DNA from: an uncultured Rhodospirillales bacterium
Lineage (GTDB): Bacteria > Pseudomonadota > Alphaproteobacteria > Azospirillales > Azospirillaceae
Direction: 5' to 3'
Assembly (NCBI GenBank): GCA_903920145.1
Contig: CAIXKV010000077.1
Coordinates: 1-37,828, forward strand
Length of the DNA stretch: 37,828 nt
A model generated the notes under the pieces. The model ran no database searches and was not told where the DNA came from. It was given only the letters and a program-made list of their open reading frames with translations. The translations under genes were made by a program, and so were the position numbers. Shown one piece after another: positions 1 through 37,828 of the stretch (positions are counted from its first letter, which is position 1; every line of letters begins with the position of its first letter).

Positions 1-214
1 ACGACCTCGTCCAGACCCTCGCTTTCGCAAAGCCGCCACCTCTCCCCCCCTGACCGCGCCGGTCCTCTTCATGTGCCCAGACCCCTCCCAGCCCCAAAAA
101 AACACCCACATCCCAGCAAAAAGCCAAAATGAGAACTGCTGGTCGAGAGATAAATTACCTGCCCGTTGGCGATTTTCTGAGGTAGGCCAAGGTGGTGACG
201 ACGACGGCGACAAC

Positions 215-519
215 CCGGCCGACCGGAATATTGCCCCTCGTCCACCGCATACGGACATCATCGACAGCGGGGCAAACGATGCCGTCAGGTCCTGCCGCAT
301 CCAGCAGGCGTTCAAGCCAGGTCTCGATTTCTGCGGTGGGGATATGTTTGCCTTCCTGCCTGGTGCAGAGTTTCAATCCCGCGTTGTATCTCAAATATGA
401 CCACAAACTGGATACGGACCTCACTCCTTTGGAGTGATCCCGAGCCAATCGAGCAACTGTCGGTTTGGAGTCTGCCGGCGCAGGTTGCTGACCACGTCCG
501 TGTCGAGGAAGTAGACCAT
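215..519 (-). pseudogene. VapC/FitB-like PIN-domain toxin remnant
   Basis: The minus-strand ATG at 519 opens a frame reading MVYFLDTDVVSNLRR, the typical first beta strand of a FitB/VapC PIN ribonuclease with its metal-binding Asp, then stops at 421-423. Shifting frame restores VRIQFVVIFEIQRGIETL, which resembles the second PIN block (usually an xxIxEIxxGI motif). A further shift near 330 restores AEIETWLERLLDAAGPDG, which resembles the third block. The gene therefore carries at least two frameshifts and lacks a recognisable C-terminal third. A functional PIN nuclease would cleave RNA and be neutralised by its cognate antitoxin; this copy should be inactive. The left limit is approximate. Seen: the blocks in three frames. 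Inferred: family membership from block order. Confidence 0.6.
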
Positions 520-665
520 CAGTCGATCCGGCCGAACATCGTGACGCCCTCAGCGCGATTCCGGCCGATAGCATCCTCAAGTTCGTCACCATCACTGCAC
601 GATCCGCCGCCGACCAGGAAGTCTTTCAGCGTGCCGTCTCTCGGTCGTGCCGCGACAAGTTGACT
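519..665 (-). pseudogene. Antitoxin C-terminal remnant paired with the PIN toxin
   Basis: Just upstream of the PIN remnant, one frame reads QLVAARPRDGTLKDFL followed by an acidic stretch and ends in TGA at 519-521, overlapping the toxin ATG (TGATG). That overlap is the classical antitoxin-toxin arrangement. The segment resembles the toxin-binding tail of a MazE/VapB/Phd-type antitoxin. The N-terminal DNA-binding half is missing: the frame runs into the 3' end of parB, so the pair was probably truncated when the partition genes were joined to it. Family assignment is tentative. Confidence 0.45.
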
Positions 666-669
666 GTGA

Positions 670-1614
670 TTAATTAAGGGTGCTATCGTCAAGATTTGCA
701 ACCTTTGAGTTATTCGGACGTCCGAAGTCCGTTTCCGCCAGAAGTTCGTCGATCTCGGTACGGACTGCCAGCAACCTTTCTAGGTGTTCCTTTTCCAGGT
801 GACCTTTGTTCGCCTTCAGGGTGGCGACGCCTTTCGTGAAGCCGTTTATCGTGCGACCAAGCGATGCCAGGACGGCACCGGTAGAATCCTTCCTCGCCCT
901 GCCGTCCTTCTTTGATTCCTTCCTCGCCATCCTCATTTCGCTCACCGTGACCGGGCCTTCCAGCATTCTGGCCCACATGTCATCCCTAGCCTTGTCATCC
1001 GTAATGCGCGACAGTTCGACCAGGGCGGAACGGGTGAACCTGTGCGTCTCCGATTTCCTGAGCGCGTCGAGCATCCAGTCCGGCAAAGTCAGAATACCGA
1101 GATGCTCGCTCACGTCTACGGCGGACACGCCGACGATGGTCGCAACGGCTTCCTGAGTATGCCCGCCGTGTTCGATTAGACTCTTCAAGCCGTCGGCAAA
1201 CTCGATCGGTGACAAATTTTCTCTGCTTGCGTTCTCGATCAGACTGAGCGACTCCGGATCATTATTCAACGTGACAATCGAATGGATCGTCTTTCGTTCG
1301 AGCAGCTTGATCGCTCTTAGGCGTCGTTCGCCGGCGACCAAATAGTATTTGAGTTCGTCCGCTTCGTGCGGGCGGACCAGGATAGGGGTAAGCTGGCCTC
1401 GTTCCTTGATGGAGTTCGCGAGGATGCCTATCGACTCCGCATCGAAGTGCTTCCTGGCCTGGTTCGGGTTGTCCAGGATGACGGACACGTCCAGGGCGAC
1501 GATCGTCGGCAGACTTGCCGGGACGCCGAACAGCCCGTTGGCAGCTATCGACGGTACGCCGACGTGCGTTGCGGGGGCAGGGGTGTTGCTGACACGCTGG
1601 AATTTGGGGGCCAT
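670..1614 (-). CDS. parB: ParB-family partition protein
   Basis: 314-residue ParB/RepB/Spo0J-family protein, the centromere-binding CTPase of the plasmid partition system. The N-terminal domain carries the CTP-binding GERRLRA motif (about residues 95-101) and the ENASRENLSPIEFA box (about 127-140), which links CTPase and helix-turn-helix modules. The HTH lies around 150-175 (HTQEAVATIVGVSAVDVSEHL). A basic linker rich in K/R (about 228-245) and a leucine-rich C-terminal dimerisation segment follow. The ATG is preceded by GGAG seven bases upstream, inside the last codons of parA. The parA stop is only two bases before the parB start, so the two genes form one parAB operon. It would bind parS sites and stimulate ParA ATPase; no parS was identified with certainty. 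Confidence 0.93.
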   Translation of the reverse strand: MAPKFQRVSNTPAPATHVGVPSIAANGLFGVPASLPTIVALDVSVILDNPNQARKHFDAESIGILANSIKERGQLTPILVRPHEADELKYYLVAGERRLRAIKLLERKTIHSIVTLNNDPESLSLIENASRENLSPIEFADGLKSLIEHGGHTQEAVATIVGVSAVDVSEHLGILTLPDWMLDALRKSETHRFTRSALVELSRITDDKARDDMWARMLEGPVTVSEMRMARKESKKDGRARKDSTGAVLASLGRTINGFTKGVATLKANKGHLEKEHLERLLAVRTEIDELLAETDFGRPNNSKVANLDDSTLN

Positions 1615-1616
1615 GG

Positions 1617-2669
1617 TTACTCTCCGAGTGGGGTGCGGACGCCCAGTGCGGCGGCGATTTCGACGAAGGTGATAACGCCAGGTGCCGCAACGTCGACATT
1701 CATCAGAATCTCGTTTGCCGCTGCGGCGTTCGCAAAATTCGTTGAACGCGGTATCGGACTGAACACGGGCACCCCGACCGTTCCAGCGTCCCGTCTGATG
1801 GTCGTTGCCTTCTCGGCCATTTCCTGCAACGACAGGTGATCCTGTTTGTTGCGCTTATCGAACATGGTGGGCACCAGTCCGAGCACCTTCAGTCCGGGAT
1901 GGGCGCCCTTCCGGATGATATCGATGATTTCCGTCAGGTGATCGATGCCCGTGACGGCATAGGATTCCGTCTGAACCGCATAGAGCACGAACGACGAGAC
2001 GCACAGCGGGTTCAGGGTCGTGACCCCCAGGCTCGGGCCACAATCGATGATGATAAAGTCGTACCGCCGTTTGAAATCGTCATTCAGCGCCACCCGGAGC
2101 GAAAAGTTCGCCGGAATGTTCTCGTACGACTCCCTGAGAATCAATTCGCGTTCGGCAAAGGCCAAGCTAACACTCGATGGGATGATATCCATGCCCGGAA
2201 CTTGAGTTGGTATCGCGGTATCTTCCGGTTTCGTCTTGCCCATCAAGACGTGATAAAATGACTTCTCTGCGGCGTCAATTTCGGCAATCCGCGTCCTGTC
2301 TACCTTGCAGGCAAGGCTTAGATTCGATTGGCTGTCGGCGTCGATCAACGCCACGCGGCACGTGCTTCCGTCATTCCGTCGCACTTTGCTCAGCGTGAAC
2401 CCTAGAGCCGATGATATCGTCGATTTCCCGGATCCGCCTTTCCTGTTACCAACCGAGATGATCGTCGCGCTGTCCTTCTTGTCATACGACATGTTTTCGA
2501 GAAGGAGCACATTCGAGACCTCGGTCGGAATCGGTTCCGCACCGGTTTCCCATCGGCTGACCCGCGACTTGTCATATTTCCTATTGTGCTTGGCATTCAC
2601 CAACTTGGCAAACGCCTCCTGAGTCTCGCCACGCTTCTCGCGGACCCTCTTCAAAAATTCGCCGTCCAT
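1617..2669 (-). CDS. parA: ParA-family partition ATPase with N-terminal HTH
   Basis: 350-residue ParA/Soj ATPase that positions plasmid copies with ParB. Residues about 4-50 form an XRE-like helix-turn-helix (KRGETQEAFAKLVNA, then SRVSRWETG), so the protein probably also represses its own operon, as P1-type ParA does. A deviant Walker A NRKGGSGKST lies at about 75-84, a Walker A' DADSQSNLSL further on, and a FIIIDCGPSLG Walker B later. I chose the ATG at 2669, not the longer frame from 2825, because the HTH domain begins at once, a GGGGGTGG ribosome-binding stretch precedes it, and the extra residues have no domain character. A 22-bp inverted repeat lies directly upstream. It is followed two bases after its stop by parB. 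Confidence 0.92.
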   Translation of the reverse strand: MDGEFLKRVREKRGETQEAFAKLVNAKHNRKYDKSRVSRWETGAEPIPTEVSNVLLLENMSYDKKDSATIISVGNRKGGSGKSTISSALGFTLSKVRRNDGSTCRVALIDADSQSNLSLACKVDRTRIAEIDAAEKSFYHVLMGKTKPEDTAIPTQVPGMDIIPSSVSLAFAERELILRESYENIPANFSLRVALNDDFKRRYDFIIIDCGPSLGVTTLNPLCVSSFVLYAVQTESYAVTGIDHLTEIIDIIRKGAHPGLKVLGLVPTMFDKRNKQDHLSLQEMAEKATTIRRDAGTVGVPVFSPIPRSTNFANAAAANEILMNVDVAAPGVITFVEIAAALGVRTPLGE

Positions 2670-2688
2670 GTCCGCCACCCCCGAACGC

Positions 2689-2710
2689 GTACACCATGGT
2701 TTCGGTGTAC
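2689..2710. promoter_or_regulatory. Inverted repeat upstream of parA, candidate operator
   Basis: GTACACC and GGTGTAC form perfect 7-bp arms around an 8-bp centre, 20 bp upstream of the parA start. The position and symmetry fit an operator for the N-terminal HTH of ParA; a ParB-binding site is an alternative. Dyad symmetry is seen; function is inferred. Confidence 0.55.
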
Positions 2711-2842
2711 TGGAGTTGACGGTCATCTGTGAAGGAGCGAAACCCCAAGAACACAGATTTCCGACCGAAGCGTTGAACTGTTGCCGGAATGACTCATTGC
2801 TGCACCGTTTGGACAGGGCAGGCACCTTGCAGTCCCGTCCGG

Positions 2843-3469
2843 CTACGGCATTTTACGCGCCATAGCCAGAGCGACGACCCGCGACCGAACGTCAGCCGCC
2901 CTGCTCCCTGTCGACTCGAGTTCACCTGATTTCGGAACGGACGCGATCAGTTTCCGCAGCCTGCCGGCCACAACCGGGAGCCGGCCGAGGATTTCGATGC
3001 AGGACTCCCGAATTTCGCCGGGCAGCGGTCGGAAGCGCATCTTCGGTCCGCGCCGATGGCGGCGACATGCCTCGGCCACTACGCTCGCCGGAAATTCCGC
3101 GATGTCATCCAGCCAATCCGCTGCTATGGCGCGTTCGACCGCCTCCGGTAGCTCGGCGCTCCGATAATGCGCTAATAAGGCATGGATTCTCCCCAGCACC
3201 GCACCTGGCTCGCCTGGTTGCATCGCGACTTCGATCATTTCGAGTTGCCGCCGCAAATCCGGTACATCAGTCTGCGATACCGCCTTCGGTTCCCACAGTT
3301 CGCTCACACCGTCGAACTCATTGTCGCGATACCGAGGCGTCGTCCTGGTCGGTGCCAGCAAATCGGCGACGCGGGCCGAAACCGGAACCAGTGCAGCGGA
3401 TGGGTCAATGGCTCCGCCAGCACGGGTGCTGCCGACCGGGCAGGGCAAGGAAGCCGCGCTACGCTGCAT
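2843..3469 (-). CDS. Hypothetical protein, likely replication accessory
   Basis: 208-residue protein that I cannot assign to a named family with confidence. I place the start at 3469 because GGAGG sits six bases upstream and the ATG overlaps the stop of the preceding HTH gene by 11 nt; a longer frame from 3553 would lie almost wholly inside that gene. The middle part (ADWLDDIAEFPASVVAEACR, then RRHRRGPKMRFRPLPGEIRE) recalls the repeated pattern W-L-x-x-L-x-x-x-P-x-x-V-x-x-A-C-x-x-W-R-R ... P-x-P-x-E-I found in phage and plasmid replication accessory proteins of alphaproteobacteria. That link is a weak inference from pattern. No signal peptide or membrane segment is seen. Its place between an HTH replication-type gene and parA supports a role in replicon maintenance. 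Confidence 0.6.
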   Translation of the reverse strand: MQRSAASLPCPVGSTRAGGAIDPSAALVPVSARVADLLAPTRTTPRYRDNEFDGVSELWEPKAVSQTDVPDLRRQLEMIEVAMQPGEPGAVLGRIHALLAHYRSAELPEAVERAIAADWLDDIAEFPASVVAEACRRHRRGPKMRFRPLPGEIRESCIEILGRLPVVAGRLRKLIASVPKSGELESTGSRAADVRSRVVALAMARKMP

Positions 3470-4277
3470 GATGTGCCTCCGTCCTGGCATGCTGCGCCAC
3501 CGAAGCCCAGGCATCATACCGAACCTGAGCCGCCGATTCCCTTTGTTTGCCACTCTGCCCGTAGCGTGTCGCCGGCCCCAACTTGGCCGCCGCTTGATCT
3601 TCGACCAACCAAACGCGCCATGCGGCGTTCAGATCGAAATAGCGATACCCTTTAGCTCGGCATCGTCCGACAAACCTCTCGGTCGTCGCGTTCAGATCAG
3701 CATTCGGAAATCGATCCATCCCGAACAAGAGGTCGTCATCACTCGGAGTCCAGTCTTTAGGTGGTGTGATGGCGACCCGGACTTCCTGGTCACCTGGCAC
3801 AGTTTTCGGAACAACCGAAATAACTTCGATTTCTGGTGTGCTCGCGGAGTGCGAGTCTTGTTTAATTTCCTGGTTAGGTGTTACGACGTCACCGGACGAA
3901 CAGGGGCTGTTCTCGTCATGACTTACCATGTCACCAGGGTGACCCGCGACGGGCTGGACAATGGTAGTCGTTGGCGAACCTGACACTTCGGAGTCGTTGA
4001 CTGGACCGATCAGCCGATACAGGCAAGTCCGCCGCCCGCCGTCCGTCCGGGATCTGTCTGTCTTCTCGATCAGGCCGATCTCGGTGAGCTTCGCGATGAC
4101 CTTGCAGACCCACGGCCGACTTCGCCCGAGCAACCGCGCGAGCAACCCCTGAGACGGGAAGCATGCCCCATCCTTCGACGCATGCAGAGCCATGACGGCG
4201 AGAACGGCGATTTCATCCGCTCCAACGCTACCGTGCGATATCCAAGCTTCATGAAGCACGGCAATTCTGTTTGCCAT
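3459..4277 (-). CDS. Winged-helix (HTH_36-type) plasmid replication or regulator protein
   Basis: 272-residue protein with an N-terminal winged helix (about residues 20-90: DEIAVLAVMALHA, FPSQGLLARLLGRSRPWVCK, IGLIEKTDR, then a C-terminal wing RRTCLYRL). This layout is that of the HTH_36 family found in phage and plasmid replication initiators and regulators. The middle is low-complexity and acidic. A C-terminal segment (FVGRCRAKGYRYFDLNAAWRVWL) resembles the DnaT/DUF-type tail seen in such replication proteins. The ATG at 4277 is preceded by AGGGGA six bases upstream. The downstream gene overlaps its 3' end by 11 nt, indicating coupled translation. It could be a second replication factor next to repA or a regulator; sequence alone does not decide. 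Confidence 0.7.
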   Translation of the reverse strand: MANRIAVLHEAWISHGSVGADEIAVLAVMALHASKDGACFPSQGLLARLLGRSRPWVCKVIAKLTEIGLIEKTDRSRTDGGRRTCLYRLIGPVNDSEVSGSPTTTIVQPVAGHPGDMVSHDENSPCSSGDVVTPNQEIKQDSHSASTPEIEVISVVPKTVPGDQEVRVAITPPKDWTPSDDDLLFGMDRFPNADLNATTERFVGRCRAKGYRYFDLNAAWRVWLVEDQAAAKLGPATRYGQSGKQRESAAQVRYDAWASVAQHARTEAHHAA

Positions 4278-4463
4278 ATTGGTTCCCCTTTCATTCTACA
4301 GGGGACAAGGCCGCAAATCACCGACTCGGCAAACAATTTTGTTTGCGTACCGACTCGGAACCCGCTATAATCCGGACTCGCTACAGAAAAGATTCCAAGG
4401 GTTCGCGGCCAAGCAAAGACCTTGAAATCTCAATAGCTTATCAGGACGCCTCGTCCAGGCTTT

Positions 4464-4494
4464 GAAGCCCGTGGGTCATCAACCTGCGGGCTTC
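4464..4494. terminator. Stem-loop downstream of repA, candidate terminator
   Basis: GAAGCCCG and CGGGCTTC form an 8-bp perfect stem with a 15-nt loop, 12 bp beyond the repA stop. No clear U-run follows on the minus strand, so it may act as a weak or factor-assisted terminator or an RNA 3'-end stabiliser separating repA from the partition operon. Confidence 0.4.
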
Positions 4495-4505
4495 ATGGTT
4501 TCATT

Positions 4506-5597
4506 TCATATCTCCGTGGTCATCTGCTTCGCAGCAGGCTTTAGGTCAACGACGGTAGGCGGCGGTGCAATCCGATTTCGGACGCGGGCGCTCCCCGTCA
4601 AAGCCTTCGGCTTCGAGACAGCGATGAACGATTTCCGCAGTTCAGCCGGATCCGAGTAGCGTAGCACTAGGCCGGAGTCAGTGATCTCGACGTTCGCACC
4701 CGAGTAGACATCCAATGCCTTGGCGATCGAAGTCTGGAATACTTGGCGGAACCTAGCGCTGGATTCGCTATTGCCGAATTGCTTTGCCAGCATCCGCCAT
4801 TCCAGCGTTTCCGTCTTTCCGGGCGTTATCAGGGGCAATCTGTGGTTCAGGTAGCAATAGACATCGATGCTCATGGGGTTGTTCGATATCTTCCTGAGTT
4901 GCTCGGTCGATACAGGGACGACGTTGCTGCTGGTGAAAGTCTTGAAGGCTTCATCCGACAATTCGATGCCGAGCGGGAATCTGACCTTCGTGAGTTCGCC
5001 GTTGACGTAGTGTTCTAGGTCTTCTTCCGGGAAGATTGATGACGAGATCAACTGGTTCCTGTGGAAGTACGTATGCCTGTGCTGTTTCTCGGTTAGGGCA
5101 ATCGAGAACACCGTATACGTCAAGCGTAAAAGTTGCTCCTTTGCGCCGGCGGCGGCTTCGACGTGGGTGGACATCCCGGCTTCTTCAAGCCATGATTCAA
5201 CCTTGCCCAGCTCAAGCCACCTGGAATTTGTGAGCCGCGCCATTGTGGTCATCCAGATGATCAAGCAGCGCGCGCGTGCTCCGTAAGGCAATCCGATCTG
5301 GAAACTTGACATCCTGCCATCCCTGGCTGGTAGTTCGACAGGAAGGCTTGCGATGGACAGCGCGAACCTTTCGTCCTTGCGTGAGAACGAAGTCATTTCT
5401 CTTAGGGGCTCTGCTGTCTTCCTGGTGTTTTTGTCCCGCTCGAATTGACGGCGCAGGGGCAGACCCGTCATACAAAAACTTTTACTGAGAAAGGATACGT
5501 CCAGCTCGTCGCCGTTTCCGGTGCGGTTCATCGCTCCGTCGAAGAGATCAAGCATCGGGTGGGTCGGTGGTTCGATCTTGACGAGTGCGTTTGACAT
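4506..5597 (-). CDS. repA: RepA-type plasmid replication initiator
   Basis: 363-residue protein matching in layout the 'plasmid encoded RepA protein' family common in Alphaproteobacteria and other proteobacterial plasmids. Recognisable blocks are FCMTGLPLRRQ, PYGARARCLIIWM (about 105-118), a conserved ISSSIFPEEDLEH region, FPLGIELSDEAFK, then SIDVYCYLNHRLP and WRMLAKQFGNSESSARFRQVF, probably two winged-helix folds that bind iterons. The ATG at 5597 has GGGGGAG eight bases upstream. Immediately upstream lies an array of GCGCAAACCCTTAGTTAT-like iterons and an AT-rich stretch, as expected for an initiator that binds and melts its own origin and autoregulates by binding iterons. Family call is from memory of conserved blocks, not from a search. 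Confidence 0.85.
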   Translation of the reverse strand: MSNALVKIEPPTHPMLDLFDGAMNRTGNGDELDVSFLSKSFCMTGLPLRRQFERDKNTRKTAEPLREMTSFSRKDERFALSIASLPVELPARDGRMSSFQIGLPYGARARCLIIWMTTMARLTNSRWLELGKVESWLEEAGMSTHVEAAAGAKEQLLRLTYTVFSIALTEKQHRHTYFHRNQLISSSIFPEEDLEHYVNGELTKVRFPLGIELSDEAFKTFTSSNVVPVSTEQLRKISNNPMSIDVYCYLNHRLPLITPGKTETLEWRMLAKQFGNSESSARFRQVFQTSIAKALDVYSGANVEITDSGLVLRYSDPAELRKSFIAVSKPKALTGSARVRNRIAPPPTVVDLKPAAKQMTTEI

Positions 5598-5680
5598 TAC
5601 TTCGGCTCCCCCTTGGCGACGATGATACTGGGTCCTCTTCCGCTCTCAAGTATGATTAGGCTCCCCAGGTCAACTTTGTC

Positions 5681-6190
5681 CGCGCAAACCCTTAGTTATG
5701 TCGCGCAAACCCTTAGTTATCCGAGTCCAAGGGACTGTGTTGCCATCTGCGGCGGAGCGCTAGGGCCTGTTCGGGCGCACAAACCCTTACTTATGGTCCC
5801 CGAATCCGCCGGGAAAGGCCTGATTCGGGCCGACGCGGGATCTCGATTCGGGCATATGACCCCTAAGTTATTGATATTAAATCATATGCGCGCTCAGCGA
5901 ACTAAGGGTTTGTGCGTCGGCCCGGACCACCCGGCTGGAATAACTAAGGGTTTGTGCGTCAGGTTCATCCGCCGGTCCCGGCATGGCACTCCGGCCCGTC
6001 GATCTCCCCAATCTTGTTGACCGCCCACGACATGATACGAATCCCAGGATAAGTTATATTATAATAAATTATAAATGTGAATAAGGGCTTGGCAGATGCT
6101 TGTCAATACCATTAAGTGTTTATCTAAATTATGTGTCAATTTCTCCTGCATAATTATATTAAATTAGTAACATTAGTTGATATGTGCAAA
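5681..6190. other. Plasmid replication origin (oriV) with iterons and AT-rich region
   Basis: Direct copies of CGCGCAAACCCTTAGTTAT occur at 5681-5699 and 5702-5720 (21-bp pitch) and a variant GCGCACAAACCCTTACTTAT at 5775-5794. Inverted copies AACTAAGGGTTTGTGCG occur at 5900-5916 and 5940-5958 (with ATA before the latter), and a degenerate copy lies near 5859-5871. From about 6030 to 6190 the sequence turns strongly AT-rich (runs such as TTATATTATAATAAATTATAA), and TGTGAATAA at 6076-6084 is one base from a DnaA box. Iterons beside an initiator gene plus an AT-rich unwinding zone is the usual theta-origin layout. There is no gene in this stretch. Confidence 0.85.
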
Positions 6191-6313
6191 TCTTGTCAAT
6201 ATGGACTCTTTGCTTCCCTCATGGCCAGATTGCCAAATCACCGAGTGAAAGTCTGGTATCGCGAATAATGCCGACGAGAGGGGAGACAAAAATGAGACAA
6301 TTTGGGTTCCGGC

Positions 6314-6357
6314 TGTTGGTGTTCAGGAGGATTGATAGTCTGTTGAAGGAGGTTTGA
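6314..6357. repeat. Right end of Mu-like element: paired transposase-site motifs
   Basis: AGGAGGATTGA (6325-6335) and AGGAGGTTTGA (6347-6357) are spaced exactly 22 bp apart, the pitch of the R1 and R2 MuA sites in phage Mu. The outer copy is 11 bp from a TGT trinucleotide at 6314. Inverted copies with one mismatch occur at the other end of the element. Binding by MuA is inferred. Confidence 0.55.
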
Positions 6358-6634
6358 CAGCGGGATTTCCCAAGACATCCCGCGACTTTCTGAGATCGGC
6401 TCAGATTGGCGCACTGTCACCAATCCATCCCAACCAGGTCCCCGCCCGTCGCTCGTGGCGATCTCGTGGGGCGGGGTGGGTGCGCGGCGGGGCCTCCGGG
6501 TAACCCCGCATAGCACTCCGAACGTTGCCGCTCGTGTTACGGCTCGGAGATTGTCACCGTGTCACGCACACCCGGGACCATGTTGGCGTCCTTGGCGGTT
6601 GAACGCAAGCCCGAACGTCGGCTCGGGTCCATCG
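6358..6634. other. Non-coding stretch between head gene T and the right end
   Basis: No convincing gene. A minus-strand 31-codon frame starts a few bases after the T stop (about 6632 down to 6537) but has no recognisable domain and may be chance. In Mu-like phages this place is taken by the remaining head and tail genes, which are absent. Confidence 0.5.
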
Positions 6635-7570
6635 TCACAGATACGACGTTGCCAGCAACTCGGCGCTGCCCTTCCATTCATTGCCGACGGCCACGGCTTG
6701 TTGGACGGGCGGTGTGCCCGTGCCGACGGTGACGGTGATCGGGCGGCTTTCGCTGATCAGGATGCGTCGCCCATCGCCTTCGAGGGCGCGCGGAACCACC
6801 AGCAAGGACGGGTTGATGTTGAGCTTGCGACCACCTTCGCCACGCAAGGTGGTCATGGCGGCGCGGGCCGCTTCGTAGTTTTCGGTGGTCAGAGGCGCCA
6901 TGCTGCCATAGGCCAGTTGCCACAGGCCGAACCCGGCATTGCTGCGGCCGGTAGCGCCGAAGAGCAAGTTGTTCTTCATGAACACGTTGTAATCTTCGGG
7001 ATGGCTCATCATTGTGATCCGATACGGCTCGCGTTCCTGGTAGATCAGGGCGCGAAACGGTCGGGTGGTGTCGAACAAATACCAAGCCGGCCCGGTACCG
7101 ACCTGCATGTTGCTAACGGTGATCGATTGGCCGTTCTGGTCAAAGCTGGAATGAGCGGCGGAAAAGAATGGTTGCTTGTCGTAACCGCATTCCACAAAGC
7201 CGCTGGCCAAGAGATCGAAGGTCAATTCCGTGGGATGAGCCGCCGCAGATGCCCCCAACTCCTGAACCATCGGCGCCAGGACGCCATATTGATCGTCCTT
7301 GATATCATCAAGACTGAGTTCAAAAGTCGACTCGAAACGGCGGTTCCTGATCGTTTGACCGTGCATGGTCAGGCTTTGGATCACTCGATCACCCAGCCAT
7401 TCGCGCAATCGGGGAAAGGTCCCCAACCAAGCGTAAACCTCTTCCCGCACGCCGCTGGGGACGATCATGGCGACTTTCTTGTAGTCGGGCGGAGCCATGG
7501 CGAACCCGGCTCCGAAAGCCGTCTTGTAGCCGGTAAAGATATTCCTGATTGATTCGGCATTGACCAACAT
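6635..7570 (-). CDS. Mu-like major head subunit (gpT)
   Basis: 311-residue major capsid protein of the Mu gpT family, about the length of Mu gpT (305). Diagnostic stretches are the N-terminal TGYKTAFGAGFAMAPPDYKKVAM, the P-loop-like E-loop segment WLGTFPRLREWLGDRVIQSL, and MVQELGASAAAHPTELTFDLLASG. The C-terminal part reads GNEWKGSAELLATSYL, ending the way these proteins usually do. It would build the phage shell after cleavage or assembly by the I-type protease/scaffold encoded directly upstream (gap of three bases). It is complete, with no frameshift, although no terminase or portal is present to fill the shell. Confidence 0.92.
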   Translation of the reverse strand: MLVNAESIRNIFTGYKTAFGAGFAMAPPDYKKVAMIVPSGVREEVYAWLGTFPRLREWLGDRVIQSLTMHGQTIRNRRFESTFELSLDDIKDDQYGVLAPMVQELGASAAAHPTELTFDLLASGFVECGYDKQPFFSAAHSSFDQNGQSITVSNMQVGTGPAWYLFDTTRPFRALIYQEREPYRITMMSHPEDYNVFMKNNLLFGATGRSNAGFGLWQLAYGSMAPLTTENYEAARAAMTTLRGEGGRKLNINPSLLVVPRALEGDGRRILISESRPITVTVGTGTPPVQQAVAVGNEWKGSAELLATSYL

Positions 7571-7573
7571 GGC

Positions 7574-8527
7574 TTAGTCCTCGAAATGCTTATAATAGTC
7601 GCCTTCGAAAATCCCCATGGCCTTACAGACCGCGACTTGTCCTTGGCTTAGTCGGCCGTTTCGGGTTGTTCCGGGCGGCGGACCATCAAGACCTGATGGT
7701 TCGAATATTCTATGGATGGAAGGCCCGGTGGTCTTGAGGAAGTCATCGAAAACCGGCTTGTTGACCGAGCAGACTTTTATTCCCCAGTCTCGCAAGGACG
7801 GCGGCAGCACTCCGCAGGCAACGGCACGCTCAACCGCCTGTTCTGCCGCTTGGAGCGACAATCCTTGATTGATCCGGTTATAGTCGGACACGATCCGCTT
7901 GAAGTCGCCGATCGGCACATAGTGCGCGGGATCGACGGCGGATTGGGCGGTCGTCAACAGCTTCTTCACGGCTTCGGTGATGGCGTCGATATCGGCATCG
8001 TCCGGCAGTTCCAGCAATTGCCGGAGTCCGGTCAGGTCGCAAGTGTCCATGGTCCCTCTGGTGCTGGCCAGCGCGGTGAGTTCAAGGTTGGGAGCGTTGG
8101 TCAGAGCGGCTCGCAAAAGGCGCGTTACGGTGCCGTCTGGCGTGTAGTTCATGACTGGTGAAAGGTAGCGATACTCTTTGGCGCGAAGATGTTCGGCTGC
8201 CCGTTGGGTCCAGTTGACCAATCCCCAAATGCCATCGGAACGAGCTTGCAAGCCCTTGATCCATCCCGCGGCCGGAGCAGGCTTGCCGTTGCGCGCGGCA
8301 TAGTCGGCTTGATGGTCGTAATCAACGGCGAGTTGAGTTTTTCCGGCATAGGCGCGGGTTGCCGCGATGACCGCGGCGGGGTTGGTGACTTTCCACGGAC
8401 CGCGCCCATCCCGCCCCTCGAACCGGCCGGCGGGCAGAAGGTGGACCCATTGCTCATTGGAAACCGCAGTCGGCTCGGTGGCCAGGGTGACGGTGAAGAC
8501 GCCGATCGGCGAGACGGGCGTGGTCAT
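7574..8527 (-). CDS. Mu-like protease/scaffold protein I
   Basis: 317-residue protein of the Mu gpI family, which combines a head-maturation protease and scaffold. The N-terminal half shows the family pattern: WVHLLPAGRFEGRDGRGPW, then AVDYDHQADYAARNGKPAPAAGWI (a conserved Asp/His-rich segment), GLVNWTQRAAEHLRAKEYRYLSPVM and LLRAALTNAPNLELTALAS. The C-terminal half is helical and probably the scaffolding part. It overlaps the mor stop by four nt (ATGA), which is unusual because in Mu-like phages mor and I are separated by lysis, terminase, portal and minor head genes. Full length and apparently intact. Confidence 0.9.
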   Translation of the reverse strand: MTTPVSPIGVFTVTLATEPTAVSNEQWVHLLPAGRFEGRDGRGPWKVTNPAAVIAATRAYAGKTQLAVDYDHQADYAARNGKPAPAAGWIKGLQARSDGIWGLVNWTQRAAEHLRAKEYRYLSPVMNYTPDGTVTRLLRAALTNAPNLELTALASTRGTMDTCDLTGLRQLLELPDDADIDAITEAVKKLLTTAQSAVDPAHYVPIGDFKRIVSDYNRINQGLSLQAAEQAVERAVACGVLPPSLRDWGIKVCSVNKPVFDDFLKTTGPSIHRIFEPSGLDGPPPGTTRNGRLSQGQVAVCKAMGIFEGDYYKHFED

Positions 8528-8982
8528 GATTGGCCCCCATCCGCCCCGGCGTCTCCGATTGCCCGCAGTTGCTTGCGCTCTTGATGCCGCTGCCGATCGC
8601 TCCGGCGCCCAAGCTCCTGTCTCAGAATGTTCCGGACCTGGCGATCGGTGCAGCCGACGTCTTGGGTGATCTCGCGGTGGGTCAGGCCAGCGTCGTGAAG
8701 CGCGACCACACGGGACCAGTCTATCCGCCGACTATGGTAGCTTCCCCGTCCAGTCGGGATGTTGATCGTTCGCGGGGCGCCGAGCGCCTCGGCGATCTGT
8801 CTTGCGGCCCGCAGTCCGACAATTTGCGTCAGCACACAATCCGCCGTGGGGGTCTCGGGCAAATAGATGGTGACGCCCCCGCGCGCCTTGACCAGTGCCC
8901 GCGCCGCTCCTTCGCCTGCCGCCTCGCGTATGATGGCGAGATGCGGACAAGACGCGAAATCAATGTCTACCAATGCGACCAT
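8524..8982 (-). CDS. mor: Mor/C-family transcription activator
   Basis: 152-residue activator of the Mor family, which turns on middle and late genes of Mu-like phages. An N-terminal dimerisation part (GEGAARALVKARGGVTIYLPE, with AARQIAEALG after it) precedes a C-terminal helix-turn-helix (IDWSRVVALHDAGLTHREITQDVGCTDRQVRNIL, about residues 92-122). It is somewhat longer than Mu Mor (129) because of a Q/R-rich tail. The start at 8982 has GGGGGAG two bases before the ATG and another GGGG stretch upstream. The stop overlaps the I start by four nt, so here the activator is translationally coupled to the head genes it would normally help to switch on. Confidence 0.8.
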   Translation of the reverse strand: MVALVDIDFASCPHLAIIREAAGEGAARALVKARGGVTIYLPETPTADCVLTQIVGLRAARQIAEALGAPRTINIPTGRGSYHSRRIDWSRVVALHDAGLTHREITQDVGCTDRQVRNILRQELGRRSDRQRHQERKQLRAIGDAGADGGQS

Positions 8983-9053
8983 AGCTCCCCCGGCCCAAGT
9001 CTGAGGGGAAAGTGTTCCGATGTCGGGAAGATGTCTGGAGGGAAGAAGTTCCG

Positions 9054-9077
9054 CTCCCCGGAACTGTTCCGGGGGAG
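9054..9077. other. Strong inverted repeat upstream of mor
   Basis: CTCCCCGGAA and TTCCGGGGGAG pair over ten bases (one bulged G) around CTG. It lies in the 260-bp gap between the early genes and mor, where Mu has the middle promoter. It could be an early-transcript terminator or a regulator site. No U-run follows. Confidence 0.45.
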
Positions 9078-9242
9078 TGTGGTTCGGGTCGGGAGAATTT
9101 TGGGAGAGACGGCACCGAAAGATGGTGTGGGAGAGGAATGCCGATTACCGATGACTTAAAGCGGAAATTAAACGGGTCTGGCCTTTGGACGCTCCCGGAG
9201 TGCGGAGAAAGTTCAGGCCATTCAGCGGGCTTCCTACGGTGT

Positions 9243-9608
9243 TTATCGTGGGCGCCCATTTTTCCGGTATGGGCCAGCCTTCCTCGCCTTTTGATGGTGG
9301 CGATGGATCGATGACCGGGACGGCGCCCGGTCACCGAAGTGTTCGCGGCAGGCGTCTGCAATATCCTCGTACTTCATCCGCCCGAGCCGGTCTTCGACGA
9401 AGTGCAGCACCTCGGGATCGCGGTCGAGTTTGCCGGGACGGCCCTTGTGAGCATCGCGCACGGCATTCCAGAACTCGACGATGCGCGTCCGCGACCAAGC
9501 TCGGGCTTCCCCGAACCGGTCCCGGATGGCCTGGACGATCTCCGACCAGGTCATCGACGACGGGCAGGACCGGATGTAGTCCTCAACCTCTTGGTCGCGT
9601 TCGTGCAT
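9243..9608 (-). CDS. HTH-like hypothetical protein of Mu-like phage
   Basis: 121-residue basic protein with two probable helix-turn-helix segments: MTWSEIVQAIRDRFGEARAWSRTRIVEFW (about 19-47) and MKYEDIADACREHFGDRAPSRSSIHRHHQK (about 79-108), separated by a DRDPEVLHFVEDRLG linker. The repeated pattern (x-x-E-I-x-x-A-x-R-x-x-F-G ... S-R-x-x-I) suggests an internal duplication of one DNA-binding module. The start at 9608 has GGAGAGGG a few bases upstream, and GemA ends 12 bp before. Its place between GemA and Mor fits a phage regulator. Exact function unknown. Confidence 0.75.
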   Translation of the reverse strand: MHERDQEVEDYIRSCPSSMTWSEIVQAIRDRFGEARAWSRTRIVEFWNAVRDAHKGRPGKLDRDPEVLHFVEDRLGRMKYEDIADACREHFGDRAPSRSSIHRHHQKARKAGPYRKNGRPR

Positions 9609-9620
9609 GATCCCTCTCCT

Positions 9621-10073
9621 TCAAGCCGCGCCGGGTGATGCTGGCGCCGTTGGGGCGGCAGGTGCCTCCGCGCGCTTCTTTGCCATGGCCTTGAGGGCGG
9701 TAATCGCCTTGGGTGCCACTTCGGCGTTGACGAAGCGGATGGCCGAGACTTTGAACTGACGGTGCAGCCACTTGCCCAAGCTCGCGTCGGTGCCTTCCCC
9801 CGCCGTGAACTCAGCCCACAGCCGCCGGATCATCGCGACCTGGCCGGGCGACGCCATACCCGGCCGGTCACCGAAGTTCTTCTTCTTGGATGTGGATTTG
9901 AAGCCGCAAGACTCGAAAAAGGCCATCACGGCCATGAACCCGGCCAGGTTCAAGTCCTTGCTGCTGTCGACCCTACCCAAGCGTTTCAGGACGGTGCGGT
10001 AATCATCGTCCGTCAGGCAAAGCTGTTGCCGCGCGACCTGGATCAAGGCGACTTTCTTTCCATCGAGTGCCAT
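9621..10073 (-). CDS. gemA: GemA-like regulatory protein (Mu gp16 family)
   Basis: 150-residue protein of the GemA/gp16 family, which in Mu alters host gene expression and DNA supercoiling. The N-terminus IQVARQQLCLTDDDYRTVLKRLGRVDSSKDL matches the usual start (I-x-I-A-x-x-x-L-x-L-x-x-x-x-Y-R). It is followed by MASPGQVAMIRRLWAEF and a C-terminal WLHRQFKVSAIRFVNAEVAPKAI, both family hallmarks. The tail is Ala/Pro-rich and probably disordered. GGAGG lies eight bases before the ATG. It sits in the expected early-region place after MuB. Confidence 0.88.
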   Translation of the reverse strand: MALDGKKVALIQVARQQLCLTDDDYRTVLKRLGRVDSSKDLNLAGFMAVMAFFESCGFKSTSKKKNFGDRPGMASPGQVAMIRRLWAEFTAGEGTDASLGKWLHRQFKVSAIRFVNAEVAPKAITALKAMAKKRAEAPAAPTAPASPGAA

Positions 10074-10088
10074 GGTTCAACCCTCCGC

Positions 10089-10376
10089 TTACCTTTCGCC
10101 GTCTGGCGCCATAAAGTCGAAGCGAGCCTGTCCGTATTCCTTCAGGTTGCTGTCAACCATCTCTGTCAGGGTTCTGGACAGTTCGAACAACGCATAGAAC
10201 CGCTCCCGTTCTCCCGCGATGTGCCTACCATCCCAGTTATCCAGTTTCTGTCTGGCGCACTGGAGAACCGTATCCAGTTGAAATACTTTATACGATGTCT
10301 TGACGAACCCCTGATATTCCTTGAGGGTGGCATCATTGCCTGGGGTGGTATTGCGCTTCTTCTTTTCCTTGCTCAT
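10089..10376 (-). CDS. Small hypothetical phage protein
   Basis: 95-residue charged protein (MSKEKKKRNTTPG at the start; long helical body LKEYQGFVKTSYKVFQLDTV; then ERERFYALFELSRTLTEMVD). I start it at 10376, where its ATG overlaps the MuB stop by four nt (ATGA), in preference to a frame from 10406 that would lie inside muB. No known family recognised. Its place between MuB and GemA is where Mu-like phages carry semi-essential early genes. Confidence 0.7.
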   Translation of the reverse strand: MSKEKKKRNTTPGNDATLKEYQGFVKTSYKVFQLDTVLQCARQKLDNWDGRHIAGERERFYALFELSRTLTEMVDSNLKEYGQARFDFMAPDGER

Positions 10377-11338
10377 GCCACCGGTCCCAGGTTGAGGTTG
10401 GCCCATGCGGTGCGAAGATGCTCGATGGTCAGGGGCTTGCCTTCGCCATCGGCGTAAAGCCGCCCGAGACGCTGGGTCTTGGCGATTGAGCGCAAGCCGC
10501 TGTGGGAACGGGCGATCTGTCCCAGGAAGAGCCGCTCGTCCTTGCCGTCGATACCCAAGGCGGTCGCCAGCGCCGTGATGTCGGCCGAGCTGGTGGCGGT
10601 GATCGTCACGCGCTTGCCGATCCGGCTGGAAAGCTGGGGAAAGGCGCTAATCTTTTCCCAGAGCTTGTCATCGCCCGCGTAAACCAACCCGATCCCGGTG
10701 CCGTCGAAGATGCGGCGTGCGGTTTCCAGGGCTTCGGCTCCCAGGTGCTGGGCTTCGTCCAGGATCAACAGCCCCCCGGTGTCCCGGATGCGTTCGGAGA
10801 TGTCGCGGCGCATTTTGGCGGCTCCGCCCCCGAGTGACCGCAAGCCAAGGGCAATCCCGATTTCCATCAACATCGGCACCGGCGTCTTGGTGTCCGGACT
10901 CATGGTGGCGAGCCAGACATTGGTGCGGGCATCCCGGTAATGCTTCATGGCCGTGGTCTTGCCCACCCCGGGAACCCCGGAAACCAGAACCAAGTCTCCG
11001 ATCAGTTGGGCGTATTCCAGAGCGCCGATGACCAGATCGCTGGTCGGGGTCTGGACGAACTGGGTTACGGACGTCATGCCGGCGGGGAGCTTGTCGCGCT
11101 GATCAACGAGTTCCAACCATGCCGCGGCCTTGCCGGCGACGGCGCGATCGTCGGCCCCATAGGTGCCGCTGAGAAAGCGCGACAGGGCCGACGCGCTAAT
11201 CCCGATCTCGCGTGCGGCGGCATTCTGCGACAGGCCGCGAACGGCGATGGCAGCCCGCACCCGTTCGGCAACGGTGGTGCAATCGTCTTGCACAGCGGGT
11301 TCAGCGCCGTTGCCGGGTGGTTTTTCGGTGAGCGTCAT
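10373..11338 (-). CDS. MuB-like transposition target ATPase
   Basis: 321-residue AAA+ ATPase of the MuB family (Mu MuB is 312). Residues about 23-60 form an N-terminal HTH (RVRAAIAVRGLSQNAAARE, then SASALSRFLSGTY) that contacts target DNA. The AAA+ part has Walker A GVPGVGKT (about 121-128), Walker B LLILDEAQ (about 190-197) and a C-terminal domain. It binds target DNA, stimulates MuA and gives target immunity. I chose the ATG at 11338 over the longer frame from 11572 because the extra residues are Arg/Pro-rich junk overlapping muA, and GGGGAG precedes this ATG. It lies 76 bp after muA. Confidence 0.92.
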   Translation of the reverse strand: MTLTEKPPGNGAEPAVQDDCTTVAERVRAAIAVRGLSQNAAAREIGISASALSRFLSGTYGADDRAVAGKAAAWLELVDQRDKLPAGMTSVTQFVQTPTSDLVIGALEYAQLIGDLVLVSGVPGVGKTTAMKHYRDARTNVWLATMSPDTKTPVPMLMEIGIALGLRSLGGGAAKMRRDISERIRDTGGLLILDEAQHLGAEALETARRIFDGTGIGLVYAGDDKLWEKISAFPQLSSRIGKRVTITATSSADITALATALGIDGKDERLFLGQIARSHSGLRSIAKTQRLGRLYADGEGKPLTIEHLRTAWANLNLGPVA

Positions 11339-11414
11339 ATATAGTGTCTCCCCTGTGAGGGTGCGGGCGGTGCCCGCGGTTACCGAGCCTGGGGGCGTTG
11401 GCGCGTCCCCAGGC

Positions 11415-13403
11415 TCAACTTGCAAAGCGTTGGCGTTCTTTGAGGCGTTCGTGAACCAGCCGCTGAAGCCCGGCTTCCAGGTCGCGGGCGCGGGTGTTTG
11501 GCTCCTGCGGCGTGGCGCCGAAGTTCCCAGTGACGATCTCCGCCTCCGATGCGGGCGCCGATGCCGCCGCACCGGGCAAGCCGAACAGCGGCGCCGAGAC
11601 GTTGGTTTCGCTGGCGGGCGGTACCGGATCGGGCCGGGCCTCTTGGGAGCGTTTGCGCAGGTTGTTCAGTTCGGACTCGTTCATCAAGTTGAGGCCCTTG
11701 ATGGCGGCCCGGGCCGCCTTCTTCCGTTGCGCCTTGCCCCGTTCGTGCTGGCGGGCATCTTCGGTGCTGTCGAACTTGCCTTTCTTCAGGCACGGCAGGC
11801 TGTCGATGATCACCCGGCCCTCGCGGTTCAGGACCATGACCGGCTTGCTGCGGTCCGTGGGATCGAACATCATGGCGACCTTGCCGTGGTGGTGCGCCAG
11901 CAGCGTATTTTGATGCTCGGGCGCCCAATAGCGGAAGCCGTTGCTGGTCAGAGCACCGGTATCCTTGTTCGGCTTGAGGTAAACGGCATCCAGCATGAAG
12001 AAACGGCGTTGCGCTGCGGTAATGTCACGGCGCGGCCGTTGGGCGTAACTTTCCGCGAAGACCTGATCGAACGACAGCTTGCCTTTGCCCATTTCGGTAC
12101 GGCGACCGGTTCGGGCATTGAGTGCGTTTATTTCGCGGTCATACACTTCGCGGAACAGGGCGATGGGCACGGCCTTGCCTGCGAAGTCTTCGGGCTTGGC
12201 ATCGGGCTTGTGACCACAATAGGCTTCCCGAAATTCGGGGCAGGTGTCGATTTCCCGGGCATGATCCCCGAAAGTGCGCTCGATCGGCTTGGCGCGGCCG
12301 TTCTCAGGAAGCGCGAACCCGACTTGAGCACCCATCAACGTCAGGATGCCCGGCGGCTCGTCCCCGCCCATCTTGCCCCGGAACCGATGGCGCGCCCCGC
12401 CAGACACTTTGTGCGACGCGAACGCCCGGCCATTGTCGGTGCGCAAGCCATCGAACAGGCCGTAGCGGTCAATGACATCAAGGACAACCAGCTTGGTGGT
12501 ATCGGCGTCTTCGGTCTTGGACACCCGCCAGCCCAGCATCTTGCGGCTGTAAACATCCTGAATGGCGATGATGATCGGGCGGCTGATCGTGCCGTCTTCC
12601 CAGATCACGAAGACATCGGCCATGCGGCCGTCCATATTCACGATCCCCATGGCCTGGAGATGGGCAACCGAGCGGTCCATGGCCGGTTGGGTTTTGTCGA
12701 ATGCCTTGACCCCACTCCGCAGCAACGCCTTGGTCCCGGCATCCATTTTGCTGTAGCAGCGCATGATGGTGCCATAGGACGGCCAGGCCCACCCATTGAG
12801 GGCGGCGGCTTCGGCGGTTTCCCGATAGGCTTTCTTTATCGGTGAGTGCGCGCTGGCGTTCTCGATGTAGGACAGGAAGAAACGAAACGCCTCTGTGGAC
12901 ACTTCCGCGGGCACACCACCGGGTTTCCAGCCCGGCGCCAGGGCCGGCAGCCAGTCGGCGCGGGGAACGCTGTCGACTCGAGCGTACCAGCGCCGGATGC
13001 TTTGAACATCGGTACCGGTTTCCTTGCTGGTCTCGGACAGCGCCCGGCCCCAGGTGGCGCTGCTGTCGATTTGCGCCTGCACCGCACATATAATAGTGTG
13101 TCGGTGTTCAGCTTCGCTGATGGTCTTGGGCGTGGCTAAGCCGAACGCTTCCCAAAGCGCCGGGTTGGTCCCAGCGGGATCAACGCCAACGCGACGTTGA
13201 AGCCAAGCGACCTGGGTTTCGGGGGGAAGGTCGGAGTAGTTGACGGCTGTTGCGGTGTTGCCTGAATACTCCGTTATTGTGGTAGGCAATCCCATACGAT
13301 CAAAGAAATATCGCATTCCCCGCGAAGTTTTTGGAAGGACTCCTCCCTCCGCTGCTTTGAACGGTAATCCCATGATGTCTCGAAGCGGGATGATTGTATT
13401 CAT
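11415..13403 (-). CDS. MuA-like DDE transposase
   Basis: 662-residue transposase, the same length as MuA (663). The integrase-like core carries the DDE triad: Asp258 in NMDGRMADVFV, Asp323 in LRTDNGRAFAS and Glu375 in AKPIERTFGD, with spacings close to MuA (67 and 56 residues). The C-terminal part is the Mu transposase beta-barrel (RRDITAAQRRFFMLDAVYLK, then VAMMFDPTDRSKPVMV), and the last 100 residues are the MuB-contacting tail. The N-terminal 90 residues hold the HTH that binds the element ends and enhancer. It would cut the TG..CA ends and join them to target DNA. The ATG overlaps the preceding Ner-like stop by four nt. No frameshift or missing catalytic residue is seen. Confidence 0.95.
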   Translation of the reverse strand: MNTIIPLRDIMGLPFKAAEGGVLPKTSRGMRYFFDRMGLPTTITEYSGNTATAVNYSDLPPETQVAWLQRRVGVDPAGTNPALWEAFGLATPKTISEAEHRHTIICAVQAQIDSSATWGRALSETSKETGTDVQSIRRWYARVDSVPRADWLPALAPGWKPGGVPAEVSTEAFRFFLSYIENASAHSPIKKAYRETAEAAALNGWAWPSYGTIMRCYSKMDAGTKALLRSGVKAFDKTQPAMDRSVAHLQAMGIVNMDGRMADVFVIWEDGTISRPIIIAIQDVYSRKMLGWRVSKTEDADTTKLVVLDVIDRYGLFDGLRTDNGRAFASHKVSGGARHRFRGKMGGDEPPGILTLMGAQVGFALPENGRAKPIERTFGDHAREIDTCPEFREAYCGHKPDAKPEDFAGKAVPIALFREVYDREINALNARTGRRTEMGKGKLSFDQVFAESYAQRPRRDITAAQRRFFMLDAVYLKPNKDTGALTSNGFRYWAPEHQNTLLAHHHGKVAMMFDPTDRSKPVMVLNREGRVIIDSLPCLKKGKFDSTEDARQHERGKAQRKKAARAAIKGLNLMNESELNNLRKRSQEARPDPVPPASETNVSAPLFGLPGAAASAPASEAEIVTGNFGATPQEPNTRARDLEAGLQRLVHERLKERQRFAS

Positions 13404-13648
13404 AACTCGTTACTCCAATATATCCCGCACTCGATCACTATTCTTTGGACGAGCGATCGCGCATTTCTACTGTTATTAATGCCGAGCAACGCTTGTTCGG
13501 CAGTTCTCCTGATAATACCTTTTTCCTTGCACCATAGGTTGAACGAGATACCCTTCATAACAAAAGCGGCTCGAACCTGTCGGTGAAGGTCCGGCCCCGT
13601 CGGAGGGAGGGCTTCCGTTGCCCCATCATCGGTGTTAATCTGCATCAT
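13400..13648 (-). CDS. Ner-like early regulator
   Basis: 82-residue DNA-binding protein just upstream of muA, overlapping its start by four nt. The core (DLHRQVRAAFVMKGISFNLWCKEKGI, then RRTAEQALLGINNSRNARSLVQRIV) has helix-turn-helix character like Ner or Mu-like phage early regulators, which hold down the early promoter. A longer frame from 13903 exists but would run through the divergent control region and the repressor N-terminus, so I start at the paired ATGs at 13648/13645. No clear Shine-Dalgarno is visible, and the start overlaps the operator-like dyads, so the mRNA may be nearly leaderless. The start codon is uncertain. Confidence 0.7.
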   Translation of the reverse strand: MMQINTDDGATEALPPTGPDLHRQVRAAFVMKGISFNLWCKEKGIIRRTAEQALLGINNSRNARSLVQRIVIECGIYWSNEL

Positions 13649-13666
13649 GCAGATAGCATGATCTGC
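13638..13666. promoter_or_regulatory. Operator-like dyads between repressor and Ner-like gene
   Basis: Three half-sites alternate in orientation: ATCTGC at 13638-13643, GCAGAT at 13649-13654 and ATCTGC at 13661-13666. The first two form a 17-bp perfect dyad (ATCTGCAT-C-ATGCAGAT). They lie between the divergent regulator genes and overlap the Ner-like start, as expected for a lysis/lysogeny switch operator. Confidence 0.6.
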
Positions 13667-13700
13667 GTTATGACGACCGTCAACCCCGGAGATCGTAAAA

Positions 13701-14285
13701 ATGCATCCAAACGACCAAATACCTTCCCAACCCGAGGGTGCTTCCGCCCGATCAGATACTGGGGTGCCGCGGATTGAACTCAATGCTGATGACGTGATTG
13801 ATCGGATGAAAAAGGTAATAAAAGTTGATACCGATACGGAACTATCGCGCGCACTCGGCACGTCTAATAAAAATATTTCCTCTTGGAGGAATCGAAACTC
13901 CATACCATATGAAGATGTCTTGCGAATAGCTCTGAATTTTGGGGAGTCAATGGAGTATGTTTTAACCGGAAAACATGTGCAAAGTCAGATAGAAACCCTT
14001 AAATCGTCCCCATTCGATGGAGATATTTTACGTATTATTACAAAGGACTGGGTTGATGATCACGATGAAGGCACTTTCGGCGACGACAAAGATAGAGAGT
14101 CAGAACTACTGGCCGCACGAATAATTGTTGAATACGACAGATATGTTAACCTCATGCGGCAAGCCACAGAAGCTGGACGAATGAATAGGAGGGAGTTCCT
14201 TGATGCTCTCCGAAAGGCATCCTCCACCGATGCCGCTATAGAGACAACATTACGGGTGCGGAAGGCGCGCAGACGCGCAGAATGA
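13701..14285 (+). CDS. Mu-like phage repressor (CI/MuC type)
   Basis: 194-residue repressor divergent from the transposition operon; Mu c is 196 residues. The HTH lies at about 31-85 (DDVIDRMKKVIKVDTDTELSRALGTSNKNISSWRN, then IPYEDVLRIALNFGESMEYVLTG), the pattern of the phage CI-repressor N-terminal domain. The C-terminal half is charged and helical with no LexA-like peptidase dyad, so induction by RecA-mediated self-cleavage is unlikely. The ATG at 13701 has CGGAGA eight bases upstream. It would bind the dyads at 13638-13666 and silence muA/muB. The gene is clearly more AT-rich than muA and the rest of the element, as is common for phage repressors. Confidence 0.85.
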   Translation: MHPNDQIPSQPEGASARSDTGVPRIELNADDVIDRMKKVIKVDTDTELSRALGTSNKNISSWRNRNSIPYEDVLRIALNFGESMEYVLTGKHVQSQIETLKSSPFDGDILRIITKDWVDDHDEGTFGDDKDRESELLAARIIVEYDRYVNLMRQATEAGRMNRREFLDALRKASSTDAAIETTLRVRKARRRAE

Positions 14286-14485
14286 TGCCACTGGCAACAC
14301 ACCAGAGGGTCGGAAACTGTGGGGGGGCGGAACTGAAGCTTCCGACCCCCGGTAGAAATAGCGGGCCATGTGGCTACGGTAAGATTACCCCTAACACCTT
14401 GATGAAACAGCGTTGAAACGGGTTTTCATCCAAACGGCGTCATAAACGATGTTCTCACTACGTTCGTTGTCCCCAAGGCAATTTA

Positions 14486-14563
14486 TCAAACCTCTTGCAC
14501 CTCACCAAGCCTAACTCATTGATTTTTCATAGCCCGCTTTTTCAAACCTCTTGCGCCCTCACA
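14486..14563. repeat. Left end of Mu-like element: paired transposase-site motifs
   Basis: TCAAACCTCTTGC occurs at 14486-14498 and 14542-14554, 56 bp apart. The outer copy lies 11 bp from ACA at 14563, mirroring the right end. These would be the L1/L2-type MuA sites. The region from 14286 to 14485 between repressor and end holds no gene. It contains TGAAACAGCGTTGAAAC and GGTTTTCAT, short A/T tracts that may be further sites. Confidence 0.55.
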
Positions 14564-14985
14564 CCTGGCAGCGCTGCCAGTTCCATTTGCAGCTGAATGC
14601 CCAAGCCTACGTCCCTCGTATCGACCAGCGCAAACTCGTGGCTCAGCGAATCCGCGCCATTTTCAACGCCCCCGATAAGGCCGAGGCCGAGCGGTTGCTG
14701 AAACAATCCGTCGAATTCTGGACCAAAGACGCGCCCAAGCTCGCAGAATGGGCCGAAGAGAACCTGCCCATGGGCTTCTCAGTCTTCGACCTACCCCAAG
14801 AATACCGCGCACGCCTAAGAATAACAAACGGACTCGAAAGGATAAACCGAGAACTCAAGCGGCGTACCCGTGTTGCCTCCATCTTTCCCAACACCGCGTC
14901 TTGCCTCCGCCTCGTCTCCGCGCTGCTCGCCGAATGCGACGAAGAGTGGATGTCGGGCAAGATATACCTAAACCTAAAAGGGTGA
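14564..14985 (+). pseudogene. IS256-family transposase, C-terminal fragment
   Basis: The frame begins abruptly at WQRCQFHLQLNAQAYVPR, a hallmark of the middle of IS256/mutator transposases, and runs through LVAQRIRAIFNAPDKAEAERLL and GFSVFDLPQEYRARLRITNGLERINRELKRRTRVAS. That stretch contains the catalytic C-terminal Glu region, and the frame ends at a proper stop. About 140 of some 400 residues remain; both catalytic Asp residues are lost. The break point coincides with the proposed left end of the Mu-like element. An IS end probably lies near 15030 (AATTTACAGAAAATAGG). The missing 5' part is not found outside the other end of the Mu-like element, so it was deleted or lies elsewhere. Confidence 0.88.
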
Positions 14986-15077
14986 TGCCCGAACTCCGGA
15001 GCAAGCCGCCTCGTGAAAATTTACAGAAAATAGGTTGCGCTGCCGGCGGCCTTGACCGGAGGCATACGGACTATCGC

Positions 15078-15110
15078 TTGCGTTCGAATATGACATCACT
15101 ATGATATCAT
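15078..15110 (+). promoter_or_regulatory. Sigma70-like promoter overlapping a palindrome
   Basis: TTGCGT (15078-15083), a 16-bp spacer and TATGAT (15100-15105) form a promoter-like pair. The -10 is embedded in the palindrome ATGATATCAT (15101-15110), and TGACATCA lies just upstream. This suits autoregulation by the ribbon-helix-helix protein encoded just downstream. Transcription would start near the ATG at 15112, which argues for the later ATG at 15136. Confidence 0.5.
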
Positions 15111-15135
15111 CATGAATCGCGGAGCAATCAACGCC

Positions 15136-15324
15136 ATGACCCGACGCAAGCAGTCTGCCACCCGGGTACCTGTCACCATCCGGATACCGGAAGAAGTCGT
15201 TCATAAAATAGACATCGACCTGGAACGCCGCCCTGTGCCTGTGTCACGTAACAACTGGTTGCTTGAAGCTGCCATCGAAAAGCTGGGGAGAACAGGCTCG
15301 GGAGGCTCCAATGGCACGGAGTGA
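15136..15324 (+). CDS. Ribbon-helix-helix DNA-binding protein of the IetAS operon
   Basis: 62-residue Arc/MetJ/CopG-type protein. The beta ribbon is VPVTIRIPEEVV (about 11-22), then helix A KIDIDLERR and helix B SRNNWLLEAAIEKL, and a Gly/Ser-rich tail. I start at 15136 (GGAG at 15121-15124) rather than 15112 because the predicted promoter leaves no leader for the earlier ATG. Its 3' end overlaps the ATPase start by 14 nt, so it is part of the ATPase-protease operon. The likely role is operon autorepression through the palindrome at 15101-15110; an alternative is an antitoxin-like or sensor role. Reported IetAS systems, as I recall them, have two genes, so this third gene is noteworthy. Confidence 0.8.
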   Translation: MTRRKQSATRVPVTIRIPEEVVHKIDIDLERRPVPVSRNNWLLEAAIEKLGRTGSGGSNGTE

Positions 15325-16342
15325 CCTAGTCGTCGCCCTTGCTAAAGCCGGCAATGCCGGTGACAAGCGAGCAGCTCGTGTTGCTACAGAAGCTATTATT
15401 GCTGAAGAACGAGCCAAGCAACACAAAGTACTCGCAGATAGACTGACTAAGGCCATGCACATTAATGGCAATGGCAACGGTACCCATATGCTTTCTCCAA
15501 CAACTGACGCCTCTAGTCGGGGGCGTGACTTCATTATGGAAGTCACGCCAAGGCGCCGACTGGAAGATATCATTCTCCCTGTTGCCAGCCGGCGCGCGGT
15601 TGATCAGTTGATTGAGGAGCAACAGCGTGCCGATCTGCTCCGCGCTCATGGTGTGGAGCCTCGACACCGTATCCTGCTTGTTGGGCCTCCTGGGACGGGC
15701 AAGACAAGTCTCGCCGAAGCGATCGCCGAAGCGGTGACGGTACCGCTTTTTGTCGTGCGCTACGAGTCAATGATTGGCAGTTATCTTGGTGAAACGGCTG
15801 CCCGGCTCAAACGCGTGTTCGATTATGCTCGAACGACTCCATGCCTCTTGTTCTTTGATGAATTCGATGCGATCGGCAAGGAACGCGGCGACATTCACGA
15901 AACCGGCGAGATAAAGCGCGTCGTCAGCTCACTACTTATGCAGGTTGACGAACTGCCCAGCTATACCATTGTGGCAGCGGCGACAAACCACCCCGAATTG
16001 TTGGATCGCGCCGCATGGCGGAGATTTCAAATTAAGCTTTCCCTGCCGTTACCGACACAAAAAAGCCTGACAAATTATATCGAGACCTTCGTAAGGCGGT
16101 TTGACGAGCCTTTTGGACTGCCAGCCTCGATGATCGCTAAACGACTTGGTCGTATCAGCTACGCGGAGGCAGAGGATTTCTGTCTTGAGCTACAGCGTTG
16201 TATGATTCTCTCTGTTGGTGCGAAAGACCTAAAAACAGTCATCGGCGAACAACTCGACATCTGGTCAGAGCAGGCCCGCGCAATGGCCCCCTCTAACGAA
16301 AGAGGAGATGATGGTGAAACGTCCGCTGCTCGCTCTTCCTAA
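15311..16342 (+). CDS. ietA: AAA+ ATPase of an IetAS-type defence system
   Basis: 343-residue AAA+ ATPase. Walker A GPPGTGKT lies at about 125-132, Walker B LLFFDEFDAIG at about 179-189, sensor-1 AAATNHPELLD with the following AAWRRF arginines further on. The N-terminal 75 residues are helical and Gly/Asn-rich and form no known domain. An FtsH/spastin-like classic AAA core followed directly by a subtilase gene is the IetAS arrangement. The ATPase is thought to act with the protease in phage defence; the mechanism is not established. The start at 15311 has GGGAGG five bases upstream, inside the RHH gene. The stop lies inside the protease gene (about 30 nt overlap), so all three genes are translationally coupled. 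Confidence 0.87.
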   Translation: MARSDLVVALAKAGNAGDKRAARVATEAIIAEERAKQHKVLADRLTKAMHINGNGNGTHMLSPTTDASSRGRDFIMEVTPRRRLEDIILPVASRRAVDQLIEEQQRADLLRAHGVEPRHRILLVGPPGTGKTSLAEAIAEAVTVPLFVVRYESMIGSYLGETAARLKRVFDYARTTPCLLFFDEFDAIGKERGDIHETGEIKRVVSSLLMQVDELPSYTIVAAATNHPELLDRAAWRRFQIKLSLPLPTQKSLTNYIETFVRRFDEPFGLPASMIAKRLGRISYAEAEDFCLELQRCMILSVGAKDLKTVIGEQLDIWSEQARAMAPSNERGDDGETSAARSS

Positions 16343-18899
16343 TCCGAATGAAATACGCCCCCCTTCCGGACATGGTGGTGGTGGAAATACTAGGCTGCCA
16401 ACACACGAGCACCAAGTTTCAACCTATGGTCCGATATTTAACCGGCTCAAACAGACTTTAGAGCGGTCTGATGGAGCCATGACCCTGCGTGAGGATCCGG
16501 GAAGTCTCGCACCTGATCGCGTCATTGTCTTCGAGAGTGCCGGAACAATTGCTGATTTTATCAAGGCTGTTGTAAATGTCGACGGCCTTGAATTCATGGC
16601 TGAGCTTGAGACTGAGATACAGCCCGATGCAAATTTTGCGGTGATCGACACCCGCAAGGGACGCGAAGGACAAGATCGCACAGACAAGCCCGTCACGGGT
16701 CGGTTTTATTTGGCGATGCCGGATGTTACTGCGTTCAAACAACTACTCAGCCTTTGGGAACAATGGCAAAAAACCGGGGCGGTTGGCACCGGCTTTGCTC
16801 CGTTCGGTCATCTGTTCAAACAGCTACATGATTTGCGACCGTGGGGACCAATCGATCGGATACCGGACGAGACCATAGAGTTTTGGCGAGAGGAGAGCGC
16901 GCGTCGCCCCAATCAACCGGTAAAGACAGAGGTCGAGCTGTGGTTCCAATCCAACACCACACGCCGCAGAAAGGCTTCGACTGACTTTGCAACACTGATT
17001 GAAGAAACTGGTGGATCAATAATTCACGAAGTGGTCATTTCAGAAATTGCTTATCACGGCGTGCTGATAAATATCCCAGCTAGGGAAATCAGAACGCTGA
17101 TGACACGGCAAACCATTAAATTAGCGATAGCTGACGATATCATGTTTTTCAGACCGCAAAGCCTCTTAATCGGTCCGACCGAGGTGGAAGCTTTTGAAGA
17201 TAATACCCACAAAGTGCCGAAAGTGCCGACGGGACGTAACGAACCAATCGCAGCATTGTTTGATGGTGTTCCAATCGCGGCGCACACCTTCCTCAAGGAT
17301 CGGCTCTTACTTGATGATCCGGATGATCTCCAGAGCCGTGCGGTGGTCGCTCGACGCGTGCATGGCACGGCAATGGCATCTCTCATCTTGCACGGGGATA
17401 TCAATGCGAAGGAACCGCCGTTAAGCCGACCACTCTATGTGCGTCCGGTTCTGCTCGCACCAGAGGCAGGTCCTGAACAGAGTGATGATAACCGCCTCAT
17501 AATTGACACTATTCATCGCGCTGTTCTTCGCCTGCGCGGCAGTGCAGGTGAAGATGCAGCCGCTCCTACGGTATTCATTATCAATTTGTCCATCGGTGAT
17601 CCAAGACGACCCTTTACACAATCGGTCAGCCCTCTTGCACGCCTGCTAGATTACCTCGCCGCAAAGTATGCGCTGTTGTTTCTAGTCAGTGCTGGTAACG
17701 TCACTACATCATTGACGATCCCTGGCTTCGACGACTGGACGAGTTTTACAACGGCGTCGCCGACAGATCGCGAAAAGGCTGTCCTGATGGGATTGAATGC
17801 TGCAAAGCACGAACGCACGATCCTATCGCCAGCAGAGTCACTCAACGCCCTGACGATCGGGGCACAACACTACGACAATGTAAGCCCACGGCCGCCAGCC
17901 GCGCATGCGATCGACCCCTTCGACGATCCTGTACTCCCGAATGCGAGTTCCGCTCTTGGGCTCGGGTATCGCCGCGCGGTCAAGCCGGAAATCTACCTCC
18001 CTGGCGGCCGTGAGTATGTGCGGATGAAGCGATCAGGCGGAGGTGTCGAGGTTAGTTTTGGCGCACCTCAACGGTTGTATGGATTGAGCGCGGCAGCTCC
18101 CGATACTAGCGGGCAGGGTAAGGATGGCCAACTAGCTTTGAGTGATGGCACAAGCTCCGCCACTGCGCTCGCAACACGCGCGGCACACAGGATATTCGAT
18201 GCCCTATTGGACCCTGAAGCGCCGTCTCAGTTGCGGGATATGGACCCTGCATTCTATGCCGTAGTGGTGAAATCTATCCTTGTCCATCGTGCACGATGGA
18301 ATGAAAAAGCCGACATATTGAAAGATATTTGCGGGCCTAGCGACAGACGACGCTTTGATGAACGATCGGACAACGTCTCCCGATTCATCGGATTTGGCGT
18401 TCCAAACATCAACGAAGCGATACAATGTACCGCTAACCGCGCCACATTGGTCGGATTCGGAACGTTGAAACCAGGAAAGGCGCTAATTTACCGGATTCCG
18501 CTGCCGCCATCCCTCGAACGAGTTACAGACCCGCGGTCACTAACCATCACCCTCGCTTGGCTTTCTCCCATCAAGCCAGGCCACCAGAATTATCGCTGTA
18601 TACGCCTGGAAGCGTCACCACTCCAGACAATCGAGTCCCTTGGCGTTGAGCGCCGGGGCAATCAGCCGGCAGATCGCCCGGTCAAGCGAGGCACGGTGTT
18701 TCACGAACACTTTTTCGGCGAAAAGGCTGTTCCGTTCATCGACGATGGCTACCTGAGTTTGCAAATATGGCGCAAGGAAGATGCTGGCGGCATTGAAGAC
18801 GAAATCCACTATGGCATCACCATTTCAATAGAAACTGAGGGAGCTATACCTGTCTATGATGAGATAAAACAACGCCTAAGAGTGATGCCACGCCCCTAG
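16311..18899 (+). CDS. ietS: Subtilisin-like (S8) serine protease of IetAS system
   Basis: About 862-residue cytoplasmic-looking S8 protease without a signal peptide or propeptide signature. The catalytic triad is visible: Asp319 in AALFDGVP, His352 in RVHGTAMASLI and Ser616 in SDGTSSATALA, with the oxyanion Asn in LVSAGN (464), all in the usual order (numbering from the ATG at 16308). Before the triad lie about 300 residues of unassigned sequence, which may hold a substrate-recognition domain; about 240 residues follow it. AGAGGAG at 16301-16307 makes ATG 16311 or GTG 16314 better spaced than ATG 16308. The gene overlaps the ATPase gene. Whether the protease cuts phage or host proteins cannot be read from sequence. 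Confidence 0.87.
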   Translation: MVKRPLLALPNPNEIRPPSGHGGGGNTRLPTHEHQVSTYGPIFNRLKQTLERSDGAMTLREDPGSLAPDRVIVFESAGTIADFIKAVVNVDGLEFMAELETEIQPDANFAVIDTRKGREGQDRTDKPVTGRFYLAMPDVTAFKQLLSLWEQWQKTGAVGTGFAPFGHLFKQLHDLRPWGPIDRIPDETIEFWREESARRPNQPVKTEVELWFQSNTTRRRKASTDFATLIEETGGSIIHEVVISEIAYHGVLINIPAREIRTLMTRQTIKLAIADDIMFFRPQSLLIGPTEVEAFEDNTHKVPKVPTGRNEPIAALFDGVPIAAHTFLKDRLLLDDPDDLQSRAVVARRVHGTAMASLILHGDINAKEPPLSRPLYVRPVLLAPEAGPEQSDDNRLIIDTIHRAVLRLRGSAGEDAAAPTVFIINLSIGDPRRPFTQSVSPLARLLDYLAAKYALLFLVSAGNVTTSLTIPGFDDWTSFTTASPTDREKAVLMGLNAAKHERTILSPAESLNALTIGAQHYDNVSPRPPAAHAIDPFDDPVLPNASSALGLGYRRAVKPEIYLPGGREYVRMKRSGGGVEVSFGAPQRLYGLSAAAPDTSGQGKDGQLALSDGTSSATALATRAAHRIFDALLDPEAPSQLRDMDPAFYAVVVKSILVHRARWNEKADILKDICGPSDRRRFDERSDNVSRFIGFGVPNINEAIQCTANRATLVGFGTLKPGKALIYRIPLPPSLERVTDPRSLTITLAWLSPIKPGHQNYRCIRLEASPLQTIESLGVERRGNQPADRPVKRGTVFHEHFFGEKAVPFIDDGYLSLQIWRKEDAGGIEDEIHYGITISIETEGAIPVYDEIKQRLRVMPRP

Positions 18900-18978
18900 G
18901 CGGAGCTAAAAGTCCCAAATAGCCGGTTATACTGCGATTTTCGAAGCATTGTTGTTTTGCGGACCTCGTATAATTACC

Positions 18979-21900
18979 TCAGAATTTCACTTCTGATAAA
19001 GAGGTTACCACGTCGAAATCAGCGCCGATGACGGAGAAGTGCCGCCGTCCGCAATGGATTTTCTGGTTCTCCTTGGTCCGTCGGTCCTGGCTATCCAGTG
19101 TGCTTTTCGTCTCGCGGACGAAGTAGAGCCGTTCCTCACGCTCCGTGACGAAGGCCCAATCGGGATTGTACTCGCCGATGGGGGTGTCGATCTTAAACCA
19201 CCGGGGCAGCTTGACGAACAGCTTGACGTGTTCGTTGGCGTCAAGGTCGGCGGCGAAGCGCTTCTCGACTTCTGACTCGAACTCAATGGAGTCGAACAGG
19301 GACTTCTCGCGATGCTGGACCTCGTAGAGGTTCTTGAGATAACGACTGACACCCTTCTCGGCGTCCTCTTCAATGCGGCGCATTTCCCAAAACTCGTTGG
19401 CGATCTTCTCGTACTGGATGCCCTCCAGCATCAGGTCGTGTAGGGCATATCCGATCTCGCGCGCCGCCAACGCCATGAATTGCTGCGGGTTGAGCCGGAA
19501 CTCGGCCAGTCGGTGCGATTCCCGGAGGATGGTGACCAGCGTATGGCGGGTCAACTCGGTTTCTTTTTGCAGGAAGGCGACAATATCCGGGAGGACGGCC
19601 GGGCCTTCCATGATCTTTACATCGGTTTCGAGGATGCGCTCGGCATTGACGCCGGCATGGGTGAAGTCCACATCCACCCGCGTCGAGGTCAGCGTCAGCG
19701 GCTTGACCTTCTCCATGCCGCGCATCCGTTCCACGGCGCGCGCGATCAGTTCGGCCGTGTCGAAATGCACGCGATACCGGGTGCGTTGGCTGATGCGCGC
19801 CCACAGCTCCCTGAAATCCTCACGCAGATGGACCTGCTTGTTGAACCGCATATCACGCTTGGCGTCAGCGTTGGCGATCCGGTTTTTGAAAACATAGCGC
19901 TTCATCTCGTCGAGAACGGGCGCGCGAATATCCTCGAAGTTCGGCGGTAATTCGAACTTGAACAGCAAATTATCGGGGTCGAAGACGGGCTGGATGTCAC
20001 CAGCACGGTCAATATACCCCTTACCTTGCAGGGCCGCCCAAATCTCCTTCGAGGCATCCTGGCCGATGGGCTGGTCCGAGCCATCCTCGGCCCGGCGCAG
20101 CAATCGGGCGAAGGCATGGGCCTCGATGCGCCCGAATTTAATCCCGAAGTCCTGCTCGTACTCGGCCTGAAGCGCGGCGGCAAAGTCCTTGTAGGACTCG
20201 CTGGCGATGACAGTCAGGCGGTTGAGGTGTTCGTCATGGACTCGTTCACCTTGGTCGTTGACCGGCAAACGAAGGCCGCGCCCGATCTGCTGGCGGCGCT
20301 CCAATTCCGTGCCGACCTCGCGCAGCGTGCAAATCTGGAAGACGTTGGGATTGTCCCACCCTTCACGCAGGGCGGTGTGGCTGAAGATGAAGCGCAAGGG
20401 CTCCTGCGGGTCGAGAAGCCGCTCTTTGTCCCGCATGATGAGGGCGTAGGTGTCTTCGTCGTCGGCCGTGTTACCTCGCGTGTCCTTGGCGCGGCCTTTC
20501 TTGTCCTGGGAAAAATAGCCGTTGTGAAGCTGCCCCACGTCAAAGTCGAGCAAGCCCTTGTACATCGGCTTGGCGACCAGCTCCCGGTACGCTTGTTCGA
20601 ACCATTGGCCGATCTTGCCGAGACTGGTGGTGCCGTCGGCGTTGTAGATGCGGTAGTTAGCGACCCGGTCGATGAAGAACAGGGTCAGAACCTTGATGCC
20701 GCGCCCCTTGAGTGCTCGCTCCTTCTTGAGGTGCTGTTCGACGGTCTTGAAGATCATGGCGCGCATGACATCCGTCTCGGCGCCGCCGATGGATTCCCCC
20801 AGTTCGAGGAAGCGGCCCTGATTAAACTCGACAGTCTCAGAGCCAGGTGTGCTGTCGATGTTCTGGACGACGAAGCCCTGCTTGTAGGGGAAATGCTCGC
20901 CCGAAAGCTGGAACAGGTCGTCGCCCCGGCGCACCCATACCTTCTTCGGCTTGGGTGTCCCGCCGACCAAACGATGGATTTCGAGCTGGGCCTTGATGCC
21001 GTTCTTGTTGTCAGTCGCCAGCAGCTTCACATAGACTTCGCTGAAATCATCGTCCGCCTTGATCGAGGCAACCTCGATCCGCTTGACCAAGCGAAGGTCG
21101 TACGCCTCAATCGGCCCCAGCTTGTACAGTAGGTTATACGGATTCCGGTGCGTGGCCGAATAGCGCAAGGTGGTGGCCGGATTGAGCTGCGATATGGCGC
21201 GGCGGGATTTCAGGGTGGTGTCCACGCTCTGCGGCTCGTCGATGATGACAATTGGATTGGTAGATCGGATGAAGTCGATGGGCTTGCCGCCCATGCGGTC
21301 GTTATCGCGGTAAATGACGTTGAGTTTTTTCAACTCATCTTCATCCATGACGCTGAGGTCCGCATCGTCATCGCTAACATCCCTCACGAAGGCCTGGATG
21401 TTGATGACCATGACTTGAATGTGATTTGAACCCGCGAACTGCCGAACCGAACCAGGGCGCCGAGATTCATAGACGAACGAATTGAACGGTACGTTGTCGT
21501 ATAGTGCGTGAAGATGGTCGCGCACCAATTCAATGCTCTTGAGTACGCCCTCGCGGATAGCGACGCTTGGCACCACGATGATAAACTTCTTGAAGCCGTA
21601 GCGCTTATTCAGCTCGAATATCGTGCGGAGATAGACGTAGGTTTTGCCAGTTCCCGTCTCCATCTCGACGGAGAATTCCTTGCCGTCCTTCAGCGCCGGC
21701 CACGACAAGGGGCGCCCCGCCGCCATACCCGCCCTGAGATGCTCGATCACGACCTCCGACTTCGGGATGCCGTGGCGCTCCTGCACCCGATGGACATTCG
21801 AGACGAACTGCTCGTCGGTCAGCACCAAATTGTTGCCGACACCGTAGGTGGTCAGTGCCACCCCGCCCGGAAGAGTGCTGCTGACCTCGAAGCTGCTCTG

Positions 21901-21987
21901 CCCCAACGGCTGACCGTCGAAGATATCAGCGATGGCGTTGACCGCATCGTGCTGATAGGCCAGCGAGGGATCGAATTTGAGTTTCAT
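18979..21987 (-). CDS. res: Type III restriction-like Res helicase-nuclease
   Basis: 1002-residue superfamily 2 translocase-nuclease of the type III Res family. Walker A is METGTGKTYVYL (about 109-120), the DEAD-box-like motif II is IIDEPQSVD (about 248-256), and motif VI is ERRQQIGRGLRLPVN. The C-terminal endonuclease has PD at 942-943 in NPDWAF and ETK at 959-961, that is PD-(E/D)xK. A pair of Res subunits with Mod cleaves DNA near inversely oriented unmethylated sites. The gene follows mod by 12 bp. Its own 3' end faces the protease gene from the other side, with an 80-bp gap. No frameshift is seen. Alternative: a Res-like partner in a wider helicase-containing system, given the SNF2 gene upstream. 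Confidence 0.93.
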   Translation of the reverse strand: MKLKFDPSLAYQHDAVNAIADIFDGQPLGQSSFEVSSTLPGGVALTTYGVGNNLVLTDEQFVSNVHRVQERHGIPKSEVVIEHLRAGMAAGRPLSWPALKDGKEFSVEMETGTGKTYVYLRTIFELNKRYGFKKFIIVVPSVAIREGVLKSIELVRDHLHALYDNVPFNSFVYESRRPGSVRQFAGSNHIQVMVINIQAFVRDVSDDDADLSVMDEDELKKLNVIYRDNDRMGGKPIDFIRSTNPIVIIDEPQSVDTTLKSRRAISQLNPATTLRYSATHRNPYNLLYKLGPIEAYDLRLVKRIEVASIKADDDFSEVYVKLLATDNKNGIKAQLEIHRLVGGTPKPKKVWVRRGDDLFQLSGEHFPYKQGFVVQNIDSTPGSETVEFNQGRFLELGESIGGAETDVMRAMIFKTVEQHLKKERALKGRGIKVLTLFFIDRVANYRIYNADGTTSLGKIGQWFEQAYRELVAKPMYKGLLDFDVGQLHNGYFSQDKKGRAKDTRGNTADDEDTYALIMRDKERLLDPQEPLRFIFSHTALREGWDNPNVFQICTLREVGTELERRQQIGRGLRLPVNDQGERVHDEHLNRLTVIASESYKDFAAALQAEYEQDFGIKFGRIEAHAFARLLRRAEDGSDQPIGQDASKEIWAALQGKGYIDRAGDIQPVFDPDNLLFKFELPPNFEDIRAPVLDEMKRYVFKNRIANADAKRDMRFNKQVHLREDFRELWARISQRTRYRVHFDTAELIARAVERMRGMEKVKPLTLTSTRVDVDFTHAGVNAERILETDVKIMEGPAVLPDIVAFLQKETELTRHTLVTILRESHRLAEFRLNPQQFMALAAREIGYALHDLMLEGIQYEKIANEFWEMRRIEEDAEKGVSRYLKNLYEVQHREKSLFDSIEFESEVEKRFAADLDANEHVKLFVKLPRWFKIDTPIGEYNPDWAFVTEREERLYFVRETKSTLDSQDRRTKENQKIHCGRRHFSVIGADFDVVTSLSEVKF

Positions 21988-21999
21988 CGCGGCTCGCCC

Positions 22000-24021
22000 C
22001 TATACGGTACGGAATTCGATGGCGGTCTCGCGGTTCCGCGCGCGGGCCTTAAAGGTCTGCACGGCGTTGGCTTTAAGCTGGTCATTACCCTGGAAGCCGG
22101 CGTCGAGGCAAATGACGCGTTGCGCCTCAAGGTCGGCCATGGCGTCGATGACCTCCTGCGTCAATTGCTTATCGAGGCAAATCAGTAGCGCACCACTGGC
22201 GATTGAGAACACCTCCTTGCCGGCGAGGTCGAGCTTCTCGATCGGGACGGCAAGTGAAAAACCGTCTTTAAGAAGAAGCTCATAAAGGATGTCCTCCACT
22301 GAACTTGCTGCAGCAACATGGTTAACGTGAAGAGACAACTGCGCCTCAAGCTCAGTGTCGTCTTTCGCGGCCCCATCCCAAGACCGGAAATTGGACCGAT
22401 CGAGCTTGAAGACTCTTACTCCAAGGTCCGGCTTTGGTCCAATGTTGAGGTCAAGCTGGCCATTCCTTTCCCCAGTCACTTTCTTTGCAAACCTCCGAAT
22501 TCTTTCTCGTGAAAGTCCGGCGATGTCTTGAGGAATTCCTGTTGCTTCGCAAAACTTAGCAGCCAACTTCTGCTCTGGTTTGCTTATATCAAGGGGTTCT
22601 GGTAATTGTATCAAAATGAATGAGCGGGCCGCCCCTCTATTTGCGATATCAATTACAGCTTGCGCTGTTGTTCCTGAGCCAGCAAAAAAGTCAAGAACGA
22701 TATCACCACGATCTGTCGCAAAGCTAATCAAATCCTTGATAAGTTCAACCGGCTTCGGGTTATTAAACACCTTTCCAGTTTCCGAGAATATTGATCGGAT
22801 ATCATAAGCTCCGATACGACCATCTAAATCGATCACGCTTGACAATTTTGCCCTGTAATCATTCGCATAAACTTTTATTTCAATAATCTTGTTCTCATCG
22901 TCTCCAAACAATATCCTCCCATCTTCAATCATTTTTCTCAAGGTTTCTTCTGGAAAACGATAACCCATGAGGGGCTGCTGGCAGGGGCGCCCAGTAACAT
23001 GGTGGGGAACGTCATATCTATAACCTTCCTTTCCAGGGTTGTGAACGCTTTGGCTGCCGGTATAAACGCCAGAGCGATCGATATATTTATATCGATCAAG
23101 AGGCCCTAGGAACGATTTGTTCTGACGAAACCATTCTGAATAAGCGCACGATAGCTTATCATCATCTGCATATTGAGATATGAGCTTTTCACCGATTTTC
23201 ATAAGCTCAGTTTTTGCTGAGCTTACATCTGACTTCCACTCTGGCGGAAGTTTATCGCGGCTGCGGCAATATACAACTATGTATTCGTGTTCTATTGCGA
23301 CGTTTGTTGGATTATTGTCGGTGGCGTTTTTCCAACAAATGGTGCCGACAAAATTTTCTGCGCCAAATATAGAATCGCACATGATTCTTAGGTTAGCAAT
23401 TTCGCTTTCGTCAATACTTATAAAAATTGAACCATCATCTTTTAGCAGATTTTTTGATATATATAGCCTCGGATACATCATATTGAGCCAACGAGAATGA
23501 AATCGCCCGGATGCATCCGTATTCGTTGAGAATTTCCGCCCTTCGGCGTCCTTCTGCCCCGTGTATTCGAGGTAGGTGTCCAGAGTTTCGGCGTATTTGT
23601 CGGGATAGATAAACTCCTTACCCGTATTGTACGGCGGGTCTATGTAGATCATCTTGACCTTGCCGAAATACGCTTTCTGCAAGAGCTTCAGCACTTCCAG
23701 GTTGTCGCCTTCGATAAAGACGTTCTCCGTCATGTCCCAATCGACCGACTCTTGACGGCAGGGTTTGAGGGTGCCGATGCTCGGCGCCTGAATGACCTTC
23801 ATGCAGGCGGCCTTGCCCGGCCAGTTGAGGCCAAAGCGCTCGCGGTCGGGCTCCACCCATTCACCGAGAACGCGGCGGAGTTGGTCCAGGTCGATCTTGT
23901 CCTCGTCCATGATCTCCGGGAAGGCGGCGGCGAGGCACCGCTTGAGCTGGTCGCGCTTCTCGGCGGCGATGTCGGCGGAGGTCAGGGAGAATTTCTCTGG
24001 AAGCTCAGTCATGGTGGTCAA
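22000..24021 (-). CDS. mod: Type III-like adenine DNA methyltransferase (Mod)
   Basis: 673-residue N6-adenine methyltransferase of the beta class: DPPY (128-131, in MIYIDPPYNTG) precedes the SAM-binding FAGSGTT (446-452). The region between (about 230-420) is the target-recognition domain, and a C-terminal part mediates contact with Res. It protects host DNA and directs Res to unmodified sites. The ATG overlaps the stop of the small frame upstream by four nt. The stretch from about 22,500 to 23,500 is much more AT-rich than the ends of the gene and than neighbouring genes, suggesting an exchanged recognition domain. No phase-variable simple repeat was seen. Confidence 0.93.
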   Translation of the reverse strand: MTTMTELPEKFSLTSADIAAEKRDQLKRCLAAAFPEIMDEDKIDLDQLRRVLGEWVEPDRERFGLNWPGKAACMKVIQAPSIGTLKPCRQESVDWDMTENVFIEGDNLEVLKLLQKAYFGKVKMIYIDPPYNTGKEFIYPDKYAETLDTYLEYTGQKDAEGRKFSTNTDASGRFHSRWLNMMYPRLYISKNLLKDDGSIFISIDESEIANLRIMCDSIFGAENFVGTICWKNATDNNPTNVAIEHEYIVVYCRSRDKLPPEWKSDVSSAKTELMKIGEKLISQYADDDKLSCAYSEWFRQNKSFLGPLDRYKYIDRSGVYTGSQSVHNPGKEGYRYDVPHHVTGRPCQQPLMGYRFPEETLRKMIEDGRILFGDDENKIIEIKVYANDYRAKLSSVIDLDGRIGAYDIRSIFSETGKVFNNPKPVELIKDLISFATDRGDIVLDFFAGSGTTAQAVIDIANRGAARSFILIQLPEPLDISKPEQKLAAKFCEATGIPQDIAGLSRERIRRFAKKVTGERNGQLDLNIGPKPDLGVRVFKLDRSNFRSWDGAAKDDTELEAQLSLHVNHVAAASSVEDILYELLLKDGFSLAVPIEKLDLAGKEVFSIASGALLICLDKQLTQEVIDAMADLEAQRVICLDAGFQGNDQLKANAVQTFKARARNRETAIEFRTV

Positions 24022-24326
24022 TCAATCTGGAAGGTGAACGTAAATAGGCTTTCGATAACAACGGTTTGGACGAGCTGCGCCTCGACCCGGTCAAGAAGCC
24101 CGTCCTTCTCGATCTCGACCTGCTTGGCGGCCTCGTCGTAGGACCGCCACGCGGCATCGCGCCGGCCCTCCAGCTCGCGGGCCTGGCGCTGCAAGGCCAG
24201 CTTATCAGGGAGATTGCCAGTCTGACGTATCCGTTTTTTCAGCTCCTTGAGCTGCTCGTCGAATTCCTTGAGTTCGAGCTTGAGGCCGGCGCGCCGGTCC
24301 TCGGCCCAATGGTCGAGCTTGTCCAT
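24018..24326 (-). CDS. C-terminal segment of SNF2-family helicase after an in-frame stop
   Basis: 102-residue coiled-coil segment (MDKLDHWAEDRRAGLKLELK, then ELKKRIRQTGNLPDKLALQRQ and ELEGRRDAAWRSYDEAAKQ). It lies in the same frame as the helicase, separated from it only by TAA at 24348-24350 and seven codons (A-E-W-F-D-E-E). In helicases of this family, as I recall them, the same WFDEEMDKL...WAEDRR coiled coil continues directly from the helicase body. The segment is therefore best read as the end of the same protein, not a separate gene. GAGGAG directly precedes the ATG at zero spacing, so separate translation is possible but poorly supported. Its stop overlaps the mod ATG. Confidence 0.6.
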   Translation of the reverse strand: MDKLDHWAEDRRAGLKLELKEFDEQLKELKKRIRQTGNLPDKLALQRQARELEGRRDAAWRSYDEAAKQVEIEKDGLLDRVEAQLVQTVVIESLFTFTFQID

Positions 24327-24347
24327 CTCCTCGTCGAACCATTCCGC

Positions 24348-26903
24348 TTACTGTTCGGCCAAGGCGGCGAGGATGGCCTTCTGCTGGTCGTCGAGGGCTG
24401 TTTCGATCACCGGAGAGGGGGCGACCGCACCGTCCCGCCTTTTACGGGCGGGAAGATCGAACAGCCGCCGGGCGGCCTTGGGTTCGATCATCCGGCCGTC
24501 CACGGTGACGGCGGCGACAAGGACATGGTCCTGGGCGTCGGCGCCGCTGATCGACAGCTTGCGGGCGGCAAGAAGTCCGGTCGTGCCGACGTAGGGTTCG
24601 AGAGCGACGGCGCGCTGCTTCCAACCCGAATAGTCGAAGACCATGTGAGCGCCGGCAAGGGCGCGCGATCCTGCCCGGTCAAGAAGGTGTTGCGCCAGCG
24701 GATGGCCGAGTCGATAGCGGTGGCCGTCGAGTCCTTGTTTCGTCAGGAAATAGGCCCCGGCGGGAACGTCCAGCCCGTCGGGCGGCGCTTTTAGGACGAA
24801 GCCGAGATAGACCTCGTCGAAGGCGGCGCGCTTGCCGAGTTCATGGCGGGTGACGCTCCACAGCGCGCGCTCCACGCGGCCGATATGCTCACGCGATCGG
24901 TCGAGATTGATCCGCAGCCGGTCATGAACTTCGGCGTCGAAGTTCTCCAGCAGCTTGCGCCGCGTGTCGTCCATTGTGGCCGTGATCGCACCGTCCATCT
25001 CGGCCCGAAGCGCGTTGAACTCCGTTTCGATCTCGTCCTCGGTACGACAGGTCTGGTAGATACCGATGATCCGTTTCTCGAATTCCACGCCGGATTCGAT
25101 GACACCCAGTACCTCGTCGCTGGCGCCGAACACGCCGGAGAAAAGCTGGAACTTCTCCGACAGCAGCTCGTACACCCGGCGGTCGGCGGCGTTGTTGCGG
25201 TTGAGGAAGTTGACCACGACCACATCGTATTTTTGGCCGTAGCGATGGCAGCGACCGATGCGCTGCTCGATCCGCTGTGGGTTCCAGGGCAGGTCGTAGT
25301 TCACCACCAGCGAACAGAATTGCAGGTTGATGCCTTCGGCGGCGGCCTCGGTGGCGATCATGATCGACGCCCGGTCTCGGAAGTGATCCACCAGCGCGGC
25401 GCGCATGTCGGCGGAGCGGGAGCCGGTCACCCGGTCGCTGCCACGGTGCTGGGCGATCCACATGTCATAGATCGCTCGTGACTGTGAATCGGTGTTGGAG
25501 CCGTTGAAGAGGACGATGTACCCCTCGTAACCGTTGGCTGCCAGCAACTGAAGCAAATAGTCCTGGGTCCGCCGGGACTCGGTAAAAATGATCGCCTTCT
25601 CCACACCGCCTAGTTCCTTAGCCTTGGCGAAGCCGGCGCGCAAAGCACTTAACAGCGAAAGCCCCTTGGCGTTTTCGGTGATGGAAACAGCAAGGTCGCG
25701 GAAAGACCGAAGATCGGTAATTTCCTGCTCCATCGCGGCGATATCGTCCCCCGTCAGAAGCCCTGGCTCCTCGTCATCGTCCGACCACTCCTCGATTGAC
25801 TCTGACAGCCCCTCGTAATCACGGGCAATTTCTTCTTGGGCTTCTTCTTCGAGATTGTTGCGCAGCGCACGATCATCCTTGATCTGGCGCTCCAGTTTGC
25901 GGGCCAGCGAGTCGAGGGCTCCGGCAATGGCAAAGGTGCTTGAAGCCAGCAGCTTTCTCAGGATCAGCGTCATCAAGGTACGCTGACTGGATGGCAATGC
26001 CTGAAGGGCGTCCCGCCGCAAGTAATCAGAAACAAGATCGTAAAGCTTGTCCTCGGCCTCAGAGGGAACGAACTCCTGGGTAATCGGAATCCGGTTTGTA
26101 TAACGGATGTATTCCAACACCTGACGCCGTAGCGTGCGCTGGCAGATGGGTGCGAGGCGGGCTTTGAGCTGGTCAAACTGACCGTCGCCAGAGAGGCGCG
26201 CATATTGAGTCCGAAAGCTTTTGGCGTCGCCAAAGGCATGGTCGTCGATCAAGCTGACCAAGCCATACAGTTCCATCAGGGAGTTTTGTAGGGGTGTCGC
26301 CGTCAACAATATCTTTGGCGCATTGGATAGGGCTCTCTTAAGAGCACGGCCTATCTTATTGTCGGTGCGATAGACATTGCGAAGCCGGTGAGCTTCGTCG
26401 ATCACCACCAAGTCCCATTTGGTCACCATCAGATCGGCGCTCTGGCGCGCCGCAAACTGGAATGAGCAAATGATCAACGCGGGCTGTTCGAACGGGTTCC
26501 GTACGCCGCTCCGACGCTGGCGGTTATAATCAGCGCTTTCGAGGATATGGCTCGGCAGAAAGAACTTATCGGCCATCTCCTGTGACCATTGCTTGCGCAG
26601 ATTGGCCGGGCATATGACAATAATACGCCGTTTGCCTTCGGTCCACTTTTGGGACAAGACCAGACCGGCTTCAATGGTCTTGCCGAGCCCAACTTCATCG
26701 GCAAGGATCGCGCCTTTGGAGAGGGGGGACTTGAAGGCGAATAGCGCCGCTTCGACTTGGTGGGGGTTCAGGTCCACCTGCGCATCGAACAGCGCGCCAG
26801 CGAGCTTCTCGGAATCACTCGCCGAGTGCCTTCTTCTCAGTTCGTGGGTATAAAGTTTAGCGTGGAAGTCGGTTATCAAGTTTCCCCCAACGGAACCCAC
26901 CAC
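24348..26903 (-). CDS. SNF2-family DNA helicase/translocase, interrupted near its C-terminus
   Basis: 851-residue SNF2/RapA-like ATPase. Conserved start ITDFHAKLYTHEL, motif I DEVGLGKT (69-76), motif II DEAH (169-172), a motif III-type LLTATPLQN, then the second RecA lobe with a KAIIFTESRRTQDYL block and motif VI QRIGRCHRYGQ. It ends prematurely at TAA 24348-24350, while the same frame continues for about 109 codons with a typical family C-terminus; full length would be near 961. The start is GTG at 26903; TTG at 26879 with GGGGGA before it is an equally good start. It heads the operon with mod and res. The gene type is often seen next to Mod/Res-like pairs in defence islands; its mechanism is not established. 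Confidence 0.85.
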   Translation of the reverse strand: MVGSVGGNLITDFHAKLYTHELRRRHSASDSEKLAGALFDAQVDLNPHQVEAALFAFKSPLSKGAILADEVGLGKTIEAGLVLSQKWTEGKRRIIVICPANLRKQWSQEMADKFFLPSHILESADYNRQRRSGVRNPFEQPALIICSFQFAARQSADLMVTKWDLVVIDEAHRLRNVYRTDNKIGRALKRALSNAPKILLTATPLQNSLMELYGLVSLIDDHAFGDAKSFRTQYARLSGDGQFDQLKARLAPICQRTLRRQVLEYIRYTNRIPITQEFVPSEAEDKLYDLVSDYLRRDALQALPSSQRTLMTLILRKLLASSTFAIAGALDSLARKLERQIKDDRALRNNLEEEAQEEIARDYEGLSESIEEWSDDDEEPGLLTGDDIAAMEQEITDLRSFRDLAVSITENAKGLSLLSALRAGFAKAKELGGVEKAIIFTESRRTQDYLLQLLAANGYEGYIVLFNGSNTDSQSRAIYDMWIAQHRGSDRVTGSRSADMRAALVDHFRDRASIMIATEAAAEGINLQFCSLVVNYDLPWNPQRIEQRIGRCHRYGQKYDVVVVNFLNRNNAADRRVYELLSEKFQLFSGVFGASDEVLGVIESGVEFEKRIIGIYQTCRTEDEIETEFNALRAEMDGAITATMDDTRRKLLENFDAEVHDRLRINLDRSREHIGRVERALWSVTRHELGKRAAFDEVYLGFVLKAPPDGLDVPAGAYFLTKQGLDGHRYRLGHPLAQHLLDRAGSRALAGAHMVFDYSGWKQRAVALEPYVGTTGLLAARKLSISGADAQDHVLVAAVTVDGRMIEPKAARRLFDLPARKRRDGAVAPSPVIETALDDQQKAILAALAEQ

Positions 26904-27129
26904 AATCCTCTGCCTATGACCATGACCATGACTTCATGCCGCCTGGGACGCAAGCCTTCCTATGGGGACGCAACCAGACAAACGACAAGCATTGATTGTT
27001 GTATATAATGGTGTTACCTCATAAAAACGAAATAGTGGCTATCATGTAGCTAATTTATCGATCCGGTGGGCACGAACGGCGCTTCATTGATTACGTCGCA
27101 GCCTCCGGACCATGAGACACAAATCTAAT
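26904..27129. other. Intergenic control region upstream of the helicase-mod-res operon
   Basis: No gene. The minus strand is AT-rich at 27000-27060 (with TTATATAC near 27005), a likely promoter zone for the helicase operon. ATGACC is tandemly repeated near 26917-26934. No confident promoter boxes or terminator were assigned. Confidence 0.4.
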
Positions 27130-27153
27130 GTAACATAAAGGACGTAATGTTAC
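27130..27153. repeat. Inverted repeat downstream of the recombinase gene
   Basis: GTAACAT (27130-27136) and ATGTTAC (27147-27153) are perfect 7-bp arms around a 10-bp centre. The sequence ATAAAGGAC (27135-27143) is placed over the dyad centre. The same nine bases occupy the same position in the larger inverted repeat at 28541-28582, on the other side of the recombinase and its partner. Candidate recombinase core site; a transcription terminator is the simple alternative. Confidence 0.5.
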
Positions 27154-27165
27154 GCTTCGCGCCCG

Positions 27166-28119
27166 TCACACCCTGATCCGCTCCACCTCGTCGAGGCTCA
27201 TTTCGTCGCGGCGGCGGTCGTAGAGTTGGGTCGTCCGAGTCGAGGCATGGTTGGCCATGGCCGCAGCCTTTTCCAGCGTGCCGCCGTTTTTGAGGTAGGC
27301 GGTGATGCCGGTCGCCCGAAAACTGTGGTTGCCGACTCGGGTCGCGATGCCGGCGGCCAGGGCGCGGCGGCGGATCATGGCGTAGGCGTTGGCCTGGGGC
27401 AGGGGGGTGCTGGTGAGCTGCCCAGTGCCGCGTCCGAGGGTGCGGAACAACGGTCCCTTGAGATCGGCTGCCAACCCGGCCCCGTCGAGGTAGGCGGTCA
27501 GATAGGTCTCCAGATTGTGGTGGCAGGGCATGGCGTGATCCTTGCCGCCCTTCTCGTTGAGCCGGACCCAGAGCCGCCGGTTCTGGGTGTACACGTCCTC
27601 CACCTTCATCCCGAGCGCCGCCCCGACTCGGGCGAAGGAATAGACCATCAGCGCGATCAGCGCCCGGTCGCGCAAGCCGGCCGGCGTCGTGGTGTCGATG
27701 CTGTCGAGCAAGGCGCGCGCCTCGGCTGGGTCGAGCACCGGCGTCTTGCCTTCCTTGACGACATGGCGCGGACCGCGCACCGAAGCTGCCGGATTCACCG
27801 GCACCACTTGGCCGACCACCAGCCAGTCGAACAGATGCCTAATCGCCGCGAGCCGCTGCTTGACGCTGGGCGCGGCCAGCCCCAGCGTCTGTTGCTCGAT
27901 CCAGGTCGCGACGTGCAAGGGCTGCACGGCCGCGAGCGACGGCACCCCAACATCTGCGCACCAGGTCAGAAACTCATCGCACGCCCGGGCATAGGCCCGG
28001 CGCGTGTGCGGATTGCGGATCGTGACCGCGAAGAATTCGAGAAAGCGGACACCCGCCCGGTCGCCGGAGGCGGCGACAAGGACTGGTAGCGTAGGTGAGG
28101 ACACGGCAATCAGATTCAT
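27166..28119 (-). CDS. Tyrosine recombinase (XerC/D-like integrase)
   Basis: 317-residue phage-type integrase with all catalytic residues: Arg164 in SFARVGAALGM, Lys near 193 in EKGGKDHAMP, His265 and Arg268 in NHSFRATGITAY, His291 in MANHASTRTTQLYD and nucleophile Tyr300. The N-terminal SAM-like core-binding domain covers about 20-110 (NPHTRRAYARACDEFLTWC). Length and layout fit Xer-like recombinases of integrons or small mobile elements rather than large phage integrases. Its ATG overlaps the stop of the small gene upstream by four nt. Two inverted repeats with a common core flank the two-gene unit, so a mobile cassette is plausible. Confidence 0.93.
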   Translation of the reverse strand: MNLIAVSSPTLPVLVAASGDRAGVRFLEFFAVTIRNPHTRRAYARACDEFLTWCADVGVPSLAAVQPLHVATWIEQQTLGLAAPSVKQRLAAIRHLFDWLVVGQVVPVNPAASVRGPRHVVKEGKTPVLDPAEARALLDSIDTTTPAGLRDRALIALMVYSFARVGAALGMKVEDVYTQNRRLWVRLNEKGGKDHAMPCHHNLETYLTAYLDGAGLAADLKGPLFRTLGRGTGQLTSTPLPQANAYAMIRRRALAAGIATRVGNHSFRATGITAYLKNGGTLEKAAAMANHASTRTTQLYDRRRDEMSLDEVERIRV

Positions 28120-28529
28120 GCTTCGCCCTTGGGGCTGCTGATTTTCAGGAGCCGTTCCCGGAACGCGTTAGGGTCAAAGGCAACCCTTGTGTCGCCATTT
28201 TCGACAAGCGGCACGACGGCGGCCACGCGAAGCAAATCATAATGTATCGAATCTGCCCCAGACTGGGCGCTTGGCATCATCCAGCCGCGATAGGCTGGGT
28301 CATCTCTGAGATGGGCCAAGGCCTCAAGGCGGAACTCTATCGCTATGGAAAGATTGGCCTGCTTTTTGTCCCCGAACCCCTTTCCCTTCAGCAGCTCGAA
28401 CAGGCGGAAGGCCCGCTCCTCAAAAACCGGCCTGTCTTCGGAGGGCATGGCGGCATACGCGGTCAGGACTTCGGCCAGGAGCTTTGCCGTCACCTTGGTC
28501 TTGTTCACCTCATCCAGATATTCGGACAT
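28116..28529 (-). CDS. Hypothetical partner of the recombinase
   Basis: 137-residue mostly helical protein (SEYLDEVNKTKVTAKLLAEV, then DRPVFEERAFRLFELLKGKGFGDKKQANLSIAIEFRLEALAH). No membrane segment, signal peptide or known family recognised. I start at 28529, where GGAGGAG lies three bases before the ATG; the longer frame from 28565 runs into a 42-bp palindrome. It overlaps the recombinase start by four nt, so the two are translated together. Possible roles are directionality factor or operon regulator; neither can be shown from sequence. Confidence 0.7.
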   Translation of the reverse strand: MSEYLDEVNKTKVTAKLLAEVLTAYAAMPSEDRPVFEERAFRLFELLKGKGFGDKKQANLSIAIEFRLEALAHLRDDPAYRGWMMPSAQSGADSIHYDLLRVAAVVPLVENGDTRVAFDPNAFRERLLKISSPKGEA

Positions 28530-28540
28530 GACTCCTCCCC

Positions 28541-28582
28541 CCCCTCTATATGTGATAAAGGACATTATCAGATATAGAGGGG
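28541..28582. repeat. 42-bp near-perfect palindrome between CRISPR array and recombinase operon
   Basis: CCCCTCTATAT (28541-28551) pairs with ATATAGAGGGG (28572-28582), and TGATAA (28553-28558) pairs with TTATCA (28565-28570) around a 6-bp centre AGGACA; only position 52/71 mismatches. It begins 11 bp upstream of the start codon of the small gene and touches its ribosome-binding G-run. It could be an operator, an mRNA hairpin controlling translation, the end of the CRISPR transcript, or a recombinase core site (arm-spacer-arm like Xer sites). Confidence 0.75.
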
Positions 28583-28615
28583 TGCATCGCCAACGACAGT
28601 TCGGCTGTCAACGCT

Positions 28616-28950
28616 CGCTTCAATGAGGCCCCGGCGTTGCCGCCGGGGGGGCCGTTTTGGCCGCCAATCGTAACGGAGTGCAAATGCCGCTTCAATGAGG
28701 CCCCGGCGTTGCCGCCGGGGGGGCCGGAATTACGTTGCGCACACTGACCGACGTGAGCGGCGCGCTTCAATGAGGCCCCGGCGTTGCCGCCGGGGGGGCC
28801 TGGCTGCCCTACTGCTGGCCCAACTCCACCACCCTGGCGCTTCAATGAGGCCCCGGCGTTGCCGCCGGGGGGGCCGACTTCCAGACGCTCAGCGTGTCGG
28901 CGTGCACGCCTACGCTTCAATGAGGCCCCGGCGTTGCCGCCGGGGGGGCC
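28616..28950 (-). CRISPR. CRISPR array, 5 repeats and 4 spacers, type I-G
   Basis: Five identical 38-bp repeats start at 28616, 28688, 28763, 28838 and 28913 on the plus strand, with spacers of 34, 37, 37 and 37 bp. Each repeat begins CGCTTCAATGAGG and ends CCGGGGGGGCC, with a strong internal stem (GGCCCCGGCG / CGCCGGGG around TTGC). On the minus strand the repeat ends ATTGAAGCG, the usual 3'-handle type, so the array is read on the minus strand, the same direction as the cas operon, with the leader toward cas2. Identical repeats suggest recent maintenance. No spacer matches elsewhere in this window were noticed. Confidence 0.96.
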
Positions 28951-29176
28951 CAGGCCTCGAATTTTACGTTTAATACCGCGCGCTTGCAAGGTGATTTGCG
29001 AGCGCTCCCGCTGAGCCATATAAAATGCTGCGCCAGGATGCTACCGTACAGTGAGCACATTGAAAATTTCCCTTTCTTTACAAACCAATACGACATTGCG
29101 AGCGCTGCCTGGGTTTTCGCCGGCACCACAGCGCTCGCGGCGGCGCGGCGGAAGGGATCACCACGCAGTCAAAATT
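28951..29176 (-). other. CRISPR leader region
   Basis: 226 bp between cas2 and the first (leader-end) repeat hold no gene. They include AT-rich tracts (TTGTAAAGAAAGGGAAATTT and ATTTTATATGG on the minus strand), as expected for a leader that promotes crRNA transcription and marks the site of spacer insertion. I could not assign -35/-10 boxes with confidence. Confidence 0.6.
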
Positions 29177-29473
29177 CTACACGATGACCGGGCTGCGGGC
29201 CACGGCCTCAAAGTGCTTGCCCATGCTGGTGACTCGCGGCGTCACCTCATCGGCAGGGCCGAGGTCGAGGATGACCACATGGTCTTCGTCATGCTTGATG
29301 ATTTCGGCCAGGGCGGCCGTCATTTCCGCCAGCCCCCGGCGCGACAGGCGGCACTGAAACACGGAGAGCTGCAACCATTCGCCGCGCCCCTCCATTGCCC
29401 TGAACAGGCGGCGCCAACGCTTCTGGTCGCGAATGTCATAGGTGACTATATACAGGTGGTCGCCGCCGCGCAT
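29177..29473 (-). CDS. cas2: CRISPR adaptation protein Cas2
   Basis: 98-residue Cas2. The N-terminal [18 protein letters not shown] contains the conserved Asp after the first beta strand, followed by [19 protein letters not shown] (S-V-F-x-C pattern) and [12 protein letters not shown]. It forms the structural core of the Cas1-Cas2 integrase that adds new spacers. It starts seven bases after the Cas4-Cas1 stop and is last in the operon, next to the leader. Full length. Confidence 0.95.
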
Positions 29474-29479
29474 GGCCGG

Positions 29480-31195
29480 TCACCGGGGCATGACATGGGG
29501 CAGATCGGGAATCTCCCCCGCCAGGAACCGGCCGAGAAGGCGGGCCTGGACGTCGAACAGCCGACGATAGGCCACCCGGTAACCGAACACCGGGTGGGTG
29601 ATCTCCTGATCCAGCCGACGTTCGAAGGCGGCGATGATCGCCTTGCGCCCGGCCGGGGTAAGCGCCACCGCGCCACCGCGCTCAATGAAGTCGGCCGGCC
29701 CGACCTCGCCGTTGTTGATGGCGCGCAGCACGGTGGAATCGGCGATCAGTGGGCGGAACGGCTCCATCATGTCGAGCGCCAGCGCCGGGCGGCCATAGCG
29801 CGGCTGGTGGTAGAAGCCGCGATAGGCATCGAGCCCGACTGCGGAAAGCTGCACCGTCCACACCCGAGCCAGCATGGCATAGGTGAAGGACAGCAACGCA
29901 TTGATCGGGTCGGTGGGTGGCCGGCGATTGCGACCCTGCCAGTCGAAGCGCCGCGCCCCGGCTCCATCCTCGGCGAGACACAGGGCGAAGGCCGAAAAGT
30001 AGCGCCGCGCCGCCATGCCCTCGACGCCAAGGAGGGAGTCGAGATCGCGCGCCGTCTCGGCGGCCTGTCGGTCGCAGTCAAGCAGGTCGAGTGTCGTCTC
30101 CACCGACTCCGAGCCGCGCCAGTTGCGGCGCAACAGGGTTTGGGAATTGCGCACCTTGGCGCTGACCAGCCCGCGAGCGAGGCGCAGACAGAAAGAAGCA
30201 TCGAAACTCTGCCGCCACTGGTGGGCGCGGACCTCGACGTTGTGGTGGCCCAACCCGACGGTATGGCCGAGGAACCAGCCGCCGTAGCTGCTCCAGCTCA
30301 CCGGAATCTCGCGACGCATCAGTTCATGCAAAGCCGGAGTGGTCAGGCCGACGTTACCGTACACCGCCACCTGAGATACCTCGGCGAGACGGGCGGCGGC
30401 GACCTTCTTGCCCTCGATGGAGATTTCCAGGGTATCGCCGTCCTTGCCGATGCGGGCGCCGTTCTCTTGCACCACCAGCGGCAGAGCATCAGGCCTTGCC
30501 ACGGTCAGCGGCCTGGGTTCGATGCGCCCGGCGCGCAGCCACGACACCTCGTCGGGCAGGCAGATGCCGACCAGGGAACAGCGCACGCATTTCGGGCTGT
30601 CTTCCAGCGGCGGCGGGATGTGGCCCGAGGCTGCCATCAGGCGCAGGCCGTTGACCGCCAGCGATACCGCCGCCGGCAAATCGTCGTCCAGCACCACCGG
30701 CACCCGCTCGCGACTGGCGACGAAATAGAGGATGCCCTCGTCGCAGGTATAGCCGTGTTCGCGCAGCAACAGAATCTGCAACCCAACCTGAACCCGCTCG
30801 GGCAGATAGGCGGACTTCTCGACATGCGGGCGCTTGCCGTGCTTGTAATCCACCGGGCGGACGATGCCGCCCTCGCCTTCCACTAGATCGAGCTTGGCCA
30901 CCACCCCCAGCGCCTCCGACGACAAGGTGACCGAGCGCGCATGAATGCGCTCCTGCTCTCCCAACTCGTCCGCCTCCGGCAGCGCCCCGCCCGCCTTGTC
31001 GGCAACCCGATGGACGAAGCGCCCTTCCACCGTATCGGCGCTGTCGGCCCACTCCCCCTGCACCCATTCCAGATAGGCCAGCCGTGGGCAATAGACAAAT
31101 TCGTTGACCATGCGCGCCGGCAACGGCGAGACGTCGCGACCGGCAGCGGTGGGGAAGGAAAGCGGGAGTTCGGGTTGGGGCGAGGGGTCGGTCAC
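29480..31195 (-). CDS. cas4-cas1: Cas4-Cas1 fusion protein
   Basis: 571-residue fusion typical of type I-G. Cas4 part (about 1-215): Cys36 in CPRLAYLEW, RecB-type nuclease residues Asp103 (AKLDLV) and Asp116/Lys118 (PVDYKHGK), a Q-x-x-x-Y-like segment at about 140-149, and Cys203, Cys206 and Cys212 for the Fe-S cluster. Cas1 part (about 235-571): Glu392 (VEGMAARRYF), His463 and Asp475 (GFYHQPRYGRPALALDMMEP) as metal ligands. Cas4 trims prespacers and selects the PAM; Cas1 integrates them. I start at GTG 31195, which overlaps the upstream stop (GTGA); the longer frame to 31513 would lie in the upstream gene. All catalytic residues present. Confidence 0.95.
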   Translation of the reverse strand: MTDPSPQPELPLSFPTAAGRDVSPLPARMVNEFVYCPRLAYLEWVQGEWADSADTVEGRFVHRVADKAGGALPEADELGEQERIHARSVTLSSEALGVVAKLDLVEGEGGIVRPVDYKHGKRPHVEKSAYLPERVQVGLQILLLREHGYTCDEGILYFVASRERVPVVLDDDLPAAVSLAVNGLRLMAASGHIPPPLEDSPKCVRCSLVGICLPDEVSWLRAGRIEPRPLTVARPDALPLVVQENGARIGKDGDTLEISIEGKKVAAARLAEVSQVAVYGNVGLTTPALHELMRREIPVSWSSYGGWFLGHTVGLGHHNVEVRAHQWRQSFDASFCLRLARGLVSAKVRNSQTLLRRNWRGSESVETTLDLLDCDRQAAETARDLDSLLGVEGMAARRYFSAFALCLAEDGAGARRFDWQGRNRRPPTDPINALLSFTYAMLARVWTVQLSAVGLDAYRGFYHQPRYGRPALALDMMEPFRPLIADSTVLRAINNGEVGPADFIERGGAVALTPAGRKAIIAAFERRLDQEITHPVFGYRVAYRRLFDVQARLLGRFLAGEIPDLPHVMPR

Positions 31196-32151
31196 ATGGC
31201 CTCGGCGCGAGTGAAGTTGAAGAACTTGCCAACACTGATGCGACTGGTACGGCGCACCTCGATCACGCCGAAGCGGGCAAGACAGTTTCGGTCCGGATTC
31301 ATGGTTGCCAAGGCAGGATGCGCGATCAGCGCTTGGATCGCAGCCAGAGAAGCCGAATTTTCCCAGATCGGCCAAGTTATTTCCACGCCACCACCGACGT
31401 TCAAGTCTGCGCCGAGGGTGAGAAATCGGATCCGGCCGCGGCGCTCGACAGCCGCCCCCGGCAGGGTGGCCAGACCGACTGTGGCAAGCCGATTGGCACC
31501 GTGGACGGTACAACCAGCGTCGTTGGATGGGTTTCTAAATCTCAAGGCGTAACGCCGATCCTCCGCCGGGTCCCAGCGGAAGCTGTCGGTCTCGTCCCTC
31601 CGCGTCCAGGGCGTAAACAACGCCTCTTCGATCCTGGACGGTGTGTTCAGGTCGGGGGGTGCCTTCTTCTTCGCCAGCGTCTTGGGCAAGACGCCCCTCG
31701 GTACGTCAGAAAGGCGTGTCAGGAAATGCTGATGGCCCTGTCCGAACATGGCGCACAGGGGAGAGGCGAGCACGCGCCCGTCCTTCTTGAGCGCACCATC
31801 GCTGAACAGAGAATCAAGAACGGCTGCGCGGGCACGGGTTCCTGGTGTCGCTGCCGCTTCCAGTAAGGCTCGCCCGCGCGCTTTGTCGAACGTCAGGTCG
31901 GCATCCCCACCAAACTCATAATCCTTGGCCAGTTTGGCGCACCCCCTGGCGGCCGCCTCGGCAATCTTCTCCTGGGTCGCCGCCTCGGCCAGCGTCAGGA
32001 CCGGACGCAGAGGCGGGCCGTTCCAGTGGACGCGCGGACGCCAATCGGGCGCCCCGGTCTCCAGCGCCCGCAGCAGCCCGAGAAGGGCAAGGAAGGCCAG
32101 AAGATTGTCGGGCTCCAGCCCTTCCAGCCGGTGCGTCGTCGTCGCGGTCAT
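31192..32151 (-). CDS. Short Cas8-position protein of type I-G (Cas8g/Csx17 or Cas3-extension type)
   Basis: 319-residue protein between cas3 and cas4-cas1. The start (HRLEGLEPDNLLAFLALLGLLRALE) resembles the opening of Csx17/Cas8-type subunits of type I-G and the 'Cas3-extension' family that NCBI lists for this subtype. It lacks Cas3 or RAMP motifs. The later stretch GGGVEITWPIWENSASLAAIQAL is another conserved-looking block. It should belong to Cascade or its link to Cas3, but the family name is uncertain from sequence. The ATG at 32151 overlaps the cas3 stop by four nt; the longer frame from 32262 is rejected for that reason. It is short for a Cas8 large subunit. Confidence 0.75.
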   Translation of the reverse strand: MTATTTHRLEGLEPDNLLAFLALLGLLRALETGAPDWRPRVHWNGPPLRPVLTLAEAATQEKIAEAAARGCAKLAKDYEFGGDADLTFDKARGRALLEAAATPGTRARAAVLDSLFSDGALKKDGRVLASPLCAMFGQGHQHFLTRLSDVPRGVLPKTLAKKKAPPDLNTPSRIEEALFTPWTRRDETDSFRWDPAEDRRYALRFRNPSNDAGCTVHGANRLATVGLATLPGAAVERRGRIRFLTLGADLNVGGGVEITWPIWENSASLAAIQALIAHPALATMNPDRNCLARFGVIEVRRTSRISVGKFFNFTRAEAM

Positions 32152-34934
32152 CGGCCGGCCTCCTCGGAAGCGCGGTGGTCGGCTAGGCGCACGATCGCCT
32201 CCATCCGCGCCAGTTCCCATGGTCCGTAGCGGGCCTTGAGGCGCTCGAAGATTTGCGGCCAATCATGGCCCTGGAACTGAAAATCCAGCCGTTGGGGGCC
32301 GAGCCGATCCGGCGTTTCGCGCGGGTCATGGTGCGGAAACAGCGGCCGTCCATGGCCGTGATGGACGCCGATCAGCCACAGAACTAATTCAGGATCGTTT
32401 GCCGCCTGAAACCGTGGATCGGCGATGGCGCGCGTCACCGATTGGGCCTCGTGGCGCCAGCGGTCGGGCAATCCGGCTGTTCGGCGCGCGACCCGGCTTT
32501 CGTCGACGCTCATAAGACGCGGCGATTTCGCCAATGCCTCTCCGCCCGCGATCACCGCCATCAGCCGGTCGCCGCCCCGCAGCCAGGTCTGGAAGCGCGG
32601 GTCCGCCTTGCCTTCGTCGTGGAGCAGTGCCGCCAGGGCCACGTCCGCGCTTCGCTCCGGCGTCAGGCCCGCCACCGGGGCAAAGGCGGCAGCCTTGGCC
32701 TCGACGTCGAGGCCGTGCCGGGCGAGAGCGAGTCCCTCGCCAGTGAGCGAGCCACTCTCGTCGTCTTCTGTAACGGCGGCGAATGTGCGCTGGTTCGGCC
32801 GCACCGACAGCAGTACGGCGCCCTCGTAGCCTTCAGGCCAATGGATGGTACAGTTTTGGCCCTCAATCGCGATGCCGGCAGATTGCAGAGACGCCAGTCG
32901 TTCGGCCGAAGTTTGGTCGCCGTCGGATGAGGCGGCGGTCGCGATGGCGTCCCAGATATCCGGGACAAGGTCGGGGTGGAGACGCTTCACCCAACGGCGG
33001 GACGGGGGACGGTCGTCGCCGAGATCCCGGACGGGCGTCGGCGAAGCCGGATTCCAGCCGAAGCGGTCGCAACCACCCCGGGCGGCGGGGACGACGATCA
33101 CGTCGCCGGGACGCAAAGCGCCTGCCGGAATGGCGCCGGTTGCCGCCGCGTCCGGCCCAGCCCAGCGGAAAGCGCGGTAGACCGCAGTCTCCTTGTCGGT
33201 CAGATCGGGGGCGGGAGCGCCTTCAATGTCGGCGGTTTCGGCCGCCTGCCGGCCGGCTCCGGCGAGCCATGCCCTCGCCGCCCACAACGGGACAGCGAGT
33301 GTTTCACCCGCATGAGGCGGCACCAGCGCCAGGACTTCGCCGTAGCTGTCGAGCGTGTCCTCCTTCATATCCGCGCGCCAGACGATCTGCACATCGGCCG
33401 CCCCTGCCTTGGGACCGTGCAGGAACAGGGCAATGGCCGGATCGACGGCCGGGATCGGTGCGGTCCACGACAACAGCATCACGTCGGCGGGGCGCAGCAC
33501 CGGCGCATCGGGTTTCTCGCTCGCAAGACCCGCAACCTTGTCATCGCCCAAACGGCCGGAGAAGGCGTCGATGCCAAAATCGATCACCGGATCGGCGCCC
33601 TTCTTCTCGGGCTTGCCGGCCACGTCCGTCAGCCAGTCCCACGTCTTCTTGGCCCGGTCGCCGTATACGGCATCGGCGCTACGGGAACCGATTTCGTCTT
33701 TGGCAGCCAAAACAGCCGCCATGGCGTGGATATCGCGGCCCATGCGGTTCAAACGGCCGAAGCGCTGGCGCAGAGCGTCGAGCGGGGCGATCTGGGTCAC
33801 CAGCGCGTCGAAATCAAAATCGGCACCAGCTTCGATGGTCTGGGTGGCGACCACGAACAGCGGGCGGCCGATGGCCTCGGCGCCGGATTTCAGCCGATGC
33901 TCGATTTCCCCGATCAGGGTGTCGCGGTCGATCCCCCGCACGCGCCCGGTCAGCAAAACGACATCTGCGACCTCTTCCGCTTTGGTCCGAAGCGCTTCAA
34001 ACACCGCGCGGGCCAAGCCGACGCGATTGACCACAATCGCCAGGGTGCGCACCGCGCCACCCTCGAACATTCGCCAAGCGTTCTGGGCGAACGCTTCGGC
34101 ATGCTCGCGCGGCTGGTCTTTCGCGGAACAGGTCAGGGCGCGAAGAGCGACGGGTTTCGCGGCCCGCAGTCTCCGCTTCAATATCGGATGATCGTGGTCG
34201 TCGGCTGCGAGCCCGAAAGCCGCAGCTCCGGTCTGAGGCGTGGCCGAGAGACCGACGAAGCGCCACGGTGCCGGACTCGTTTCGCACCAGGGCGGCGCCC
34301 GATAGGCCGCCACCCGCGTCAGCGTTTGGGCGAAGGGAGCAGCCAAATGCGCCTCGTCGAGCAGGAACAGGCAGTCCGAGCCCAAGAGCCCGGCATGCAC
34401 CGGCTTCATCCCGTCTGAAACGCCGTAGCCGCGAAACAGAAGGCGTGATCCGACCTGATCGACCGTCGAGCACAGAACCGTCGGCTGACACGGAGTGCGG
34501 GTCCAGTCATCCTCGCGCGGGACGCCGCCGCGCAGGCTGCGCACCACAACGGGTGTGGCGTCTCCCGCCAAATGACGCAGCCGCGCCGCCATGCGCGCGA
34601 GCGGATCATCGCCGGTTGCCTGCGCCAGGGCGTCGGCGATCCTCGCCGCTCGATCAGCCGCCTCGTCGACGATGATACGGCGGTCAACGACGAAGGCAAT
34701 GCGCACCGGCGCACGCCGTTCCGATCCTCGATCGGCCTCCAACGCCAGATGGAACAGGGCCACGTCGATGGCTGCGGTCTTGCCCGAACCCGTCGGCAGG
34801 TCGAGCGCATCGGGCCACCGGCCGGTGTCGGCCAGCAGTCGTGCCAAGCGCGCCTGCCATGGGAATGGCCGGCAGCCGTGGACGGCGATGAAGACGGCCT
34901 CGAACTCGGCGGCGTTCAGGGGTGGCAGAGTCAT
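32148..34934 (-). CDS. cas3: Cas3 helicase-nuclease (type I-G, C-terminal HD)
   Basis: 928-residue Cas3. The helicase comes first: Walker A LPTGSGKT (46-52), DEAH in LLDEAHLA (193-196), and a later FGRLNRMGRD motif VI. The HD nuclease lies at the C-terminus: HD at about 772-773 (ALLHDEGKADPRF), a further His in RWRHEAQS and the VHHGHGRPLFPHH cluster. This order (helicase then HD) is the type I-G arrangement and the reverse of most Cas3 proteins. It degrades target DNA recruited by Cascade. I start at ATG 34934, overlapping the csb2 stop (ATGA). All key motifs present. Confidence 0.95.
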   Translation of the reverse strand: MTLPPLNAAEFEAVFIAVHGCRPFPWQARLARLLADTGRWPDALDLPTGSGKTAAIDVALFHLALEADRGSERRAPVRIAFVVDRRIIVDEAADRAARIADALAQATGDDPLARMAARLRHLAGDATPVVVRSLRGGVPREDDWTRTPCQPTVLCSTVDQVGSRLLFRGYGVSDGMKPVHAGLLGSDCLFLLDEAHLAAPFAQTLTRVAAYRAPPWCETSPAPWRFVGLSATPQTGAAAFGLAADDHDHPILKRRLRAAKPVALRALTCSAKDQPREHAEAFAQNAWRMFEGGAVRTLAIVVNRVGLARAVFEALRTKAEEVADVVLLTGRVRGIDRDTLIGEIEHRLKSGAEAIGRPLFVVATQTIEAGADFDFDALVTQIAPLDALRQRFGRLNRMGRDIHAMAAVLAAKDEIGSRSADAVYGDRAKKTWDWLTDVAGKPEKKGADPVIDFGIDAFSGRLGDDKVAGLASEKPDAPVLRPADVMLLSWTAPIPAVDPAIALFLHGPKAGAADVQIVWRADMKEDTLDSYGEVLALVPPHAGETLAVPLWAARAWLAGAGRQAAETADIEGAPAPDLTDKETAVYRAFRWAGPDAAATGAIPAGALRPGDVIVVPAARGGCDRFGWNPASPTPVRDLGDDRPPSRRWVKRLHPDLVPDIWDAIATAASSDGDQTSAERLASLQSAGIAIEGQNCTIHWPEGYEGAVLLSVRPNQRTFAAVTEDDESGSLTGEGLALARHGLDVEAKAAAFAPVAGLTPERSADVALAALLHDEGKADPRFQTWLRGGDRLMAVIAGGEALAKSPRLMSVDESRVARRTAGLPDRWRHEAQSVTRAIADPRFQAANDPELVLWLIGVHHGHGRPLFPHHDPRETPDRLGPQRLDFQFQGHDWPQIFERLKARYGPWELARMEAIVRLADHRASEEAGR

Positions 34935-36385
34935 GCACGGTCCTCGCCATCGAGCCGAAGGCACAGCCCCAGCCCGGCAAATCGCCCGGCACCGAGGATC
35001 ACAGGCCCGCCGACCGGCTCGGCGAACGAGATAACGGCATGCGTCAGCCGCCGACCGGCGAGTGCGCCGGGCAACTGCCAGCCGGTCCAGGCCGGGGAGC
35101 GCCGGCTTCGACAGGCGGACACCGAACCGGTGACGGCTGAATGCGAGCCGGCAACGATCTTTTCCGGCCGGGGCAGGCCGATACGGATGCAGGCCTCGGC
35201 GATGATATTCTCCAAATCGCCAGCAGCCTTGGGGTAGCGGTCAAGCGCGATGGGGGTGAGGCTGGCCCACGTCCGGGAGGGTTTGAGATAACGCCAGGGC
35301 TTTAACGAGGCCGGAGACGGGGCAGCTTCGCGCGTGACGGTCCATAGCGCCCCGCCGGGCATGCGCAACTCCAGTTTGAGCCCGCCCCTGTTGTCCGCAT
35401 TCTGTTTCGCCAACGCCCGAAACAGGCCTGTTTCCTCCAACAGTGCGGCTTCATCGTCGGGGGCGGTGCGAGCGGCGTTCGGATCGCGCGCCCGGCGGCT
35501 GGCGGCCTCCAAGGCTCGCGGCAGGACAAGTGCCAACCCCATCATCCGCCCCTGTGACCACGTCCACCCCATGTCCAGCAGGGGAACGGCCGCCAGATGC
35601 GGAATGGACAACGGCGTGCCATCGGGCGCGTGACCGGACACCCATGCGGGTGTCCGCCCTTCGCCGTAACCGGCCTGAACCGTCTTGATCAGGGTCTTGG
35701 CGGCGATGGCTGTCGCAACGGGGTCGGGCGGCGTTCCCTCGGCGTGAGAGAAGACGATCCAGTCGGCGCCGAACGAACTTTCCGTTGCGGCGATGGCCGT
35801 AGGTTCGGCGCGGATCACCACCTCTCCAGGCTTCGGTCGGTCCCCGGTCTTAAAAGCGCGTTCGAGGTCGGCGAGCCGCCCGCGATAAAGTCCCCGGCGG
35901 GCCGCGTGCGCCGCACCAAGATCATCAATCATTCTTACATGGCAGCGCACCAGCGAGGCCGAGTGGCCGAGATAGCTGGTGTCGCGCGCCAGGGCGTCGA
36001 GAGCCCGAATCACCGGTTCGTCGGGCTCGGTGTTCCAACCGAACCGAACCACGGAATCATGCGGCACTGCGGCGGGAAAGCGTCGCTCCTGGCGTTTTCG
36101 GCGTGTCGGCAGGATGGTCGGCGATCCGGACGAATCGTCGTTGGGCGGCACGAATACCTTGGCCTCCCTGCGTAATTCCGCCAGCGAGGCGACGACCCGT
36201 GGCGGCGCCTGCTGTTCCAGCCACTCCAACGCCTTTCGTTCTTCCAGTTGTTTGCCGCGCGCCGCCCACGATGCGACCAGGGCCGAGAACAGGCGGTCGG
36301 GTTGCGGCGGCCAGTCGGGACCGTCACCCCGGTCGTCGGCGGCATAGGCGACGCCGGTCAGATATTCGATTTCTATGGCGAGCAT
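34931..36385 (-). CDS. csb2: Csb2 (Cas5-Cas6-like fusion of type I-G)
   Basis: 484-residue Csb2/GSU0054-family protein. The N-terminal MLAIEIEYLTGVAYAADDRGDGPDWPPQPDRLFSALVASW is the diagnostic opening, a RAMP fold that plays the Cas5 role. The C-terminal part (SFAEPVGGPVILGAGRFAGLGLC) holds a glycine-rich loop typical of Cas6-like processing domains. It would cut pre-crRNA within the repeat stem and cap the 5' end of the complex. The ATG overlaps the csb1 stop (TGATG). Full length, no frameshift. Confidence 0.92.
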   Translation of the reverse strand: MLAIEIEYLTGVAYAADDRGDGPDWPPQPDRLFSALVASWAARGKQLEERKALEWLEQQAPPRVVASLAELRREAKVFVPPNDDSSGSPTILPTRRKRQERRFPAAVPHDSVVRFGWNTEPDEPVIRALDALARDTSYLGHSASLVRCHVRMIDDLGAAHAARRGLYRGRLADLERAFKTGDRPKPGEVVIRAEPTAIAATESSFGADWIVFSHAEGTPPDPVATAIAAKTLIKTVQAGYGEGRTPAWVSGHAPDGTPLSIPHLAAVPLLDMGWTWSQGRMMGLALVLPRALEAASRRARDPNAARTAPDDEAALLEETGLFRALAKQNADNRGGLKLELRMPGGALWTVTREAAPSPASLKPWRYLKPSRTWASLTPIALDRYPKAAGDLENIIAEACIRIGLPRPEKIVAGSHSAVTGSVSACRSRRSPAWTGWQLPGALAGRRLTHAVISFAEPVGGPVILGAGRFAGLGLCLRLDGEDRA

Positions 36386-37620
36386 CACTCGCCCTCGCCT
36401 TCTCCGCCCTCGTCGTTCAAGGCGCGTTTCATGCTCTCGCGTACAATGTGGACGAGCTTCTCTTGAGGGGTCAGGCGAACCGGCGTGCCATCGAGCCTAA
36501 AGCCCTCCGCCTTCGCCTTGTCGTAGGCCTCGGCATACAGCGTGGCCGCCTCGGCGCGCGACAGGGCGACGGATTCGACCGCGCCATCGAAGGCGACCTT
36601 CTCGATCGGCCCCGGACCTTCGCAGACCAGATCGCATCGCGACCGTAGCGCATAGCCCTGCACATCCTGTTCGGTCAGGGCCACCAACCCCAATGCCGCG
36701 ATCAGGCTACGGCCGGCGAGATCGCGTTCCGCCGAGTCGCCGAAACGCAACCGCCGCAGCCCGGCGAGCGTGATCACCACCGTCTGTTCCGCATAGGCGC
36801 AGGTGATTCCGAGGGCACCTACGGAAGGAGCAATGTTGCCGTGATTGACCTCCGATGGACGGACCTTCTTGGCGCCCCTACCCGCGCCCTGTTCAGTAAC
36901 GTCCCATCCGGCATCGCCCTTGTAGACCTCGACAGCCCGCAAGACACCCAGGGGGTCGATCCGACTGCCGGTGCGCCGGCCTGAGGTTCGAATCTCGATT
37001 TCGCCTGTCTTGGTATCGGGCGGACCCTCCTCCACCGGCACGTCCACACCAATGATTTCCGAGACGATGGCACGGGAAAACTTGGCGCCGAGACCGCCAC
37101 CTTCCCCAGTGGAATTCCACACCCCGAACAGCAGTGCGGTTGGCGAAGCTTCCAGAATGGCGCTGGCGTCCTTCGCCGTCGCCTCCATCAAACGCTTGCC
37201 CAACGGGCTCTTCATAAGAGGTGTTTCGCCGAGCAGGCTGTCGCGCAGAATGGCGTCGAATACCCGGTGCGGGGCATCCAGCGAAGTGATCTCGCCGATG
37301 CTGTTCAGCCCGGCGGAATCGAAATCGACGAAAAGACGCGGCAGGGCAATGCGATCGGCACGGGCGGCCTCCAGCAGCGCCTCTTCCAGACGGTTGGCTT
37401 GGGACTGGACGCTGTCCAGCAGCACGCACCAGATTTCGTTTCCGTCGATCCGGCGGCGTTCGAACACATGACGAGGCGGAGGTTTATTTCTTCCCTCGCC
37501 CGGATAAGTCGGTGGGAACAGTTTGTCGCCAGCCCCGCCGACCGGTTGCAGCCGACGCCTGCGGCGGAAGGCGGAGTCTTCGACGACGGACTGGGCAAGA
37601 GCGGCATAGGCGAGGGACAT
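36385..37620 (-). CDS. csb1: Csb1 (Cas7 backbone protein of type I-G)
   Basis: 411-residue Csb1/GSU0053-family RAMP protein. Diagnostic stretches are FPPTYPGEG near the N-terminus, LDSVQSQANRLEEAL, LFGVWNSTGEGGGLGAKFSRAIVSEIIG and the later PSEVNHGNIAPS. It is the multi-copy Cascade backbone that coats the crRNA spacer. It is first in the cas operon. GAGGT lies eight bases before the ATG, and the stop overlaps csb2. The acidic tail (EGGEGEGE) is unremarkable. Confidence 0.94.
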   Translation of the reverse strand: MSLAYAALAQSVVEDSAFRRRRRLQPVGGAGDKLFPPTYPGEGRNKPPPRHVFERRRIDGNEIWCVLLDSVQSQANRLEEALLEAARADRIALPRLFVDFDSAGLNSIGEITSLDAPHRVFDAILRDSLLGETPLMKSPLGKRLMEATAKDASAILEASPTALLFGVWNSTGEGGGLGAKFSRAIVSEIIGVDVPVEEGPPDTKTGEIEIRTSGRRTGSRIDPLGVLRAVEVYKGDAGWDVTEQGAGRGAKKVRPSEVNHGNIAPSVGALGITCAYAEQTVVITLAGLRRLRFGDSAERDLAGRSLIAALGLVALTEQDVQGYALRSRCDLVCEGPGPIEKVAFDGAVESVALSRAEAATLYAEAYDKAKAEGFRLDGTPVRLTPQEKLVHIVRESMKRALNDEGGEGEGE

Positions 37621-37828
37621 GGTGCGACCTCAATCGTGTGCATTTTGCTTGTAAAGAGTAATCCGTATATAAGGAAGAAGTCGAGAGACAGCGGTTCTCA
37701 ATGCGACTGAGTCGTGATCGCAGAAGGGCTCTGGTTGGCGGGGTGCTGGGGTGCGACAAAGCGACTCTGGCAGGATAGGGGTGTGGCTGACGGGAGATAG
37801 ATCTGATTCTTAATGGGGATGGGCTCCC
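37621..37828. other. Non-coding region upstream of the cas operon
   Basis: No gene recognised. On the minus strand a TATATA element lies about 45 bp upstream of the csb1 start, and TTGAGA occurs further up but at poor spacing, so no confident promoter. The cas promoter should lie here. The window ends in ordinary sequence. Confidence 0.4.

Follow-up and report, generated by a model that had tools for sequence, protein, structure and literature searches.

What would be the purpose of a phage shell with neither a portal nor a packaging motor? The question is raised by a Mu-like element of 8,250 bp, bounded by two Mu-type ends, at positions 6314–14563 of the window, that is, the entire 37,828-bp contig C77 of a 4.26-Mb genome in 269 contigs (G000). 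A sequence-only reading had proposed that this element retains intact repressor, transposase, MuB, Mor, I and T genes, that genes for lysis, terminase, portal and tail are missing, and that streamlining to transposition and shell genes recalls a phage satellite rather than random decay. The element is one of a previously unnoticed lineage of small Mu-related elements; from sequence comparisons, it is best explained as one intact representative of a lineage that is long-lived and descends from a Mu-like phage.

Gene content, ends and non-coding block of the window element

The element encodes a repressor, a Ner-like protein, transposase, MuB, GemA, an HTH protein, Mor, I and T; its features are:

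6314–6358, plus strand: right end, TGT and two predicted transposase-binding-like sites (AGGATTGA at 6328, AGGTTTGA at 6350)
6414–6476, plus strand: GC-rich hairpin CCCCGCCC...GGGGCGGGG within a non-coding block that is conserved
6456–6585, plus strand: M1, a structured RNA motif with an invariant TACGGC, a conserved CACCGTG and an outer stem that covaries
6635–7570, minus strand: T, Mu-like major capsid protein, 311 aa, intact (PF10124, E 1.3e-101)
7574–8527, minus strand: I, head maturation protease with C-terminal scaffold region, 317 aa, intact (PF10123, E 2.7e-65)
8524–8982, minus strand: Mor/C-family late activator (phrog_836, E 8e-18)
9156–9176, minus strand: CCCGTTTAAn7TTTAA motif, resembling sequences directly 5′ of I in Mu-like phages
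9243–9608, minus strand: o121, 121 aa, two predicted HTH domains
9621–10073, minus strand: GemA (PF06252, E 6.5e-26)
10089–10406, minus strand: small ORF between B and GemA, function unassigned
10373–11335, minus strand: MuB-like transposition ATPase (PF09077, E 4e-19; phrog_296, E 3e-70)
11415–13403, minus strand: Mu-type DDE transposase A, 662 aa (PF02914, E 3e-46; phrog_310, E 6e-99)
13400–13600, minus strand: Ner-like small regulator, encoded by the 3′ portion of a longer ORF (phrog_15281, E 6e-6)
13701–14285, plus strand: CI-type repressor, divergent from the early operon (PF07022, E 2.5e-12)
14480–14563, minus strand: left end, ACA and two predicted transposase-binding-like sites (14549, 14493)

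All of the ORFs are open, with none of the broken frames or scattered breakpoints of a decayed prophage; with the profile matches, this bears out the proposed set of intact genes. The D, D and E residues of the transposase are all kept in the alignment, the Walker A motif of MuB (GVPGVGKT) is intact, and the phrog_328 match to I spans residues 17–314. The element has the DDE transposase, MuB and paired end sites of a Mu-like transposable phage; it does not have the virion gene set of a complete one, and tblastn with the proteins of Mu, Ps59 and PeaS-P1 identified no terminase, portal, F, lysis or tail genes within it, in agreement with the sequence-only reading. No relative of the transposase exceeds ~38% identity among 59 relatives, 385 class genomes, phages, IMG/VR and GTDB contigs; T shares 41–45% identity with its counterparts in full-length phages, one of them encoded on C174, another contig of G000. 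The CCCGTTTAAn7TTTAA-like sequences upstream of I correspond to the annotated gyrase-site region of Mu.

The stop codon of mor overlaps the start codon of I (ATGA), and the C-terminus of Mor extends ~16 aa beyond the family into this overlap; we therefore considered whether Mor is a random in-frame fusion created by a deletion, against which the Acetobacter aceti element described below likewise has Mor-like genes immediately 5′ of I.

Within the window, AGGWTTGAHA is present at exactly four places, two at each end of the element. The motif pairs had been described as lying at equal distances from TGT/ACA; this holds for the outer sites, which start ~14 bases inside TGT/ACA at both ends, but not for the inner sites, which are located at ~36 (6314 end) and ~70 (14563 end). 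In Mu, R1 and R2 are close together and L1 and L2 are spaced, and the unequal spacing in the window element resembles this arrangement.

The 5-bp flanks of the window copy are unlike (CCGGC and CCTGG), that is, a target duplication is absent, and both flanks are single copy. The 14563 end adjoins the 3′ part of an IS256-type transposase gene, the 5′ part of which is absent from the opposite flank. The missing duplication and the missing 5′ part indicate that the locus was rearranged after insertion; thus, the window copy by itself is no proof that the reduced unit transposed.

M1 is located downstream of T on the opposite strand. It matched no Rfam family, neither C4 antisense RNA nor any other, and its interpretation as a protein motif (YGWEIHRVS) was ruled out by 1- and 2-base indels within the motif and by variable reading frames. 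Sequences similar to the hairpin block were found in G003, on contig C156 (63 bp, 90% identical) and, together with the RNA, on contig C172 (81% identity across ~190 bp).

Related reduced elements

We surveyed T in 82 species genomes of the order and found it at 17 loci; 13 have other virion genes nearby, and four (the window, G001, G004 and G449) are reduced. A gp35-like gene separates I from T at 13/13 of the non-reduced loci and at none of the reduced ones, in which I and T are adjacent.

The G001 copy was identified in a GTDB scan with T, in a genome of the same genus (uncultured Rhodospirillales, MAG contig CAIYNU010000078.1). It has the same order as the window (mor, I, T, non-coding block/RNA, right end) with 94–98% DNA identity, and the terminal 132 bp of the right end are identical in the two copies (locus L102); it occupies a different site, upstream of a hypE-like gene, and is decayed by several internal deletions.

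The G449 element (contig C27, 436 kb) is intact and comes from another genus; its flank is closest to Azospirillum, with 77% similarity to a replicon of Azospirillum ramasamyi. Its 8.18 kb lie between inverted pairs of transposase end sites, are bordered immediately on each side by the 4-bp repeat ACGC, and contain c, transposase A, ATPase B, orf91, gemA, o121, I, T and mor. Identities to the window proteins are 54% for GemA, 40% for o121, 41% for I and 51–52% for T; its transposase is from another branch (phrog_310, E 4e-50). The SGS/RNA block of this element is 82% identical to that of a prophage in the same genome.

The G004 element is decayed and split over two contigs, C192 with a transposase of the G449 type (48%), ATPase and repressor, and C156 with the end of o121 and truncated I and T; its size is estimated as ~7.3 kb, a figure that spans the two separate contigs. 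A likeness between its right end and that of the window (CTCAGAAAG...GGGATATCCCGCTGT) was discounted because G004 has end sites of the G449 type. One further candidate, L092, was rejected; its contig is cut and includes the end of F, encoded on the other strand.

When plasmids were searched with the transposase and T of G449, an element of 8,999 bp (3368–12366) was identified on pAACEN2, a plasmid of A. aceti NBRC 14818 (NZ_AP023412.1); pAACEN2 is a small mobilizable plasmid. The element contains a repressor, transposase, ATPase, small ORF, GemA (46% identical to window GemA), two Mor-like genes, protease I and T and, in addition, a scaffold-like ORF, RNA M1 and an o121-like protein in which the domains are repeated. 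It is flanked by a perfect 5-bp target duplication (ATCAT/ATCAT) and interrupts an IS3-type orfB; when the flanks are joined, an open frame is restored over the site. The duplication and the in-frame rejoining of the IS3 gene halves indicate that the reduced unit itself transposed. Small ORFs are found in the other reduced elements at the position between B and GemA, and for both GemA and T, the nearest or almost nearest relatives of the window, G449 and A. aceti proteins lie among these three elements.

Homologues of o121 are present in the G449 element (40%) and in the G004 fragment (74% across 23 aa); in a class sample of 385 genomes, none was found in the 384 others, so far confining o121 to reduced elements. 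A weak small-terminase-like match (phrog_426, E 8e-5, ~55 residues) was noted for o121. We rejected its assignment as a small terminase: the profile matches are weak, the AlphaFold model has a pLDDT of 72, and no fold match was found in the PDB.

A search for the same reduced set in other genomes had been defined in advance as the check on the sequence-only reading, which would have been undermined if a single copy were known or if close relatives were full-length prophages with the same breakpoints. Two more intact elements (G449 and A. aceti) and two decayed ones (G001 and G004) were found at different sites, and no such full-length relatives were found. With the recurring gene set, the transposed A. 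aceti unit and the grouping of the T proteins (vide infra), streamlining rather than random decay is the better account.

Ancestry and selection

The window, G004 and G449 elements cluster in a 25-row tree of T (92/96), with the G004/G449 node starred. When A. aceti and more full-length phages were added (37 rows), the four reduced elements cluster (85/71; the inner three 97/85), and a single change of state suffices to explain the reduced condition. The tree of I plus T groups G004 with G449 (99/99) and does not place the window with them. Using T alone, AU tests did not reject alternative groupings (p 0.16–0.24); using I plus T, they did reject the placement of G449 among the local full-length phages (p 0.008). 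Together, the sequences suggest that there was likely, although this is not proven, one old reduced lineage in which the transposase module and some of I have been exchanged.

Comparison of the window with G001 gave 19 synonymous and 8 non-synonymous changes in T (dN/dS 0.12), a pattern indicating that T has been under purifying selection; constraint is weaker for I (0.44) and mor (0.48). The G001 copy is now broken, so these values are upper estimates for the period in which the element was active. As a control, no reduced locus was found among the best 80 relatives of T in IMG/VR: F, portal or terminase is in reach in 62 of them, and the other 18 are on short contigs with neighboring virion genes.

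The full-length phages Mu, B3/JBD25/Ps59 and vB_PeaS-P1 share c, ner, A, B, gemA, mor, I and T with the reduced elements, in the Mu order. Paired-site Mu-type ends are also common to both, and the 5-bp target duplication is matched in the A. aceti element. The full-length phages differ in size (36–40 kb, as opposed to 8–9 kb), in having the lysis, terminase, portal, F, G and tail genes that the reduced elements do not, and in that no o121 was seen in them; the local ones differ also in the gp35-like gene between I and T.

A proposed transposable satellite and its rivals

The reduced elements have kept the genes for transposition and for a shell and none for filling the shell or for a tail; thus, they are probably parasites of full-size Mu-like viruses. 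We favor, with a probability of roughly 0.6, the reading that they are transposable phage satellites of 8–9 kb that make their own shell and use the packaging motor and tail of a helper; the helper dependence and the particles are what we infer from the genes. Consistent with this reading, the genes for a complete virion are missing; the element moves as a unit (the A. aceti duplication and restored ORF, and the different sites of the G001 and window copies); and the T grouping, the shared o121 and GemA and the dN/dS of T identify a lineage instead of a one-off deletion.

As we picture it, induction of a full-length Mu-like phage in the same cell would derepress the element, which would copy itself by replicative transposition; its Mor activator would turn on I and T, and these would assemble a shell that is predicted to be smaller than that of the helper because the genome of the element is about a fifth of Mu's. 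The helper would provide portal, terminase and tail, and the element would travel as a satellite. A fuller version, to which we give slightly less than even odds, is that these are the first family of Mu-type satellites, with their own transposition, a small capsid of their own made from nothing more than protease/scaffold and MCP, and portal, terminase and tail from the helper; the lineage-specific o121 and the RNA perhaps redirect packaging.

Candidate helpers were sought in the host genomes. Mu-like virion genes are present elsewhere in both genomes with intact chromosomal elements, on contig C174 of G000 (16.7 kb) and contig C15 of G449. The portal of the C15 prophage is split; a portal search of G000 gave no match, with its controls equally silent. 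In G001 and G004, which have decayed elements, there was no sign of a second T. With so few genomes, this association is suggestive only.

To our knowledge, the satellites described so far integrate by means of recombinases and depend on cos- or pac-phages. The cfPICIs use integrase-based integration and have packaging genes of their own; that these shell-making satellites bring such genes counts against the satellite reading. The window element instead has a DDE transposase, MuB and Mu-type ends, has no integrase, and has neither a terminase nor a portal of its own. Capsid genes of their own are common to the reduced elements and cfPICIs, the latter a family described in a satellite review (PMC11389934). 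That review names P4-like elements, PICI, cfPICI, PLE and PICMI together with a few families that have been proposed, and Mu-like or transposable phages go unmentioned in it; we found no Mu-type satellite in the open-access literature that we searched. P4-like elements, PICI, PLE and PICMI are likewise small and regulated, lack virion genes and are presumed to hijack a helper; however, they take or remodel the helper's capsid, whereas the reduced elements carry a full Mu-type MCP and protease/scaffold as well as genes for replicative transposition. Laboratory mini-Mu is also short transposing DNA between Mu ends; in contrast, the window element is natural, has its own transposase and repressor, is conserved across genera and has shell genes under selection.

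The main rival to the satellite reading, which we regard as unlikely, is a selfish transposon that interferes with phage heads: I and T would be made at induction of an incoming or resident Mu-like phage, co-assemble with its capsid protein and poison the heads, so that the host is protected, and the element would spread solely by transposition and on plasmids. Capsid and protease without portal or terminase are what a capsid poison needs, no member keeps a packaging gene, and the A. aceti copy is on a mobilizable plasmid; however, the elements have a full-length MCP and have kept the protease/scaffold (as a separate scaffold-like ORF in A. aceti), and the capsid proteins of resident phages are just ~40–50% identical to those of the element, which makes co-assembly less likely.

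Less probable still is a shell that does not serve DNA transfer at all, for example a closed protein compartment that holds the transposition complex, or a nanocompartment that has been domesticated, in which case the elements would not be satellites. The cassette moves with transposition genes and is not fixed in its hosts, and no cargo gene common to all members was recognized, although a shell without a portal could close completely and the shell genes come with a conserved structured RNA.

Chance survival of the same genes in ordinary, randomly decaying Mu-like prophages is very improbable and, by comparison of the sequences, effectively excluded: the G001 and G004 copies are decaying and the window flank is rearranged, but the same gene set recurs at similar size in two other intact and two decayed elements, the capsid genes group, T appears to be under purifying selection, a reduced unit has transposed with a target duplication, and ordinary T loci retain virion neighbors (13/13 in the order and 80/80 in IMG/VR).

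The satellite reading can be taken to the bench because one member is on a plasmid of a culturable type strain, A. aceti NBRC 14818. If it is true, a satellite that transposes would be able to insert almost anywhere and, if packaging is headful as in Mu, could carry host DNA.

Structured motifs in the F-to-I gap

The structured RNA M1, about 100 nt long, is conserved and recurs at several loci (L, locus handles):

Window 6456-6585, + strand: M1
L027:808; L034:6685; L268:4303-4397 (- strand); and others: further M1 copies
L137:12390-12500; L118:228-350 and 2055-2160; L145:13058-13300: second structured motif, M2

M1 has a conserved core, TACGGCTGGGAG..CACCGTG, and an outer stem with compensatory changes in 7/7 pairs; it is located in the gap between F and I in many Mu-like phages, is also found within the reduced elements, and is absent from Rfam 15. 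M2 (AACCGGGAAATC..GGTCCGGTT..ACGGGGAAGGTGGCGTTCCCCC), like M1, is located in the F-to-I gap; the M2 copies of a reduced element and of a Mu-like prophage in the same genome share 82% identity but have reversed orientations relative to I. Related genomes contain dispersed M2 copies at other places.

A GC-rich hairpin and M1 form a block in genome G003 (C172:43234-43422), with a tRNA gene ~200 bp away and no Mu genes in the vicinity; at C156:8245-8307 the hairpin occurs without M1, also with no Mu genes nearby.

A motif upstream of I

Window 9156-9176; L027; L016; L137:12265; Mu 17879 region: CCCGTTTAA-n-TTTAA

This motif is found 5' of I in Mu-like phages and is retained by the reduced elements; in Mu it is close to the annotated gyrase cut site.

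Surroundings of the elements

Window 4506-5597, - strand: replication-initiator-like protein, from sequence only
L102 (decayed G001 copy) 1239-2318 and 5760-6368: putative old conjugative-element features

The replication-initiator-like protein is a near neighbor of the window element and suggests a plasmid or integrated-plasmid context. In the G001 copy, the truncation of mor borders on a relaxase-like ORF that has degenerated and on a TraG-like region; from sequence alone, the truncated mor is predicted to be within an old conjugative element.
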